Of a stretch of DNA of 64,000 nt, positions 1-64,000 are shown one piece after another (position 1 is the first letter of the stretch; each line of letters begins with the position of its first letter). The notes beneath the pieces were generated by a model, which saw nothing but the letters and a program-made list of their open reading frames with translations, was not told the DNA's origin and made no database searches. A program made the translations under genes and the position numbers. This DNA is from Roseateles puraquae (lineage in GTDB: Bacteria > Pseudomonadota > Gammaproteobacteria > Burkholderiales > Burkholderiaceae_C), in assembly GCF_002205845.1 (NCBI RefSeq), contig NZ_NISI01000001.1, positions 248,001 through 312,000 on the forward strand. Direction: 5' to 3'.

Positions 1-1899
1 GCGCATGTGCACCCGGGCTATGACCGCGAGAGCCCGGTCTATCTGGCCGACTACGCCACCGCCGATGACGGCACCGGTGTCGTCCACTCCGCGCCTGCCT
101 ACGGCCTGGACGACTTCCAGAGCTGCGTGGCCCACGGCCTGGCCTTCGACGACATCCTGAACCCGGTGCAGGGCAACGGAGCCTACGCGGCTGATTTGCC
201 CCTGTTCGGCGGCCAGCACATCTGGAAGGCCAACCCGGTCATCGCCCAGGCGCTGAAGGACGCTGGCCGCCTGATGGCCGAGAGCAAGATCACCCACAGC
301 TACCCGCACTGCTGGCGCCACAAGACGCCGGTCATCTACCGCGCCGCTGCGCAGTGGTTCGTCCGCATGGACGAAGGTGATGGTCTCTTCACGACCGACA
401 AGGCGCCACAGAGCCTGCGCCAGACAGCCCTGGCTGCCATCGACGCGACGAGCTTCTACCCCGAGAACGGCCGGGCCCGACTGCACGACATGATCGCCGG
501 GCGCCCCGACTGGTGCATCTCGCGCCAGCGCAGCTGGGGTGTGCCGCTGCCCATCTTCCTGCACAAGGACACGGGCGAGGCGCATCCGAACACGCTCGAC
601 TTCATCGAGCGCGCCGCGCAGTTGGTGGAGCAGCAGGGCATCGAGGCCTGGTCCAAGCTCGACCCCGCCGAGTGGCTGGGCGCCGAGGCGGCCCAGTACA
701 CCAAGGGCAATGACATCCTGGACGTGTGGTTCGACTCCGGCTCCACCTTCGAGCATGTGCTCAAGGGCAGCCACAAGGGTGCCGCGCACGACACCGGCCC
801 CGAGGCCGACCTCTACCTCGAGGGCCACGACCAGCACCGCGGCTGGTTCCACTCCTCGCTGCTGATCGCCTGCGCGCTGTACGGCCGCGCGCCCTACAAG
901 GGTCTGCTGACCCACGGCTTTGTCGTCGACGGCCAAGGCCGCAAGATGAGCAAGTCGCAGGGCAATGTCGTCGCGCCGCAAGCCGTGTCGGACAAGTACG
1001 GCGCCGAGATCCTGCGGCTGTGGACGGCTGCGACCGACTACTCCGGTGACCTTGGCCTGGACGACAAGATTCTCGCCCGCGTGGTGGACAGCTATCGCCG
1101 CGTGCGCAACACGCTGCGCTTCCTGTTGGCCAATGTCAGCGACTTCGATCACTCGACCGACACGGTCGTCCCCGATCAACTGCTTGAAGTCGACCGCTAC
1201 GCGCTCGCCCGCGCGGCGGAACTGCAGGCGGACATCCTCGGGCACTTCGAGCGCTACGAGTTCCACCCGGTCGTGGCCAAGCTGCAGGTGTATTGCTCCG
1301 AAGACCTCGGCGCCTTCTACCTGGATGTGCTGAAGGACCGCCTCTACACCACCGCTCCCAAGAGCCTGGCCCGCCGCTCTGCGCAGACCGCGCTGTGGCA
1401 GATCACGCATGCGATGCTGCGCTGGATGGCGCCCTTCCTGAGCTTCACCGCCGAGGAAGCGTGGGCCGTCTTCGGCAAGGGGCCGTCCATCTTCACCGAG
1501 ACCTACTGGAACTTCGGGACGACCGAATCGGCGCTCTTGGCCAAGTGGGCCCGCATCCACGACATCCGGGACGAGGTCAACAAGGCCATTGAGGCCGTGC
1601 GCACGACCGGTGCGGTCGGCGCCTCGCTGCAGGCCGAGCTCACGCTGCATGTGAACACTGAGGATGAAGCGCTGCTGCGCAGCCTGGGTGACGACCTGCG
1701 CTTCGTCTTCATCACGTCCGCCGTGACGCTGGTGCCGGCGGCCGAGTTCAGCGTCGTCGTCACGCCCAGCACGCATGCCAAGTGCGAGCGGTGCTGGCAC
1801 TACCGTGCCGATGTGGGCAGCATCGCGGCGCACCCGACGATCTGCGGACGCTGCGACAGCAACTTGCATGGCGCGGGCGAAACCCGCAAGGTGGCCTGA
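1..1899 (+). CDS. ileS: Isoleucyl-tRNA synthetase, 3' part (5' end outside window)
   Basis: C-terminal two thirds of cytoplasmic IleRS, which charges tRNA-Ile. The frame is open from base 1 with no start codon, so the N-terminal Rossmann half with the HIGH motif lies upstream of the window. Visible in order: the end of the CP1 editing domain ([16 protein letters not shown]), the WFDSG segment, the KMSKS loop with QGNVV after it, the anticodon-binding helical domain, and the C-terminal zinc finger with paired cysteines (CERCWHY and CGRC). The stop is 2 nt before lspA, the usual ileS-lspA operon order in proteobacteria. Family and frame are certain; only the length is truncated. Confidence 0.97.
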
Positions 1900-1901
1900 G
1901 C

Positions 1902-2393
1902 ATGGCGGGCAAACAAGGCACCAACGCCGGCCTGCTGCAGTGGCTGCTGATCGCGGCCCTCATCATCCTGGCCGACCAGTTCACCAAGATCCTCATCATC
2001 GGGTCCTTCCGCCTGGGTGATGTGCATCGGGTCACGGGCTTCTTCGACCTCGTGCGCGCCCACAACTACGGCGCGGCGTTCAGCTTCCTGCACGGGGCCT
2101 CGGGCTGGCAGCGCTGGTTCTTCCTGGGGCTGGGGGTGGCGGCGGCGGTCTTCATCACCTGGATGCTGCGCCGGCACGGCCACCAGCGGCTGTTTGCCTG
2201 GGCCCTGACGCTCATCCTCGGCGGCGCGCTGGGCAATGTGATCGACCGTGCCATCCACGGCTATGTGGTCGACTTCATCCAGGTGCATGCCGGCGGCTGG
2301 TATTTCCCCGCCTTCAACGTCGCCGACAGTGCGATCACCATCGGAGCCATCCTGCTGATCCTGGATGAGCTCCGACGTGTCCGACGCACCTGA
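1902..2393 (+). CDS. lspA: Lipoprotein signal peptidase (signal peptidase II)
   Basis: Inner-membrane aspartyl protease of 163 aa that removes signal peptides from diacylglyceryl-modified prolipoproteins. Family motifs are all present: D-x-x-TK near the N-terminus (ADQFTK), [19 protein letters not shown] and FNVADSAI; the last two carry the catalytic aspartates. Four hydrophobic segments. I start at the ATG at 1902, 2 nt after the ileS stop; the frame stays open further upstream but that part lies inside ileS. The 3' end overlaps the next gene by 29 nt, which points to translational coupling. Confidence 0.96.
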
Positions 2394-3189
2394 GCAGTAC
2401 CCGCCTGGCTATGTTCCCTACGTGCCCGAGCCTCCGGTGGAGCTTGGGCCGCGGCTGCAACGCCTGCGACTGACCGCGCCCTTGCGCTGGCTGCGCCTGG
2501 GTTGGGGTGACTTCCGCCGAGCGCCCGGCGTCGGCCTCTTCTTCGGGCTGTGCTTCGCACTCATGGGGCTGGCGGTGTTGATGGTGTTTCGCCATGCGCC
2601 GATCTACACCCTGGCCCTGTGCGCTGGCTTCGTGCTGCTCGGCCCGCTGTTATGCCTGGGCCTGTACCAGGTGAGCCTGCGGCTGGAGCGCGGCGAGACA
2701 CCAACGCTGGACGACGCCATCGGCGCCTGGATGACCAACCTGAAGCAGATCGCGATCTTCGGCTTCGTGCTGCTGATCCTCGAAATGCTTTGGGGCCGCG
2801 CGGCCCTTGTCATCTTCGCGGTCAGCTTTGACGGCATGCCCGACTTCGCGGGCTCCATCCACAAGCTGCTGAGTGCCGACACGCTCGGCTTCGTGACGGC
2901 CTATCTGGCCGTGGGCGCGGTGTTCGCGGGCCTGATCTTCGGCATCAGCGTCATCGCCATGCCCCTGCTGCTGGACCGCGAGACGGATGCCGTGACCGCG
3001 GGGCTCGCCAGCCTGAAGCTGTGCCTCACGCAGCCACTGGTGATGGCGTTCTGGGGCTTCACGGTCACGGTGCTCGTGCTGCTGGCGATGCTGCCCTATT
3101 TCGCCGGGCTGCTGGTCATCGGCCCCTGGCTGGGCCATGCAAGCTGGCATCTTTACAGGGATGCCCTGGGTCAAGGTCCGGCCGAGTAG
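2365..3189 (+). CDS. DUF2189-type integral membrane protein
   Basis: A 274-aa multispanning membrane protein with a proline-rich cytoplasmic N-terminus (about residues 1-50) followed by roughly six hydrophobic segments. The layout (a loop holding [13 protein letters not shown], a [10 protein letters not shown] segment before the last helices, and the end [14 protein letters not shown]) matches the DUF2189 family as I remember it. Function is unknown. The ATG at 2365 lies within lspA, overlapping by 29 nt in another frame, so the gene is probably translated from the ileS-lspA transcript. No catalytic residues are recognisable. Confidence 0.8.
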
Positions 3190-3222
3190 CCCATTAGTTC
3201 ACGCAACAAGGTGTGACAAGCG

Positions 3223-4719
3223 GTGACAATCGCGCGCCGCTCGACACCTGACATGCTTCTCGATTTCGCCAGCCTGAGCCATTACGACTGGCTCGACGTG
3301 CCCTTGTGGGTCTTCGACCCCGAGCAACAACGCAACCTGTGGGCCAATGCCGCCGCGCTGCGCTTTTGGCATGCCGACAGCGCCGAGGAGTTCCTGTCAC
3401 GTGACTTCTCCGAACACGGCGACGCCGTGCGCGAGCGCTTGGCCGTCACCGCCGCCGACCATGCCCAGGGCAAGATCGTGCGCGAGCAGTGGACGCTCTA
3501 CCCCAAGGGCGAGCCGACGACCGTGATGTTGGTCTCCCGCGGCATGCGCACGCCCGACCGGCGACAGGTGATGCTCTTCGCCGCCGATTCGCTGGGCGGC
3601 GGTTCAGACCTCGCCATGCTGCGCGGCGTGGAAGCCCTGCAGCACACGTCCGTCCGCATCGCCGTGTTCGGCCTGGAGCAAGGCGAGCTGCTGATGCGCA
3701 ACCCGGCCGCCGCCCTCACCTTCGGCGACACGCCGCCGCCCGCGGGCGGCACCGAATTCACACGGCTCTTCGCCCACCTTCACGACGCCGAGAACATCCT
3801 GGGTCGCGTGCTGCGCGGCGAGGCTTGTCGTCAGGATGTGGAACTGCAGACACTGGCCGGCATCAAGTGGCACGCACTGGACGCGCGGCCGATGCGAGAC
3901 CCGGTCACAGGTCACACGGTCATGCTGCTGAACGCCCGTGACATCGCTGACCTCAAGGCCAGCCAGGCCGCGCTCGTGGCGGCACGCGAGGCTGCCGAGG
4001 CCGCCAGCCAGGCCAAGAGCGCCTTCCTGGCCAACATGAGCCATGAGATTCGCACGCCCATGAACGGCGTGCTGGGCCTGACCGAGCTCGTGCTGCAGAC
4101 GGATCTCGATGACCGTCAGCGCCGCTTCATCAGCATGGCGCATCAGTCCGCCAAGGGCCTGATGACCATCATCAATGACCTGCTCGACGTCGCCAAGATC
4201 GAGGCCGGCCGCATCGTCATCGAGGAGGCGCCATTCAGCCTGCACGACTGTCTGGGCGAGGCCCTGCAGCCGCTGCTGCTGCAGGCGCATGACAAGGGCA
4301 TTCAGCTGCACACCCGCGTGCAGCCAGGCGTGCCGTCGTGGCTGGTGGGCGACGCGCTGCGGCTGCGGCAGGTGCTGATCAACCTCGTCGGCAATGCGCT
4401 GAAGTTCACCGAGCACGGCGAAGTCCGCATCGAGATCGGCCTGGCCGATGGGCAAGAAGGCGATCCGCCAGCGCGCCTGCGCCTGCGCGGTGCGGTGACC
4501 GACACCGGCATCGGCATGACGCGCGACCAGATCGGCCAGATCTTCGATCCCTTCATCCAGGCCGACGGCAGCATCACGCGCCGCTATGGCGGCACCGGCC
4601 TGGGCCTGACCATCGTGCAGCGCCTGGTGACATTGATGGGCGGCAGCATCTCGGTGGAGAGCGAGCCGGGCGTCGGCTCCTGCTTCAGCTTCGAGATCTC
4701 GCTGCGCCGCATCCTTTGA
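3223..4719 (+). CDS. Soluble PAS-domain sensor histidine kinase
   Basis: A 498-aa histidine kinase without membrane segments, so it probably senses a cytoplasmic signal. Two PAS-like regions (about 15-130 and 140-245) lead through an alanine-rich coiled coil into HisKA with the phospho-acceptor motif HEIRTPMNG (His about 274), then HATPase_c with the N box ([11 protein letters not shown]), G1 (DTGIGM), F box (IFDPFIQ) and G2 (GGTGLGL). There is no receiver domain and no response regulator next to it, so it is an orphan kinase whose partner lies elsewhere. The GTG at 3223 has AAGG 11 nt upstream; the ATG at 3253 is an alternative without a visible Shine-Dalgarno sequence. Confidence 0.88.
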
Positions 4720-4722
4720 CCG

Positions 4723-5709
4723 TCAAGGCAGCAGCACCGCGCTGCCGGTGATCTGGCGCGCCTCCAGATCACGGTGGGCCTGCGCCACATCGGCCAGTGC
4801 GTAGCGGCGGTCGATGTGGATCTTGACCTGGCCGCTGGCCACCATCGCGAAGAGGTCCTCGCCCATGGCCTGTGTGGACTCGTGCGTGGCGATGTGGGTG
4901 AAGAGCGTCGGCCGGGTCACGTAGATGGAGCCCTTGGCGGCCAGTGTGCCGATCGCCACCGGCGGCACCGCGCCCGAGGCCGAGCCGAAGCTGGCCATCA
5001 GGCCGAAGGGTGCGAGGCAGTTCAGCGAGCCTTCCCAGGTATCGACGCCCACCGAGTCGTAGACCACCTTCACGCCACGGCCGCTGGTGATGTCTTTCAC
5101 ACGGGCAGCAAAGTCCTCGGTGCGGTAGTTGATGGCATGGGTGGCCCCGTTCTCCAGCGCCAGCCGGCACTTCTCGTCGCTGCCCGCGGTGGCGATCAGC
5201 TGCAGGCCGAGCGCACGGGCCCATTGGCAGGCGATCAGGCCCACACCGCCGGCTGCGGCATGGAAGAGCACGAAGTCGCCCGACTGCAAGCCGCCTTGGG
5301 GCAGCGTCTTGCGCAGCAGGTACTGCACGGTCAGCCCCTTGAGCATCATCGCGGCGCCGGTCTCGAAGCTGATCGCGTCAGGCAGCTTCAACACACACTT
5401 TGCGGGCATCACACGCGCCGTGGCATAGGCGCCCGGCGGCTGGCTGGCGTAGGCCGCGCGATCGCCCGGCTTCAGGTGCGTCACGCCTTCGCCCACGGCC
5501 TCCACCACACCAGCGCCTTCCATGCCCAGCGTGGCGGGCAGCGGCAAGGCATAGGTGCCGTTGCGCTGGTAAACGTCGATGAAGTTCAGGCCGCAGGCGG
5601 CATGGCGGATGCGGATCTCGCCCGGCCCCGGCTGGCCGACGTCCACCTCCACCAGCTGCAATTGCTCCGGCCCACCCTGGGCTTTGATCACCACGGCCTT
5701 GTCACTCAT
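4723..5709 (-). CDS. Quinone oxidoreductase, zinc-independent MDR family
   Basis: A 328-aa NADPH-dependent quinone reductase of the medium-chain dehydrogenase/reductase superfamily, close to E. coli QorA. N-terminal GroES-like fold, then the nucleotide-binding segment AAAGGVGLIACQWARALG and a C-terminal part typical of QorA (DRRYALADVAQAHRDLE). The zinc-binding cysteines of alcohol dehydrogenases are absent, as expected for Qor. I start at the ATG at 5709 (MSDKAVV); further upstream the frame runs into the shared intergenic region. It is convergent with the kinase, with stops 3 nt apart, and divergent from the pseudouridine synthase. Confidence 0.92.
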   Translation of the reverse strand: MSDKAVVIKAQGGPEQLQLVEVDVGQPGPGEIRIRHAACGLNFIDVYQRNGTYALPLPATLGMEGAGVVEAVGEGVTHLKPGDRAAYASQPPGAYATARVMPAKCVLKLPDAISFETGAAMMLKGLTVQYLLRKTLPQGGLQSGDFVLFHAAAGGVGLIACQWARALGLQLIATAGSDEKCRLALENGATHAINYRTEDFAARVKDITSGRGVKVVYDSVGVDTWEGSLNCLAPFGLMASFGSASGAVPPVAIGTLAAKGSIYVTRPTLFTHIATHESTQAMGEDLFAMVASGQVKIHIDRRYALADVAQAHRDLEARQITGSAVLLP

Positions 5710-5771
5710 TCGGCGTCTCCTGTTGCAAGGTGGGCTATCGTGCCAGCCCTTCGCAACCGCTGCCGCTGGTG

Positions 5772-6383
5772 ATGACGCTGACCCCACGCCCAGTCCGGAT
5801 CGTCCATGTGGACGCGGGCCTGATCGTCATCGACAAGCCTGCGGGCCTGCTCAGCGTGCCGGGCCGTACCGAGCCCGACTGCGCCAGCGTCCGGGTGCAG
5901 GCCCTCTACCCCGATGCCCTCATCGTGCACCGGCTGGATCAGGCGACCTCAGGCCTGTTGCTGTTCGCGCGGGGTGTCGAGGCCCAACGCGCGCTGAGCG
6001 ACGACTTCGCCGAACGCCGCGTCCACAAGGTCTATACGGCCATCGTCGGCGGCAGGCTCGAAGGCGAAGGCCTCATCGACCTGCCGCTGGCGGCGGACTG
6101 GCCCAACCGTCCGCGCCAGCAGGTCGATACCGTCCACGGCAAACCCTCGCAGACACGCTGGCGGCATCTCGCCAGCGAAGGCGCCCACAGCCGTGTCGCC
6201 CTGGAACCCATCACCGGCCGCAGCCATCAACTCCGCGTGCACCTCGCCGCCTTGGGTCACCCGATCGTCGGCGATGCGCTCTACGCGCCCCCTGCCCTCG
6301 CCCGGGCCAGCACCCGGCTGCTGCTGCACGCCAGCGAGCTGCGGGTGTCTGGCCATCACTTCATCAGTCCTCCGGAGTTCTGA
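5772..6383 (+). CDS. RluA-family RNA pseudouridine synthase
   Basis: A 203-aa enzyme that isomerises uridine to pseudouridine in rRNA or tRNA. The catalytic signature HRLDQATSGLLLFA contains the invariant aspartate; the later motifs GRSHQLRVHLA and HPIVGDALY are typical of the RluA family. There is no S4 domain, and the length is close to E. coli RluA (219 aa), which acts on both 23S rRNA and tRNA. I start at the ATG at 5772; an upstream extension to 5730 is possible but lies in the divergent promoter region with qor. The stop codon abuts the ATG of the next gene. Confidence 0.88.
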   Translation: MTLTPRPVRIVHVDAGLIVIDKPAGLLSVPGRTEPDCASVRVQALYPDALIVHRLDQATSGLLLFARGVEAQRALSDDFAERRVHKVYTAIVGGRLEGEGLIDLPLAADWPNRPRQQVDTVHGKPSQTRWRHLASEGAHSRVALEPITGRSHQLRVHLAALGHPIVGDALYAPPALARASTRLLLHASELRVSGHHFISPPEF

Positions 6384-7088
6384 ATGCACCTCTTCATCAT
6401 CACCGGCAGCTCACGCGGCTTGGGCGCGGCCCTCGCCCAACAGCTGTCCACCGCAGGCCATACCGTCATCGGCATCGCTCGCCGCCGCCACCCTGGCCTG
6501 GCGGCGGAACAATGGACGCTGGACCTCGCGGACCCGCTGCCGGCCGCCCAACGCCTGCAAGCCTGGCTGCAGGCGCACGGTAGCTGGCAAAGCGCCACCC
6601 TCATCAACAACGCCGCGCTGCTGAGCCAGCCGGGGCCGCTGGCAGACACCGATCCTGGCGAGCTGTCGGCCGCGCTGCGGGTCGGCCTCGAAGCCCCCGC
6701 GCTGCTCTGCCGCGCCTTCCTGGCCGGCACCCAAGGCGTGGCGACCCGGCGCATCCTGAACATCTCCTCGGGCCTGGGCCGCCGCCCCATGGCCGGCAGC
6801 GTGGCGTATTGCGCCGTGAAGGCTGGTATGGACCACCTCAGCCGCGCGCTGGCCCTGGAGGAACCTGACCTGGCCATCGAATCGCTCGCACCCGGCGTCA
6901 TCGACACCGACATGCAAGTGCAGCTGCGTGGCGCCGACCCCAGCCGGTTCACGGAACAAGCCCGCTTCCAGGGGCTGAAAGACGGTGGCCAGCTCCAGAC
7001 TGCGGACGACACCGCCGCGCGGATTGTTCGCTACCTCTTGGGCTCACACTTCGGAAAAACCGTCGTTTCTGACATTCGAGACGCTTGA
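6384..7088 (+). CDS. Short-chain dehydrogenase/reductase (sepiapterin/benzil reductase-like)
   Basis: A 234-aa NAD(P)-dependent oxidoreductase of the classical SDR type. N-terminal cofactor loop TGSSRGLG, the NNAAL motif (NNAG equivalent), the catalytic serine in ISSGLG and the Y-x-x-x-K pair in AYCAVKAGMDH. The ending (APGVIDTDMQVQLR...) resembles SDRs annotated as sepiapterin or benzil reductases. The substrate cannot be deduced. The ATG follows the pseudouridine synthase stop with no gap, so the two genes form an operon. Confidence 0.88.
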   Translation: MHLFIITGSSRGLGAALAQQLSTAGHTVIGIARRRHPGLAAEQWTLDLADPLPAAQRLQAWLQAHGSWQSATLINNAALLSQPGPLADTDPGELSAALRVGLEAPALLCRAFLAGTQGVATRRILNISSGLGRRPMAGSVAYCAVKAGMDHLSRALALEEPDLAIESLAPGVIDTDMQVQLRGADPSRFTEQARFQGLKDGGQLQTADDTAARIVRYLLGSHFGKTVVSDIRDA

Positions 7089-7145
7089 GAATCCTGAGCC
7101 AAGTCCGCACCTGCGGGCTTGCCTCATCCCTGACTGGAGACTCAC

Positions 7146-8030
7146 GTGAACCGCATCATTGCTGTGACCCTGGCCACCTTGCTGGCCGTCGGCCTGCCCG
7201 TGCAGGATGCCGAGGCCAAGCGCCTCTCGAATGGCGGCATGAAGCGCAGCACGCCCACGCAGCCCGCGCCGCAAACCCCACCCGCCCAACCTGCAGCACC
7301 GCAGCAGGCGGCCCCGGGCCAGCAAGCCGCTGCGGCGGCCGGCACGGCCGCCGCGGCCGCGCCCAAGCGCTCCTGGCTGGGCCCGGTCGCCGGCCTGGCC
7401 GCAGGTCTCGGCCTCGCCGCCCTCGCCAGCCACCTGGGCTTCGGCGCGGAGCTGGCCAACTTCATGACGATGCTGCTGCTCGGCATCGTGGCTTTCATCG
7501 CCATCCGCTTCCTGATGCGCCGCTTCGCCGGCCCCAAGCCGCAGCTCGCCGGCGCGAACGGTGTGAACTTCCAGGGCCAGCAACCCAATGCCTGGCAGCC
7601 GGCGGCGCCCGCGGGCGGCTTGGGTGGCGCAGCAACGCCGGCCGCGGCCGCAGCGGTTTCAACAGTGCCGGCCGACTTCGACACCGCCGGCTTCGAGAAG
7701 ATCGCCAAACAGGTGTTCATCCGCCTGCAAGCGGCCAACGATGCCGGTGATCAGGCCGACCTGCGCCGCTTCACCACACCGCAGATGTACGCCAGCATCC
7801 AGCAGGAGCTGTTGGAGCGTGGCGGCCAGACGCAACGCACCGAAGTGCTGCAGCTGAACGCACAGGTCGTGGACGTGGCGACCGAGCATGGCGAGCAGAT
7901 CGTGTCGGTGCGCTTCTGGGGCCTGATTCGCGAGCAGAGCGACCAGGCTGCCGCCGACTTCGATGAGGTGTGGCACCTGACCCAGTCGGGCGACGGCTGG
8001 CTGATCGCCGGCATTCAGACCACGGCATGA
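7146..8030 (+). CDS. Tim44-like domain membrane protein
   Basis: A 294-aa protein with a signal-like N-terminus (about 1-24), a low-complexity Pro/Gln/Ala linker (about 36-75), one or two hydrophobic segments (about 78-120), a second Ala/Pro linker and a C-terminal Tim44/Mba1-type alpha+beta domain (about 175-294) ending WHLTQSGDGWLIAGIQ. Bacterial members are inner-membrane proteins of uncertain role. The GTG at 7146 follows a CTGGAGA Shine-Dalgarno sequence at 7134-7140. A terminator lies 42 nt after the stop, so this is probably a separate transcription unit. Confidence 0.85.
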   Translation: MNRIIAVTLATLLAVGLPVQDAEAKRLSNGGMKRSTPTQPAPQTPPAQPAAPQQAAPGQQAAAAAGTAAAAAPKRSWLGPVAGLAAGLGLAALASHLGFGAELANFMTMLLLGIVAFIAIRFLMRRFAGPKPQLAGANGVNFQGQQPNAWQPAAPAGGLGGAATPAAAAAVSTVPADFDTAGFEKIAKQVFIRLQAANDAGDQADLRRFTTPQMYASIQQELLERGGQTQRTEVLQLNAQVVDVATEHGEQIVSVRFWGLIREQSDQAAADFDEVWHLTQSGDGWLIAGIQTTA

Positions 8031-8071
8031 CCTCCCTCACAGCGGGTTCGACCTGAGCCCGTGCCACATCA

Positions 8072-8103
8072 AAATGGGCGCCTCAAGCGCCCATTTGCTT
8101 TTT
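8072..8103 (+). terminator. Rho-independent terminator after the Tim44-like gene
   Basis: Inverted repeat with arms 8072-8081 (AAATGGGCGC) and 8086-8095 (GCGCCCATTT), a 5-nt loop and a T-rich tail at 8096-8103. It sits just before the ATG of the peptidase gene. Confidence 0.85.
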
Positions 8104-8107
8104 CATC

Positions 8108-10114
8108 ATGCGTCCTTTCCATCATTCGCTCGCCGCCTGCGCGGTCGCGCTGCTCGCGGCCTGCTCGTCGACCCCGCCCGCGGCACCCACCGCCGTGGTC
8201 GCCCCCAACGCCAACCTCGTGGTGCAAAACATCCCGCCGGTGCCGCAGAGCCTGGCCGATGCCATTGGCCGCTACAACGACTTCCGCGGCCACACCTTCG
8301 CCGACTGGCACCCGACCCAACGCGAGATGCTGGTCAGCCACCGCAAGGCCGGCGCCAACACGGCGCAAATCTTCCGCGTGACCTCGCCCCTGGCCGAGGG
8401 CGAGCAACTGACCGACGGCGCCGACCCGGTGACGCGCGCGACCTACGAGCCGCGCACAGGCCAGTACATCGTGTTCGAGCGCGCCACCGGCGGCAACGAG
8501 GTGGGCCAGCTCTACCGGCTGGCGCTCAACCAGCCGGGCGCCCAGCCGGTGCTGCTCAGCAATCCGGACGAGCGCAATGCGATCAACAGCTGGCTGCGCA
8601 AGAGCGGCCAACTGATTTACTCGTCGGTGCCGATCGACCGCACCGCCCAGGGCGGCACGCGCAGCAAGATCATGACGACGCTGTGGCTGATGGACCCGCT
8701 TCAGCCCTCAGCGCGACGCAAGCTCGCCGAGCTGGAAGGCGGCGGCTGGGCCGCCGGCCGCGCGTCACCCGATGAGAAGACGGTCGCGCTCACCCGCTAC
8801 CTGTCCGCCAATGAATCCCAGATCTGGACGCTGGACATCGCCAACGGCGCCGTCCGCCAGGTGGCACCCGCCGCCGGCAGCCAGGAGGCCAAGGCGACCT
8901 ACTCACCGGCCGGCTGGGCGCCGGACGGCCGTTCGATGTGGATCGCGAGCGACCGCGCGGGCGAGTTCCGCGAGCTGATGAGGCTGGAGCTGGCCAGCGG
9001 CCGCATCGACCGCGTCAGCGCGCATATCCCGTGGGACGTCAACGGCGTGAGCTTCACCGAGGATGGCCGCAAGCTCGCGGCTCAGTTCAACATCGACGGC
9101 CGGGACGAACTCCGCTTCTTTGATGCCACCACCGCCCAGAAGCTGCCGGCGCCGGCCAAGCTGCCCAGCGGCAACGTGGGCACGGCGTCCTACCACCACG
9201 GTCGCGGTGACCTGGCCTTCTCGGTCAGCAATGCCCAAGGGCCAAGCCAGATCTACTCCCTTGGCAGTGATGGACAGGTCCAGCAGTGGACGCGCGCCGC
9301 GGCGGCCCCTGGCATGGACACCTCGGGCTTCAGCGAGCAGCAGATCATCCGCTGGAAGAGCTTCGACGGGCTGAGCATTTCCGGCCTGATGACCCGCCCG
9401 CCGAAGAAGTTCACCGGCAAGCGCCCGGTGCTGATCAGCATCCATGGCGGCCCCGAGTCGCAGGCCACGGTTGGCTTCCTGGGCCGCAGCGCCTACTTCG
9501 TGCAGGAACTGGGCATGGCGCTGATCCAGCCCAATGTGCGCGGCTCCAGCGGCTACGGCAAGAGCTTCCTGGCGATGGACAACGGCTTCAAGCGCGAGGA
9601 CTCGGTCAAGGACATCGGCGCCCTGCTGGACTGGATCGCCACCCAGCCTGACCTCGACGCCTCACGCGTGCTGGTGACGGGCGGCAGCTATGGCGGCTAC
9701 ATGACGCTGGCCGTGTCGACGCACTACGCCGACCGCATCGCCGGCTCCATTGACGTGGTGGGCATCTCGCATTTCGTGACCTTCCTGAACAACACCGAGA
9801 GCTACCGCCGCGACCTGCGCCGCGTGGAGTACGGCGACGAGCGTGACCCGGCGATGAAGGCCTTCCTCGACAAGATCTCCCCGCTGACCAACGCGGCCCG
9901 GATCAAGAAGCCGCTGTTCGTCATCCAGGGCAAGAACGACCCGCGCGTCCCCTACACCGAGGCGGAGCAGATCGTGGCGACCGTGCGCCAGGGCGGCACG
10001 CCCGTGTGGTACCTGCGTGCCGAGAACGAGGGCCATGGGTTCCAGAAGAAGGACAACCAGGACTACCAGTTCTACGCCACGGTGCTGTTCATGCAGCAGA
10101 CGGTATTGAAGTAG
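8108..10114 (+). CDS. Lipoprotein S9-family prolyl oligopeptidase
   Basis: A 668-aa serine peptidase of the prolyl oligopeptidase/acylaminoacyl peptidase family. The N-terminus is a lipoprotein signal (LLAAC lipobox, Cys about 19), so the enzyme is anchored to a membrane facing the periplasm. A beta-propeller of WD40/TolB-like repeats (about 60-400) precedes the alpha/beta hydrolase domain (about 420-668), with the nucleophile elbow GGSYGGY, the aspartate in NDPRVPYTEA and the catalytic histidine in ENEGHGF. It probably degrades short peptides. The ATG at 8108 immediately follows a terminator hairpin, so its promoter must overlap that element. The 3' end overlaps convergent cobC by 26 nt. Confidence 0.9.
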   Translation: MRPFHHSLAACAVALLAACSSTPPAAPTAVVAPNANLVVQNIPPVPQSLADAIGRYNDFRGHTFADWHPTQREMLVSHRKAGANTAQIFRVTSPLAEGEQLTDGADPVTRATYEPRTGQYIVFERATGGNEVGQLYRLALNQPGAQPVLLSNPDERNAINSWLRKSGQLIYSSVPIDRTAQGGTRSKIMTTLWLMDPLQPSARRKLAELEGGGWAAGRASPDEKTVALTRYLSANESQIWTLDIANGAVRQVAPAAGSQEAKATYSPAGWAPDGRSMWIASDRAGEFRELMRLELASGRIDRVSAHIPWDVNGVSFTEDGRKLAAQFNIDGRDELRFFDATTAQKLPAPAKLPSGNVGTASYHHGRGDLAFSVSNAQGPSQIYSLGSDGQVQQWTRAAAAPGMDTSGFSEQQIIRWKSFDGLSISGLMTRPPKKFTGKRPVLISIHGGPESQATVGFLGRSAYFVQELGMALIQPNVRGSSGYGKSFLAMDNGFKREDSVKDIGALLDWIATQPDLDASRVLVTGGSYGGYMTLAVSTHYADRIAGSIDVVGISHFVTFLNNTESYRRDLRRVEYGDERDPAMKAFLDKISPLTNAARIKKPLFVIQGKNDPRVPYTEAEQIVATVRQGGTPVWYLRAENEGHGFQKKDNQDYQFYATVLFMQQTVLK

Positions 10115-10628
10115 CCCGCCCATAGCCCGGCGGCGCAGGCCAGGTGCCCGGCAGCGGGGCCTGGCCTTTTTGCTGGGCGACCCAGAGCCGGGCCGTGATC
10201 CAGCCGCCGTGACCCACTGCCAGCGCACATGGCGGCTGCCAGGCAGCGGCCCGCGCCAGCAGATCAGCCAGAGGCTCACCGCCATCGAAATCAAAGCCGG
10301 TGAAGTCATTCATCCAGCGGTCGAATTCCTGGTGTGTGATCGTCGTCCAGGGCTTCCCGTCCCAGCGACCGAAGTTCATTTCGGCCAGCGCAGGATCGAT
10401 GTGCCACGCAAAGCCCCAGCGTCGGAGCCAACGACCCACGTCCGCCGCACGCCTCAAGGGCGACGTCACGACGCAGCGGGCCAGGCCATGCCGCCGCGCA
10501 TGAAGCCTGATGCGATGCGCCAGCCGCTTGGCCTTGCGAGGGTCCACCGGGAGATCCGTGAGGCCCCCAAGGCAGCGCCCCTGGGCACCGACCGGCGCCG
10601 GGTGTCGCCAGATCGTGCAGGCCTGCAT
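10089..10628 (-). CDS. cobC: Alpha-ribazole phosphatase-like histidine phosphatase
   Basis: A 179-aa histidine-phosphatase-superfamily enzyme that in the CobC role removes the 5'-phosphate of alpha-ribazole phosphate in late cobalamin assembly. Visible: an N-terminal RHP in place of the usual RHG, the GRCLGGLTDLP motif, the second catalytic part SPLRRAADV, EMNFGRWDG, and the C-terminal VGHGG histidine. I start at the ATG at 10628, which shares one base with the cobS stop (TGATG), so translation is coupled. It is the last gene of the cobalamin run and overlaps the 3' end of the convergent peptidase gene. The function rests mainly on context. Confidence 0.85.
   Translation of the reverse strand: MQACTIWRHPAPVGAQGRCLGGLTDLPVDPRKAKRLAHRIRLHARRHGLARCVVTSPLRRAADVGRWLRRWGFAWHIDPALAEMNFGRWDGKPWTTITHQEFDRWMNDFTGFDFDGGEPLADLLARAAAWQPPCALAVGHGGWITARLWVAQQKGQAPLPGTWPAPPGYGRATSIPSAA
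10137..10171 (+). terminator. Rho-independent terminator after the S9 peptidase
   Basis: Arms 10137-10144 (AGGCCAGG) and 10160-10167 (CCTGGCCT) with further inner pairing, followed by a run of T. It lies inside the coding sequence of convergent cobC and serves the plus-strand peptidase. Confidence 0.8.
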
Positions 10629-11389
10629 CAGAGCGACGCCGTGAAAGCCAGCAGAACGGCCATCTCGGTCAGCTGCTCGGTGGCACCCAGGCCGTCCCCG
10701 GTGTAACCGCCAAGCCGACGGCGCAACCACTGCCGCATGACAAGCGCCACCGCCAGCGCGGCAACGGCCGCCAGCGCGAGCCGTGGCCACCAGACGCCCA
10801 GCGTGGCCAGGCCAAGCACCAGCAACGCGCACCAGCCCAGGCCGATCCACAGGTTGCGCATCGGCACGGCCAATGCGAGCGGTTTCGCCTTGGCGTGATC
10901 GGCATCGCCTCCGTACGGCAGGCTCACCATCACGCCGACAGCGGCCGTCCGCGCGAAGGCGTGGCTCACGAGCAAAGCCGCCACCGCGCCCAGCAGCGGC
11001 CGCGTGGCCAGCACCGCCACCAGCGCCGCGCGCAGCAGCAGGGACAGCACCAAGGCGAGCGCGCCGTAACTGCCGATGCGCGAGTCCTTCATGATGGCCA
11101 GCGCCTTGTCGCGCGGCACCACACCGCCCAGCGCGTCGAACGTGTCCGCGAGGCCATCTTCATGGAAGCCGCCGGTCAGGGCGACCGTCGCGATGAGCGC
11201 CAGCACCGCGGCCACCCAGGCGGGCCAGACCTGCAGCGCAGCGACCAGCACGGCCGCCCCGACGCCGCCCACCACCATGCCCACCAGGGGGAAATGGCGC
11301 ACGCAGTCATTGAGCCACGCCGGGTCGAAACGGCTCAGCCGCACCGGCAGCCGGGTCAGGAACTGCAGCGCGACCAGGAACAGGCGCAT
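10628..11389 (-). CDS. cobS: Adenosylcobinamide-GDP ribazoletransferase
   Basis: A 253-aa integral membrane enzyme that joins adenosylcobinamide-GDP and alpha-ribazole to form adenosylcobalamin. CobS motifs: the N-terminal FLTRLPV, a GGFHEDGLADTFDALGG segment with the acidic Mg-binding residues, and KDSRIGSYG. Several hydrophobic segments follow. The ATG at 11389 lies 4 nt after the cobT stop, and the stop overlaps the cobC start by one base. The compact order cobT-cobS-cobC supports the assignment. Confidence 0.95.
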   Translation of the reverse strand: MRLFLVALQFLTRLPVRLSRFDPAWLNDCVRHFPLVGMVVGGVGAAVLVAALQVWPAWVAAVLALIATVALTGGFHEDGLADTFDALGGVVPRDKALAIMKDSRIGSYGALALVLSLLLRAALVAVLATRPLLGAVAALLVSHAFARTAAVGVMVSLPYGGDADHAKAKPLALAVPMRNLWIGLGWCALLVLGLATLGVWWPRLALAAVAALAVALVMRQWLRRRLGGYTGDGLGATEQLTEMAVLLAFTASL

Positions 11390-11393
11390 CGAC

Positions 11394-12419
11394 TCAGGCC
11401 CGATTGCTGACGCCGGCGCTCTCGAAGCTGGCCATGTCGGCCAGCACGGCACAGGCGGCCGGCAGCAAGGGCCAGGCCAATGCCGCACCGCTGCCCTCGC
11501 CCAGGCGCAGGTCCAGGTCGAGCAAGGCACGCACGCCCAGATGGCGCAGCCATAGCGCATGCGGCCCTTCAGCCGACTGATGCGCAAACACGCAGGCAGC
11601 CAGCACGCCCGGCCGCAAGGCCTCGGCCACGGCCACCGCGGCGGTCGTGATGAAGCCATCCACGAGCACGACGCGGCGCGTGGCTGCGGCGGCGATCACG
11701 CTGCCCGCCATCGTCAGGATCTCGAATCCGCCCAGCGCCGCCGCGACGTCCAAAGGAGACTGCGCGCCGGCATTCGCCGCCAGGGCCAGGCCCAGCACGT
11801 CGCGCTTGCGGTGCAGGCCGGCATCATCCACGCCCGTGCCGCGGCCAACGCAGTCCGCCAGCGGCAGCCCGGTGAGCCGCTGCATCAGCAAGCTGGCCGA
11901 TGACGTGTTGCCGATGCCCATCTCGCCCAGCAGCAGCGCGTTGCCCGGCAGCCGCTCAACCAGGGCCATGCCATTGCGCAGAGCACGTTCGGCCTGGGCC
12001 GGGGTCATGGCGGGTCCAACGCTGGCGTCGGCCGTACCCGGTGCAATCCGCAGGTCCACGGCGCCGGGCGCCAGTGGTGCGTCCACGCCGCAGTCGGCAA
12101 TCGTCAAGGCCAGCCCATGCTGTCGAGCCAGGACCGACACTGCCGCCCCACCGGCCAGCATGTTGGCCACCATTTGCGGCGTGACCTCGCGCGGGAAGGC
12201 CGACACCCCGCGACGCGACAGGCCATGGTCGGCCGCAAAGACCACCAACTGAGGTGACTGCAACGAAGGGCGCTCACGGCCCTGGATCAAGGCCAGCTGC
12301 AAGGCCAGCGCTTCAAGGCGGCCCAGGGCACCGAGCGGCTTGGTCTTGTGGTCCAGCGCGTACTGCACGCGCGCCGCGAGGTCAGGCGCGGCCAGGGCCG
12401 GCAGATCAGGAAAGTTCAT
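11394..12419 (-). CDS. cobT: Nicotinate-nucleotide--dimethylbenzimidazole phosphoribosyltransferase
   Basis: A 341-aa enzyme that transfers phosphoribose from nicotinate mononucleotide to dimethylbenzimidazole, activating the lower ligand of cobalamin. Motifs: KTKPLGALGRLE near the N-terminus, FAADHGL, LLGEMGIGNTSSA, GRGTGVDD and the region with the catalytic glutamate near the C-terminus (HQSAEGPHA). Length is normal. I start at the ATG at 12419 (MNFPDLP); 12 codons of open frame upstream are less likely. It is 16 nt downstream of the CobD/CbiB-like gene and 4 nt ahead of cobS. No cobalamin riboswitch is recognisable upstream of this run. Confidence 0.95.
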   Translation of the reverse strand: MNFPDLPALAAPDLAARVQYALDHKTKPLGALGRLEALALQLALIQGRERPSLQSPQLVVFAADHGLSRRGVSAFPREVTPQMVANMLAGGAAVSVLARQHGLALTIADCGVDAPLAPGAVDLRIAPGTADASVGPAMTPAQAERALRNGMALVERLPGNALLLGEMGIGNTSSASLLMQRLTGLPLADCVGRGTGVDDAGLHRKRDVLGLALAANAGAQSPLDVAAALGGFEILTMAGSVIAAAATRRVVLVDGFITTAAVAVAEALRPGVLAACVFAHQSAEGPHALWLRHLGVRALLDLDLRLGEGSGAALAWPLLPAACAVLADMASFESAGVSNRA

Positions 12420-12435
12420 GGAGAAGGTCAGCCGC

Positions 12436-13425
12436 TCAGCCGACGAGATTGGCAAGGGTCAGCAAGGCCAGCAGCAGCATCCACAGCACGACCGAACGCC
12501 AGACCAGGCCCACCACGCTTTGCAGATGGCCCAACTGCGGCAATGCGCCGGCTGTGGAGCCGGCCGCACCGGTGGAACCTGGCTCCGAGCCGGCGTCGAA
12601 GGTCTTGCTGCGATCAGGCGTGATGCCCGGCGCCGCGGCCCCGCCCAATTGCAGGCCGACGGCACCGGCGGCTGACGCGAGGATGATGCCCTCGTTGGCA
12701 TGCAGCCAGAGGGAAGCATCACGACGCCAACCGTTCACCGCCTCCTCGAAATTGCCGACGATGGCAAAGCCCGTCGCCGTCAGGCGCGCGGGCAGATGGT
12801 CGATCCAGCTGAAAGCCTGGCGCGACAGCGCGAGCAGCCGCTCGTTGGTCGGTGCATCCAGCGTTCGGCTCTTGAAGGCCCAATAGCGGCCGGCGAACTC
12901 CGCCATGCGGTAGACCACCGCCCCCGCAGGGCCCAGTCCAATCGTGGAGCAGACGATGAACCAGAAGAACACACCGAAGACATGCCGGTGCGCCGCCAGC
13001 AGCGAGTGCTCGATCACATGACGGATCAGCTCGGTGCGGGGCAGCTCGCTGGCGTCGAGATGGCGCCACTCAGCAAGCAACTGGCGCGCCGTGGCGTCGT
13101 CGCCGCGCTCCAGGGCATCCCGGATGTCGGTGAAGTAGTGGCTGAACTGCCGGAAGCCCAGCGTCAGGTAGAGCACCAGCACATCCAGGCCGAGCGCCAG
13201 CAGCAGGCTGAAGTGCCGAAGCGCCAGATAGACGAGCGCGATCACCAGCCCCGGCACCAGCACCGTGATGCACCAGACGACAGCGGCATGATGCTCGTCA
13301 CCGGCATCGAAGTTGCGCCCCGTCCAGCGCACCCATGCGATGACGGACTGGTGCACCCGGTTGCCATGTCTCAAGGGCTTGAGTTGCTCGCACAACAGGG
13401 CCAACAGCACCGCAAAGAAATTCAT
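12436..13425 (-). CDS. CobD/CbiB-like membrane protein
   Basis: A 329-aa membrane protein of the CobD/CbiB family. True CbiB makes adenosylcobinamide phosphate by attaching aminopropanol; in betaproteobacteria the annotation of this branch is loose and it also resembles AmpE-type signalling proteins. Visible: an N-terminal segment (FFAVLLALLCEQLKPL), helices around 85-125, FSHYFTDIRDALERGD, and the CbiB-like stretch HVFGVFFWFIVCSTIGLGPAGAVVYRMAE. The C-terminal third carries a low-complexity Gly/Ser/Ala linker and a last helix. The ATG is at 13425. The place at the head of cobT-cobS-cobC supports a cobalamin role, but catalysis is unproven. Confidence 0.75.
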   Translation of the reverse strand: MNFFAVLLALLCEQLKPLRHGNRVHQSVIAWVRWTGRNFDAGDEHHAAVVWCITVLVPGLVIALVYLALRHFSLLLALGLDVLVLYLTLGFRQFSHYFTDIRDALERGDDATARQLLAEWRHLDASELPRTELIRHVIEHSLLAAHRHVFGVFFWFIVCSTIGLGPAGAVVYRMAEFAGRYWAFKSRTLDAPTNERLLALSRQAFSWIDHLPARLTATGFAIVGNFEEAVNGWRRDASLWLHANEGIILASAAGAVGLQLGGAAAPGITPDRSKTFDAGSEPGSTGAAGSTAGALPQLGHLQSVVGLVWRSVVLWMLLLALLTLANLVG

Positions 13426-13447
13426 GGGCCGGGATGATAGTGGCGCC

Positions 13448-14131
13448 TCAGGCGCCGCTGAGCAGTCGGTAGAGGTTGCGCAACATGGCGGCGGTTGCGC
13501 CCCAGATGAAGTACTCGCGCTCCGGGCCCTGCCACGGCATGGAAAGGAAGCGTCGCTCGGCACCCGCGAACTCGAAACGGTGATGCCGGTGGTGGGCCGG
13601 GTTCATCAGGAAGGCCAACGGAACCTCGAACGCTTCGGCCACTTCGGCGGGATCGGGTGCGAGGGTGAAGCCAGGCTGCACGAGGCCCACCACCGGGGTC
13701 ACCTGGAAGGCCGTGACCGTGGTGTAGACGGGCAGCTGGCCGAGGACTTCGATGTAGCGCCGGGGCAGCCCGATCTCTTCTTCCGTCTCGCGCAGTGCCG
13801 TGGCCACGGGTCCGTCGTCCTCGGGCTCGACGCGTCCGCCGGGAAAGCTGATCTGCCCCGCGTGGTCTCGCAGGTGGTCGGTGCGGCGGGTGAGCAGGAG
13901 ATGCAACCCGCCTTCACGCGGCACGAGCGGGACCAGCACGGCCGCGCCAGCGGGCGCGCGATCCGCAAAGCGGCCACCGTCACCCGCAAACTCGGGTGTC
14001 CAGCCGGCAGCTTGCACCAGCCGTTCGCGGATCGCCGAGGGCGTCAAGGCTGGGGCCGGCACCGCAGGAAGGCCGGTGTCGATGCTCGTGACCGGAACGA
14101 GTTGTGGTTGGGTGATGACGGGACGAGTCAT
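13448..14131 (-). CDS. CoA pyrophosphatase, NUDIX family (NudL/YeaB-like)
   Basis: A 227-aa NUDIX hydrolase probably cleaving CoA to 4'-phosphopantetheine and 3',5'-ADP. The NUDIX box lies at about residues 98-120 (GGRVEP... then RETEEEIGL). Just before it is the CoA-pyrophosphatase (UPF0035) signature LTRRTDHLRDHAGQISFPGG. The first 30 residues are an extension without a recognised domain. The ATG is at 14131; the gene follows the rplS terminator and lies 22 nt upstream of the CobD/CbiB-like start. Confidence 0.88.
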   Translation of the reverse strand: MTRPVITQPQLVPVTSIDTGLPAVPAPALTPSAIRERLVQAAGWTPEFAGDGGRFADRAPAGAAVLVPLVPREGGLHLLLTRRTDHLRDHAGQISFPGGRVEPEDDGPVATALRETEEEIGLPRRYIEVLGQLPVYTTVTAFQVTPVVGLVQPGFTLAPDPAEVAEAFEVPLAFLMNPAHHRHHRFEFAGAERRFLSMPWQGPEREYFIWGATAAMLRNLYRLLSGA

Positions 14132-14140
14132 TCAGCAGCA

Positions 14141-14177
14141 AAACAAAAGCCGCCGAGAGCGTAGCTCTGGGCGGCTT
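14141..14177 (-). terminator. Rho-independent terminator of the rpsP-rimM-trmD-rplS operon
   Basis: On the minus strand the arms are 14177-14170 (AAGCCGCC) and 14154-14147 (GGCGGCTT), with an inner AGAGC/GCTCT stem, followed by a T-rich tail. It lies 21 nt after the rplS stop and just before the NUDIX ATG. Confidence 0.85.
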
Positions 14178-14197
14178 GAGTGGCAGGGGCCGGCTGA

Positions 14198-14551
14198 TTA
14201 AGCCAGCTTTTCCTTGATGCGGGCCGACTTGCCCGAACGCTCGCGGAGGTAGTACAGCTTGGCGCGGCGGACGTCACCACGGCGCTTCACTTCGATCGAG
14301 GCGATCAGGGGGCTGTACAGCTGGAACGTGCGCTCCACGCCTTCGCCGCTGGAGATCTTGCGGACGATGAAGCTGCTGTTCAGGCCGCGGTTGCGCTTGG
14401 CGATCACGACGCCTTCGTAGGCCTGCACGCGCTTGCGGGTGCCTTCAACGACGTTGACGCTGACGATCACGGTGTCGCCAGGGGCGAAGGCCGGGATGGT
14501 CTTGTTCAGGCGAGCAATTTCTTCTTGCTCAAGGGTTTGGATCAGGTCCAT
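14198..14551 (-). CDS. rplS: 50S ribosomal protein L19
   Basis: A 117-aa large-subunit protein at the 30S-50S interface. L19 features: [18 protein letters not shown], the [17 protein letters not shown] core, [13 protein letters not shown], and the Arg/Lys-rich tail [18 protein letters not shown]. Length is normal. It is the last gene of the conserved rpsP-rimM-trmD-rplS operon. The 123-nt spacer to trmD holds a small hairpin (arms 14605-14610 and 14618-14623) that could act in translation control or RNA processing. Confidence 0.98.
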
Positions 14552-14674
14552 CTGTACTCCTATGGATCTTGGCGGACCGCTATTTATCGGTTGGGTTTGC
14601 AGCCGAGCATCCGTTGAATGCTCAGTCCACTCGACCCGCCAGAGGATCGGACAGCCTGCAAGTATAGCCCGCGA

Positions 14675-15424
14675 TTACGGGTTTTGCCTAGACTTGGTCA
14701 GGAAGGCTTCATCGGCCTTGCTCAAGCGGCCAGCCGCGCGCGCGGCTTCGATCAAGTCCGGGCGACGCGCCGCCGTGATGGCCAGGGATTGCTCCCGCCG
14801 CCAGCGGCGGATGTCGGCGTGATGGCCCGACAGCAGCACCGGCGGCACCGCGCGGCCGTCCGGCAAGACCTCGGGCCGGCTGTAATGGGGGCAGTCCAGC
14901 AGGCCGTCGGAGAAGCTGTCCTGCTGGTGAGATTGGGCGTCCCCCAGCACGCCTTCCTGCAAGCGCGCCACGGCATCGAGCAACGCCAGCGCTGGAAGCT
15001 CCCCGCCCGACAGCACGAAGTCGCCCAAGCTGAGCTCCATCGTCACGTGCCGGTCCAACACGCGCTGGTCGATGCCCTCGTAGCGGCCGCACAGCAGCAC
15101 GGCACCTGGCCCGGCGGCCAGTGCGGCAATTCGCGCTTGATCCATGCGCGCGCCGGTCGGCGTGAAATGGATGACCGCCGGCAGCTCGCCGCGGTCGGCC
15201 TGCACGGCGGCCAGGGCCCGCTCCAGCGGCTCGGCCAGCATCACCATGCCCGGGCCGCCGCCGTAGGTGCGGTCATCCACGCGCCGGTAGTTGTCGTCTG
15301 CGAAATCACGCAGAGGCCAAAGCCGCACGTCCACTTGACGACTCTCGAAGGCGCGCCGAGTGACGCCGTGCGTCAGGTGCGGCGCGAACAGCTCCGGGAA
15401 GATCGTCAGGACGTCGAAGCGCAT
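14675..15424 (-). CDS. trmD: tRNA (guanine-N1)-methyltransferase
   Basis: A 249-aa SPOUT-class enzyme that methylates G37 of tRNAs to m1G using S-adenosylmethionine, preventing +1 frameshifts. Recognisable motifs: the N-terminal [22 protein letters not shown], the knot region [13 protein letters not shown], and [18 protein letters not shown]. The ATG at 15424 sits 1 nt after the rimM stop, as in related operons; the open frame extends upstream into rimM but conservation begins here. The final stretch (about 215-249) is the C-terminal tRNA-binding domain. Confidence 0.97.
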
Positions 15425-15425
15425 C

Positions 15426-16025
15426 TCAGAAGTCCGCACCCCAGTCCACGCGGATCTGGCGCGACTCAAGGCTCACTTCGTCGACGAAGGCTTCCACGAA
15501 GGGAATGAGGCGCTCCTGATCGGGCTTCGCTGGCTCTTCGACGCCCGGCGGCAGCAGCCGCAGCACGGCATGCGGGCCGGTCTCGATCAGGCCGATGACC
15601 CGACCCAGCGCCTGACCCTCGCGGTTGATGACGTCCAGGCCGATGAGGTCGATCCAGTAGTACTCGTCATCGCCAGCACGGGGGAAGTCGGCACGCGAGA
15701 CCCACAGCTCCCAGCCGCGCAGCGCCTCGGCACCATTGCGGTCGGTGATGCCGTCAGCGCTGGCGACGATGCCTTCGCCGTGCTCGCGCACCGACAGCAT
15801 CTTCAAGGTCAGTCGACCGGGCTTGGGGCCGTCATTCTTCAGGAACCAATGCTTGGCGTTGAAGATCGCGTCCGGCTGGGTGGCGTAGGCCTGGACCTTG
15901 AACCAACCCTTGATGCCCCAGGCATCGAGGATGCGGCCGACCTGGACGGCGTCCTCGGGCCAGGCGACGTCAGAAGCAAAAGACGGCGCCGAAGCGCCGT
16001 CTTTCTGAGGCTTGTTGCCTGCCAC
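15426..16025 (-). CDS. rimM: 16S rRNA processing protein RimM
   Basis: A 199-aa assembly factor for the 30S head, binding S19. The conserved PRC-barrel family core begins at [19 protein letters not shown] (about 22-40) and ends in the family's C-terminal signature [12 protein letters not shown]. The only plausible start is the GTG at 16025, which gives a 21-residue N-terminal extension ([15 protein letters not shown]). The DNA for that extension contains a perfect hairpin with a UUCG loop and a short T tail, described separately. The gene lies 6 nt after rpsP and 1 nt before trmD. Confidence 0.95.
15978..16004 (-). terminator. Terminator-like hairpin inside the first codons of rimM
   Basis: On the minus strand an 11-bp perfect stem (16004-15994 AAAGACGGCGC, 15989-15979 GCGCCGTCTTT) closes on a C(UUCG)G tetraloop and runs into TTTT. 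It covers codons 8-16 of rimM. The shape is that of an intrinsic terminator, so it may lower rimM-trmD transcription relative to rpsP; that it acts as an attenuator is inference. Confidence 0.65.
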
Positions 16026-16031
16026 GCCAGA

Positions 16032-16301
16032 TTAGGCGGCAGCAGCGGGCGCCACGGCAGCAGCCTTGGCCTCACCCACCAGGCGGGCGACGGTCGGCGA
16101 CAGCTGAGCGCCGACACCGATCCAGTAGCTCACGCGGTCTTGCTCGACGCGCAGCTTTTCAGCGGCGCCGGAGGCAACGGGGTTGTAGAAGCCGACGCGC
16201 TCGATGAAGCGGCCGTCACGGCGCTGGCGGCTGTTGGCCACGACGATGTTGTAGAAGGGGCGCTTCTTGGAGCCGCCGCGGGCCAGACGAATCACAACCA
16301 T
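16032..16301 (-). CDS. rpsP: 30S ribosomal protein S16
   Basis: An 89-aa small-subunit assembly protein. It opens with the typical S16 N-terminus [20 protein letters not shown], followed by [21 protein letters not shown] and the [13 protein letters not shown] helix; the C-terminus is Ala-rich ([10 protein letters not shown]). I use the ATG at 16301, since conservation starts exactly here. First gene of rpsP-rimM-trmD-rplS. A consensus -10 lies about 135 nt upstream, giving a long leader. Confidence 0.97.
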
Positions 16302-16436
16302 GATGTTTCCTAAAAATTGGGCGACCACCGCACGAGGAGACACTCAAGTGGCGAGCGAGTCGAAAGGCAGGAACCCCTGCCGGGGTCGGCACTGTAGATA
16401 CGCCGCAGCCATCTGCGACCAGCGCCAAAACCCAGC

Positions 16437-16442
16437 ATTATA
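16437..16442 (-). promoter_or_regulatory. Consensus -10 element of the rpsP operon
   Basis: On the minus strand TATAAT reads from 16442 to 16437, within GTTTATAATGC. A TTGTCA at 16468-16463 could be the -35, but the 20-nt spacing is long. Transcription from here would leave a leader of about 130 nt before rpsP. Confidence 0.55.
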
Positions 16443-16483
16443 AACTCGACTCAACTGCTCTCTGACAAGTGCCCGAACGACAG

Positions 16484-17038
16484 ATGTCACAACCCGCCCC
16501 CGCCGTAGCGCAAGCGCCCCTCGTGATCCGGCCCAGCACCGACGCCGACCTTCCCGCCATCCAGGCCATCTACGCCCACGCTGTCGAGCATGGCACTGGC
16601 ACCTTCGAAACCGAAGTCCCGAGTGTCGATGAAATGGCTCGCCGCCGTGCCGAGGTGCTGGGGCGCCAACTGCCCTGGCTGGTCGCCGAGCGCGACAGCG
16701 AGGTGCTGGGCTATGCCTACGCCAACTACTTCCGGCCTCGCCTGGCCTATCGTTTCTGCGTCGAAGATTCCATTTACCTGGCCCCTGCGGCCCAGGGGCA
16801 AGGTGTGGGTCGGCTGTTGCTGGCCGAACTGATCGCGCGCTGCGAGGCGGCGGGTTCGCGCCAGATGCTCGCCGTCATCGGTGATGCGAACAATGCCGGC
16901 TCCATCGGCGTGCACACGGCGCTGGGCTTTCAGCACACGGGCGTTCTGAAGAGCACCGGCTGGAAATTCGGTCGCTGGCTGGACGTGGTGCTGATGCAGC
17001 GCACACTCGGTCTCGGCGATAGCGCGGCAGCCGAATGA
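16484..17038 (+). CDS. GNAT N-acetyltransferase, phosphinothricin/methionine sulfoximine-type
   Basis: A 184-aa acetyl-CoA-dependent N-acetyltransferase. The sequence has the Pat/MddA layout: IRPSTDADLPAIQAIYAHAV at the N-terminus, GTGTFETEVPS, GYAYANYFRPRLAYRF, the acetyl-CoA pyrophosphate loop QGQGVGRLLL and NNAGSIGVHTALGFQ. Relatives act on phosphinothricin or on methionine sulfoximine and sulfone; which one applies here is unknown. I choose the ATG at 16484 (MSQPAP); the GTG at 16469 is an alternative. The stop overlaps the start of the next gene by 4 nt (ATGA). Confidence 0.88.
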   Translation: MSQPAPAVAQAPLVIRPSTDADLPAIQAIYAHAVEHGTGTFETEVPSVDEMARRRAEVLGRQLPWLVAERDSEVLGYAYANYFRPRLAYRFCVEDSIYLAPAAQGQGVGRLLLAELIARCEAAGSRQMLAVIGDANNAGSIGVHTALGFQHTGVLKSTGWKFGRWLDVVLMQRTLGLGDSAAAE

Positions 17039-17460
17039 GCGCGGTCAAGCACAAGGCGCTGGCGACATGGCTGGCGTTGCTGGTGGGCGTCTTCGGCGTC
17101 CATCGCTTCTACCTGCACGGCTTGAAAGACCGCTGGGGCTGGGCCTTCCCCCTGCCGACGCTGCTGGGGCTCGCGGGCCTGCAGCGCATGGAGCACCTCG
17201 GTCAGGATGACCGCGTGGCCTGGGTGCTGATCCCGTTGCTGGGCATCAGCCTCGTGGCGGCCCTGCTCGGCGGCATCGTCTATGGGCTCACGCCCGATGA
17301 ACGCTGGAACGAGCGCTTCAACGGGGGGCGTGCGGTGAGCATCGGCGGCTGGCCGGCCGTCATCGGCGTCGTGATCTGCCTGTTCATCGGCGGCACGGCG
17401 CTGATGGCGACCATCGCCTTCAGCGCCCAGCGGTACTTCGAGTCCCAGATCGATCAGTAG
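17035..17460 (+). CDS. TM2-like small membrane protein
   Basis: A 141-aa membrane protein whose N-terminal half (KALATWLALLVGVFGVHRFYLHG) resembles TM2-domain proteins, with glycine and His-Arg-Phe-Tyr spaced as in that family. Two to three further hydrophobic segments follow (about 62-85 and 105-128). Function unknown. It overlaps the acetyltransferase by 4 nt and so is translationally coupled to it. The 3' end overlaps the convergent pit gene by 7 nt. Confidence 0.75.
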   Translation: MSAVKHKALATWLALLVGVFGVHRFYLHGLKDRWGWAFPLPTLLGLAGLQRMEHLGQDDRVAWVLIPLLGISLVAALLGGIVYGLTPDERWNERFNGGRAVSIGGWPAVIGVVICLFIGGTALMATIAFSAQRYFESQIDQ

Positions 17461-18464
17461 AGCGCGAAGCTGATCCAGTAGCAGACGCCGGCCATCAGTG
17501 CGGCGGCCGGGATTGTGAAGATCCATGCCCACACGATGCTGCCGGCTACGCCCCAGCGCACGGCCGACGGCCGCTGCACCGAGCCCACGCCGACGATGGC
17601 GCCGGTGATGGTGTGCGTGGTCGACACCGGCACGCCCAGCGCCGTCGCGAGGAACAGCGTGATCGCCCCGCCCGTCTCGGCGCAGAACCCGCCCACCGGC
17701 TTGAGCTTGGTGATGCGCTGACCCATGGTCTGCACGATGCGCCAGCCCCCGAACATCGTGCCCAGGCCGATGGCGATGTAGCAGGCCACGATGACCCAGT
17801 TCGGCGGCGCCTTGTCGCCGGCGCTGACCATGCCAGCCGCGATCAGCAGCATCCAGATGAGGCCGATGGTCTTTTGCGCGTCATTGCCACCGTGGCCCAG
17901 GCTGTACAGGCCGGCCGAGACCAGCTGCAGCCGCCTGAACCAGCGGTCGATGCGAAGCGGCGACTTGTACCGGCACACCCAGGCCACGATCACCATCATC
18001 AGCGAGCCGAGCAGGTAGCCCAGCAGCGGCGAGATGACGATGAAGGCCACCGTCTTCCAGATGCCCCCGGCCACCAGCGCCGAAGGCCCGGCCTTGGCGA
18101 CCACAGCACCGGCGATGCCGCCGATCAGGGCGTGAGATGAGCTGGACGGAATGCCCCACCACCAGGTAATGGCGTTCCAGGCGATGGCACCGATCAGCGC
18201 GCCGAACACCACGTGGTGATCGACGATGCCCGGCTCGACGATGCCCTTGCCGATGGTAGCGGCCACCTTCAGCTGGAAGAAGGCGATGGCCAGCACGTTG
18301 AAGAAGGCGGCGAACAGCACGGCCTGCTGGGGCTTGAGCACCCCAGTGGACACGACGGTGGCGATGGAGTTGGCGGCGTCATGGAAGCCGTTCATGAAGT
18401 CGAACAGCAAGGCCAGCACGACGAGCAGGGCCACCACCCAGAAGGCGATCTCAGCGGATGCCAT
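17454..18464 (-). CDS. pit: Low-affinity inorganic phosphate transporter, Pit family
   Basis: A 336-aa inner-membrane carrier importing metal-phosphate with protons. Pit hallmarks: the duplicated motifs near each half, GFHDAANSIATVVSTGVL (about 25-42) and GVPVSTTHTITGAIVGVG (about 280-297), the WGIPSSSSHALIGG signature and GGNDAQKTIG. About ten hydrophobic segments. It lies 9 nt downstream of the DUF47/PhoU-like gene and forms the orfA-pit pair known from rhizobia. A triple 11-bp GTCAC repeat upstream of the pair suggests PhoB control. Confidence 0.95.
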   Translation of the reverse strand: MASAEIAFWVVALLVVLALLFDFMNGFHDAANSIATVVSTGVLKPQQAVLFAAFFNVLAIAFFQLKVAATIGKGIVEPGIVDHHVVFGALIGAIAWNAITWWWGIPSSSSHALIGGIAGAVVAKAGPSALVAGGIWKTVAFIVISPLLGYLLGSLMMVIVAWVCRYKSPLRIDRWFRRLQLVSAGLYSLGHGGNDAQKTIGLIWMLLIAAGMVSAGDKAPPNWVIVACYIAIGLGTMFGGWRIVQTMGQRITKLKPVGGFCAETGGAITLFLATALGVPVSTTHTITGAIVGVGSVQRPSAVRWGVAGSIVWAWIFTIPAAALMAGVCYWISFALY

Positions 18465-18473
18465 GGGGCTCGG

Positions 18474-19127
18474 TCAGGAGTTCTCGAGGACGATGCCCTC
18501 GATCAGGTTGGCCACGTCCTCGCAGCGGTCGGAGATGGACTCCAGTTGCTCGTAGATCGCCTTGAGCTTGATGAGCTCGCGCACATCCGCCTCTTCACGG
18601 AAGAGGCGCGACATCGCCGAGCGCATGACGCGGTCGGCATCGGATTCGAGCCGGTCGATCTCTTCGCAGGTCTTGAGCGCCGCTTCCGTGGTGGCAGGCT
18701 TGCTCAGGTTGGGCAGCAGCGTGACGGCGTGTTGCACACGCTCGCAGCAACGCACCGACAGCGTGGCCAGTTGCAGAACCTGCTCGGGCACGGCGCGCAC
18801 GTCGTAGAGCGACAAGGTCTCGGAGGAATCCTGCAGCAGGTCCAGGATGTCGTCCATCGCGTTGATCAGGCCGTGGATCTGCTCGCGGTCGATGGGCGTG
18901 ATGAAGGTGCGGTGCAGCAGGCGGTTGACCTCGGCCGTCACCCGGTCGGCGGCGTGCTCGGCCTTGTCGACCTCATCCGCGTACTGCTGGCGCAGCGTCG
19001 GGTCTGCGTAGTTTTCGATCATCTTCTGGAAGGCGCGCGCACCTTCCAGGATGAAGCCACCGTGCTCATTGAAGAGCTCAAAAAAATTGCCCTCACGGGG
19101 CAGCAGCTTGCCAAACAACATGGCCAT
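18474..19127 (-). CDS. DUF47 family PhoU-like phosphate transport regulator
   Basis: A 217-aa helical protein of the DUF47 (TIGR00153) family, related to PhoU and almost always encoded beside pit. It starts MAMLFGKLLPREGNFFELFNEHG and contains the helical bundle motifs EVDKAEHAADRVTAEVNRLLHRTFITPIDREQ (about 67-98), of which FITPIDREQIHGL is most typical, and a second half ending CEDVANLIEGIVLENS. It probably modulates Pit activity at the membrane. First gene of the pair; the ATG is at 19127, with a -10-like TAAACT at 19156-19151 on its strand. Confidence 0.92.
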   Translation of the reverse strand: MAMLFGKLLPREGNFFELFNEHGGFILEGARAFQKMIENYADPTLRQQYADEVDKAEHAADRVTAEVNRLLHRTFITPIDREQIHGLINAMDDILDLLQDSSETLSLYDVRAVPEQVLQLATLSVRCCERVQHAVTLLPNLSKPATTEAALKTCEEIDRLESDADRVMRSAMSRLFREEADVRELIKLKAIYEQLESISDRCEDVANLIEGIVLENS

Positions 19128-19150
19128 CCTTGGATTTCTGGAAGGCGCGG

Positions 19151-19192
19151 AGTTTACCGGGCTCTGTCACATCTTCGTCACAGCTCCGTCAC
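19151..19192 (-). promoter_or_regulatory. Triple GTCAC direct repeat (Pho-box layout, reversed) and -10 upstream of DUF47-pit
   Basis: GTCAC occurs on the plus strand at 19166-19170, 19177-19181 and 19188-19192, exactly 11 bp apart, preceded by CT, TC and CC. This is the spacing of PhoB half-sites. Relative to the minus-strand DUF47-pit pair the repeats are inverted. A minus-strand TAAACT (19156-19151) follows after 9 nt. In Sinorhizobium meliloti PhoB represses orfA-pit, so repression is a reasonable reading here; that is inference. Confidence 0.6.
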
Positions 19193-19207
19193 ACATGCGC
19201 TCCGGCG

Positions 19208-20329
19208 CTACAGGCACCCCATGAAATGCAGGCCCGCCGCACCGAGCACCGCGCTCAGCAACAGTGCCGGCACCGCATAGGCGTGGAAGAGCCGCCAGGC
19301 TCGCGCGTCGCCCGACATGCGCAGAGCGATCAGGTTGGCCAGCGAGCCCACCATGAAGCCGAAGCCCCCGACATTGACGCCGTAAGCCAGCACCCGCCAG
19401 TCCGCGGTGTACTCCGACAGCGCGATCGCCGCCGGCACGTTGCTGATGAGCTGGCTCGCGCCGATGCTCACGAGGTACAGGTTCAGGGGTTGCTGCAGAT
19501 CCAGCCCCGCCATGGCGTCCTTCACCGCCGGCAGCTGGGCCAGCAGGCGCAGGTCGATGAACATCAACGCGAACACCAGCAACAGCCCCCAGTCCAGGTC
19601 CAGCACCACCCGGCGATGCCCGACGAGGAAGAGCACCAGCAGTACGGCGACGGCCCACGAAGCGTGCCCGAAGTCAGCCGCCACCAGAAAGGGCGCATAC
19701 AGGCAAGCCGACAGCCCCAGCAGCCGCCCGTCCAGCGGCGTCTCCGGCGCCGGCGTCAGATGAACCTCCCGGCGTCCGAATGCCACCCAGGTCAGGGCCG
19801 CCAGGCCCACCAACAACGCAGCCACCAGGGGCGCCTGGTGGCCCATGAACTCACCGAAGGACACCTTCGCAAGCTGCCACAGGAACAGGTTCTGCGGATT
19901 GCCGATGGGCGTGAGGGCGGAGCCCGCATTGACCGCCAGCGCCTCGAACACGATCAGGCGGGTCGACGGCAGGCTGGTCAGGCGACAGACGCCCAAGGTC
20001 AGCGGCACCACGACGAACAGGGCGACATCATTGGTCAAGACCATCGACAACACCGCCGCGGCGAGCACGAGGCTGAGCGCGATCGCACGCTCGCTGGGCA
20101 TCGCGCGCACCAGCCGCAGGCCCAGGCGCTGCAAGACACCGCTGAGCTCCAGCCCCTTGGTCAGCAGCAACAGCCCGGTCAGTGCTGCGAGGGTGCCGCC
20201 GTCCACCAGGGAGGGGTAAGCGGCGATGGGCGTCGGCGACGCGCCAGCCAAGACCAGCAGGGCCGCCAGCAGGATCAGGAAGAAGCGATCCCCGGCCAGC
20301 CCCCGAAACACCCGCAGCAAGGCTTGCAT
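19208..20329 (-). CDS. SLC13/ArsB/CitM-like membrane carrier
   Basis: A 373-aa permease of the ion transporter superfamily (SLC13, CitM, ArsB), with about ten hydrophobic segments. The two half motifs are visible: NAGSALTPIGNPQNLFLWQL (about 148-167) and the second-half SQLISNVPAAIALSEYT, each with the Asn-Pro substrate hairpin. The substrate may be an anion or dicarboxylate; it cannot be read from sequence. I start at the ATG at 20329; a GTG two codons upstream is possible. It lies 19 nt after folK on the same strand. Confidence 0.82.
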   Translation of the reverse strand: MQALLRVFRGLAGDRFFLILLAALLVLAGASPTPIAAYPSLVDGGTLAALTGLLLLTKGLELSGVLQRLGLRLVRAMPSERAIALSLVLAAAVLSMVLTNDVALFVVVPLTLGVCRLTSLPSTRLIVFEALAVNAGSALTPIGNPQNLFLWQLAKVSFGEFMGHQAPLVAALLVGLAALTWVAFGRREVHLTPAPETPLDGRLLGLSACLYAPFLVAADFGHASWAVAVLLVLFLVGHRRVVLDLDWGLLLVFALMFIDLRLLAQLPAVKDAMAGLDLQQPLNLYLVSIGASQLISNVPAAIALSEYTADWRVLAYGVNVGGFGFMVGSLANLIALRMSGDARAWRLFHAYAVPALLLSAVLGAAGLHFMGCL

Positions 20330-20348
20330 CAGCACGCGAGCGAGCCCA

Positions 20349-20825
20349 TCAAAGGGACAAGGGGCCCAGGCGCTCGATGCGCTGGCTGGCCCAGTCGTGG
20401 CAGCGTGCGAGGTGGGCCAACTCAGGCGCGATCTCCATCAGGGGCCGCAGCACGAACGCACGCTCACCCAGGCGAGGATGGGGCAGCGTCAGGCGCGCGG
20501 TATCCAGCACGACATCACCGTACAGCAGCAGGTCCAGGTCGAGGGTGCGCGGGGCGTGGCGGTACGGCCGCTCGCGCCCGTGGGCCAACTCGATCGCCTG
20601 CAGGGCATCGAGCAAGGCCATCGGCGCCAGTTCGGTGTCCAGCGCCGCGACCGCGTTGACGAAATCGGGCCCTTCGGCATCCACCGGGGCACTGCGCCAG
20701 AGGCTGGACAGGGCCACGACCTGCGTCTGCGGCAGCGCAGCGAGATGCAGTGCCGCCTGGGTCAGCGTGGCGCCGAGGTCAGCGCCCAGGTTGGCGCCAA
20801 GGCCGATGTAGGCGCGCGAGCTCAC
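20349..20825 (-). CDS. folK: 2-amino-4-hydroxy-6-hydroxymethyldihydropteridine pyrophosphokinase
   Basis: A 158-aa HPPK enzyme that transfers pyrophosphate from ATP to 6-hydroxymethyl-dihydropterin in folate synthesis. Motifs: AYIGLGANLG at the N-terminus, SSLWRSAPVD, GPDFVNAVAAL and the signature RHAPRTLDLDLLLYGD carrying the magnesium-binding aspartates, then LPHPRLGERAFVL. It begins at a GTG (20825) that overlaps the pcnB stop by 4 nt (GTGA). pcnB-folK is a conserved pair. Confidence 0.96.
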   Translation of the reverse strand: MSSRAYIGLGANLGADLGATLTQAALHLAALPQTQVVALSSLWRSAPVDAEGPDFVNAVAALDTELAPMALLDALQAIELAHGRERPYRHAPRTLDLDLLLYGDVVLDTARLTLPHPRLGERAFVLRPLMEIAPELAHLARCHDWASQRIERLGPLSL

Positions 20826-22408
20826 TCGGCAGCAGGCGTGGCAGGCGAGGAAGCGCCCTCCCCGCCGCCAGACGGCTTGCGACGACGCCGGCGGCGCTTG
20901 CGCGCGGGCGCACTGCCCTCGTCACCGGGCTCGACCGCCTCGCCAGACGACTCGGCGGCATCCGCAGCGGCGGCGGTGGGCGCCGGTCGGGGCGCGCGGA
21001 CCACGCGCGGCTGCTTCTGCTGCGCGGCGCGCGCGTCGGCCAGCAAAGCCTGACGGTCGTCATCGCTTCCGAGCGCGAAGTCTTCCCACCAATCCGCCAA
21101 GGCCGGGTCAATCTCGCCGACGTCAGCGCGCAAGCGCAGGAAATCGAAGCCGGCCCGATAGCGGGGCTGCTCGATCAGGCTGAACACGCCCGAGCCGGTG
21201 CGGCGCTCAAAGCGCGTCTGCATCATCCAGATCTCGCGCATGTCGGCCGCCAGCTTGCCGCGACCGGAGATGTCGCCAATGCGGGCATCGAAGACCGCAT
21301 CAATGGCCTGCGCCAGCGCCGGCACGGCGGCCTCGCCTCCAGCGCGGATCTTGTTCCAGCGATCCAGCACCTCGTGCCAGAGCATGCAAGCCAGCATGAA
21401 GCTGGGGCTGACGCCACGGCCATCCTGCACGCGGCGGTCGGTGTCCTCGAAGGCCTGCCGCACGAATCGGCCCCGCACGCCCTCTGGCAGCTCACCCGAC
21501 TCGGTCAGCATGGCGTCGAGCACGGCAAAGACACCCTTGCCGCTGCGGCCAACCAGCCCCAATTTCTTGAGTTGCTCCAGGCTGGCCAGCGAATGGCCCG
21601 TCTGGAGCAGCTTGATCATTTCGTCGAACAACCGCGAGGCCGGCACGTTGGCCAGCAGCGGGATGCAGTCAGCCACCGGCGCGAGGGTCTTCTTCTCGAG
21701 ATGGAAGCCCAGCTTGGCGGCGAAGCGCACCGCACGGATGATGCGGACCGGGTCTTCGCGGTAGCGCGTCTCGGGGTCGCCGATCATGCGCAGCACCTTG
21801 GCCTTGGCATCTGCCAGGCCGCCGTGATAGTCGACCACCAGCCGGCGCTGCGGGTCGTAGTACATCGCGTTGACGGTGTAGTCGCGCCGCGCCGCATCTT
21901 CGATCTGCGGGCCCCAGACGTTGTCACGCAGCACGCGGCCGCTGGCGTCCACGGCATGCGACTTGCCTTCGAGCTCGCCCTTGGAGGTCTTCTCGTTACC
22001 GCTGACCGCCTCGGACTCGGTCGGCAGCGCGCGGAAGGTCGACACCTCGATGACCTCGTGCTCGCGCCCACGGCCGTAGACCACATGAACGATGCGAAAG
22101 CGCCGGCCAATGATGAACGCACGGCGGAACAGGCCCTTGACCTGTTCGGGCGTGGCGTTGGTGGCGACGTCGAAATCCTTGGGTCGCATGCCCAGCAACA
22201 GGTCGCGCACCGCGCCGCCCACGATGTAGGCCTCGAATCCCGCGTCAGTCAGGGTCTTGACGACCTTCACGGCCCGCTCGTCGAGCAGGTCCGGGTCGAT
22301 GCCATGAACCTCGGCAGGAACCTCCACCCGCTTGCCTAGCGGACTGGTCTTCTTGCCGCCCGCGGCAGCGGGCTTGCCGAGCAGCTTGTCGATGAATTTC
22401 TTGATCAT
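20822..22408 (-). CDS. pcnB: Poly(A) polymerase I
   Basis: A 528-aa class II nucleotidyltransferase that adds poly(A) tails to RNA 3' ends for decay. The active site is GGAVRDLLLGMRPKDFDVAT (about 60-79) with the DxD metal ligands, followed by GRRFRIVHVVYG, the RRDYTVNAMYYD element and DPVRIIRAVRFAAKLGF. The C-terminus is a long low-complexity tail with a basic block (RKRRRRRRK) common in this branch. I start at the ATG at 22408 (MIKKFIDKLLG), which overlaps the HAD gene stop by 4 nt. The gene lies inside a minus-strand series where every join is an overlap. Confidence 0.96.
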   Translation of the reverse strand: MIKKFIDKLLGKPAAAGGKKTSPLGKRVEVPAEVHGIDPDLLDERAVKVVKTLTDAGFEAYIVGGAVRDLLLGMRPKDFDVATNATPEQVKGLFRRAFIIGRRFRIVHVVYGRGREHEVIEVSTFRALPTESEAVSGNEKTSKGELEGKSHAVDASGRVLRDNVWGPQIEDAARRDYTVNAMYYDPQRRLVVDYHGGLADAKAKVLRMIGDPETRYREDPVRIIRAVRFAAKLGFHLEKKTLAPVADCIPLLANVPASRLFDEMIKLLQTGHSLASLEQLKKLGLVGRSGKGVFAVLDAMLTESGELPEGVRGRFVRQAFEDTDRRVQDGRGVSPSFMLACMLWHEVLDRWNKIRAGGEAAVPALAQAIDAVFDARIGDISGRGKLAADMREIWMMQTRFERRTGSGVFSLIEQPRYRAGFDFLRLRADVGEIDPALADWWEDFALGSDDDRQALLADARAAQQKQPRVVRAPRPAPTAAAADAAESSGEAVEPGDEGSAPARKRRRRRRKPSGGGEGASSPATPAAE

Positions 22409-23073
22409 GCAAAAAGGTGCAGCTGGGGCCAGCCGCGCTCGGTCGCCAGGGCCGCAAGGGACGGGCTTGGGTTGGTCGCCACCGGGTGGCTGACACGCTC
22501 GAGCAGCGGGAGATCGTTGGTCGAATCGCTGTAGAAGGTCACGCGCTCGAAATCGCGCCATTGTGCCCCGAGGCCCTGCAACCAGGCATTCACCCGCGCG
22601 ATCTTGCCCTCGCGGAAGCTCGGAATGCCCTCGATCGCGCCGGTGTAACGCCCGTCGGCATCCCGCTGCAGGTCGACCGCAATCAAGTGCTCGACCCCGA
22701 AGGCCTGGGCGATCGGCGTCGTCACGAACACGTTCGTCGCCGTCACGATGGCGATCAAGTCTCCTGCAGCACGATGCCTCTCCACGAGGGCCAGCGCCTC
22801 GGGGCGCAGCGCCGGGCGCATCACCTCGGCCATGAAGCGTTCCCGCATCGCCAAGGCTTCTGCCAGGGGACGCGCGCGCCACGCCGATGTGGCGAAATCG
22901 ATGTAGGCCGGCAGATCGAGCGTGCCGGCGTTGTACTGCGCAAAAAACTCGTCATTGCGCCGCCCCCACACCGACGCATCCACCCAGCCCACCTCCACCA
23001 TGAAACCGCCGAAGGCATGGTCGGAATCGACAGGGATCAACGTCCCGTCCAGATCAAACAGGGTGAGATTCAT
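22405..23073 (-). CDS. HAD-superfamily phosphatase, SerB-like IB subfamily
   Basis: A 222-aa HAD hydrolase. Motif I FDLDGTLIPVDSDHA, motif II IVTATN, the lysine in FREGKIARVNAW and motif III/IV YSDSTNDLPLL are intact. Helical cap (about 15-90) as in the HAD-IB group of phosphoserine phosphatase-like enzymes. The substrate is unknown; the PSPase-like pattern alone does not prove serine biosynthesis. ATG at 23073 overlaps the hda stop by 4 nt, and its stop overlaps pcnB by 4 nt. Confidence 0.88.
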   Translation of the reverse strand: MNLTLFDLDGTLIPVDSDHAFGGFMVEVGWVDASVWGRRNDEFFAQYNAGTLDLPAYIDFATSAWRARPLAEALAMRERFMAEVMRPALRPEALALVERHRAAGDLIAIVTATNVFVTTPIAQAFGVEHLIAVDLQRDADGRYTGAIEGIPSFREGKIARVNAWLQGLGAQWRDFERVTFYSDSTNDLPLLERVSHPVATNPSPSLAALATERGWPQLHLFA

Positions 23074-23777
23074 AAATTGGGGTCAGAGTCCATTTTCTTT
23101 TCGCGGCCCTCGCCCGTCTCATCGGCCAGCATGGCCTTGAGCAACGGCAGCGTGATGGCCCGCTTGGTCGCGAGCGCGAACTCGTCCAGCCGCTCCAGCA
23201 GCGCCATCAGGCCCTTGAGATTGCGCTCGAAGCGCGTGAGCAGGTAGCCGAGCACGTCATCGCCCAGCAACAGGCCGCGGCGGTCCGCATCCCGACGCAG
23301 GGCAGCACGCATCTCGGGCTCGCTCAGGGGTGACAAGGCGAAGCTTGGGCCCCAGCCGAGGCGGGTGCGCAGATCCTCACGCAGCGGCAGGTCAACGGCC
23401 GGCGCGTCGGCCGTGGCCACGACGTTGTAGCCCTGCCCTGCCGATGCCACGAACAGCCCGAACGCCGCATGCTGCTGCCCCGCGTCGAAGCGCTGGCAGT
23501 CGTCGAGCAGCAGCAGGCTCTCGTGCGCCGGCAGCTCCCAGGGCAAGGGCGTGTCGGCGTCGTACCAGGCGACGCGCTGGCCTGCAGACTGCCAGCGCTC
23601 GGCCAAGCCCTGCAGCAGGTGCGTCTTGCCCGATCCCGTGGGCCCCCACAGCAGCACGGGGGGATCGCCCGGCATCAGTCCCATCAGGTAGGCCAAGGCC
23701 TCGGCATTCGCGCCGGGCAGGAAGTTGTCGAAGCTGTGCGCAGGCGGCGCCAGCAGGGCCAAAGGGATCTGTCTCAT
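23070..23777 (-). CDS. hda: DnaA regulatory inactivator Hda-like protein
   Basis: A 235-aa AAA+ protein related to DnaA domain III. Hda with the beta clamp stimulates ATP hydrolysis by DnaA after initiation. Visible: the N-terminal clamp-binding-like start MRQIPLALL, FDNFLPGANAEAL, the Walker A GPTGSGKTHLL, Walker B LLLLDDCQRF, and the C-terminal lid ERNLKGLMALLERLDEFAL. There is no DNA-binding domain IV, which separates it from DnaA. The ATG at 23777 shares one base with the stop of the AI-2E gene (TGATG); a TTG one codon upstream is less likely. Confidence 0.93.
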   Translation of the reverse strand: MRQIPLALLAPPAHSFDNFLPGANAEALAYLMGLMPGDPPVLLWGPTGSGKTHLLQGLAERWQSAGQRVAWYDADTPLPWELPAHESLLLLDDCQRFDAGQQHAAFGLFVASAGQGYNVVATADAPAVDLPLREDLRTRLGWGPSFALSPLSEPEMRAALRRDADRRGLLLGDDVLGYLLTRFERNLKGLMALLERLDEFALATKRAITLPLLKAMLADETGEGREKKMDSDPNL

Positions 23778-24838
23778 CAAGTGAACAGCGAACTCGCGAG
23801 ATAGGCCTGATGCAAGCGCCGCGCCGCCACCGCAGCCACCGCCGACAGCGGCAAGGCGATCAACACCCCCACGAAACCCAGCAGGTGCCCGAAGGCCAGC
23901 AGCGCGAAGATGACCATCAGGGGACTCATGCCGATGCGCTCCCCGACGAAGCGCGGCGTCAGCACGAAGCTCTCCAGCAGTTGCCCGATGCCGAACACCA
24001 CCGCCACTGCAAGCAGCCCGTAGAGGCTGGCGAACTGCAACACGCCGGCCAGCAGCGCCAGCAACAGGCCCAGACCGAACCCCACATAGGGAATGAACAC
24101 CGCCAGGCCCGTGAAGACGCCGATCGGCAGCGCCAGGTCAAAGCCTGCCAGCGCAAGGCCCGCGCTGTAGAAAACTGCCAAGGCCCCCATCACCAGCAAC
24201 TGGCCGCGCAGGTACTGACCCAGCGTGGCGTCGCACTCATCCAGGAAGCTGCCAACCGTCTCACGGGCCGATGGCGGCACCAGAGCCCGGCCGCGTGCCA
24301 CGAGAGACGGCCAGTCCGACAGCAAATAGAACAGCACCACGGGCAACAGCACCGCATTGCCAATGAACGCCAGCAGGAAACTGCCGCCGATGCGGGCCGA
24401 GCTGAGCACGGTCGACAGCCAGTCTTCGAGGTTGGCATCCAGGTACTTGAGCACGAAGGCCTTGATGCTGGCTGGGTCGAGTTGCATGTGAATGCCGTAC
24501 TGCGACAACCATGGCGCCAGCTTCTCGTTGGCCACCTTGGCCAGGCCGGGAATCTGCTCGCGCAGCGCCGGCAACTCCTTACTGAGGATGGGCAGCACGA
24601 GCAGCAGCAAGGCCAGCAGCGCCAGGATGAAAAGCAACTCGACGATGAAGACTGCCAGCGGGCGAGGCACGCGCCGATTCACCAGGCCCTGCACGGCCGG
24701 TGCCAGCGCGTAGGCCAGCACGAGTGCGGCGATGAACGGCGCCAGCACCGGCGCCAGCAGCCACAGCAACAGGCCGCTGCCAAGGGCGACCCCTGCCCAG
24801 GCCAGGGCCGTGCGTTGATGTTTGCTGAGGTTCATCAT
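23777..24838 (-). CDS. AI-2E family transporter (PerM-like)
   Basis: A 353-aa membrane protein of the AI-2E transporter (PF01594/PerM) family with about eight hydrophobic segments. Typical traits: the paired N-terminal helices, a soluble segment (about 95-150), GVFTGLAVFIPYVGFGLG, and the C-terminal signature FVLTPRFVGERIGMSPLMVIFALLAFGHLLGF (about 295-326). Relatives export autoinducer-2 or work as Na+/H+ antiporters; the substrate here is unknown. It stands directly upstream of hda as in many betaproteobacteria. Start ATG at 24838, with a second ATG next to it. Confidence 0.9.
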   Translation of the reverse strand: MMNLSKHQRTALAWAGVALGSGLLLWLLAPVLAPFIAALVLAYALAPAVQGLVNRRVPRPLAVFIVELLFILALLALLLLVLPILSKELPALREQIPGLAKVANEKLAPWLSQYGIHMQLDPASIKAFVLKYLDANLEDWLSTVLSSARIGGSFLLAFIGNAVLLPVVLFYLLSDWPSLVARGRALVPPSARETVGSFLDECDATLGQYLRGQLLVMGALAVFYSAGLALAGFDLALPIGVFTGLAVFIPYVGFGLGLLLALLAGVLQFASLYGLLAVAVVFGIGQLLESFVLTPRFVGERIGMSPLMVIFALLAFGHLLGFVGVLIALPLSAVAAVAARRLHQAYLASSLFT

Positions 24839-24869
24839 GGGTTGTCAGGCGATGTGCGGGCGCGGATTG

Positions 24870-25724
24870 TTACTGAAGCGGGGACCGACCTGCGAGCAGC
24901 CGCGCCCGTCGCGCCTGCACGGCCGACGCATCGGGTGCGTCCGGTTGCCGGGACAGGTAGAAGCCGAAGTCGTCAGCCGCGGCCACCGCGTTGCCGAGGG
25001 CTTCCTGCACCAGGCCGCGGTCGCGCCGCTCCGCCGCGTCGTCGGGCAGCAGCACCACGAGCCGATGGTGAACGGCGAGCTGCCGCGGCAGGTCGCGCGC
25101 GGCACGATGAACTTCCTTCAGATTGCGCAGCATGCGCGCCAGGATCTGCCGCTTGCTTGCCGCGCGCAGGAAGAACTCCAGCGGTAGCTCGAGATCGGAG
25201 GGTAGCTCACTGCCCTGCCGATAGACAGCCAGCAGCTCGTCCAGGCGCGTGGATGACATCGGCGAGCCGGTGAACGGGTCGATGACGATCTCGCCCAGGC
25301 CCATGCGGCACTTGACCAGGAAGTGGCCCGGGAATGCAACGCCGGACGCCCGCAAGCCCGCATGCTCGGCCAACTCCAGCAGCAGCACGGCCAGCGTGAT
25401 CGGGATGCCGCGCCGCGTCTCCAGCACACGATGGATGTAGCTGTTTTCGGCGGCGTAGTAGTTGTTCAGGTTGCCCGCAAAGCCCAGTTCGCCATGGAAG
25501 AACCGGGTTAGCTGACGCAGCCGCTCGGCGGGAACCGTCTCTGCGGGCAGGCGCTCGCGCAGGCGGCGACCGAGTTCATCGACCCGCGCCAGCACCGCCT
25601 GGATGTCCAGATGCGGCTCCTCATCCTGGGCGAGGCTGGCCGCCGCTTCGAGCAGGTTCAACCCCTCGTCCTCCGCCACCAACGTGGCAAAGTGCTCCAG
25701 TGGCGTCGGCAGGGCGAACTTCAT
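24870..25724 (-). CDS. SirB1-type transglutaminase-like/TPR protein
   Basis: A 284-aa protein of the SirB1 family: an N-terminal transglutaminase-like fold (about 35-180) with NLNNYYAAENSYIHRVLETRRGIPITLAVLL and FPGHFLVKC, and a C-terminal TPR-like helical segment (about 185-270). The family motif RRGIPITLAVL and the histidine in GHFLVK are clear, but a full Cys-His-Asp triad is not. Function unknown. The ATG at 25724 shares one base with the murJ stop, so the two genes are coupled. Confidence 0.85.
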   Translation of the reverse strand: MKFALPTPLEHFATLVAEDEGLNLLEAAASLAQDEEPHLDIQAVLARVDELGRRLRERLPAETVPAERLRQLTRFFHGELGFAGNLNNYYAAENSYIHRVLETRRGIPITLAVLLLELAEHAGLRASGVAFPGHFLVKCRMGLGEIVIDPFTGSPMSSTRLDELLAVYRQGSELPSDLELPLEFFLRAASKRQILARMLRNLKEVHRAARDLPRQLAVHHRLVVLLPDDAAERRDRGLVQEALGNAVAAADDFGFYLSRQPDAPDASAVQARRARLLAGRSPLQ

Positions 25725-27286
25725 CAGCGTGGCCGCCCCATGGCCCGCGGGCGCATGCCCACGAGCGCCAATGCGCCGAAGTACACGGCGGCACTGGCCG
25801 CCAGGCTGGCCGCCATGATGAGGGCCCGCTGAACCTCATGCTGCCCCAGCGCGATCCAATCCAGACGGCTGGCGAGCTGCCACTGCAACAAGCCCATGGC
25901 CAGGCAGCCCACGCCCACGCGCAGCGAAAAACTGAACCATCCCGCCTCGGGCCGGTAACTGCCGAGCTTCTTCAACCCGAACAGCAGCCAGGTCGCATTG
26001 ACCAACGCGCCCAGCCCGATGGACAGCGCCAGACCCGCCACGCCCACCCAGGGCACGAACACGAGGTTGAAGGCCTGGGTCAGGATGAGCACGGCGACTG
26101 CGATCTTGGCGGGTGTGCCGGTGTCCTGCCGGGCATAGAACCCGGGGGCCAGCACCTTCACCGCAATGAGGCCCAGCAGCCCGACGCCCCAACCCATCAC
26201 CGATTGCGCCGTGTGCATCACGTCCAGCGCGGTGAAAGCCTTGCGGTGGTAGAGCACGGCCGTCAGTGGTTCGGCAAACACCAGCAGCGCCACGGCGCAC
26301 GGCAGGGCCAGCAGCACCACCATGCGCAGCCCCCAGTCCAGCAGACGGCTGTAGCGCTCGGTATCGCCTGCGGCCTGGGCCGAGGACAACTGCGGCGTCA
26401 GCACCGCACTCAGGGCCACGCCCAGGAGACCGATCGGGAACTCCATCAGCCGGTCGGCGTAGTTGAGCCAGGAGGTGGCGCCCTCCCCCAGATGGCTGGA
26501 GATCTGCGTGTTGATCATCAGCGACAACTGCGACACGCCCACGCCCAACAGGGCCGGCCCCATGTTCACGAGCATGCGCTTGACGCCCGGATGCTGGCTC
26601 GACGACCGGAAGCCGCGCCAAGTCCAACGCATGCGGGGCCGCATGCCGATGCGGGACAGCGCCGGCCATTGCACCGCCAACTGCAGCACGCCGCCCAGCA
26701 TCACGCCGACGGCAATGCCGTAGATGCCGGGCAGGCCGGCACGCTCCAGCGGCCCGATCAGCGCCCAACCACACAGGATCATGCTCAGGTTGAGCAGCAC
26801 CGGCGACGCCGCCGGCACGACGAAGCGGCGCCAGGTGTTCAGGATGCCGGCGGACAGTGCCACGAGCGACATGCAGCCGATATACGGAAACATGAATCGC
26901 GTCATCACCACTGACGCATCAAAAGACTTCGGCGCCAGGCCTGAACCCAGCAGCCAGACCAGCACGGGCGCCGCCAGGATGCCCGTCACCGAGGTGGCGA
27001 CGAGTGCCCACAAGAGCACGGTGGCGACGGCGTCCACCAGACCATGCGTGGCTTCATCGCCATCGGTGGTGCGACTCGCCGCCAGCAGCGGCACGAAGGC
27101 CTGGCTGAAAGCGCCCTCGGCAAACAGGCGGCGCAACAGGTTGGGAATGCGAAAGGCGACCAGAAAGGCGTCGGTCATGCCATTGGCGCCGAACAGGCCC
27201 GCCGTCATCTGTTCGCGGATGAGTCCGGTGATGCGCGAGGCCAGGGTCAGCAGGGAGATGGTCGACGCAGCGCGCAACAGATTCAT
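25724..27286 (-). CDS. murJ: Lipid II flippase MurJ
   Basis: A 520-aa integral membrane protein of the MOP/MATE-like superfamily that flips lipid II to the periplasmic side for peptidoglycan synthesis. N-terminal MurJ signature: [40 protein letters not shown] (the family hallmark), then about 14 hydrophobic segments and the arginine-bearing pocket region. Length is typical (E. coli 511). ATG at 27286, divergent from rpsT with 120 nt between the start codons, the usual murJ/rpsT arrangement. Confidence 0.97.
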
Positions 27287-27342
27287 GGCGCGGGATTATC
27301 TGTGTCGATACTGGCGGCCCGAGCGAAACTGCAAGACACGGC

Positions 27343-27372
27343 TTGGCTGATACTCAATTCACATGCTATACT
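27343..27372 (+). promoter_or_regulatory. Sigma-70 promoter of rpsT
   Basis: TTGGCT at 27343-27348, an 18-nt spacer and TATACT at 27367-27372, preceded by TG one base upstream (extended -10). The rpsT ATG follows 35 nt downstream. Confidence 0.7.
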
Positions 27373-27406
27373 CGCTGTCTTCGCACCAACTGGGTATAGA
27401 TACAGC

Positions 27407-27703
27407 ATGGCAACCAGCTCCAAAGCCAAGAAGAAGACGGTTCGCCTGGCGTCGGGTCGCAAGCGCGCCCGCCAGGACGTCAAGCTCAACGCCGCGAATA
27501 CCGCGCTGCGTTCCAAATTCCGCACGGTCATCAAGAACGTGCAAAAGGCCGTGACGGCCGGCGACAAGTCCAAGGCCGCCGAACTGTTCAAGACCGCCCA
27601 GGCCGTCATCGACTCTGTCGCCGACAAGGGCATCTTCCACAAGAACAAGGCTGCTCGCCACAAGAGCCGCCTGTCCGCCAAGATCAAGGCGCTCGCCGCC
27701 TGA
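27407..27703 (+). CDS. rpsT: 30S ribosomal protein S20
   Basis: A 98-aa primary rRNA-binding protein of the small subunit. Lys/Arg/Ala-rich helical sequence beginning [20 protein letters not shown], containing [19 protein letters not shown] and ending [22 protein letters not shown], the S20 C-terminal signature. The frame stays open upstream, but the ATG at 27407 matches the family start and is placed properly behind the promoter. Monocistronic, with its own terminator. Confidence 0.97.
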
Positions 27704-27732
27704 TAACCAATCCAGCTCTGGTGCAAGCAACG

Positions 27733-27757
27733 AGGCCCGCGAAAGCGGGCCTTTTTG
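27733..27757 (+). terminator. Rho-independent terminator of rpsT
   Basis: Arms 27733-27740 (AGGCCCGC) and 27745-27752 (GCGGGCCT) around a GAAA tetraloop, followed by TTTTT. It is 29 nt after the rpsT stop; the hydrolase gene converges from the other side. Confidence 0.92.
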
Positions 27758-27786
27758 TTTGTGCACGGCGCCTTGCGCGACAGGCG

Positions 27787-28728
27787 TCAGTGCCACTCGC
27801 CAGGCTCGACCCCCTGGATGCTGCGATCCCGCAGCCATTCGGCCACGGCACGCGCCACCCACTGCGGGTCGTCCAGCGGCAGGTCGTGCCCCGCCTTGGT
27901 GTGCAGCCGCAGCGGCGCCCCCCAGGCACGGCTGATGGACTGCGAGCATCGCCAATCCACCAGCCCGTCCGCTTTGCTGCACAACAGCAGCATCGGTGCA
28001 GCAGGCCGCGTGCGGCTCGCACGGAAGCGCACGCTCGCCAGCAACTGCCGCGCCGTATTGCGCACGCCCAGCGGGTATTGGCGCTGCAACTCCACCCAGC
28101 GATCAATGACCGCCTGCGGCGGCGTCAGGCGGGTGGTGAGCCGCAAAACACGCTCCTCGCGCATGCGTGCGCTGAAGCGGCTCAATGACAGCAGGAGCAG
28201 CCCCAAGTAGTTGAGCGGCTTCGAACGCCGAAACAACTCGCTGAAGGGCCGCAGGCTGGGGTTGATGAGCACACCCGCCTCGACCTCGGTCGGGTATCGA
28301 TTGGCCCAATCGGTGAGTACGGCCGCGCCCAGCGACATGCCGACCAGCGACACAGGCGCACCAATACCCAAGCGCTGCAACTCGGCTCGGCAGGCGTCGA
28401 CGATGGCGGAGACTTGCGTCGGGCTGGCCTGCCGCCTCAGCACGCCGGTGCCGGGCAGGTCGAGCAACACGATGCGCGTTGCGGGATGCAAGGCGCGCAA
28501 CTCACGCAGCAGGTGCTGCGGGAACACGCCCCAGTGGCCGCTGGCGCGGGACAGCCCACGCAGCAGGACCCAGGCAGGCCCTGCCGTCGACGCCGCCAGG
28601 GTGGCGCCCTGCGGCGGAGAACTTGTCGCTGATCGGGCTTCTGGAGCAGGCATCGCGCTGGAGCATACCGGCGCCAGCAGCGCCTCAAACTCAGGAGTCT
28701 CTCTAGGCGGCGCCACCGCGCCACGCAT
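27787..28728 (-). CDS. Alpha/beta hydrolase
   Basis: A 313-aa alpha/beta-fold hydrolase. The nucleophile elbow GMSLGA (Ser about 131), an aspartate in CSKADGLVDWRCS and a histidine in TKAGHDLPLDDP form the expected triad; VLLRGLSRASGHWG supplies the oxyanion region. The first 45 residues are low-complexity. Relatives are esterases and lipases; no substrate can be named. The ATG at 28728 shares a base with the DUF3579 stop (TGATG), so both come from one transcript. Confidence 0.85.
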   Translation of the reverse strand: MRGAVAPPRETPEFEALLAPVCSSAMPAPEARSATSSPPQGATLAASTAGPAWVLLRGLSRASGHWGVFPQHLLRELRALHPATRIVLLDLPGTGVLRRQASPTQVSAIVDACRAELQRLGIGAPVSLVGMSLGAAVLTDWANRYPTEVEAGVLINPSLRPFSELFRRSKPLNYLGLLLLSLSRFSARMREERVLRLTTRLTPPQAVIDRWVELQRQYPLGVRNTARQLLASVRFRASRTRPAAPMLLLCSKADGLVDWRCSQSISRAWGAPLRLHTKAGHDLPLDDPQWVARAVAEWLRDRSIQGVEPGEWH

Positions 28729-29066
28729 CACTTGGGCGACTTGCCGCCGGGCTCGTCGGGCAGCAAGCAGGCATCCGCCACCTGCAGGTTGTTGTCCCGC
28801 GCGAAGTTCATGACGAAGTCCCAGGCCATGGGCTCCAGGCGGCGGAGTTCTTCATTCACGATGACGCACTTCACGCCATTGATGACCGTGGGCACGCACA
28901 GCGGCGAGTAGCCGATATACGCACCGATCCCGCCACGCGCACCGCCGGGCCGGAAGCACGACATCGCACCCGCCAGACGCTCGGCCCAGTCGCTCGGGCG
29001 GAAGGTTTTGCCATCCAGGGTCACACCTTGGATGAAGACTTCGCGCGGCGGGGGGGCAACGGTCAT
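28728..29066 (-). CDS. DUF3579 protein
   Basis: A 112-aa soluble protein of the DUF3579 family, found mostly in betaproteobacteria and often near arginine biosynthesis genes. Features: VFIQGVTLDGKTFRPSDWAERLAG, the conserved CVPTVINGVKCVIVNEELRRLEP region (about 57-79) and an acidic middle. No catalytic motif is known. It is divergent from argD with 151 nt between, and translationally coupled to the hydrolase. Confidence 0.85.
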   Translation of the reverse strand: MTVAPPPREVFIQGVTLDGKTFRPSDWAERLAGAMSCFRPGGARGGIGAYIGYSPLCVPTVINGVKCVIVNEELRRLEPMAWDFVMNFARDNNLQVADACLLPDEPGGKSPK

Positions 29067-29217
29067 GGACAGGGGGCTTCGCGGGTACAGCGGAGCTCCG
29101 CTGCCAAAACCGCTATTGTGCCTTGAGCGCGATCCATCTGCTGCGGCGCAGCATTGCGCAGGTCATCGACCCTAGAATCAAAAGCCCACTTTTTCTCACT
29201 CTTCATCCGGAGTCCCG

Positions 29218-30420
29218 ATGAACGTCCCTTCCGCGTCCGAGCCCCATGTCATGCCGACCTACGGCCGCCTGCCCGTTGCGCTTTCGCACGGCCAGGGCTG
29301 CTGGGTCTGGGACACGGAAGGCCGACGACTGCTCGACGCGCTAGGCGGGATCGCGGTCAACACGCTCGGGCACAACCACCCTCGCCTCGTGCCCGCGCTG
29401 CAGGACCAGCTCACCAAGCTGATCCACACGAGCAACTACTACCGCATCCCGCTGCAGGAGCAGCTGGCCGCCAAGCTCTGCGAACTGTCCGGGCTGGCCA
29501 ACGTCTTCTTCTGCAACAGCGGCCTGGAAGCCAACGAAGCGGCCCTCAAGATCGCACGCAAGTTCGGCCATGACCGCGGCAACACGTCGCCCGAAGTGAT
29601 CGTCTTCGAAGGTGCTTTCCACGGCCGCTCCCTGGCCACGCTGTCGGCCACGGCCAACCCCAAGATCCAGGCCGGCTTCGCGCCCCTGGTGCCAGGCTTC
29701 GTGCGCTGCCCGCTGAACGACATCCCGGCCGTCGAGGCCGCCCTCGCCGCCCATCCCAACGTCACGGCCATCTTCCTGGAGACCATCCAGGGCGAAGGTG
29801 GCATCAACCCGGCGCGTGTCGAGTTCCTGCAGGCCCTGCGCCGGCTGTGTGACGAGCGCGACCTGCTGCTGATGTTGGACGAGGTGCAGTGCGGCATCGG
29901 CCGCACCGGCAAGTGGTTCGCCCACCAATGGGCCGGCATCCGCCCGGACGTGATGCCCCTGGCCAAGGGCCTGGGCTCGGGCGTGCCCATCGGTGCGGTC
30001 GTGTGCGGCCCGCGCGCTGCGGGTGTGCTGACGGCAGGCAACCACGGCACCACCTTCGGCGGCAACCCGCTGGCCATGCGGGCCGGTGTCGAAACGCTGA
30101 AGATCATGGAAGAAGACGGCCTGCTGGCCAATGCCGAAGCCGTGGGTGCCACGCTGCGTGGCGCGCTGGCCGAGGGCCTGGCGGGCGTGGCCGGCGTGGT
30201 GGAGATCCGCGGGCAAGGCCTGATGCTCGGCATCGAGCTCGACCGCCCCGCCGGCCCGCTGCTGGGCCAGGCCCTGGAAGCCGGCCTGCTGATCAGCGTG
30301 ACCGCCGACCGTGTGGTGCGCCTGCTGCCGCCGCTCATCCTGACGCATGACGAAGCGCGGCAGATTGCCACGCTGCTGGTGCCTCTGATCAAGGCCTTGC
30401 TGGCCCAGCCCAAGCCATGA
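29218..30420 (+). CDS. argD: Acetylornithine aminotransferase
   Basis: A 400-aa class III PLP transaminase converting N-acetylglutamate semialdehyde to N-acetylornithine; it may also act in lysine synthesis. Motifs: NTLGHNHPRLVPAL, FCNSGLEANEAALK, FEGAFHGRSLATLSAT, LLMLDEVQCGIGRTG (aspartate that holds the pyridine nitrogen) and the Schiff-base lysine in PLAKGLGSGVPIGA. Normal length. ATG at 29218 follows a CCGGAG Shine-Dalgarno sequence. A -10-like TAGAAT lies at 29173-29178. The stop overlaps argF by 4 nt. Confidence 0.93.
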   Translation: MNVPSASEPHVMPTYGRLPVALSHGQGCWVWDTEGRRLLDALGGIAVNTLGHNHPRLVPALQDQLTKLIHTSNYYRIPLQEQLAAKLCELSGLANVFFCNSGLEANEAALKIARKFGHDRGNTSPEVIVFEGAFHGRSLATLSATANPKIQAGFAPLVPGFVRCPLNDIPAVEAALAAHPNVTAIFLETIQGEGGINPARVEFLQALRRLCDERDLLLMLDEVQCGIGRTGKWFAHQWAGIRPDVMPLAKGLGSGVPIGAVVCGPRAAGVLTAGNHGTTFGGNPLAMRAGVETLKIMEEDGLLANAEAVGATLRGALAEGLAGVAGVVEIRGQGLMLGIELDRPAGPLLGQALEAGLLISVTADRVVRLLPPLILTHDEARQIATLLVPLIKALLAQPKP

Positions 30421-31379
30421 AGCCCGGGGACTCGCTGATGCGCCACTACCTCCAGTTCAAGGACCTGCGGGCCGAGGAATACGCCCATTTGTTCGACCGC
30501 GCCGCCATCATCAAGCGGCGCTTCAAGAACTACGAGAAGTACCAGCCGCTGCAGGACCGCACGCTGGCCATGATCTTCGAGAAGGCCAGCACGCGCACCC
30601 GCGTGAGCTTCGAGGCTGGCATGTATCAGATGGGCGGCTCGGTCGTTCACCTGACCACCGGCGACAGCCAGCTCGGCCGCGCCGAACCCATCGAAGACTC
30701 CGCCCGTGTGATCAGCCGCATGGTGGACATCGTGATGATCCGCACCTTTGAGCAAAGCAAGATCGAGCGCTTTGCCGCGCACTCGCGCGTGCCCGTCATC
30801 AACGGGCTGACCAACGAATACCACCCCTGCCAGATCCTGGCCGACCTGTTCACCTTCATCGAGAACCGCGGCATGGACCGGCGCGGTGCGATCGACATGG
30901 ACTGCCTCAAGGGCCGCGTCGTGGCCTGGGTGGGTGACGGCAACAACATGGCCAACACCTGGCTGCAGGCGGCCGAGATCCTCGGCTTCAAGGTGCATGT
31001 GAGCACGCCCAGCGGCTATGGCGTCGACCCGGCCATCGCGGGCGTCAAGGACGCCAGCTGCTACCGCGTCTTCAAAGACCCGCGCGAAGCCTGCGAAGGT
31101 GCCGACCTCGTCACCACGGACGTCTGGACGAGCATGGGCTTCGAGGCCGAGAACGAGGCCCGCAAAGCCGCCTTTGCCGACTGGTGCGTGGACGCCGCCA
31201 TGATGGCCCGCGCCAAGCCGGACGCCCTCTTCATGCACTGCCTGCCCGCCCACCGTGGTGAAGAGGTGAGCGCCGACGTGATCGACGGCCCGCAATCGGT
31301 CGTCTGGGACGAAGCCGAGAACCGCATGCACGTGCAAAAGGCGTTGATGGAATACCTGCTGCTGGGCCGCATCGGCTGA
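30417..31379 (+). CDS. argF: Ornithine carbamoyltransferase, anabolic
   Basis: A 320-aa cytoplasmic enzyme joining ornithine and carbamoyl phosphate to citrulline. All signatures are present: carbamoyl phosphate loop EKASTRTR, EYHPCQILADL, and the C-terminal HCLPAHRGEEV. The ATG at 30417 overlaps the argD stop (ATGA); the internal ATG at 30438 (MRHYLQFKDL), where conservation begins, is the main alternative. argD-argF form an operon ended by a strong terminator. Confidence 0.96.
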   Translation: MKPGDSLMRHYLQFKDLRAEEYAHLFDRAAIIKRRFKNYEKYQPLQDRTLAMIFEKASTRTRVSFEAGMYQMGGSVVHLTTGDSQLGRAEPIEDSARVISRMVDIVMIRTFEQSKIERFAAHSRVPVINGLTNEYHPCQILADLFTFIENRGMDRRGAIDMDCLKGRVVAWVGDGNNMANTWLQAAEILGFKVHVSTPSGYGVDPAIAGVKDASCYRVFKDPREACEGADLVTTDVWTSMGFEAENEARKAAFADWCVDAAMMARAKPDALFMHCLPAHRGEEVSADVIDGPQSVVWDEAENRMHVQKALMEYLLLGRIG

Positions 31380-31409
31380 CCCCGCACGCCGCGCCGACGC
31401 CAAGCAAAA

Positions 31410-31438
31410 AGCCGGCTGCCTGCAGCCGGCTCTTTTTT
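31410..31438 (+). terminator. Rho-independent terminator of argD-argF
   Basis: Arms 31410-31418 (AGCCGGCTG) and 31423-31431 (CAGCCGGCT), loop CCTG, followed by a TCTTTTTT tail. It lies 30 nt after the argF stop; upstream A residues could let it serve the convergent PEP-CTERM gene as well. Confidence 0.9.
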
Positions 31439-31456
31439 ATCTGCGCTCGCGGCCGC

Positions 31457-32056
31457 TCAGTCCACGCGACGGCGGCGAGCCAGCAGCAGCGCCGCGCCGC
31501 CAACCATCAGCGCCAGACTGCTCGGCTCCGGCACGGCGCTGATGTTGTCCAGTGCGACGCCGGCGGCTGTGCCAGTCAGGTCAAAGGACAGCGCGGTGCC
31601 GCTGAAGCTGAGGCTGGTGGAGGTCCAGGTCGTGTAGTCCGTGCCATTGGCCGCCAGCGTGACCGACCCCAACAGGCTGCCCGTGCCGTTCAGGCCGGAG
31701 TAGGCCTTGATCTCGACCGACGCGCCGGTGGGGTTGGAGAAGTAGAAGTTCAGCAGGCCGTCCACGCCGCCGGCCACGTTCATGTAGGCCGCCGTGTTGG
31801 TCACGCCATCCAGCTGCGCGTAGGCCACGCCGAGCGGCGACGGGGCGCCCGCGTAGTAGTCGCCGCCCGCGAGGCCACCCAGGCCGTCGCCATTGGACAG
31901 ACCCACCACATTGACGAAGCTGACGCCCTGGGCGGCGTAGAAGTTGTCGACCGTCTGGCCGTAGTCCCAGGTCTTCTCGAAGTCCACCAGGAAAGGGGAC
32001 GCTGCAAAAGCCGGCGAGGCCAGGCCGAGTGCCAGTGCGAGGGTGGCGAGCTTCAT
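31457..32056 (-). CDS. PEP-CTERM exported protein (first)
   Basis: A 199-aa secreted protein. Signal peptide MKLATLALALGLASPAFA, a beta-rich middle with NFYFSNPTGASVEIKAYSG and SFDLTGTAAGVALDNIS, and a C-terminal PEP-CTERM sorting signal: VPEPSSLALM, a hydrophobic stretch and the basic end RRRRVD. Exosortase normally cleaves such proteins at the outer surface; no exosortase gene is in this window. I start at the ATG at 32056 because the signal peptide begins there. The middle looks like a carbohydrate-binding or DUF642-like fold, but I cannot name the family. Confidence 0.85.
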   Translation of the reverse strand: MKLATLALALGLASPAFAASPFLVDFEKTWDYGQTVDNFYAAQGVSFVNVVGLSNGDGLGGLAGGDYYAGAPSPLGVAYAQLDGVTNTAAYMNVAGGVDGLLNFYFSNPTGASVEIKAYSGLNGTGSLLGSVTLAANGTDYTTWTSTSLSFSGTALSFDLTGTAAGVALDNISAVPEPSSLALMVGGAALLLARRRRVD

Positions 32057-32116
32057 CGAATGAACTCCAGAGCTTGAGGGTGGGGGCGGCAGGGCCGCTG
32101 CGTCTAAGTCGGCGCG

Positions 32117-32150
32117 AGTGTGGTGGGGGAAGACGACAGCCGCGTGACGC
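32117..32150 (-). promoter_or_regulatory. Degenerate Pho-box-like repeat upstream of the first PEP-CTERM gene
   Basis: On the minus strand GTCAC (32148-32144) and GTCGT (32137-32133) are 11 bp apart; 10 nt later comes CACACT (32122-32117), a poor -10. The second half-site is imperfect, so this is weaker than the repeats at the PHP and phytase-like genes. Confidence 0.35.
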
Positions 32151-32180
32151 TGATCGCTAGCCAGCCGCGCCGGCTGACCC

Positions 32181-32202
32181 ATGTCACCGGCCCGTCATCG
32201 GA
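32181..32202 (+). promoter_or_regulatory. Pho-box-like direct repeat upstream of the PCu(A)C-like gene
   Basis: GTCAC at 32183-32187 and GTCAT at 32194-32198, exactly 11 bp apart, end 54 nt before the ATG at 32252, similar to the 57 and 59 nt seen at the PHP and phytase-like genes. The hexamer 10 nt downstream (GAACGT) is not a good -10. Confidence 0.45.
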
Positions 32203-32251
32203 GGCTGCGAACGTCAGGCGCCTTCTTCACGCACCACCGCCCGGGCCGCCC

Positions 32252-32695
32252 ATGACCTCCCGCCGCCATCTGCTCCTTGCCGCCTGCAGCCTGCCGCTGG
32301 GTCTCTCCCGCCCCGTACAGGCCTGCGATTTCTTCAGCAGCCGTCTGCGCATCTGGCACCCCTGGACACGCGCGACGCGAGTCGATGCCGACAGCGCCAA
32401 GGTCTGCATGCGCTTTGATGAAGTGCGCGAGACCGACCGGCTGATCGGTGTCGAGACCCCCGTGGCTGGGGGGTGTCGACTGGCGGGGCCCGGCATCCCG
32501 CCGGACCGCGCCGGCCTGTCGCTGCTCATCAAACAGGGCGAGGAGATCACCCTCACCGAAGACGGCCTGCACATCGAACTGCTCGATCTCCAGCACCCGC
32601 TGCAAGTGGGGCGCTCCTTTGCGCTGCGCCTCATCTTCGAGTCGGCCGGTGCCGTCGAGACCGCGCTCAACGTCGACTACGCCGGCCCGCGATGA
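32252..32695 (+). CDS. PCu(A)C/DUF461-like exported protein with altered metal site
   Basis: A 147-aa exported protein. The N-terminus MTSRRHLLLAACSLPLG looks like a Tat or lipoprotein signal (twin arginine, LAAC). The remainder follows the PCu(A)C copper-chaperone pattern: IWHPWTRATRVDADSAKVCM, ETDRLIGVETPVAGG, DGLHIELLDLQHPLQVG and LIFESAGAVETALNV. The ligands of classical PCu(A)C are not kept: HxM is HxE here, and the methionine-rich first loop is missing. It may bind another metal or have lost metal binding. ATG at 32252 is supported by the signal peptide. It stands 107 nt before the PHP gene. Confidence 0.7.
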   Translation: MTSRRHLLLAACSLPLGLSRPVQACDFFSSRLRIWHPWTRATRVDADSAKVCMRFDEVRETDRLIGVETPVAGGCRLAGPGIPPDRAGLSLLIKQGEEITLTEDGLHIELLDLQHPLQVGRSFALRLIFESAGAVETALNVDYAGPR

Positions 32696-32728
32696 GCCTT
32701 CGGCAAGCGGCGCATGCGCCGTGATTCC

Positions 32729-32762
32729 GCGTCACGGCAAGGTCATGACCCGTCCCTAGCAT
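32729..32762 (+). promoter_or_regulatory. Pho-box-type promoter of the PHP-domain gene
   Basis: GTCAC at 32731-32735 and GTCAT at 32742-32746 form an 11-bp direct repeat. Exactly 10 nt later TAGCAT (32757-32762) stands as -10. This copies the geometry of E. coli phoA, where the PhoB box replaces the -35. The start codon follows at 32803. Confidence 0.6.
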
Positions 32763-32802
32763 CCGCCGCGTTCAAGCCCCCCTCACCTCTGGAGCTGCCT
32801 TC

Positions 32803-35073
32803 ATGAAGACCGTGTTCACCAAGAGCCAGATCGCGCTGGCCGCCCTCGCTGCGATCAGCAGCGTGGCCGTCATCGCCCCGACCATCGCGACGGCCGGCAA
32901 CAAGACGCCCGGCAAGTACGTCTCTGGCGACTTCCACAACCACACCACCTGCTCGGACGGTTCGATCTCCATGCAGAAGCTGGTCAAGAAGTCCACCGAC
33001 AAGGCCGACACGCCCTGGGGGCTGGACTGGTTCGTGCAGGCTGGCCACGGCGGCACCGGCAACCGCAACTGCACGCTGGTGGAAGACGCTTCGCTGTCCA
33101 CGCCGGCCTACCCCTTCGTCAGCGGCCAGGGCCCGACGACGACCTGGACCAACAGCATCGGTGCGGCCAACCTCAAGGGCAATGGCGGCGGCGTGGGTGG
33201 CAACGGCAACATGTGGCGCTGGCAATCCATCCAGGAGTACCAGTACCCGGTGATGGAGTACCTGAACGCACAGAAGAACCTGCCGCTGTTCATCGGCCTG
33301 GAGTCGGTGGTGGCCGGCCATGAGCACACCTCCATGTCCGTCATCACGGGCCAGATCCCGCAAGCCCTGGACAACGCCACGCTGCCCACCAGCGCCGGCT
33401 ACGTGGCCCTGGGCAATGCCAACGCGCTGGCGCAGTGGTCCTACTGCTTCGATCGTGGCGACACCGACACCAGCCGCGGCAACACCACCGGCACGAGCAC
33501 CGGCAACAACTGGAACTGCGCCGTGCCGGGCAGCGCCAACAGCGCCGACGTGAGCTGGAACAGCACCGCCCAGAAGCTGATGCCCAGCGGCAGCGGCGTG
33601 GGCTCGGGCGTGGGCACCAAGGGCCACCTGAAGACGCTGGAAGCGCTCAAGTGGATGAAGCAGTACCACCCCAATGGCAGCTACTACATCCCCGCCCACC
33701 TGGAGCGTGCCGGCCCCTTCAATCCCGACGGCAACAACGGCTTCAACGTCGAGCACCTGCGCAACTTCAACAACACCGCGCCGGACATCGCGTTCGGCTT
33801 CGAGACCCAGCCGGGCCACGGCGCCTCCGCCGAGCGCGGCGAGTACCGCCAACTGCGCAACGGCTTCACCGGCTCGGCCACCAATGTGGACTCGGTGGGC
33901 GGTACGACCTACGGCGGCACGGGCGTCTACGGCGCGCTCGTCGGCGGCGTGTGGGACGCGCTGCTGGGTGAAGGCCGCAACTGGTGGTTCTTCGCGAGCT
34001 CCGACTGGCACAACCGCGGCAGCTTCGGCCCCGATGACCGCCGCTCCACGCAAGACTTCTACCCGGGTGAATACCAGCGCACCCATGTGCTCGTTCGCAA
34101 CGGCGGCGACAAGCTGCGCCCGCAGACCATCGTTGACGGCCTGCGCAGCGGCAACGCCTGGGCGGCCAGCGGCCAACTGATCGACCGCTTCGCCATGGTG
34201 GCCTGCGCCTCCTATGCCGGCCCGGCTGGGCGCAGCAATGCCGCCGTCGAAGCCCTGGCCGTGGCCGCCGCCTCGAACGCCACCGACGTGGATGCCACCG
34301 GCTGCGCCACCATGGGCCAGAAGCTCGTCGTGCGCCCGGGCGCCGAGATCGTGGTCAGCATCGCGCTGCGCGACCCGGCTGGCACCAACTACGCGCCCTA
34401 CAGCTTCCCCAATCCCTCGCTGCTGCAGGTCGGCATCAACCGCCCGATCAACCAGCCCGTGCTGGACCACGTCGACCTGATCCGCGGCATGGTGTCGGGC
34501 TACCGCCAGCCCGGCGCACCTGACTACGCCGGTGAATGGCCGCGCAACACCGACTGGCTGAAGGCCGACGGCACGACTGCCGGCCTCTCGGCCGTGCCGG
34601 CTGCCGCCAAGAACACCACGGCCAGCGTCATCCGCACCTTCAGCGCCAATGGCAGCGCGCCGTGGGTGCAGGTGCAGTCGGGTGTGGACGGCACCGGGTT
34701 CCTGAAGATGACCTACCGCATCCCGGCCGTGCAGGCGTCGCAGTACGTCCGCGTGCGGGGCAGCAACCTGCCCGCCGCCGTGCCCTACGAGACCGATGCC
34801 AGCGGTAACCCGCTGTCCGATCTCTACACCAACGCCACCGTCACGGCCAACCTGCGCATTCCCTGCACGACCGTGGGCACCAACGTGCCGGCCACCGGCG
34901 TGACCTGGTCGCAGAGCAACGGGCCGATCGACGGCTGCCCCAGCCACCTGCCGGTGGTGAACGGCCAGAAGATGGTGGCCTACGACGTGGCGGCCTGGTC
35001 TGACCTCTGGTTCTACAGCAACCCGATCTACGTCGAGGTCAGCGGCTCCACGCTGGTCGCCGGCGTCAAGTAA
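32803..35073 (+). CDS. Secreted PHP-domain metallohydrolase (DUF3604-like)
   Basis: A 756-aa exported protein with a Sec signal peptide (1-31). The mature N-terminus is a PHP domain with metal ligands in family order: HxH at 45/47 (GDFHNHTTCSDGS), H82 where PHP proteins have the DH pair (here GH), E167 (FIGLES), H175, H299 (PAHLERAG) and D401/H403 (SSDWHNRG). PHP enzymes are metal-dependent phosphoesterases. The inserts between the ligands are long and Gly/Asn/Ser-rich, and residues about 480-756 form a separate beta-rich region of unknown kind. A Pho-box-type promoter precedes the gene and a 13-bp hairpin follows it. I propose an extracellular or periplasmic phosphoesterase; the substrate is unknown and a protease-like or structural role is not excluded. 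Confidence 0.75.
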   Translation: MKTVFTKSQIALAALAAISSVAVIAPTIATAGNKTPGKYVSGDFHNHTTCSDGSISMQKLVKKSTDKADTPWGLDWFVQAGHGGTGNRNCTLVEDASLSTPAYPFVSGQGPTTTWTNSIGAANLKGNGGGVGGNGNMWRWQSIQEYQYPVMEYLNAQKNLPLFIGLESVVAGHEHTSMSVITGQIPQALDNATLPTSAGYVALGNANALAQWSYCFDRGDTDTSRGNTTGTSTGNNWNCAVPGSANSADVSWNSTAQKLMPSGSGVGSGVGTKGHLKTLEALKWMKQYHPNGSYYIPAHLERAGPFNPDGNNGFNVEHLRNFNNTAPDIAFGFETQPGHGASAERGEYRQLRNGFTGSATNVDSVGGTTYGGTGVYGALVGGVWDALLGEGRNWWFFASSDWHNRGSFGPDDRRSTQDFYPGEYQRTHVLVRNGGDKLRPQTIVDGLRSGNAWAASGQLIDRFAMVACASYAGPAGRSNAAVEALAVAAASNATDVDATGCATMGQKLVVRPGAEIVVSIALRDPAGTNYAPYSFPNPSLLQVGINRPINQPVLDHVDLIRGMVSGYRQPGAPDYAGEWPRNTDWLKADGTTAGLSAVPAAAKNTTASVIRTFSANGSAPWVQVQSGVDGTGFLKMTYRIPAVQASQYVRVRGSNLPAAVPYETDASGNPLSDLYTNATVTANLRIPCTTVGTNVPATGVTWSQSNGPIDGCPSHLPVVNGQKMVAYDVAAWSDLWFYSNPIYVEVSGSTLVAGVK

Positions 35074-35118
35074 GGCCAGCTTCGCGCGGCGCCACGCGCT
35101 GCGCGGGAGCCTCACCCG

Positions 35119-35148
35119 ACGGGGTGCCGTGGCGACACGGCACCCCGT
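35119..35148 (+). terminator. Strong hairpin after the PHP-domain gene
   Basis: A perfect 13-bp stem (35119-35131 with 35136-35148) on a GCGA tetraloop, followed by CGTCCTTGCTTG, only moderately T-rich. It probably ends or weakens transcription between the PHP gene and the PpiC operon. Confidence 0.65.
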
Positions 35149-35159
35149 CGTCCTTGCTT

Positions 35160-35191
35160 GTCGTCGTTCTGTCTTGCAGCCTCACTAGCAT
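35160..35191 (+). promoter_or_regulatory. Weak Pho-box-like promoter of the PpiC-HupE operon
   Basis: GTCGT at 35160-35164 and GTCTT at 35171-35175 are 11 bp apart, and TAGCAT at 35186-35191 follows after exactly 10 nt. Both half-sites deviate from GTCAC/T, but the -10 and its surroundings (CTAGCATCCG) are identical to those of the PHP gene promoter. Confidence 0.4.
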
Positions 35192-35218
35192 CCGGCGCTT
35201 GCGCTTCGCCCTGCCGCC

Positions 35219-36073
35219 ATGTCCACCCCGCTGCCCATCCGCCACGACCTCACCACGCCGACCTCCCGCCGCCTGCCTGGCTGGGCCCGCGAGCCGCTGT
35301 TGCATTTCCTGCTGATCGGTGCGGTGCTCTTTGGTGCAGACCACCTCATCAACGGCCGCCAAGGCGACAACCGCCTGATCGTCGTGGGCAACGATGTCAC
35401 GCAGGAAGCCATCGCCACCTTCCAGGCCGCCCGCGGCCGGGCGCCTGATGCCAACGAGCTCAAGGCCCTGCAGCAGGTCTGGCTGGACAACGAGGTGCTC
35501 TACCGCGAGGGCCTGGCCCTGCAACTCGACAAAGGCGACAGCGCCATCCGCGAGCGGCTGATCTTCAAGGCGCTCAGCATGGTTGACAGCGGCGTGAAGC
35601 TGCCCCCCATCGACGACGCCGGCCTGCAGGCCTGGTTCGAGAAGAACCGCGTGAAGTACGACAGCCCTGCCCGCTACGACTTCCAGGAAGCCGTGCTCGA
35701 CGGCGTGGCCGATGAAGCCGCCGTGCGCAGCTTCGTCAGCGCCCTGAACGGCGGCCTGCCGGGCGATGCCAAGGCCGGCCTGCGCGTGTTCAAGGGCCGC
35801 CCTCACCTCAATCTGGTGCAAAGCTATGGCGAAGATTTCGCCAAGGCCCTGGAGGCTGCCCCGCCGGGCCAGTGGCTGGCCCTGAAGAGCAAGGACGGCT
35901 GGCGCGCCGTGCGCATGGAGGCTGTCACGCCCGCCCAGCCGGCGCAGTTCGCCGCCGTGCGCAATGCGGTACAGCAGGACTGGACCGACGCGACGATGGC
36001 CGAACAACGCAGCGCCGCCGTGGCCGCCCTGGCGCGCAAGTACACCATCCAGGTCGAGGAAGCCAAGCCATGA
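35219..36073 (+). CDS. Membrane-anchored PpiC/SurA-type peptidyl-prolyl isomerase
   Basis: A 284-aa protein with one N-terminal transmembrane anchor (about 24-45, LLHFLLIGAVLFGADHLI) and a periplasmic part resembling the parvulin-like foldases annotated as PpiC-type: VWLDNEVLYREGLALQLDKGD, an AWFEKNRVKYDSPARYDFQEAVL segment and a C-terminal helix. The parvulin catalytic residues are not evident, so it may work mainly as a chaperone. ATG at 35219; the stop overlaps the HupE gene by 4 nt. This PpiC-HupE order recurs beside PHP/DUF3604 genes in other bacteria, as far as I recall. Confidence 0.75.
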   Translation: MSTPLPIRHDLTTPTSRRLPGWAREPLLHFLLIGAVLFGADHLINGRQGDNRLIVVGNDVTQEAIATFQAARGRAPDANELKALQQVWLDNEVLYREGLALQLDKGDSAIRERLIFKALSMVDSGVKLPPIDDAGLQAWFEKNRVKYDSPARYDFQEAVLDGVADEAAVRSFVSALNGGLPGDAKAGLRVFKGRPHLNLVQSYGEDFAKALEAAPPGQWLALKSKDGWRAVRMEAVTPAQPAQFAAVRNAVQQDWTDATMAEQRSAAVAALARKYTIQVEEAKP

Positions 36074-37032
36074 GCCGCTGGATGCGCGGCTTGCGGCGGT
36101 GCTGGCTCGCCCTGCTGCTGGGCATGCTCACCGTGCCTGCCCTGGCGCATGAGATGAGCATGGCCGAGATGCAGCTGCGGGAAGTCGCCCCGGGCGATTT
36201 CCTGTGGCAGTGGGGCCCCAGCGAGAAGTACCCGCCGGGCCAGGTGCTGCGGCTGCAATGGCCCGAGGGCTGCACGGCCGATGCCACCCACGTGCGCTGC
36301 GGCGAACACGGCCTTGCCGGGCGTGTCAGCGTTGAGGGTGTCGGCGAGTTCTTCTCAGCCGTGCTCGTGAAGGTCAACTGGCGCGATGGCCAGACGCGCG
36401 TCTACACCCTCACCAAGGCGCAGCCGTCCGTGCAGCTCTACGGTGCCGCCAGCGACCCGCGCGGCATGGGCGAGATTGCTGCGGCCTACACCCTGCTGGG
36501 CGTCGAGCACATCCTGGGCGGCATCGACCACCTGCTGTTCGTCATCGGCCTGCTCTTCCTGGTGGGCTTCCAGCGCCGGCTGATCTGGACCATCACCGCC
36601 TTCACCGCCGCCCACAGCCTCACGCTGGCCAGCAGCGCGCTCGGCTGGCTCACGCTGCGCTCAGCGCCGGTGGAGGCCACCATCGCGCTGTCCATCGTGC
36701 TGGTCGCCGGCGAGGCGCTGCATCGCCGCCAGACGCTCGCGCGACGCTGGCCGGCGGTCGTGGCCTTCCTGTTCGGCCTGGTGCATGGCCTGGGCTTTGC
36801 GGGTGCGCTGCAGGAGATCGGGCTGCCCGAGAACCATCTGCTTGTCGCGCTGCTGACCTTCAACGTGGGCGTGGAGGTCGGCCAGCTCTGCACCGTCGGG
36901 CTCTGCTGGGCGCTGTGGCGGCTGACGAGCCGCTGGCCAGCGGTGCAGCAGCTGCGCACCGCACTGCTGTACGGGATTGGCGGCATCGCTGCGTACTGGT
37001 CGTGGCTGCGCATCGCGGCCGTGCTGGCTTGA
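36070..37032 (+). CDS. HupE/UreJ-type membrane protein, putative metal permease
   Basis: A 320-aa membrane protein: signal peptide (1-26, ending ALAHE), an exported beta-rich domain (about 27-130) and a HupE/UreJ_2 membrane domain (about 135-320). Histidine motifs of the family are present: GVEHILGGIDHLLFVIGLLF, FTAAHSLTLASS and FGLVHGLGFAGALQEIG. Relatives are proposed nickel or cobalt transporters, but this subgroup is not characterised. ATG at 36070 overlaps the PpiC stop (ATGA). Placed next to a metalloenzyme gene, metal supply is a sensible but unproven role. Confidence 0.82.
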   Translation: MSRWMRGLRRCWLALLLGMLTVPALAHEMSMAEMQLREVAPGDFLWQWGPSEKYPPGQVLRLQWPEGCTADATHVRCGEHGLAGRVSVEGVGEFFSAVLVKVNWRDGQTRVYTLTKAQPSVQLYGAASDPRGMGEIAAAYTLLGVEHILGGIDHLLFVIGLLFLVGFQRRLIWTITAFTAAHSLTLASSALGWLTLRSAPVEATIALSIVLVAGEALHRRQTLARRWPAVVAFLFGLVHGLGFAGALQEIGLPENHLLVALLTFNVGVEVGQLCTVGLCWALWRLTSRWPAVQQLRTALLYGIGGIAAYWSWLRIAAVLA

Positions 37033-37042
37033 GGAGGCGGTG

Positions 37043-37669
37043 GTGAAGGACGAAGTCTTCGGCCTCTTTCCCGTGCCGGTCATGCGCTGCCCGGGCGTGC
37101 TGCCGCCGCCGCTGGTGCAGGCCCTGGCCGAGCACTTCAGCCGCCAGGCGCAGCAGCCCAACAACAGCTCTGAGGGCCTGTCCCACACCCGCATGCTGAC
37201 GCCCGCGGACAGCCCGCTGCTGGTAGATGCCGCGGCGCTGATCACGCCCAAGATCGCCGAGTTCGGCCAGCTGCTCTTTGGTGAAGCGCTGGGCTGGGCC
37301 ATCAAGGAGATGTGGGTCAACGTGCTGGACACCGGCGGCCGCCAGGCCATGCACAACCACGCCAACAGCTTCGCGTCGGGCGTGGTCTACCTGACCGAGT
37401 CCGACGACTCGGCCCGCACCGTGTTCATGAAGTCGCCCGGCGGGCACGATTTCTCCCTCAAGAACGACCACGCCGGTGTCGTGACCGGCCCCTACAACGC
37501 CGAGAAGTGGATCAGCCCGTCGCCCAGCCCTGGCGACCTGGTGCTCTTCCCGAGCTATTTGATGCATGCCGTACCGCCCAATGCGGGTGGCCGTCGCATC
37601 ACCATGGCCTTGAACGCCATCCCCACCCGACTGGAGAGCTGGGGTTACGCCCTGAGCTTCAACGGCTGA
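37043..37669 (+). CDS. Putative 2OG-Fe(II) oxygenase (TIGR02466-like)
   Basis: A 208-aa cytoplasmic protein matching the putative 2-oxoglutarate/iron oxygenases of TIGR02466. Visible: EVFGLFPVPVMRCPG, WVNVLDTGGRQAMHNHANSF with the first iron-binding histidines, SGVVYLTESDDSARTVF, and PGDLVLFPSYLMHAVPPN with the distal histidine followed by R-x-T (GRRITMALNA) for 2-oxoglutarate. The substrate is unknown. The start is a GTG; GAGGAGG at 37031-37037 sits 5 nt ahead of the second of two consecutive GTG codons (37043). It lies 10 nt after the HupE gene and 1 nt before the next gene. Confidence 0.78.
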   Translation: MKDEVFGLFPVPVMRCPGVLPPPLVQALAEHFSRQAQQPNNSSEGLSHTRMLTPADSPLLVDAAALITPKIAEFGQLLFGEALGWAIKEMWVNVLDTGGRQAMHNHANSFASGVVYLTESDDSARTVFMKSPGGHDFSLKNDHAGVVTGPYNAEKWISPSPSPGDLVLFPSYLMHAVPPNAGGRRITMALNAIPTRLESWGYALSFNG

Positions 37670-37670
37670 A

Positions 37671-40121
37671 GTGAAGCAGCCTCTGGCCCTGCTGCTGATG
37701 GCGGCCTCCGGGTTTGCCGGGCTGGGCTATCAGATCGTCTGGACACAGCAGTTCGGCCTCGCCCTCGGGCACGAAACGGCCGCGGTGCTGGCGGTGGTGG
37801 CGGCCTTCTTCGGCGGCCTCTCGCTGGGTGCGCTGGCTCTGGGGCGGCGCATCGAGGCCAGTGGCCGGCCGCTGGCCTGGTATGCGGGCTGCGAGGCAGT
37901 CATCGGTCTGTGGGGCGGCGTGCTGATGCTGAGCCTTCCGGCTGCCAGCCAGGCCGTGCTGGCGCTGATCGGGCCCGAGGCCTCCCCGGCCTGGCACTGG
38001 ACCGTGGCCTTCGGCGCGAGCCTGTTGCTCCTGCTGCCGGCCACCGCTGCCATGGGCGCCACCCTGCCCGCCATGGCACGGCTGAGCACGGCCGGCCTGT
38101 CACCCCTGTATGCCGCCAACACCGCCGGGGCGGTCGCCGGCGTGCTGGTGACGGCACTGCTGCTGGTGCCCGCCTGGGGGCTGTCGCGCAGCACGGCGCT
38201 TTGCGTGGGGCTCAACCTGCTCTGCGCGCTCGGTGCGCCCGCTTTGCTGGCGGCGCGCCCTGCCGACACGGCGGCCACGCCGTCCTCAGGCCGTCCCCTC
38301 GTTCTGCTGGCTGTCACCGGCCTGCTGGGCATCGCCTACGAGGTGCTGTGCGTCCGCGTGCTCAGCCAGGTCCTGGAAGACACCGTCTACACCTTCGCCC
38401 TGCTGTTGGCCGTCTACCTCGCGGGCACCGCCGCGGGCGCCGCGGCCCATGCGCGCTCGCCTCGACTGCACCAGACACCCGCGCTGCTGCAGGCGCTTGC
38501 CACCAGCGTGCTGCTGGGCATGGGCGTGCTGTGGGGCGCCGACCTCCTGAAGCACAGCCTGCAACCGCTGCTGCCCGCCACGCTCGGCGGCGCGCTGGCC
38601 CTGGAGAGCCTGCTGGCACTGGCGGTGTTTGGTCTGCCGACCGCCTTGATGGGCGCCCTCTTCTGCCAGCTCAGTGCCGAAGCCCAGGCCGCGCGCCAGC
38701 CTTTCAGTCGTGCACTCGGCGTCAACACCCTCGGTGCCATGGCTGCCGCGCCGCTCTTTGGTGTGGCGTTGGCCGCCAGCCTCGGGCCCAAGGGCGCGCT
38801 GCTGATGGTCGCTGCCGGCTATCTGCTGCTGCAGCCATGCTGGCGGGACTGGCGCTGGCGGCTGCCCACCGTCGCCACCTTGGCCATTGCCGCATGGGCG
38901 CCGCCCATGGCCTTCGTCGAGGTCCCCGACGGTGGCCGGCTGCTGAGCTATCGCGATGGCGCCATGGCCGCCGTCAGCGTGGTGCAGGACGCCGACGGCG
39001 TCGCCCGGCTGCGCATCAACAACCGGCAGCAAGAAGGCAGCAGCGCCACCCAGCATGTCGACGGTCGCCAGGCCCTGCTGCCGCTGATGCTGCATGGCGA
39101 GCCACGGCGGGCCTTGTTCCTCGGCGTCGGCGCCGGCATCACCTCGGGCGTGGCGGCCCGCTGGCCCGGCGTGCAGGCCGACGCGGTGGAGCTGCTGCCT
39201 GAAGTCATCGAAGCCACCGCGCTCTTCCGGCCGGCCCTCGGCGCCGGCCCGGGCCCGCACGTCATCAACGCCGACGCCCGCCGCTTTGTGCGTACCGCGC
39301 CCACCCGCTACGACGTGATCGTGGCCGACAACTTTCACCCGGCCCGCAGCGGGTCGGCCGCGCTCTACACCGTCGAGCACTTCCGCGCCGTGCGGCAGCG
39401 GCTGAACCCGCAGGGCGTCTTCTGCCAGTGGCTGCCCCTGCACCAGCTGGATCTCGACACCCTGCGCGGCATCACGGCGAGCTTCCTCGCGGCCTACCCC
39501 GACGGCGTGGCCATCCTCGCGAGCCACAGCCTCGACACCCCCACCCTCGGCCTGGTCGGCCGCACTGGCCCGACGCAGTTCGCCATGCCCCCGCGGAGCG
39601 CGCTGGGCGCCCGCTTCGGCCTGGGCGAGCCCATGGCCGTGCTCGGCAGCCTGGTGGGCGACAACACGTCGCTGAGGCGCTTCGCTGCGGCCACGGCGCC
39701 CAACACCGACGACCGCCCTTGGGTCGCCTACCGCGCCCCACGGATCACGTATGTCCCTAACACGTCCCCCCGCGACCGGCTGATGGCGCTGCTCGGGCAG
39801 CTCAACCTGGACGACGGGCACTGGCTCGCGCCCGCCCATGCCGCCGATGCCGCCCTGGTCTCCCGCGTGCAGGCCTATGCCCGGGCGCGCCAGCACTACC
39901 TTGACCTGGGCCGCCGCACGGTGCCGAGCGCCGACCCGGCCGTGATGCTCGCACGCGTCGGCCCCGGGCTGCTCGCCGTGCTGCAGCAAAGCCCGGACTT
40001 CGAGCCGGCTGCCGAGCCGCTGCGGCGACTCGCGCAAGCCCTGGCCCCGGTCGACCCGGCAGCGGCCGAGCAGCTGCGGGCTGAGCTCGCGACCGTCCGT
40101 CCCCCGAAGGACGCCCGCTGA
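37671..40121 (+). CDS. Membrane-fused spermidine synthase-like protein
   Basis: An 816-aa fusion. The first half (about 1-410) has 10-12 hydrophobic segments of the kind annotated as fused MFS/spermidine synthase, beginning ASGFAGLGYQIVWTQQFGL. The second half carries a spermidine-synthase-like Rossmann domain (about 430-680): GRQALLPLMLHGEPRRALFLGVGAG, VELLPEVIEA, NADARRFVRTAPTRYDVIVADNF and CQWLPLHQLDLDTL. The last 130 residues are helical. True aminopropyl transfer is not established for such fusions. It begins at a GTG (37671) 1 nt after the oxygenase stop, the fourth gene of this operon. Confidence 0.82.
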   Translation: MKQPLALLLMAASGFAGLGYQIVWTQQFGLALGHETAAVLAVVAAFFGGLSLGALALGRRIEASGRPLAWYAGCEAVIGLWGGVLMLSLPAASQAVLALIGPEASPAWHWTVAFGASLLLLLPATAAMGATLPAMARLSTAGLSPLYAANTAGAVAGVLVTALLLVPAWGLSRSTALCVGLNLLCALGAPALLAARPADTAATPSSGRPLVLLAVTGLLGIAYEVLCVRVLSQVLEDTVYTFALLLAVYLAGTAAGAAAHARSPRLHQTPALLQALATSVLLGMGVLWGADLLKHSLQPLLPATLGGALALESLLALAVFGLPTALMGALFCQLSAEAQAARQPFSRALGVNTLGAMAAAPLFGVALAASLGPKGALLMVAAGYLLLQPCWRDWRWRLPTVATLAIAAWAPPMAFVEVPDGGRLLSYRDGAMAAVSVVQDADGVARLRINNRQQEGSSATQHVDGRQALLPLMLHGEPRRALFLGVGAGITSGVAARWPGVQADAVELLPEVIEATALFRPALGAGPGPHVINADARRFVRTAPTRYDVIVADNFHPARSGSAALYTVEHFRAVRQRLNPQGVFCQWLPLHQLDLDTLRGITASFLAAYPDGVAILASHSLDTPTLGLVGRTGPTQFAMPPRSALGARFGLGEPMAVLGSLVGDNTSLRRFAAATAPNTDDRPWVAYRAPRITYVPNTSPRDRLMALLGQLNLDDGHWLAPAHAADAALVSRVQAYARARQHYLDLGRRTVPSADPAVMLARVGPGLLAVLQQSPDFEPAAEPLRRLAQALAPVDPAAAEQLRAELATVRPPKDAR

Positions 40122-40165
40122 TCGACTGTTGGGCCGGCGTCAGGCCTTCATGGCAAGCTGCGGGG

Positions 40166-40942
40166 ATGCGCTGGGCTTTCATCACCGACATTCACGCCAA
40201 CCGGCAGGCCTTCGAGGCCGTCCTCGCCGATGCCCGCACTCAGGGCGCCACCCACTTCGCGCTGCTGGGCGATTTCGTCGGCTACGGTGCTGACCCGGCC
40301 TGGGTGCTCGACCAGGTCATGGCGCTGGCCACCGAAGGCGCCATCGCCATCCAGGGCAACCATGACGAGGCGGTGGCCCATGGCAGCACGCCCGGCATGC
40401 ACCCCGACGCGCGCGCCGTCATCGACTGGACACGCGCGCAGCTCGATGAAGACCACCTTCGTTTCCTGAGCCGGCTGCCGCTGCAGTCACTGGGCGAGCC
40501 GGGGCATTGCCTCTTCGTGCACGCCAACGCCTTCGACCCCAAGGGCTGGGAATACGTGCAGGGCCGCGCCGAAGCCGTCAAGAGCCTGCACGCGCATCCC
40601 GCACGCATCCAGGTGTGCGGGCATATGCACGACCCGATGCTGTTCCACCTGTCCGGCACCGGCAAGGCCGGCGATTTCCGGCCGGTGGCGGGCGTGCCGA
40701 TGCCGCTGCCGACGCACCGGCAATGGCTGGTCATCCCCGGCTCCTGCGGCCAGCCGCGGGATGGCAATCCGGCGGCCTGCTATGCGCTGCTGGACCCGTC
40801 GCGCTCCGAGCTGGACGATGCCCGCATCACCTTCCAGCGCGTGGCCTACGACGTGGACGCCGCCTGCGCCGCCCTGCGGGCCAGCACGCTGCCCGGCGCC
40901 ATCGCCGAGCGGCTGGCGCGCCGCCTGACCCTGGGCGAATGA
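40166..40942 (+). CDS. Calcineurin-like metallophosphoesterase
   Basis: A 258-aa metallophosphoesterase, YfcE/MPP family, without a signal peptide. The metal ligands appear in order: D-x-H (TDIHANRQA), GD (LLGDFVGYG), GNHDE, a histidine in CLFVHANAF and GHMHDP. Relatives act on phosphodiesters, nucleotides or phosphoproteins. The stop overlaps the kinase ATG by 4 nt, which couples a phosphatase-type enzyme to a protein kinase; reversal of the kinase's phosphorylation is a natural guess. ATG at 40166. Confidence 0.88.
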   Translation: MRWAFITDIHANRQAFEAVLADARTQGATHFALLGDFVGYGADPAWVLDQVMALATEGAIAIQGNHDEAVAHGSTPGMHPDARAVIDWTRAQLDEDHLRFLSRLPLQSLGEPGHCLFVHANAFDPKGWEYVQGRAEAVKSLHAHPARIQVCGHMHDPMLFHLSGTGKAGDFRPVAGVPMPLPTHRQWLVIPGSCGQPRDGNPAACYALLDPSRSELDDARITFQRVAYDVDAACAALRASTLPGAIAERLARRLTLGE

Positions 40943-42384
40943 TGGGCGGCACGGCGCTGCCCACGCCGCCCGCGCCGCTGGAAGCGGGCCAGGTGCTGGA
41001 CGGCTTCCGTTTGCAGGAGCGCCTGCACCAGGGCGGCATGGCCAACCTCTGGCGCGTCACACGCGTGGAGGGCGAGGACCCTGGCTTTGAGCTCCTGATG
41101 AAGGTGCCACGCATCAAGGGTGGCGAAGACCCGGCCACCATCGTCGGCTTCGAGGTGGAGCAGATGCTGATGCCGCAGCTCAGCGGCCCGCACGTCCCCC
41201 GCTTCGTGGCCCGCGGCGACTGGACGCGCCAGGCCTTCGTGGTCATGGAGCGCATCCCTGGCGACACGCTGCGCCCGCGGCTGGACGACGCGCCGCTCCC
41301 GCCCGAAGAGGTGGCCGACATCGGCGCCCGGGTGGCCACGGCCCTGGCCGCCCTGCACCGCCAGCATGTGGTGCACCTGGACATCAAGCCCAGCAACATC
41401 ATGTTCCGGCCCGACGGCACCGCCGTGCTGGTCGACTTCGGCCTGAGCCGCCACGAGCACCTGCCGGACCTGCTTGAAGAAGAGTTCACGCTGCCGATGG
41501 GCACCGGCCCGTACATGAGCCCGGAGCAGGTGCAGTTCGTGCGCAACGACCCACGCAGCGACCTGTTCGCCCTGGGCGTGATGCTCTACCACCTCGCCAC
41601 GGGCGAGCGCCCGTTTGGCCAGCCCAACTCGGTGCGCGGCCTGCGCCGCCGGCTGTTCGTCGAGCCCGTGCCGCCGCGCGCCATCCGGCCCGAACTGCCG
41701 GCCTGGCTGCAGGAAATCATCCTGCACTGCCTGGAGGTCAACCCGGAACGCCGCTACCAGAGCGCCGCGCAACTGGCGCTGGACCTGCGCGAGCCGGCCG
41801 GCGTGGCGCTGACGGCCCGCGCGGAGAAGCTGCGCGTGAGCAGCAGCATGCTCCGCCTCAAGCGCTGGTTCTTCGCTCTCGGGGCCGAGCCACCGCCGCC
41901 CGCGCCGGCCGGCCAGCAGCTGGCGCGCAGCCCCATCGTCATGGCGGCCGTCGATGTCGACAACGCCACGCCCGAGCTGCTGAGCCAGCTCTGCGAGACG
42001 GTGCGCCGCATCGTGCAGACCGAGGCCGGCGCGCGGCTGGCCTGCGTGAGCATCATGCGCGTGAACCGCATCGGCATCGACGAGCTGACCGACAAGCACG
42101 GCCAGAGCCTGCACGTGAAGCAGCTCATCGCGTTGAAGCACTGGGCGCGTCCGATCAGCAAGGCCCTGAACCTGGAGGACGGCCGGCTGACCTTCCACGT
42201 GCTCGAGGCGCCGGACCCAGCCGGCGCCATCATCGACTTCGCCCACCGCAATGGCGTGGACCACATCGTCATGGGCGCCCGCGGCTCGTCAGCGCTGAGG
42301 CGCTACCTGGGCAGCGTGTCGGGCCAGGTGGTGGCCGAGTCGGACTGCACGGTCACCGTCGTGCGCGAACCCGTCGGCGGCTGA
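40939..42384 (+). CDS. Ser/Thr protein kinase fused to a universal stress (USP) domain
   Basis: A 481-aa two-domain cytoplasmic protein. Kinase domain (about 15-290): glycine loop LHQGGMANLWRV, ATP lysine in LLMKVPR, catalytic loop HLDIKPSNIMF (Leu replaces Arg of HRD, a non-RD kinase), DFGLS, and SPEQ in place of APE. After a linker, a USP domain (about 330-481) starts with PIVMAAVDVDN and ends with the nucleotide loop GARGSSALRRYLGSVSGQV. No membrane segment. The ATG at 40939 overlaps the metallophosphoesterase stop. The 3' end overlaps the convergent PEP-CTERM gene by 32 nt. The USP part may sense ATP or stress; this is inferred. Confidence 0.88.
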   Translation: MMGGTALPTPPAPLEAGQVLDGFRLQERLHQGGMANLWRVTRVEGEDPGFELLMKVPRIKGGEDPATIVGFEVEQMLMPQLSGPHVPRFVARGDWTRQAFVVMERIPGDTLRPRLDDAPLPPEEVADIGARVATALAALHRQHVVHLDIKPSNIMFRPDGTAVLVDFGLSRHEHLPDLLEEEFTLPMGTGPYMSPEQVQFVRNDPRSDLFALGVMLYHLATGERPFGQPNSVRGLRRRLFVEPVPPRAIRPELPAWLQEIILHCLEVNPERRYQSAAQLALDLREPAGVALTARAEKLRVSSSMLRLKRWFFALGAEPPPPAPAGQQLARSPIVMAAVDVDNATPELLSQLCETVRRIVQTEAGARLACVSIMRVNRIGIDELTDKHGQSLHVKQLIALKHWARPISKALNLEDGRLTFHVLEAPDPAGAIIDFAHRNGVDHIVMGARGSSALRRYLGSVSGQVVAESDCTVTVVREPVGG

Positions 42385-43150
42385 TCACGAGCATCGCCAG
42401 CAGCCCCGCCCCGAGCAGCGCCACGGGCTGGGGCTCGGGCACCGGCAACGCCTCGCCCAGCAGGCGGAACTGCAGGTCGGGGCCGAATGTCGCGCTGCCG
42501 TCCGACAGGGCACTGGCCGTGAAGATCGTGGCGTCGAGCGCCGCGTTGTAGGTGCTGAAGTTGTCGGTGACATTGAACGCGGGGTTGATGCCCAGCAGCT
42601 GCAGCTGCGAGGCGTTGGCACCCGTCCAGTCGCCCTGGGCGAACACCACCAGCACGAACAGGTTGCCGGCGTCCAGCAGGCCATTGCCACCCCCGCGGAA
42701 GTCCAGCACCCGGTGGCCCGACGCGGTGCCCGTCTGCAGGAAGCTGCTACCCAGGTCAGCTGCCGGCGTGTCGTAGCCGAAGTCGTAGGCGCCGCGCGTG
42801 CCACCACTGAGCGCCAGGTCGCCCACGGCCGCGCCGCTGCTGCCCGGGTCGACGAGGTGGCTCAGGGTCAGGAAGGCATCGCTGGTGCCGCTATACGTTC
42901 CCGGCGTCCAGCTGAACCCGACCTGGCCGGTGCGCACCGAGGGCCTGTAGCCGGTGAACTGGTCGCCATCCTGGCCGCTGACGTCGACATGCACGTCGTA
43001 GCGGGCATTGGCGTTGGAAAAGCTCAGGTCCGCGAAGCTCACCCAGTAGACCGACACGCGGTAGTCAAAGGTCAGCTCCGCGCGGGCGCAGAGGCTGGCG
43101 CTGAGCAGCAACGCCGCCAGCAGGCGAAGCGCGCATTGGATCCTGGTCAT
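42353..43150 (-). CDS. PEP-CTERM exported protein (second)
   Basis: A 265-aa secreted protein: signal peptide (about 1-25, ending CARA), a beta-rich region with many Ser/Gly/Asp residues, and the sorting end VPEPQPVALLGAGLLAMLV followed by the basic RRRVRARR. The middle (about 30-230) has no family I recognise. Of two ATGs, the one at 43150 is preferred since GGGGG lies 6 nt upstream of it; 43156 is the alternative. Upstream are two GTCAC repeats 11 bp apart. The exosortase is not in the window. Confidence 0.83.
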   Translation of the reverse strand: MTRIQCALRLLAALLLSASLCARAELTFDYRVSVYWVSFADLSFSNANARYDVHVDVSGQDGDQFTGYRPSVRTGQVGFSWTPGTYSGTSDAFLTLSHLVDPGSSGAAVGDLALSGGTRGAYDFGYDTPAADLGSSFLQTGTASGHRVLDFRGGGNGLLDAGNLFVLVVFAQGDWTGANASQLQLLGINPAFNVTDNFSTYNAALDATIFTASALSDGSATFGPDLQFRLLGEALPVPEPQPVALLGAGLLAMLVISRRRVRARR

Positions 43151-43204
43151 GATCATCCCCCGAAGTGATGCAGTGACTGTGCGCCGGCGACCGGCGTTCC
43201 GGGG

Positions 43205-43222
43205 GTGACGAGCAGGTGACGA
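43205..43222 (-). promoter_or_regulatory. Pho-box-like repeat between the second PEP-CTERM gene and the TPR gene
   Basis: On the minus strand TCGTCAC occurs twice, with GTCAC at 43220-43216 and 43209-43205, exactly 11 bp apart. The end lies 55 nt before the PEP-CTERM ATG, the same distance as in the PHP and phytase-like promoters. No good -10 follows after 10 nt. The repeat is also only 10 nt upstream of the divergent TPR start. Confidence 0.4.
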
Positions 43223-43229
43223 GTCGGGC

Positions 43230-44564
43230 ATGCTGCGGGTCATGGATGCCGCACTCGTCGATGCCGAGCTGGGCCGGCTGGCCGCCAGTGCGCCCTTCCG
43301 TCGGGCGCACCGGCACCTTCGCTTCCTGCGGCATCTGCTCGCCCTCGCCCGGGCGGGCGACAGCGCCGGTCTGCGGGAGATGGCCTTGGGCGTGGCGGTG
43401 TTCCACCGCCGGGCCGACCAGTTCGACCCCCGCAGCGACTCCATCGTGCGCGTGGAGGCGCGACGGCTGCGCCAGAAGCTCGCCGACTATTACGCGGGCG
43501 AAGGCCGCGAGGCCGCGATCGAATTCGCCTTGCCCATCGGCAGCTACCAGATCGAAGTACGGCCTCGACTGCGTCCGGTGCCAGAGGCCGTCCACCTGGG
43601 CCGTGCCGCGCTCGCATTGGGCACGCTGCCCGCGAGCCAGCGGGCCGTGTCGCTGGCCGAGCAGGCCCTGGGCGAAGCGCCCGACCTCGGCCTCGCCTGG
43701 TTGCTCAAATCGGCCGCCCTGGTCTCTGCGGTCGGCCTGACGACCCTGCCAGCACCCGGCGCCATGCCCGCGGCCCGCGAGGCTGCCCGGCGCGCGCTGG
43801 CTGATCCGCGGCTGCCCGACGTCGAGCGGGCCGAAGCCCACAGCTTGCTGGCCCTGGTGGCCTTCAGTCATGACCGCACCTGGCCTCAAGCGCTGCAGGA
43901 AGTCCGCCGAGCCCAGCTGCTCGCCCCCTCCGCCCCCTTGCATGCCCGCGAAGGCTGGATGCTGATGTACGCCCGGCGCTTCGACGCCGCACGGCGCGCC
44001 TATGCCGCCGCCCGGGCGCGGGACCCGCTGTCGCTGACCTACCGCGTGCATGAGTCCCTGATCGCGCTGTACGAGCGCAACTACGCCCAGGCCGCCGCCG
44101 GCTTCGAGGACGTGCTCAGCGTGGCGCCCGGCCATGTGGTGGCGCAGTCGCTGTCGGCAGCCCTGCACCTGTACGAGGGCCGGCATGCGGCCGGCGAGCG
44201 GGCCTACCGCCAATTGCAGGCGTCCCTGCCGAGCCTGAGCATCGGGCTGTGCGGCCTCGCTCAGGCGCTCGCGCTGCAGGGCGACGCGGCAGCAGCAGAA
44301 GCGACCTTCGGCGAGCTGACGCAGCGCTTCGAGGCTGGCGCGGCACCGCCCTACCAGCTCGCGATGGTGCGTGCGCGGCTGCAGGATGCCCCTGGCGCGC
44401 TGCACTGGCTGGACCGCGCCGCGGCGCTGCACGATTTCAACCTGGTCTGTGCCGCGGTGGATCCGGCCTTCGATTCGCTGCGGCCCCTGCCGGCATTTGG
44501 CGAACGGCTGGTCCACTGGGGCCTCGCCGCCGACCGGGACGGCACCCCTATCATTCCCGCATGA
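43230..44564 (+). CDS. TPR protein with an adenylate-cyclase-type N-terminal domain
   Basis: A 444-aa soluble protein. Residues about 15-110 form a domain often found in front of TPR or cyclase regions in Acidobacteria and Proteobacteria: RHLRFLRHLLALARAG, VAVFHRRADQFDPRSDSIVRVEARRLRQKL (about 55-84) and LPIGSYQIEV. Its function is unknown; a DNA-binding winged helix has been suggested for similar regions but I cannot confirm it here. From about 120 to 420 follow helical pairs of TPR type. The ATG at 43230 or 43242 may be the start. The stop overlaps dapC by 4 nt, an unusual companion for a lysine gene. Confidence 0.75.
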   Translation: MLRVMDAALVDAELGRLAASAPFRRAHRHLRFLRHLLALARAGDSAGLREMALGVAVFHRRADQFDPRSDSIVRVEARRLRQKLADYYAGEGREAAIEFALPIGSYQIEVRPRLRPVPEAVHLGRAALALGTLPASQRAVSLAEQALGEAPDLGLAWLLKSAALVSAVGLTTLPAPGAMPAAREAARRALADPRLPDVERAEAHSLLALVAFSHDRTWPQALQEVRRAQLLAPSAPLHAREGWMLMYARRFDAARRAYAAARARDPLSLTYRVHESLIALYERNYAQAAAGFEDVLSVAPGHVVAQSLSAALHLYEGRHAAGERAYRQLQASLPSLSIGLCGLAQALALQGDAAAAEATFGELTQRFEAGAAPPYQLAMVRARLQDAPGALHWLDRAAALHDFNLVCAAVDPAFDSLRPLPAFGERLVHWGLAADRDGTPIIPA

Positions 44565-45766
44565 GCTTTCCCGCCAACCCGCGGCTCGAGCGGCTGCACC
44601 CCTACCCGTTCGAACGCCTGCGCCAGCTGACCGCCGGCATCACGCCCAACCCCGCGTTCACCCCGATCTCGCTCGGCATCGGCGAGCCCCGGCATGCCGC
44701 GCCCGCCTTGATTGCCGACGCCATCCAGGCATCCATGAAAAGCCTGGCCGCCTACCCCGCCACCGCCGGCACACCGGCCTTGCGCGAGGCCATCGCAGCA
44801 TGGATCTCGCGCCGCTATGCCCTGGCGGTGGACCCGGCCACGCAGATCCTGCCGGTGAACGGCTCGCGCGAAGCCCTGTTCGCCATCGCCCAGACGGTGG
44901 TCGACGCGTCCCGCGCCGGGGCCACGGTCGTCTGCCCCAACCCGTTCTACCAAATCTACGAGGGGGCCGCGCTGCTGGCCGGCGCCGAGGTGGCCTACGC
45001 CAATGCCGACCCGGCCCGCAATTTCGCGGTCGACTGGTCGCAGATCGACGACGCCACCTGGGCGCGCACCCAGCTGCTTTATGTGTGCTCCCCCGGCAAC
45101 CCGAGCGGCGCCGTGATGCCGCTGGCCGAATGGCAGCGCCTGTTCGAGTTGAGTGACCGCCACGGCTTCGTGATCGCCTCGGACGAGTGCTATTCGGAGA
45201 TCTACTTCCGGGATGAGGCCCCGCTCGGCGGCCTGAAAGCCGCCGCCCGGCTGGGCCGCGCGGACTTCCGCAACCTGATCGCCTTCACCTCGCTGTCCAA
45301 GCGCTCCAACGTGCCCGGCCTGCGCTCGGGCTTCGTGGCCGGAGACGCGGCGCTGCTCAAGAAGTTCCTGCTCTACCGCACCTACCACGGCAGCGCCATG
45401 AGCCCGATCGTGCAGGCGGCCAGCATCGCCGCCTGGGGCGACGAGGCCCATGTGGTGGACAACCGCGCCCGCTATCGCGCCAAGTTCGCCGAGGTGACGC
45501 CCCTGCTCTCCGAGGTCCTGGACGTCGCCCTGCCGGACGCCGGCTTCTACCTCTGGGCCGCTGTTCCAGGCGGTAACGACGTCGCCTTCGCCCAGGGCCT
45601 GCTCGCTCAATACAATCTCGCGGTCCTGCCGGGCAGCCTGCTGGCTCGCGAGGCCCATGGCATCAACCCTGGCGCCGGTCGCATCCGCCTGGCCCTTGTG
45701 GCCGAAGAGGCCGAGTGCCTGGAAGCCGCGCACCGCATCGTCTCCTTCACGAAATCTCTCGCATGA
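44561..45766 (+). CDS. dapC: N-succinyldiaminopimelate aminotransferase
   Basis: A 401-aa class I PLP aminotransferase for the succinylase branch of lysine/diaminopimelate synthesis. Motifs: [58 protein letters not shown] and the Schiff-base lysine in [19 protein letters not shown] at 44561 overlaps the TPR stop (ATGA); the stop overlaps dapD in the same way. Neighbouring dapD fixes the function beyond the family level. Confidence 0.93.
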
Positions 45767-46587
45767 ACACCGCTGAACTGCAAAGCCTGATCGACCTCGC
45801 CTGGGACAACCGCGCCTCGCTGGACCCGACCAACGCGCCCGAGCTGCGTGAAGCGGTCGAGCACGTCATTGCCGAGCTCGACGCCGGCCGCCTGCGGGTG
45901 GCCACGCGCGAAGGCGTGGGCCAATGGACGGTGCACCAGTGGATCAAGAAGGCGGTGCTGCTGTCCTTCCGCCTGAACGACAACCGCCTGATGGGCGATA
46001 AGGACCTCACCTTCTTCGACAAGGTGCCCACCAAGTTCGCAGGCATGAGTGAAGCCCAGCTGCGTGCCACCGGCGTGCGCGTGGTGCCTCCGGCGGTGGC
46101 GCGTCGCGGCAGCTACCAGGCCAAGAACGTGGTGCTGATGCCCAGCTACGTGAACATCGGCGCCTATGTGGACGAAGGCGCCATGGTGGACACCTGGGCC
46201 ACCGTCGGCTCCTGCGCCCAGATCGGCAAGAACGTGCACCTTTCGGGCGGCGTGGGCATCGGCGGCGTGCTGGAGCCGCTGCAGGCCAACCCGACCATCA
46301 TCGAAGACAACTGCTTCATCGGCGCCCGCTCCGAGGTGGTGGAAGGCGTCATCGTTGAAGAGAACTCGGTCATCTCGATGGGCGTCTACATCGGTCAGAG
46401 CACGCCGATCTACGACCGCGCCACCGACACCGTCAGCTACGGCCGCATCCCGGCGGGCTCGGTCGTCATCTCGGGCAGCCTGCCCAAGGACGGCGGCCGC
46501 TACAGCCTGTACGCGGCCATCATCGTCAAGCGCGTGGACGCCCAGACCCGCTCCAAGACGAGCATCAACGAACTGCTGCGCAGCTGA
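45763..46587 (+). CDS. dapD: Tetrahydrodipicolinate N-succinyltransferase
   Basis: A 274-aa trimeric left-handed beta-helix enzyme that adds succinyl from succinyl-CoA to tetrahydrodipicolinate. Features: the N-terminal helical domain up to about 100, [20 protein letters not shown], then hexapeptide repeats with [42 protein letters not shown] and [11 protein letters not shown]. Length matches E. coli DapD (274). The ATG at 45763 overlaps dapC by 4 nt. Confidence 0.97.
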
Positions 46588-46589
46588 TC

Positions 46590-47753
46590 ATGGCAACCGG
46601 CGGCAACATGGAGCGCATCCTGCGGCTGATGGCCGACAAGGGTGCATCGGACTGCTACCTGTCGGCCAACATGCCGGTGCTGATCCGCATCAACGGACAG
46701 ACCGTGCAGCTGTCAGACCAGCTCCTGACGCCGCCTCAACCGCGGCAGCTGATCGCGGAGGTCATCGACCCGGCGTCGCTCGCCGAGCTCGACAATTCCG
46801 GCGAGCTCAACCTCGCGGTGTCGGTCAACGGCGTGGGGAGCTTTCGCCTGTCGGGCTTTCGCCAGCGCGGCTCCATTGCCGGGGTGTTCCGCCACATCCC
46901 GCACGACATCCCGACCATCGAGTCCCTGCGCCTGCCGCCCATCCTGGGCAACCTGATCAAGGAGAAGCGCGGCCTCATCCTGATGGTGGGCGCCACCGGC
47001 ACCGGCAAGAGCACCACGCTCGCGTCCATGCTGGAGCTGCGCAACCAGACCATGACCGGGCACATCCTCACCATCGAGGACCCGATCGAATACCTCTTCA
47101 GCAACAAGCGCTCGGTGGTCAACCAGCGCGAGATCGGCCGTGACACCGCGTCGCTGCAGATCGCGCTGAAGAACGCGCTGCGCCAGGCGCCCGACTGCAT
47201 CCTGATCGGCGAGATCCGCGACCGCGAGACCATGACCGCCGCCATCAGCTATGCGCTGTCAGGCCACCTGGTGGTGGCGACGCTGCACGGCAACAACACC
47301 TACCACGCGCTGAACCGCATCCTGTCGTTCTACACGCCGGAGTCCCGCCCGGCCCTGCTGAACGACCTGGCGGCCGGCCTCAAGGCGGTGGTCTCGCAGC
47401 GCCTGGTGCGCGCCACCGCGGGCGGCCGCGTGCCGGTGGTGGAGATCCTGCTGAACACCAAGCTGACCGCCGAGCTCATCGAGCAAGGCGACTTTGCCGG
47501 TGTGAAAGAGGCCATGGAGAAGTCCATCGCCGAAGGCTCGCAAACCTACGAAGAGCACTTCGCCAAGCTCATCGGCGAAGGCATCATCACCCGCGAAGAA
47601 GGCCTGGCCTTCGCCGATTCGCCGACCAACCTCTTGTGGCGGCTGCAGAACGAGACCGCTGGCGCGCGCCTGCCCAGTGCGCCGCGCAAGGAAGAGAAGG
47701 CTGGCGACGAAGCCAGCTTCACCGAAATCACCCTGGACGTCCGCGCCACTTGA
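46590..47753 (+). CDS. PilU-like type IV pilus retraction ATPase
   Basis: A 387-aa hexameric secretion-type ATPase of the PilT/PilU class. Walker A GATGTGKST (about 135-143), Asp box region TIEDPIEYLF, Walker B ILIGEIRDRETM and His box VVATLHGNNTYHALNR. The C-terminus (MEKSIAEGSQTYEEHFAKL) fits PilU-type proteins better than PilT. PilU assists PilT in pilus retraction. The ATG at 46590 stands 2 nt after dapD; no other pilus gene is near. The stop overlaps prmB by 4 nt. Confidence 0.88.
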   Translation: MATGGNMERILRLMADKGASDCYLSANMPVLIRINGQTVQLSDQLLTPPQPRQLIAEVIDPASLAELDNSGELNLAVSVNGVGSFRLSGFRQRGSIAGVFRHIPHDIPTIESLRLPPILGNLIKEKRGLILMVGATGTGKSTTLASMLELRNQTMTGHILTIEDPIEYLFSNKRSVVNQREIGRDTASLQIALKNALRQAPDCILIGEIRDRETMTAAISYALSGHLVVATLHGNNTYHALNRILSFYTPESRPALLNDLAAGLKAVVSQRLVRATAGGRVPVVEILLNTKLTAELIEQGDFAGVKEAMEKSIAEGSQTYEEHFAKLIGEGIITREEGLAFADSPTNLLWRLQNETAGARLPSAPRKEEKAGDEASFTEITLDVRAT

Positions 47754-48622
47754 AGCTGATCGACTGCATTGAAACCCAAGCCGCCCGCCTCGCCCAGGCG
47801 GGCTTGTTTTTTGGACATGGCACCACGAACGCGTTCGACGAGGCCATGTGGCTGACGCTGTGGCGCCTGGGTCTGCCCCTGGACGCGCTGGACGAGCACG
47901 AACAACGCGAACTGAACCCCGCCGAGCAGGCCGCCATCGCAGCGCTGGTGGACCAGCGCATCAGCACGCGCAAGCCGGCGGCCTACCTGACCGGCGAGGC
48001 CTGGCTGCAGGGCGTGCCCTTCACCATCGACGAGCGCGCCATCGTGCCGCGCAGCTTCATCGCTGAACTGATCGCCGACGCCAGCATCGACCCCTGGCTG
48101 CACCCCGACAGCCGCCGCGTGCTGGACCTGTGCACCGGCAACGGCAGCCTGGCCGTACTGGCCGCCATGGGGTGGCCGGAAGTCGAAGTCGATGCGCTGG
48201 ATCTGAGCGCCGACGCACTGGCTGTGGCCCGCCTGAATGTCGAACGTCACGACTTGGCCAAGCGCATCCGGCTGCTGCAGGGTGACGGCCTGGCCGGTGC
48301 GCTGGCCCAGGGCGGCGGTGCCTACGACCTCATCCTGTGCAACCCGCCGTACGTCAACAGCGCCAGCATGGCCGCCCTGCCCGCCGAGTACCGCGCCGAG
48401 CCGGAACTGGCCCTGGCCGGCGGCAGCGACGGCATGGACTTCATCCGCCAGCTGCTGCGCGACGCTCCGGCAGCGCTGACCGACACCGGCGTGCTGGTGC
48501 TGGAGATCGGCAACGAACGGCCGTACTTCGAAGCCGCCTTCCCGGCGCTGGAAGTCGTCTGGATGGAAACCTCTTCCGGCGCCGACCAGGTGCTGCTCAT
48601 CACCAAGGACCAGCTGCTGTGA
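47750..48622 (+). CDS. prmB: 50S ribosomal protein L3 N5-glutamine methyltransferase
   Basis: A 290-aa SAM-dependent methyltransferase modifying a glutamine of ribosomal protein L3. PrmB traits: LFFGHGTTNAFDEAMWLTLW near the N-terminus, RKPAAYLTGEAWLQGVPF, the SAM loop VLDLCTGNGSLAVLAA and the catalytic NPPY (ILCNPPYVNSASM). I choose the TTG at 47750 as start: it overlaps the PilU stop (TTGA), and the protein from there (MKLIDCIETQ) has normal length. The stop overlaps the ABC-F start by 4 nt. Confidence 0.92.
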   Translation: MKLIDCIETQAARLAQAGLFFGHGTTNAFDEAMWLTLWRLGLPLDALDEHEQRELNPAEQAAIAALVDQRISTRKPAAYLTGEAWLQGVPFTIDERAIVPRSFIAELIADASIDPWLHPDSRRVLDLCTGNGSLAVLAAMGWPEVEVDALDLSADALAVARLNVERHDLAKRIRLLQGDGLAGALAQGGGAYDLILCNPPYVNSASMAALPAEYRAEPELALAGGSDGMDFIRQLLRDAPAALTDTGVLVLEIGNERPYFEAAFPALEVVWMETSSGADQVLLITKDQLL

Positions 48623-50559
48623 TTACGCTGCGCGACATCACGCTGCGCCGCGGCGTCAAGGTGGTGCTGGACGGCGCGTCCGCCACGCTGCAGCCCGGCG
48701 AGAAGATCGGCCTGGTGGGCCGCAACGGGGCGGGCAAGTCCAGCCTGTTTGCGCTGCTGACCGGGCGCCTGTCCAACGACCGAGGTGACGTGGAGGTGCC
48801 GCGGCACTGGCGCCGCTCCGAAGTGGCCCAGAACATGCCGGAGACCGAAGACGGCGCGACCGACTTCGTGCTCGAAGGCGACACCTCGCTGATGGCCGCC
48901 CGCGCCGCCCTGGCCGCCGCCGAGGCGGCCAACGATGGCCACGCCATGGCCGATGCCCATGCCGCCCTGGCCGATGCTGGCGCCTTCGATGCCCGCGCCC
49001 GCGCGCAGTCGCTGCTGATGGGCCTGGGCTTCCGCACCGAGCAGCTCGACGCGCCCGTCAACAGCTTCTCCGGTGGCTGGCGCATGCGGTTGCAACTCGC
49101 CCGCGCGCTGATGTGCCCGGCCGAGCTGATGCTGCTGGACGAGCCCACCAACCACCTGGACCTGGACGCCCTGGTCTGGCTGGAAGCCTGGCTGCAGCGC
49201 TACGAGGGCACGCTGATCATCATCAGCCACGACCGCGAGTTCCTGGACGCCATCACCAAGGTCACGCTGCACCTGGACGAAGGCAAGCTGGTGCGCTACG
49301 GCGGCAACTACACCAGCTTCGAAAGCCAGCGCGCCGAACGCATGGTGCTGCAGCAGGCGGCCTTCGAGCGCCAGCAGGAGAAGGTGGCGCACCTGCAGAA
49401 GTTCATCGACCGCTTCAAGGCCAAGGCCAGCAAGGCCAAGCAGGCGCAGAGCCGCGTGAAGGCGCTGGAGCGCATGGAAAAGCTCGCCCCGGTGCTGACG
49501 GCGGCGGACTTCAACTTCGAGTTCCGTGAGCCGCTGAGCCTGCCCAATCCGATGCTCATGTTCGACGAGCTGTCGGCAGGTTATCGGACCGAGGAAGGTG
49601 ACAAGATCATCGTCCGCGGCGTGGACCGGTCCGTGCTGGCCGGTCAGCGCATCGGCATCCTCGGCGCCAATGGCCAGGGCAAGTCAACGCTGGTCAAGAC
49701 CATCGCCCGCACGCAGGCGCCGATGAGCGGCAAGCTCACCGAGGGCAAGGGCCTGTCCATCGGCTACTTTGCCCAGCAGGAACTGGACGTGCTGCGCCTG
49801 GACGAGGGCCCGCTCGAGCACATGGTGCGCCTGGCGCGCGATGTCGGCCCGCCCGGGCGCGAGCAGGAGCTGCGCGACTTCCTCGGGCAGTTCCGCTTCA
49901 CCGGTGACATGGTCAACCAGCAGGTCGGCAGCCTCTCAGGCGGCGAGAAGGCCCGCCTGGTGCTGGCGATGCTGGTGTGGCAGCGCCCCAACCTACTGCT
50001 GCTGGACGAACCCACCAACCACCTGGACCTGAACACCCGTGAGGCGCTGTCCATGGCGCTCAACGAGTTCGAGGGCACCGTCATGCTCGTGAGCCATGAC
50101 CGGGCGCTGCTCCGGGAAGTCTGCGACGAGTTCTGGCTGGTGGCCGACGGCGTCGTCAAGCCCTTCGACGGTGACCTGGACGACTACCAGCGCTGGCTGC
50201 TCGACCAGAGCAAGGAAGCCTCGCGCGCCGCCAAGAAGGCCCCTTCCGCCGCGCCGGTGGCGGTGGCGGCGCCCGCGCCACCGCCGGCTTCGCGTGAAGA
50301 CCGCAAGGCCTCGGGCCAGGCGCGCGCGAAGCTGGCCGAGCTCACCCGGCCGCTGCGCAAGGAAATGGAGGCGATCGACAAGCGCCTGCAGGCCCTCGCC
50401 GCGGAGCGTGCGGAGATCGAAGCGCAGCTGGCCGAAGGCGCAGCCGCCTCAGCCATCGCCGAGATGGGACGGCGCCTGAAGGCGATTGGCGACCAGCTCG
50501 AAGCCGATGAAATGCGCTGGCTCGAACTCGGCGAGCAGATCGAGGCGATGAGCGCCTGA
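48619..50559 (+). CDS. ABC-F family ATPase (YheS/Uup type)
   Basis: A 646-aa soluble protein with two ABC ATPase domains and no membrane part, a ribosome-associated translation factor class. First domain: Walker A GLVGRNGAGKSS, signature FSGGWRMRLQLARAL, Walker B LMLLDEPTNHLD. The linker (about 240-300) is Lys/Ala-rich. Second domain: GILGANGQGKST, LSGGEKARLVLAML and LLLDEPTNHLDLNT. The C-terminal 110 residues form a charged coiled coil as in YheS. Starts at a GTG (48619) overlapping prmB (GTGA). Confidence 0.93.
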   Translation: MITLRDITLRRGVKVVLDGASATLQPGEKIGLVGRNGAGKSSLFALLTGRLSNDRGDVEVPRHWRRSEVAQNMPETEDGATDFVLEGDTSLMAARAALAAAEAANDGHAMADAHAALADAGAFDARARAQSLLMGLGFRTEQLDAPVNSFSGGWRMRLQLARALMCPAELMLLDEPTNHLDLDALVWLEAWLQRYEGTLIIISHDREFLDAITKVTLHLDEGKLVRYGGNYTSFESQRAERMVLQQAAFERQQEKVAHLQKFIDRFKAKASKAKQAQSRVKALERMEKLAPVLTAADFNFEFREPLSLPNPMLMFDELSAGYRTEEGDKIIVRGVDRSVLAGQRIGILGANGQGKSTLVKTIARTQAPMSGKLTEGKGLSIGYFAQQELDVLRLDEGPLEHMVRLARDVGPPGREQELRDFLGQFRFTGDMVNQQVGSLSGGEKARLVLAMLVWQRPNLLLLDEPTNHLDLNTREALSMALNEFEGTVMLVSHDRALLREVCDEFWLVADGVVKPFDGDLDDYQRWLLDQSKEASRAAKKAPSAAPVAVAAPAPPPASREDRKASGQARAKLAELTRPLRKEMEAIDKRLQALAAERAEIEAQLAEGAAASAIAEMGRRLKAIGDQLEADEMRWLELGEQIEAMSA

Positions 50560-50589
50560 CGCGCCCAGCGGGCCTGGCTGCGTCGCCGC

Positions 50590-50949
50590 TCAGGCGGCCA
50601 GCGCCGCCGCCAGCGTCAAGGCGCCAGGCAGCGCCTGCACGAACAGGATCTTGCGCGAGGCCGTGGCTGCACCAAACACGCCCGCCACCACCACACAGCC
50701 CGCGAAGAAGATCAGCCAGGGCCTGCCAGCGGCGGCGCCCTGGATGACACCCCAGGCCAGCCCCGCAGCCAGGAAGCCGTTGTAGAGCCCCTGGTTGGCC
50801 GCCAGGGCCTTGCTCTGCTCGGCGAAGTCGGCCTTCAGCCCGAAGGCGCGGCGCCCGAGCGGCTTGGTCCAGAAAAACATCTCCAGCACCAGGATGTACA
50901 CGTGCAGCAGCGCGAGCAGCGTCGCGAGCACCAAAGCCAGGGTCTGCAT
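50590..50949 (-). CDS. DUF1304 membrane protein
   Basis: A 119-aa protein with four hydrophobic segments of the DUF1304 family. Conserved stretches: LLHVYILVLEMFFW near the N-terminus, the NQGLYNGFLAAGL motif and GVFGAATASRKILFVQALPG. Function unknown. AGGAGAGG stands 4 nt upstream of the ATG at 50949. It is divergent from ohrR and shares its operator region, so OhrR may control it as well; this is inference. Convergent with the ABC-F gene, 30 nt between stops. Confidence 0.88.
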   Translation of the reverse strand: MQTLALVLATLLALLHVYILVLEMFFWTKPLGRRAFGLKADFAEQSKALAANQGLYNGFLAAGLAWGVIQGAAAGRPWLIFFAGCVVVAGVFGAATASRKILFVQALPGALTLAAALAA

Positions 50950-51031
50950 GGCCCTCTCCTCTTCAAAGTGATTTGACTCGCATGGTCGCAGACGGGCGCG
51001 GCGGCGGCTGTCACCCAAAAGACCATTTTGA

Positions 51032-51060
51032 TTGTGTGCAATTGAATTGCGATCTACATT
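51032..51060 (+). promoter_or_regulatory. ohrR promoter with OhrR operator in the spacer
   Basis: TTGTGT (51032-51037), a 17-nt spacer and TACATT (51055-51060). The spacer contains the perfect palindrome GCAATTGAATTGC (51038-51050). AT-rich palindromes of this type, built on CAATT/AATTG, are the known OhrR operators. The position predicts autorepression relieved by organic peroxides. Confidence 0.75.
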
Positions 51061-51067
51061 CTCGCCC

Positions 51068-51562
51068 ATGCCACGCCACAAGGCCACTGCCGACACCGCC
51101 ACCAGCCCCCCCGACGCCCGGGAGCAATGGTTGCGCCTGGACCAGCAGTTGTGCTTTGCGCTGTACAGCAGCTCGCTAGCGATGACCAAGCTCTACAAGC
51201 CGCTGCTGGCGCCGCTGGGCCTCACGTATCCGCAGTACCTCGTCATGCTCGTGCTGTGGGAGGCCGATGGCCTGGCCGTGGGCCAGCTCGGCCAACGGCT
51301 GTCCCTCGACTCCGGCACGCTCACGCCGCTGCTCAAGCGCCTGGAGGCACTCGGGCATCTCGAGCGCCGCCGCGCCCAGGACGACGAGCGCCGGGTCGAC
51401 ATCTTCCTGACGCCTGCTGGCCGCAAGCTGCGCCGCCAGGCACTGGACATCCCCGGCCAGCTCGCCTGCGCCAGCGCTTGTGACCTGACTGAACTCGCCG
51501 CCCTGACCCGGCGGCTGCACGAATTGCGCGGCCAGTTGGCCGCGGCATCCGAGGCTGCCTGA
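51068..51562 (+). CDS. ohrR: Organic hydroperoxide-sensing MarR-family repressor OhrR
   Basis: A 164-aa MarR-type repressor. The reactive cysteine lies in [13 protein letters not shown] (Cys29), and two more cysteines stand at 134 and 138. The spacing 105 and 4 is the same as in Xanthomonas OhrR (C22, C127, C131), which marks the two-cysteine class that forms an intersubunit disulfide on oxidation. [14 protein letters not shown] and the wing [19 protein letters not shown] are typical. ATG at 51068; the GTG at 51032 would fall on the promoter and is rejected. The next gene is ohr, its usual target. Confidence 0.95.
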
Positions 51563-51578
51563 CCCTCTTGAGGCAGCC
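51553..51578 (+). other. Hairpin between ohrR and ohr
   Basis: Arms 51553-51560 (GGCTGCCT) and 51571-51578 (AGGCAGCC) with a 10-nt loop, spanning the ohrR stop codon. There is no T tract, so it is more likely an RNA-stability or partial attenuation element than a full terminator. Confidence 0.45.
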
Positions 51579-51620
51579 GCCCACCCCCGTTTCACTTCAC
51601 CCCACCCAAAGGAGCCCACC

Positions 51621-52055
51621 ATGGCCATCGAGAAAGCCCTCTACACCGCCACCGCCACTGCCACCGGCGGCCGCGCCGGCACCGCCAAGTCGTCCGACGG
51701 CGCACTGGACGTAGTGCTGACCACGCCCAAGCAGCTGGGCGGCGACGGTGCCGCCGGCACCAACCCCGAGCAGCTGTTCGCCGCGGGCTACTCGGCCTGC
51801 TTCATCGGCGCCATGAAGGCCGTGTCGGCCCGCCAGAAGATCGCTCTGCCGGCCGAAGTCAGCATCACCAGCGACGTCGCCATCGGCCCGCATGCCAACA
51901 AGCCCGGCGCCTTCGGCATCCAGGTCGACATGAAGATCTCGGTGCCCGGCATGGACCGCGCCCAGCTGGAAGCCCTGGTGGCCACGGCCCACGAGGTCTG
52001 CCCCTACTCGAACGCCACCCGCGGCAACGTCGACGTCACGCTGACCATCGTCTGA
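51621..52055 (+). CDS. ohr: Organic hydroperoxide resistance protein Ohr
   Basis: A 144-aa thiol peroxidase that reduces fatty-acid and other organic hydroperoxides. The active site is complete: Arg18 (GGRAG), Glu50 (NPEQLFAAGYSACF), the peroxidatic Cys60 and the resolving cysteine in HEVCPYSNATRGN. AAAGGAG lies 8 nt before the ATG at 51621. It follows ohrR by 58 nt and is probably transcribed with it or from a promoter at the end of ohrR. Confidence 0.97.
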   Translation: MAIEKALYTATATATGGRAGTAKSSDGALDVVLTTPKQLGGDGAAGTNPEQLFAAGYSACFIGAMKAVSARQKIALPAEVSITSDVAIGPHANKPGAFGIQVDMKISVPGMDRAQLEALVATAHEVCPYSNATRGNVDVTLTIV

Positions 52056-52116
52056 GCCCGAGGCCCGGGGCAACCCGGGTTATCCGCCACCCTCAATCGG
52101 GGGTGGTGCAAGGGCG

Positions 52117-52150
52117 CCGTCACGGATGTGTCACGCCCGCTTTCTAGCCT
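52117..52150 (+). promoter_or_regulatory. Pho-box-type promoter of the phytase-like gene
   Basis: GTCAC at 52119-52123 and 52130-52134 are exactly 11 bp apart; TAGCCT (52145-52150) follows after exactly 10 nt. The arrangement is the same as upstream of the PHP gene and of E. coli phoA. The ATG follows at 52193. Confidence 0.65.
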
Positions 52151-52192
52151 CCGAGGTTGATTTGCCCGCGCATCAACCCGTCCGGAGGCTTC

Positions 52193-53656
52193 ATGTTTTT
52201 TCGACCCGCCCTTTTTGCACTGACGGCACTGGCCAGCGCCTCGGCCATGGCCGCCACCTCGGTCAGCAACGTCAGCTTCGTCAACGGCATCGCCATCTCG
52301 GGCGCCCTGCTCGACCTGTCCACCGGCAGCGACTTCGATCGCCGCATCGGCTTTTTCTCGGACATCTACTACGACCGCACCCGCAATGAATGGTGGGGCC
52401 TGTCTGACCGCGGCCCGGGCGGCGGCGTGCTGCCTTACGAGACGCGCGTGCAGCGCTTCACGATCGACATCAACCCGGTGTCCGGCGCGATCTCCAACTT
52501 CCAGATCGTGCAGACCGTGAAGTTCACCGAAGCGGGTGTGGCGCTCAACGGCCAGGCCCCGGCCATCGCGAATGTGCTGGGCAAGTCTTTCGACCCCGAA
52601 GGCATCGTCGTCAACCCGGTGACCGGCAATCTGCTGGTCAGCGACGAGTACGGCCCCTCGGTCTACGAGTTCAACCGCAGCGGTGAGCTGCTGCGCAAGT
52701 TCACGACGCCGGCCAACCTCGTGCCGCACACCGCCTCGGGCACCGACTACAACGCGCTGGCACCCGCGGGAAGCTCGCCCCAACTCGTGGGCGGCCGCGA
52801 GGGCAACCGCGGCCTCGAAGCGCTGGCCATCACGCCGGACGGCCGTTACGCCTTCGCCGTGCTGCAAAACGGCACCGTCACCGACGGCTACAACGCCAGC
52901 AGCGGCACGCGCGGGCAGTACACACGCATCGTCAAGTACGACATCCAGACCGGCCAAGCCGTCGGCCAGTACGCCTATCAGCTCGCCAGCTCGGGCCAGG
53001 GGCGCGGCATTTCGGCGCTGGTCGCCATCGACGCGAACCGCTTCCTGATCCTGGAGCGCAACAACCGGGGCATCGGCGTCGGTGCCACCCTCAGTGGTGC
53101 TGACAAGAACGTCTTCGAAGTCGACCTCAGCAGCGCCAGCGACGTGAGCGGCCTCAACCTGCCGGCCAGCGGCGCCCTGCCGACCGGCATCAACGCGGCC
53201 GCCAAGAGCGCACAGATCATGGATCTGGACGCCAACACCTTGGCCGCACTGGGCAACAAGTCACCTGAGAAGTGGGAAGGGCTGGCCATCGGCCCGCAGC
53301 TCGCCAATGGCAAGTACGTCATCCTGGCCGGCACCGACAACGACTACAGCGTCACCCAGAACGGCTCGAACACACAGTTCGACGTCTACTTCCGCATGAC
53401 CGACGGCGACCCTTACGCCTCGTCCATCCAGTGCCCGGTGGGCCTCACGACCGGCTGCTTCGCCACGGCCACCTCGGCCAGCGCGACGCTGACCTCGGAC
53501 TATCAATTGCTGCCCGGCGTGCTGCACAGCTATACCGCAGACATCGCCGGTTATGTGTCGGCCGTGCCGGAGCCGCACACCTACGCGATGTTGCTGGCCG
53601 GGCTGGGCCTGGTCTCGGTCGCGCGTCGGTCGGCACGCCGCGGCGAGCGACGCTGA
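52193..53656 (+). CDS. Esterase-like phytase-domain PEP-CTERM protein
   Basis: A 487-aa exported protein with a signal peptide (about 1-20, ending AMA). The main part (about 35-420) is the esterase-like activity of phytase family (PF13449): FFSDIYYDRTRNEWWGLSDRGPGGG, SFDPEGIVVNPVTGNLLVSDEYGPSVYEF, NRGLEALAITPDGRYAFAVLQ and KWEGLAIGPQL, a beta-propeller with conserved acidic residues. The C-terminus VPEPHTYAMLLAGLGLV plus RRSARRGERR is a PEP-CTERM signal for surface sorting. It probably releases phosphate from phytate-like esters outside the cell, in line with its Pho-type promoter. GGAGG stands 6 nt before the ATG at 52193. Confidence 0.88.
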   Translation: MFFRPALFALTALASASAMAATSVSNVSFVNGIAISGALLDLSTGSDFDRRIGFFSDIYYDRTRNEWWGLSDRGPGGGVLPYETRVQRFTIDINPVSGAISNFQIVQTVKFTEAGVALNGQAPAIANVLGKSFDPEGIVVNPVTGNLLVSDEYGPSVYEFNRSGELLRKFTTPANLVPHTASGTDYNALAPAGSSPQLVGGREGNRGLEALAITPDGRYAFAVLQNGTVTDGYNASSGTRGQYTRIVKYDIQTGQAVGQYAYQLASSGQGRGISALVAIDANRFLILERNNRGIGVGATLSGADKNVFEVDLSSASDVSGLNLPASGALPTGINAAAKSAQIMDLDANTLAALGNKSPEKWEGLAIGPQLANGKYVILAGTDNDYSVTQNGSNTQFDVYFRMTDGDPYASSIQCPVGLTTGCFATATSASATLTSDYQLLPGVLHSYTADIAGYVSAVPEPHTYAMLLAGLGLVSVARRSARRGERR

Positions 53657-54592
53657 TCAGCCCGCCAGCAGGCCCAGGATCATCTCGATCCGGGCCTTGA
53701 CCGGGCTGAGCGCACCGGCACTCGGCAGCAGGCCCGGCAGATCCATCACCGGGCCCGCATCACAACGGGTGCTGCGCCAGACCTGGATGCCCGCTGCCTG
53801 CGCCTCGCGGAGGGCCGCATCCAGGGCAGCACTCAACGTGCCGTTCCCGGTGCCAGCCGCGATCAGCCCGTCCACGCCCATGGCGCGCAAGGCGCGAACC
53901 ACAGCGCCATCGGCGCCAGCGTGGTTCATGACGATCTCCACCCGCGGCCAGCGCGCCACCTCGCGACTGATGCGAGACAACCCCAGCGCGCCCCCGGCCG
54001 GCCAGGCGCCGAGCACGCGCACGACGCCCTCTTCCACCCGGGCGACCAGAGCGCCGTCCGTTGATTCAAAGGCATCGACCCGGTAGCTGTGCGCCTTGCG
54101 CACCTGGCGCGCGTCATGCACCCGCCCCGCAAAGGCCAGCACCACGCCGGCCGCTCCCGGCGTCGCCGCGACCTGGACGGCGTCGAACAGGTTCTGCGGT
54201 CCGTCGGGCGCGAGCGCCGTGGCGGGCCGCATCGCGGCAGTCATCACCACGGGCTTGGCCGGCGCCAGCACGCGTTGAAGGAAATAGGCCGTCTCCTCCA
54301 GCGTGTCGGTGCCATGCGTGATGACGATGCCTGCCACCTCGGGCCGCGCCAGATGCGTGCTGACGGCCTGCGCCAGCCGCTGCCAGGTGGCGAAATCCAT
54401 GTCCTTGCTGTCCAGTTGCGCCACCTGGTGCGCCTCCAAACGCCGTGACGACAGCGCCGGCACGGCCGCCAGCAGATCCTCCACGCGCAATTGCGCCGCG
54501 GTATAGCCGACGCCATCGCTGGCAGATTGCGCGGTGCCGGCAATCGTGCCGCCCGTGCCCAGAATGACGATCAGATCAGCGGGAGTTTGCAA
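53657..54592 (-). CDS. Asparaginase (type I/II family)
   Basis: A 311-aa amidohydrolase that converts asparagine to aspartate and ammonia. Catalytic parts: the first threonine in [12 protein letters not shown], the second in [18 protein letters not shown] with the Thr-Asp pair and the lysine region [20 protein letters not shown]. No signal peptide, so cytoplasmic. There is no ATG in reach; the TTG at 54592 ([15 protein letters not shown]) is best, with AGGA about 10 nt upstream. It is convergent with the phytase-like gene (no gap) and divergent from lexA, only 67 nt away, so the SOS box lies in its promoter region too. Confidence 0.88.
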
Positions 54593-54604
54593 TTTCTTGG
54601 ATTC

Positions 54605-54620
54605 CTGGATGAAAATACAG
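54605..54620 (+). promoter_or_regulatory. LexA-binding SOS box
   Basis: CTGGATGAAAATACAG has the CTG-N10-CAG form of the proteobacterial SOS box. It sits 40 nt before the lexA GTG and 13 nt before the divergent asparaginase start, so it provides lexA autoregulation and may also act on asparaginase. Confidence 0.85.
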
Positions 54621-54659
54621 TTGCTGGACAGATTTCCAGCCACATTCAGAAGGCCGCCT

Positions 54660-55331
54660 GTGCAAGACCGTCCCAAGCTTACCGCCCGCCAGCAACAGAT
54701 CTTCGACCTGGTCCGCAACGCCATCGAAAGCACCGGCGCCCCGCCAACCCGCGCCGAAATCGCCGCCGAGCTCGGTTTCAAATCCGCCAACGCGGCTGAA
54801 GAACATCTGCAGGCGCTGGCCCGCAAAGGCATGCTGGAACTCGTGGGCGGCACCTCCCGCGGGATTCGTCTCAAATCCGACCAGCTCGACGCCGTGAACC
54901 GCGCGCGCCAGTTCAGTCTGCCGCTGCCCGCCCTCGCCCAGTTGACCCTCCCCCTGATCGGCCGCGTGGCTGCCGGCGCCCCCATCCTGGCGCAGGAGCA
55001 CGTGGAGCAAACCTACACGGTTGAACCCGGCCTCTTCTCCCGCCGGCCCGACTACCTGCTCAAGGTCAAGGGCATGAGCATGCGCGATATCGGCATCCTC
55101 GACGGCGACCTGCTCGCCGTGCAGTCCGCCAGCGAAGCGCGCAATGGCCAGATCGTCGTGGCGCGCGTCGGCGAAGAAGTGACGGTCAAGCGCTTCAAAC
55201 GCAGCCCGGACGGCATCCAGCTGCTGCCCGAGAACCCCGATTTCCAGCCCATCGTCATCGATGAAAACAGCGAGAGTTTCAGCATCGAGGGCCTCGCCGT
55301 TGGCCTGATTCGCGGGCAGGGATTCAATTGA
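54660..55331 (+). CDS. lexA: SOS repressor LexA
   Basis: A 223-aa repressor of the SOS DNA-damage response. The N-terminal winged helix ([35 protein letters not shown]) binds SOS boxes; the Ala-Gly cleavage site is in RVAAGAPI; the protease dyad is the serine of GMSMRDIGI and the lysine of [10 protein letters not shown]. The GTG at 54660 gives the normal length; AAGG lies 7 nt upstream. It carries its own SOS box and is followed by a bidirectional terminator shared with tmRNA. Confidence 0.97.
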
Positions 55332-55354
55332 AGCCCTACCTCTGAAAAGAAAGG

Positions 55355-55387
55355 AAAAGGGCCCGTGTCACCGACACGGGCCCTTTT
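55355..55387. terminator. Bidirectional terminator between lexA and ssrA
   Basis: A 15-bp perfect stem (55355-55369 and 55373-55387) with an ACC loop, flanked by A4 on the left and T4 on the right. It serves lexA from the left and tmRNA from the right. Confidence 0.92.
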
Positions 55388-55394
55388 GGTTTGA

Positions 55395-55767
55395 TGGTGG
55401 AGCCGGGGGGAATTGAACCCCCGTCCGCAAGCCATCACCGGGCAGATCTACATGCTTAGCCGGCTGATTTGAATCTCACGGTCAACTCGCGCAGTGGCAC
55501 GCTAGCTTTCCCGCCAGTCACTTGATCTCACGCCATGCCGAGTGACCCGACACGACGCCAGCCGATGTGAGTGACTTCTCAGCCTTGCCCCTTGCGGAAC
55601 TCAGCCCGGCCCATCGGCCTGCCGTTGAGAAGCTCAACCGCAATTAAGCGGCGAGTGCGAACGTAGAGTCGTTTGCAGTTACTTTGTTTCCAGTGGTTTT
55701 ACGAGCGGACTGGTGCTCGGCATGCCCTACTCCGGATCCGCACCCACGTCGAAACCAGGTCGGCCCC
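55395..55767 (-). ncRNA. ssrA: Transfer-messenger RNA (tmRNA)
   Basis: tmRNA of about 373 nt for rescue of stalled ribosomes. The 5' end (GGGGCCGACCTGGTTTCGACG, from 55767) and the 3' end (CGGCTCCACCA, ending at 55395) pair into a tRNA-like acceptor stem of seven pairs. The T-arm GGGTTCAATTCCCCC is present next to the 3' end. The tag reading frame, at 55677-55645, encodes ANDSTFALAA and a TAA stop; the LAA end is the recognised proteolysis signal. The exact ends may differ by a base or two after processing. Confidence 0.95.
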
Positions 55768-55780
55768 AGAATCGAGTAGT

Positions 55781-56455
55781 TTAGGGCACACCCAGCCTGT
55801 TCAAGAGCTCGCCTGGCGCATTGAGGCAAAAGTCCGCGCCCCAGGCGCCGGGATCTGCGCCAACACCGAGATAGCCCCAGGCGGCCACGGCCGTGGACAT
55901 GCCGGCCGCTCGGCCAGCGATCACGTCGCGCTCGTCATCACCCACATAAAGGCAGCGCGCCGGGTCGACGCCCAGACGCCGTGCCGCCTCCAGCAAAGGC
56001 GCCGGGTGCGGCTTGGCATGCGGGGTCGTGTCACCACCGACGAGCACGCCGCAGCGCAGGCCCAGCCGACGGACCAGGGGCGTGGCGAAACGCTCTGCCT
56101 TGTTGGTCACGATACCCCAGGGCAATTCGATGGCGTCCAGCGCTGCGAGTTGGTCCTCCACCCCGGCAAACGCGGCCGTTGTGTCGAACATCAAGGTCTC
56201 ATAGCGATCGAGGAATTCGCGCTTCAGGTCGTCGTAGGCTGGCTCACCCGGGCTCGCCCCGAAGGCTCGCCCCAGCATGCCCCGGGCGCCGGATCCGCCG
56301 TGGGGACGGTATTCGTGCAAGGGCAGCGTCGGCCTGCCACGCGCGGCCAGCATCAAGTTGGCGGCACGGCCCAGGTCGCCGGCGCTGTCGATCAGCGTGC
56401 CATCGAGGTCGAACAGCACGGCCTGCCATGCGGTGGCTCGCAGCAAGGCGGCCAT
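55781..56455 (-). CDS. gph: Phosphoglycolate phosphatase
   Basis: A 224-aa HAD hydrolase that dephosphorylates 2-phosphoglycolate. Motif I FDLDGTLIDSAGDLGRA, motif II GIVTNKAERF, the lysine in HAKPHPAPLLEA and motif III YVGDDERDVIAGRAAGM. Typical helical cap between about 20 and 85. ATG at 56455, 5 nt after the ubiG stop, and the usual ubiG-gph order in betaproteobacteria supports the assignment. Confidence 0.93.
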   Translation of the reverse strand: MAALLRATAWQAVLFDLDGTLIDSAGDLGRAANLMLAARGRPTLPLHEYRPHGGSGARGMLGRAFGASPGEPAYDDLKREFLDRYETLMFDTTAAFAGVEDQLAALDAIELPWGIVTNKAERFATPLVRRLGLRCGVLVGGDTTPHAKPHPAPLLEAARRLGVDPARCLYVGDDERDVIAGRAAGMSTAVAAWGYLGVGADPGAWGADFCLNAPGELLNRLGVP

Positions 56456-56460
56456 CTCAG

Positions 56461-57165
56461 TCAGCCCGGACGGCGGCAGGCCATCAGGTAGTTGACGTCG
56501 GTATCGCTGCCCAGGCTATAGCGCTGTGTCACCGGGTTGTAAGTCAAGCCACGGCTGGCTTGCAGGTCCAGGCCAGCATCGCGACAGAACTGAGCAAGCT
56601 CGGAAGGCTTGAGGAAGCGGGCGTACTCGTGCGTCCCCTTGGGCAGCATGTTCATCACATACTCCGCGCCCACGATCGCCAGCAGGAAGGCCTTGGCATT
56701 GCGGTTCAAGGTCGACAGGAAGACCCAGCCGCCCGGCTTGACCAGGGTTGCGCAGGCGCGCACGACGGAGGCCGGATCTGGCACGTGCTCCAGCATCTCC
56801 ATGCAAGTCACCACGTCGAAGCTGCCGGGCTGTTCCGCGGCAAGGGCCTCCACCGCAACCTCACGGTATTCAACGCCCTCGGTGCCCGCCTCCATGGCAT
56901 GGAGTTCAGCCACCCGCAACGGCTTGGTGGAGAGGTCGATGCCCAGCACCTGAGCGCCAGCGCGGGCCATGGAGTCACTCAGGATGCCACCGCCACAGCC
57001 GACATCGACGACTCGCTTGCCGGCCAATGGGCTGAGTTGCTGGATCCACGCCAGACGCAGCGGATTGATCTGGTGCAGCGGCTTGAAGTCACTCTCGGGG
57101 TCCCACCAGCGGTGAGCGAGTTCACCGAACTTGGCGAGTTCCTGCGGGTCGGCGTTGATCGTCAT
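56461..57165 (-). CDS. ubiG: Ubiquinone biosynthesis O-methyltransferase
   Basis: A 234-aa SAM-dependent enzyme doing both O-methylations in ubiquinone synthesis. UbiG signature elements: [20 protein letters not shown] near the N-terminus, [10 protein letters not shown], the SAM loop [31 protein letters not shown], and the membrane-contacting stretch [17 protein letters not shown] at 57165. Forms a pair with gph; ompA lies upstream, separated by a terminator. Confidence 0.96.
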
Positions 57166-57177
57166 GACGGAATCTGA

Positions 57178-57214
57178 AAAAAAGAAAAGCCCCGACGGCG
57201 CGCCGTGCGGGGCT
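57178..57214 (-). terminator. Rho-independent terminator of ompA
   Basis: On the minus strand arms AGCCCCG (57214-57208) and CGGGGCT (57194-57188) with an inner ACGGCG/CGCCGT palindrome and a bulged base, followed by a T-rich tail (TTTCTTTTTTTT). It lies 30 nt after the ompA stop. Confidence 0.88.
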
Positions 57215-57243
57215 CTGCACCAAGCGCCCGAAGGCGCCTGAGC

Positions 57244-57900
57244 TTACTTGTTGCGCGTACCGACGACTTCGATCTCGGTGCGGCGGTTCTTGGCGCGGCC
57301 TTCGGCGGTCTTGTTGTCAGCGACGGGCTGCTTCTTGCCCTTGCCTTCGGTGTAGACGCGGTTCGGCTCGATGCCCTTGCTCACCAGGTAGGCCTTGACG
57401 GCTTCCGAGCGGCGGATCGACAGCTTCTGGTTGTACTCGTCGCTACCCACCGAGTCGGTGTGGCCCACGGCGATGATGACTTCCAGATTGATGCCCTTGG
57501 TCTTGCTGACCAGGTCGTCCAGCTTGGCGGTGGCTTCGGGCTTCAGCGTGGCCTTGTCGAAATCGAAGAAGGCATCAGCGGCGAAGGTCACCTTTTCGCT
57601 GACCGGCGCCGGCGGCGGGGTCACGGGCTTCGCGGGCTGGGGAGCGGGAGCGGGCGGCGGGGGGGCGACCGGCTTCGGCGGCTCGACCTTGGGGGCCGGC
57701 TTGATTTCGCCGTCGCAACCCTTGGCAGCCGTGGCCGGCGTCCAGAAGTTGTCGCGCCAGCAGTATTCGTTGGTGCCGTTCTTCCAGACGGTACCGTCGG
57801 TTGCGCGCCAGTTGTCGATGACCTGGGCCGATGCGCTCGAGGCAGCAACAGCAACAGCGGCCATCGCAAACAGCGACGCCACACGATTCAGTTTCTTCAT
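57244..57900 (-). CDS. ompA: OmpA-family outer-membrane protein
   Basis: A 218-aa protein with a signal peptide (about 1-25, ending ASAQ), a short N-terminal region with two cysteines (NEYCWRDNFW and KGCDGE), a long Pro/Ala/Lys linker (about 68-100) and a C-terminal OmpA peptidoglycan-binding domain (about 105-215) with FFDFDKATL, VGHTDSVGSDEYNQKLSIRR and EGRAKNRRTEIEV. There is no 8-strand barrel, so it is a short OmpA-like form typical of Burkholderiales. A GAGAGGAGAA Shine-Dalgarno sequence precedes the ATG at 57900. Probably strongly expressed. Confidence 0.92.
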   Translation of the reverse strand: MKKLNRVASLFAMAAVAVAASSASAQVIDNWRATDGTVWKNGTNEYCWRDNFWTPATAAKGCDGEIKPAPKVEPPKPVAPPPPAPAPQPAKPVTPPPAPVSEKVTFAADAFFDFDKATLKPEATAKLDDLVSKTKGINLEVIIAVGHTDSVGSDEYNQKLSIRRSEAVKAYLVSKGIEPNRVYTEGKGKKQPVADNKTAEGRAKNRRTEIEVVGTRNK

Positions 57901-58096
57901 GATTCTCCTCTCAAGGAATGCCGCAGTTGCCCTGCGAGAGTCAGTACTCGTACCTCTAACCTCAGGAGAGACTTTAGGGTTTCTCCTAGGGACTCGACGA
58001 TTGTGCCATGAGGGCACCGAGACGATGGCATTGTGGCTGCCTACGTTCGAGGCCTCGGTGACGATGTTGCGCTGCTGCTACATGGTGCACGACGCT

Positions 58097-58102
58097 TAGA
58101 AT
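58097..58102 (+). promoter_or_regulatory. Possible -10 element of gyrA
   Basis: TAGAAT at 58097-58102, 64 nt upstream of the gyrA ATG. No convincing -35 at the right distance; a CTGCTA at 58075-58080 (16-nt spacing) is poor. Confidence 0.35.
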
Positions 58103-58166
58103 TTGCGCCTTTCACCTACATCCTGACGACGTCGCGCCCGTGTAGCGCACGCGAGATCGAGCCCTC

Positions 58167-60818
58167 ATGACCCAGTTCGCCAAGGAAACCCTGCCGATCA
58201 GCCTTGAGGAGGAGATGCGACGCTCCTACCTCGATTACGCGATGAGCGTGATCGTCGGCCGGGCGCTGCCTGATGCCCGGGACGGCCTGAAGCCCGTCCA
58301 CCGTCGCGTGCTCTACGCGATGAACGAGATGGGCAACACCTACAACGCCAAGTACCGAAAGAGTGCGCAGGCCGTGGGTGAGACCATGGGTAAATACCAC
58401 CCACACGGTGACTCGGCCATTTACGACACCATCGTCCGCATGGCGCAGCCGTTCAGCCTGCGCCACATGCTGATCGACGGCCAGGGGAATTTCGGTTCCA
58501 TCGACGGCGATAACGCCGCGGCGATGCGGTACACCGAAATCCGCCTCGACAAGATCGCCCACGAAATGCTGGCCGATATCGACAAGGAAACCGTCGATTT
58601 CGGGCCCAACTACGACGGCAGCCACAAGGAGCCGCTCGTCCTGCCCACGCGCCTGCCGCAACTGCTGGTGAATGGCTCGGCGGGTATCGCCGTGGGTATG
58701 GCGACGAACATTCCGCCGCACAACCTCAACGAAGTCGTCGACGCCTGCCTGTTTGCGCTCAAGAACCCCGAGTGCACGGTAGACGAGCTGATGGAGATCA
58801 TTCCGGCGCCGGACTTCCCCACCGCCGGCATCATCTACGGCCTGGCCGGCGTGCGCGATGGCTACCGCACGGGCCGAGGCCGCGTGGTCATGCGCGCCAA
58901 GGTGCACTTCGAGGACATCGACAAGGGCGCGCGCCAGGCGATCATCGTTGACGAGATCCCCTACCAGGTCAACAAGAAGAGCCTGCTGGAGCGCATCGCC
59001 GAGTTGGTGCACGAGAAGAAGATCGAAGGCATCAGCCACATCCAGGACGAGTCCGACAAGTCGGGCATGCGGGTGGTCATCGAGCTCAAGCGCGGCGAGG
59101 TGCCCGAGGTTGTGCTGAACAACCTCTACAAGCAGACCCAACTACAGGACAGCTTCGGCATGAACATGGTCGCCCTCGTGGATGGCCAGCCCAAGCTGTG
59201 CAACCTGCGGGACATGATCGTCGTCTTCCTGGAACACCGCCGCGAGGTGGTGACCCGCCGCACGATCTACGAGCTGCGCAAGGCCCGCGAACGCGGCCAT
59301 GTGCTGGAAGGCCTGGCGGTGGCCCTGGCCAACATCGATGAGTTCATCGAGACCATCAAGAGCTCGCCCACGCCGCCGGTGGCCAAGGCGGCACTGATGT
59401 CCAAGAGCTGGGATTCCTCGCTGGTGCGCGAGATGCTGTCGCGCGCTGAAGGCGGCAGCCAGGCCTACCGCCCCGAGGGCCTGGAAGCCGAGTACGGCAT
59501 GCAGCCCGACGGCCTGTACCGCCTCTCCGACGCGCAGGCCAGCGAAATCCTGCAGATGCGCCTGCAGCGCCTGACGGGCCTGGAGCAGGACAAGATCGTC
59601 GGCGAGTACAAGGACGTCATGGCCGAGATCGCCGATCTGCTGGACATCCTGGCGACGCCCTCGCGCGTGACCACCATCATTGCCGACGAACTCACCCAGC
59701 TCAAGACCGAATTCGGCCAGACCAAGCTGGGCGCACGCCGCAGTGTCATCGAGCACAACGCGCAGGAACTCGGCACCGAAGACCTGATCACGCCGACCGA
59801 CATGGTCGTGACGCTCTCGCACACCGGCTACATCAAGAGCCAGGCCCTGAGCGAGTACCGCTCTCAGCGCCGCGGCGGCCGCGGCAAGCAGGCTGCGGCC
59901 ACCAAGGACGACGACTGGATCGACCAGCTCTTCATCGCCAACACGCACGACTGGATCCTGTGCTTCTCCAACCGCGGCCGCGTCTACTGGCTGAAGGTCT
60001 GGGAGGTGCCGCAGGGCTCGCGCAATTCGCGCGGCAAGCCCATCGTCAACATGTTCCCGCTGCAGCAGGACGAGAAGATCACCGTCGTGCTGCCGCTGAC
60101 CGGCGAATTCCGCACCTTCCCTGAAGATCACTTCATCTTCATGGCAACCGCCATGGGCACGGTCAAGAAGACCTCCCTGAAGGACTTCAGCAACCCGCGC
60201 AAGGCCGGCATCATCGCGGTCGACCTCGACGAAGGGGATCACCTGATCGGCGCCGCCCTCACCGATGGCCACCACGACGTGATGCTTTTCAGCGATGGCG
60301 GCAAGGCGGTGCGCTTCGACGAAGACGACGTGCGCCCGATGGGCCGCACTGCCCGCGGCGTGCGCGGCATGATGCTTGAACCCGACCAGCGGCTGATCGC
60401 CATGCTGGTGGCGGAGGACGAATCACAAAGCGTGCTGACCGCGACCGAGAACGGCTATGGCAAGCGCACCTCCATCGTCGAGTACACCCGCCACGGCCGC
60501 GGCACCAAGGGCATGATCGCCATCCAGCAGAGCGAGCGAAACGGTCGCGTCGTGGCGGCCACCTTGGTGCGCCCCGAAGACGAGATCATGCTGATCACCG
60601 ACAAGGGCGTGCTGGTGCGCACCCGGGTCGCCGAGATCCGCGAGCTGGGCCGTGCCACGCAAGGCGTGACCCTGATCGCCCTGGACGACGGCGCCAAGCT
60701 GTCGGGCCTGCAACGCATCGTCGAGAACGACGCCAACGAAACCGATGGCGCCGCTGACGGTGCCGATTCCCCCGATGCTGGTGACGCCGGCGACACCCCT
60801 GAAGCTCCCAAGGACTGA
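58167..60818 (+). CDS. gyrA: DNA gyrase subunit A
   Basis: An 883-aa breakage-reunion subunit of gyrase. N-terminal segment [20 protein letters not shown], the quinolone-resistance region with Ser83 and Asp87 in GDSAIYDT (the susceptible-type residues), the catalytic tyrosine in [10 protein letters not shown] (about 122), the GyrA box QRRGGRGK, and a six-bladed C-terminal domain. The last 30 residues form an acidic Asp/Ala/Gly tail. ATG at 58167. A run of same-strand genes up to tyrA follows with gaps of at most 7 nt. Confidence 0.98.
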
Positions 60819-60819
60819 C

Positions 60820-61410
60820 ATGACTTCTCGCAAGCTGGGCCTGGCCCTCGCTCTGGCCCTGGCCGCCGGCACTGCGCTGGCCGACCCCTCGCCGGCCAAG
60901 AAGGCCCTGATCGACCGCATCGTCGCGCTGCAGCAGCAAGGCATGGCGGAAAGCCTGGCGGCCAATATCGTCCAGGGCCCGATCTCCCAGGTCACGCAAG
61001 CCGGCCGATCGGCCCTGCAGCAATTGCCGGCCGACAAGCGCGAGGCCACGGCCAAGGCCATGGACGTCGAATTGAAGAAGTTCATCGAAGAGAACGTGCC
61101 CTACCTGAAGGACAAGATCTCCAAGGCCTTGCCGACGACCTCTTCGGCGCTGCTGGATGAACGCTTCAACGAGGACGAACTGAAGCAGATCCTGGCCTGG
61201 GCAGAATCTCCGGTCAGCCAGAAGTTCGGCATGATGACCGTGGAACTCCAGAAGGCCGTTGCCCAGAAGGTCATGGCCGAGGCCGGCCCGACGCTCGATG
61301 GCCGGTTCAAGACGCTCAACGCCAACCTCGCCAAGCAGCTCGGGCTGAATGCCCCGGCCGGAGCCTCGGCGCCGAAGGCGGCAACGCCCGCCCCGGCACC
61401 GAAGAAGTAA
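60820..61410 (+). CDS. DUF2059 exported protein
   Basis: A 196-aa exported helical protein: signal peptide (about 1-21, ending ALADP), a DUF2059 domain in the second half with [26 protein letters not shown] and an Ala/Pro/Lys-rich end. DUF2059 proteins are of unknown role and commonly follow gyrA in betaproteobacteria. ATG at 60820, 1 nt after the gyrA stop; serC begins 7 nt later. Confidence 0.88.
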
Positions 61411-61417
61411 AGACCTG

Positions 61418-62506
61418 ATGACCGCTCACCGCCCGTTCAACTTTTCCGCCGGCCCCGCCACCCTGCCTGAACCGGTCCTGCGCCAGGTGGCGGCCGAAAT
61501 GCTGGACTGGGGCGGCAGCGGCATGAGCGTCATGGAGATGAGCCACCGCGGCAAGGAGTTCATCTCCATTGCCGAGGCGGCCGAGCGTGACCTGCGCGAA
61601 CTGCTGTCGGTGCCACCTCACTTCCGCGTCCTGTTCATGCAGGGCGGCGGCCTGGGTGAGAACGCCATCGTCCCGATGAACCTGAGCCGCGGCGGCAAGG
61701 TGGACGTTGTCGTCACGGGTTCATGGTCGCGAAAGAGTGCCGCCGAGGCACGTCGTTATGCGGATGTGCACGTTGCCGCAGAAGGCAATGGCCGCGAAAT
61801 CCCGCGCGACTGGCGCCTGCGCGACGATGCAGCTTATGTGCACGTGTGCACCAACGAGACCATCGATGGTGTCGAGTTCCACGACCTGCCTCTCGTCGAC
61901 AACGGCGTGCCGCTCGTCATCGACTGCTCGTCCCACATGCTCTCGCGCCCGATCGATTGGTCGCGCGTCGGGCTCGCCTTCGGCGGGGCACAAAAGAACA
62001 TCGGCCCGGCCGGCCTGACCCTGGTGTTCGTGCGCGAAGACCTGCTTGGCCACGCCATGAGCATCTGCCCTTCAGCGTTCAACTACGAGACGGTCGCCGC
62101 AGCGCAGTCCATGTACAACACGCCGCCCACGTTCGCGATCTACGTCGCCGGCCTCGTGTTCCAGTGGGCCAAGGCCTTCGAGTACGCGGGCAAGCAGGGC
62201 TTGGCCGCCATCGAGCAGCGCAATATCGACAAGGCCGCCCTGCTCTACCAGGCGCTGGACGGCGCCAGCCTCTACGAGAACCGCGTGCAAGCCAATTGCC
62301 GCTCGCGCATGAACGTGCCCTTCTACTTGAAGGACGAGCGCCTCAACGACGCCTTCCTGACTGAAGCCAAGGCAGCCGGCCTGCTGCAGCTCAAGGGCCA
62401 CAAGACCGTGGGCGGCATGCGCGCTTCCATCTACAACGCGATGCCGCTGGAGGGCGTCCAGGCGCTCGTGGCCTTCTTGAAGGATTTCGAGGCCCGCCAT
62501 GGCTGA
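61418..62506 (+). CDS. serC: Phosphoserine aminotransferase
   Basis: A 362-aa class V PLP aminotransferase that forms 3-phosphoserine, and 4-phosphohydroxythreonine for pyridoxal phosphate. Motifs: [66 protein letters not shown] and the lysine in [22 protein letters not shown] at 61418. The 3' end overlaps pheA by 8 nt. Confidence 0.97.
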
Positions 62507-63596
62507 ACCCGTTGCTTCCCAGGCCCTGCTCGCCTTGCGGGACCAGATCGATGGCCTGGACCGGCAGTTGCTGGAGCTGCTCAATCAGCGCGCCCGCGTC
62601 GCCGAGCAGGTGGGCGAGATCAAGCGCGCAGAGGGCACGCCCTTCTTCCGGCCGGACCGCGTCGCACAGGTCATCGAGAAGATTCGCACCGCGAACCCGG
62701 GTCCACTGAAGGCAGAGCATGTGTCAGCCATCTGGCGCGAGATCATGTCGGCCTGCCTGGCGCTTGAATCGCCCCAACGGGTCGCGGTACTCGGCCCGGT
62801 CGGCACGTTCTGCGAGCAAGCGGCCATCGAGTACTTCGGCGGCGCGGCCGACATCATCTACTGCGCCAACTTCGACGAGGTCTTCCACGCGACCGCCAGC
62901 GGCAGCGCCCAGTTTGGCGTCGTTGGCGTCGAGAACATGACCGAAGGCGTCGTGACCCGCTCACTCGACCTGTTCCTGCACACGCCCTGCCACGTGGTCG
63001 GCGAGGTCAGCCTGCTGATCCGCCACAACCTCATGCGCAAGGAGCCGTCGATGCACGGCATCGAGGCGGTGCTGGCCCATCCGCAAGCGCTGGCCCAGTG
63101 CCAGAACTGGCTGAACAAGCACCTGCCTGACGTCGAGCGCCGCGCCGTGTCGAGCAACGCCGAGGGCTCACGACTGGCCGCCACCAACCCGGCCTGGGCG
63201 GCCCTGGGCAGTGAGCGCGCCTCCACGATGTTCGGCCTGCACATCACCGCGCACGCCATCCAGGACGAGGCCTACAACCGTACCCGCTTCGCCGTGATCT
63301 GCCTGCCGCAGACCATGGCCACGCCGCCGGCCACAGGCCGCGACTGCACCAGCCTGGTCGTGTCCGTGCCCAACCGGCCCGGCGCCATGCACGACCTGCT
63401 GGTGCCGCTCAAGACGCACGGCGTGTCCATGACACGGCTGGAGTCCCGCCCGGCTCGCACCGGCCAGTGGGACTACTACTTCTACATCGATCTCGATGGC
63501 CACCCGAACCAGCCGCATGTGGCGGCAGCCCTGGCGGAGTTGCGCGAGATCTGCGCCTTCTTCAAGATGCTGGGCGCCTACCCGGTGAAGAATTAG
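62499..63596 (+). CDS. pheA: Bifunctional chorismate mutase/prephenate dehydratase
   Basis: A 365-aa P-protein for phenylalanine synthesis. Domains in order: AroQ chorismate mutase (about 8-92, [20 protein letters not shown]), prephenate dehydratase (about 96-275, [15 protein letters not shown] and the catalytic TRF in YNRTRFAVI) and a C-terminal ACT domain (about 285-360, [18 protein letters not shown] and the ESRP motif) for feedback inhibition by phenylalanine. ATG at 62499 overlaps serC. Confidence 0.97.
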
Positions 63597-63603
63597 GCCC
63601 ACC

Positions 63604-64000
63604 ATGTTCAACCAGCTTGGCGTCATCGGCTGCGGCCTCATGGGCGGCAGCTTCGCGCTGGCCATGAAGCGGGCCGGCCTCGTCCGGCGCGTCATCGGCT
63701 ACAGCAAATCGCCCTCGACCACGGAGCAGGCCAAGAAGCTCGGCGTCATCGACGTCGCGGCGGAATCGGCACTGCTGGCGGTGTCAGGCTCCGACATCGT
63801 GCTGATCGCCGTGCCGGTATCCGCCACCGAAAGCACGCTCAAGGCCATCCGCCACCTGGTCAACCCGGGCGTGCTGTTCATGGACGTCGGCTCCACCAAG
63901 TGCGACGTGATCGAGGCATCGCGCCGGGCGCTGGGCGAGCGGGCCGCGAGCTTCGTGCCCTGCCACCCGATCGCCGGCAAGGAGTCTGGCGGCGTGCAGC
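63604..64000 (+). CDS. tyrA: Prephenate dehydrogenase, 5' part (runs off the window)
   Basis: First 132 codons of a prephenate/arogenate dehydrogenase for tyrosine synthesis. NAD-binding motif VIGCGLMGGSFALAMKRAG near the N-terminus, VLIAVPVSATESTLKAI, FMDVGSTKCDVIEA and the substrate region CHPIAGKESGG. The ATG at 63604 is 7 nt after the pheA stop; the gene continues beyond base 64000. The order serC-pheA-tyrA is common in betaproteobacteria. Confidence 0.95.
   Translation, partial: MFNQLGVIGCGLMGGSFALAMKRAGLVRRVIGYSKSPSTTEQAKKLGVIDVAAESALLAVSGSDIVLIAVPVSATESTLKAIRHLVNPGVLFMDVGSTKCDVIEASRRALGERAASFVPCHPIAGKESGGVQ

Follow-up and report, generated by a model that had tools for sequence, protein, structure and literature searches.

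Which regulator would act on the pair of repeats that precedes the gene at 32803..35073 (plus strand), and what might the exported protein encoded there contribute when phosphate is scarce? The gene lies in a 64-kb stretch of Roseateles puraquae DNA, hereafter the window, and the initial annotation had assigned it a promoter of the PhoB type and a secreted product with a PHP domain, conceivably representing a further class of phosphatase. Here, we follow these assignments through the genomes and contigs of relatives.

Geometry of the promoter

The first putative PhoB half-site, GTCAC, occupies positions 32731..32735 of the plus strand, and the second, GTCAT, positions 32742..32746, starting 11 bp past the first; 10 nt farther on lies a -10-like hexamer, TAGCAT (32757-32762), which together with a conserved extension (TAGCATCCGC) covers 32757..32766 on the same strand. 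Thus, direct reading of the letters of the window bore out the repeat, the spacing, and the hexamer described previously. Across 14 aligned orthologous promoters, GTCAC and TAGCAT are invariant, as is the GTCA of the second half-site, the last base of which is C or T in 13 of the 14. The likeness to Escherichia coli phoA that had been pointed out is equally real: the K-12 promoter reads GTCAT-6-GTCAC-10-TATAGT, i.e., two GTCAY half-sites 11 bp apart followed, after 10 nt, by the -10 hexamer. The two promoters differ in that the spacers at 32803 are G+C-rich and the -10 is TAGCAT; furthermore, the gene downstream is unrelated to PhoA.

In the excerpted text of PMC3131613, the Pho box consensus consists of CTGTCAT half-sites with an A/T-rich 4-nt spacer. 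The full form is not found at 32803, where the sequence reads CGTCAC GGCA AGGTCAT, with the GTCAY core retained and both the CT and the A/T-rich spacer absent; in the pstS promoters of the same genus, the CT ahead of GTCAY is likewise mostly missing. The -10 stands about 10 nt past the second half-site with no -35 needed, which is the arrangement of a PhoB-activated promoter. A generic sigma-70 scan of 31500-35500 returned zero promoters, as expected where half-sites stand in for the -35, and an ordinary sigma-70 promoter was rejected on the strength of that empty scan.

The GTCAYN6GTCAY pattern occurs 6 times in the window, compared with a mean of 0.30 in shuffled sequence (0 of 100 shuffles reach 6), and 38 times in the whole genome, compared with 13 for a reversed control pattern, so that about one third of the genomic matches to this short pattern alone is noise. 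The repeat is, therefore, enriched in the window and in the genome, yet nonspecific when taken by itself.

Conservation ahead of orthologous genes

The protein was matched in 22 of 120 genomes, its own included, with 18 full-length matches, 1 split over two contigs (G061), and 3 weak ones. Had the repeat been confined to this locus, the reading as a PhoB promoter would have lost its footing; instead, it was recovered by pattern in 15 of the 18 upstream regions of full-length orthologues, the exceptions being GTCAC-6-GTCAA (L047), a single half-site with TAGTAT (L043), and neither element (L046). Among 11 sequences of the genus, averaging the identity over columns gives 1.00 and 0.91 for the two half-sites and 1.00 for the -10, compared with 0.62 for both flanks.

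A broader set comprised named contigs carrying the best 80 of 194 relatives, 78 of which have 400 bp of upstream sequence (L110 and L137 were dropped). A model derived from the PHP promoters themselves (R1), with 150 of 9024 candidates scored, failed to place the pstS promoter among its 17 matches in the genome of the window, and hence the matrix was trained on pstS sites instead. This core matrix, built from 13 pstS promoters only, was applied with thresholds set on 4762 control windows taken at these same loci (99% level, 11.16), which are conservative given that the controls include some genuine boxes of neighbouring genes. Upstream of the PHP gene, 54 of the 78 regions exceed the 99th percentile and 29 the 99.9th, compared with 4 and 0 on the reverse strand; the remaining 24 fall under the 99% threshold, and 40 pass with the full matrix, in which the spacers are included. 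With the proteins grouped at 80% identity, 29 of the 48 usable clusters score positive, compared with 3 on the reverse strand. The scan of homologous upstream regions with a PhoB matrix, which had been proposed as a check, thus returned a conserved repeat. On the named contigs, the box is separated from the point where the protein match begins by about 70 to more than 200 bases. One contig labelled as a Methylotenera MAG (L104) is probably mislabelled: its PHP protein and that of the window are 99% identical, and the next best matches are of Roseateles type.

Given that the short repeat alone carries a genome-wide background of about one third, chance could be invoked for the pair at 32803. 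The numbers leave this explanation a negligible probability: the strict repeat was seen in 36 of the 78 upstream regions of 400 bp, compared with about 0.1 expected from its density in the genome of the window, and the composite pattern considered below has 0 control matches. Together with the shuffles, none of which equalled the observed count, this led us to reject a chance repeat.

An architecture shared with pstS

When both half-sites and the -10 were combined into one composite pattern, 24 sites were found in 21 genomes and 0 with the reversed control; 11 of these sites lie ahead of pstS, 7 ahead of the PHP gene, and 6 elsewhere. In the genome of the window, the composite pattern occurs twice, only at pstS and at the 32803 gene (control, 0). 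Judging from the first residues, the 6 sites elsewhere include two ahead of ppk-like genes (L207 and L196), one ahead of a phytase-like gene as in the window (L206), two ahead of fasciclin-type lipoprotein genes (L194 and L204), and one ahead of a carboxypeptidase-regulatory or TonB-linked-like gene (L186).

The main, highest-scoring pstS is preceded by GTCAY-6-GTCAY-10-TAGGAT or a close form in all 14 genomes, in 12 of them by the strict pattern (L066 included) and in 2 with TTCAC as the first half-site (L063 and L070), and TAGGAT occupies the same position there as TAGCAT does at 32803. For 14 further, lower-scoring pstS matches (L083 and 13 others, with little upstream sequence in the case of L073), no Pho box was detected by pattern. 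The 32803 promoter and the pstS promoter of the same genus agree in the half-sites, the spacing, the CC ahead of the -10, and the TAGNAT hexamer, but differ in spacer sequence and in distance, the pstS promoter being farther from its gene.

A single protein encoded in the genome of the window scores above the curated PhoB cut-off (339.5 versus 296.2 bits), and its gene and pstS share a strand, about 3.5 kb apart. The same model gives 130 matches at E <= 0.001, including this single one above the cut-off, so that PhoB-like regulators are numerous in this genome; considering also that the spacers at 32803 differ from those at pstS, the repeats might be bound by another OmpR-type regulator with an 11-bp spacing. 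Against such a regulator, the full architecture, including the -10, is common to pstS, and the composite pattern retrieves mainly pstS and the PHP gene; we regard this alternative as highly improbable. The PhoB-type reading of the promoter, by contrast, is very probably correct as far as sequence comparison can tell: its architecture is that of pstS and is kept ahead of orthologues. The predicted promoter is well supported, and chance is excluded as its source.

Several other sites of this kind came to light around pstS and beyond. In two genomes (G005 and G011), pstS is flanked divergently by a fasciclin-like lipoprotein gene (L194 and L204) that has a composite Pho promoter to itself; in the genome of the window, a Pho-like box scoring 19.4 occupies the matching place (L278, position 6788). 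At another locus (L277, G000:C37:420000-430500), a Pho-like box with a core score of 16.9 precedes a type II secretion operon with a gspG-like first gene; another, scoring 21.7, belongs to a divergent subtilase-like gene (names assigned by reading).

A predicted exported protein with PHP-type ligands

The 32803 gene is an open frame for 756 aa, predicted from the N-terminus, cysteines, and ligands to encode an exported metallohydrolase of the PHP superfamily. Residues 1-31, approximately, form an apparent Sec signal (read by eye), and eight cysteines are invariant in 47 aligned sequences, as expected for an oxidised exported protein. The PHP-type ligands, assigned by motif order, are H45, H47, D52, H82, E167, H173/H175, H299, D401, and H403; the series HxH, D, H, E, H, H, DxH is kept in order and is invariant across seven sequences, down to 30% identity, and the relatives at 30-33% identity (L050, L051, and L055) retain all assigned ligands.

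Profile searches add little to this picture. The protein matches no Pfam family at E <= 0.01; the PHP model (PF02811) does not match it and reaches only 3 of 47 relatives at E <= 1 (best, 0.28). Pfam and PDB sequence searches with the protein, the alignment, and distant relatives gave no meaningful match and no solved relative. The models for PhoA, PhoX, and PhoD (PF00245, PF05787, and PF09423) leave the protein unmatched, and the DUF3604 model (PF12228) matches neither it nor any other protein in the genome of the window; by reading of motifs, DUF3604 proteins resemble it in being exported, in having the motifs HxH and DxH, and in ending with a TSPIWY-like sequence. When its profile was compared with those of CehA-type and DUF3604 alignments, nothing significant emerged, the alignments being too shallow (Neff about 2) for the result to be informative. 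Thus, the initial description of an exported PHP-domain protein with most ligands in place stands as regards the ligands, the set being complete and conserved, but finds no counterpart in the Pfam PHP family. On the signal and the ligands, the protein is very probably an exported enzyme of the PHP superfamily.

The nearest named relative by model is CehA/McbA (NF038032), which shares PHP-superfamily motifs and is matched weakly, at E <= 0.01, by 47 of the 47 aligned members. CehA enzymes are carbamate hydrolases, and hence phosphatase activity of the 32803 protein is not to be assumed: under PhoB control, it could hydrolyse some other bond under phosphate limitation, for example, in envelope remodelling or chelator release. 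This we consider unlikely. The match, at 35.9 bits, is far under the curated cut-off of 80, and of the 315 profile positions its best stretch spans only 159-244; two relatives at 30-33% identity that were scanned also remain below the cut-off, at 64.6 and 56.5 bits. Moreover, an exported enzyme that belongs to the Pho regulon is usually a phosphoesterase. Homologues were found in 20 plasmid records, annotated as phosphoesterase in 7 (23-30% identity) and as histidinol-phosphatase in 1.

Neighbouring genes and other Pho-like sites in the window

The four genes described next, downstream of the PHP gene, lie on the plus strand. The first is a PPIC-type peptidyl-prolyl isomerase gene (35219..36073; PF13145), preceded by a variant Pho-like promoter, GTCGT-6-GTCTT-10-TAGCAT (35160..35191, plus strand; core score, 14.7), followed by genes for a HupE/UreJ-type membrane protein (36070..37032; PF13795), a 2OG-Fe(II) oxygenase-like protein of uncertain start (36977..37669; PF13759), and a membrane protein with a spermidine-synthase-like domain (37671..40121; PF01564). 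On the other side are genes for a PCu(A)C copper-chaperone-like protein (32252..32695, plus strand; PF04314) and, divergently, a PEP-CTERM protein (31457..32056, minus strand; PF07589). Only three boxes in the window score above 11.16, those of the PHP gene (31.8), a phytase-like gene (18.0), and the isomerase gene; the boxes of the PCu(A)C gene (a Pho-like repeat at 32183-32198, 6.7) and the PEP-CTERM gene (6.5) are under this threshold. The isomerase promoter uses the variant half-sites GTCGT and GTCTT, and a form of this kind is seen at 9 of 29 loci inspected.

In a survey of the window and 80 contigs (81 records), homologues of the isomerase were matched in 79, of the spermidine-synthase-like protein in 72, of a TonB receptor in 15, and of nikR in 1. 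On the contigs, homologues with enough upstream sequence numbered 74 for HupE, 73 for the oxygenase, 57 for PEP-CTERM, and 43 for PCu(A)C. Boxes over threshold within 350 bp upstream were found for 54/78 PHP, 13/78 isomerase, 3/13 TonB receptor, 2/68 spermidine-synthase-like, and 0/74 HupE genes, and for 13/57 PEP-CTERM, 12/43 PCu(A)C, and 2/73 oxygenase genes, the last three counts being blurred by divergent neighbours (20, 7, and 12, respectively, on the reverse strand).

A homologue with 47.5% identity on a Comamonadaceae plasmid (CP099604.1; L292) adjoins nikR and a TonB receptor gene and precedes spermidine synthase, isomerase, and HupE genes, and no Pho box above threshold was found at it. 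A homologue beside nikR and without a Pho box implies that metals may be a theme of the island, the nikR and TonB genes hinting at a link to nickel or another metal, and that PhoB control may be confined to one large clade. Taken further, the island, with its HupE, PCu(A)C, isomerase, and, at some loci, TonB receptor genes, could serve mainly in metal acquisition, with the PHP enzyme freeing a metal or making a ligand and PhoB control being secondary and limited to some lineages. This is improbable, considering that nikR accompanies the gene in a single surveyed record and that HupE never has a Pho box of its own, as against more than two-thirds of the PHP genes.

Elsewhere in the window, three GTCAC units spaced 11 bp apart (19166-19192) point away from the genes just downstream, a pair comprising PhoU_div (18474-19127, minus strand) and PHO4/Pit (17454-18464, minus strand). 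This site retains two or more units with 11-bp spacing in 11 of 14 genomes, inverted in 8 and in gene orientation in 3. According to the excerpted text of PMC3131613, PhoB represses orfA-pit in Sinorhizobium meliloti, and the array would fit an analogous repression of the PhoU_div-pit pair. A second full Pho-type promoter, GTCAC-6-GTCAC-10-TAGCCT (52119-52150, plus strand), stands ahead of the gene for a phytase-like PEP-CTERM protein (52190-53656, plus strand; PF13449); the similar gene with the composite promoter (L206) is in G005. Finally, a GTCAC repeat with 11-bp spacing and no good -10 (43205-43220, minus strand) lies upstream of a gene whose 267-aa product begins with a signal-like sequence.

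Other phosphatases of the same genomes

At E <= 1e-20, the genome of the window encodes no PhoX, two PhoD, and one PhoA. The PhoD and PhoA genes are textbook Pho targets elsewhere. In the stretches fetched for these genes in the genome of the window (L275, L276, and L279), no box exceeds the threshold, the best core score being 8.1 versus 11.16; in related genomes, one of 6 PhoD stretches (G008) scores 13.5, and the other PhoD and all 5 PhoA stretches score 9.8 or less. These stretches represent part of the genes of the genus with limited upstream sequence, so that distant operon promoters could be missed. PhoX is present in 1 of 14 genomes of the genus with the PHP gene compared with 3 of 6 without it (Fisher p 0.061), and in 4 of 19 compared with 52 of 101 among the 120 genomes (p 0.022), in statistics that ignore relatedness, score G061, with its split gene, among the carriers, and leave out weak matches to PhoX (G001, G044, and G118) and to PHP (G039, G041, and G095). 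As a sign that the PHP enzyme replaces PhoX, these counts are suggestive only.

A candidate phosphate-scavenging enzyme

The explanation that we favour is that the 32803 gene encodes a PhoB-activated, exported, PHP-type phosphoesterase that scavenges phosphate, a reading that we consider likely as a whole. Under low phosphate, phosphorylated PhoB would probably bind the half-sites starting at 32731 and 32742, which take the place of a -35, and, as happens at phoA and pstS, recruit sigma-70 polymerase to the TAGCAT -10, so that the 32803 gene would be transcribed. Its product would be exported by Sec, form up to four disulfides, and be loaded with a PHP-type metal cluster; the enzyme would then probably hydrolyse a phosphorus-containing ester outside the cytoplasm, and the freed phosphate would be imported by PstSCAB.

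In this proposed role of exported phosphate scavenging, the enzyme would stand alongside the alkaline phosphatases PhoA, PhoX, PhoD, PafA, and Psip1, all of which belong to other families. These five are treated in the excerpted text of PMC8812569, in which no word starts with "PHP", and likewise in that of PMC11098088. A phrase search for PHP enzymes in phosphate starvation, which covers titles and the beginnings of abstracts of open-licence papers and may miss other wordings, found nothing on point. It is plausible, judging from the gene and its promoter, that the 32803 protein represents a further class of starvation phosphatase, as had been surmised. More tentatively, exported PHP-type enzymes in general may form an unrecognised class of PhoB-controlled extracellular phosphoesterases that, rather than PhoA, PhoD, or PhoX, would supply a main phosphatase of the Pho regulon in Roseateles-type bacteria, at the core of a dedicated Pho island with its own peptidyl-prolyl isomerase, metal-handling proteins, TonB receptor, and surface protein.

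The genes counted in surveys of organic-phosphorus turnover are ones such as phoA, phoX, phoD, and pafA. If PHP-type enzymes carry out phosphate scavenging in common freshwater and soil Burkholderiales, such gene counts would miss part of the capacity, and exported PHP proteins of a family without a name in Pfam would gain a physiological role.
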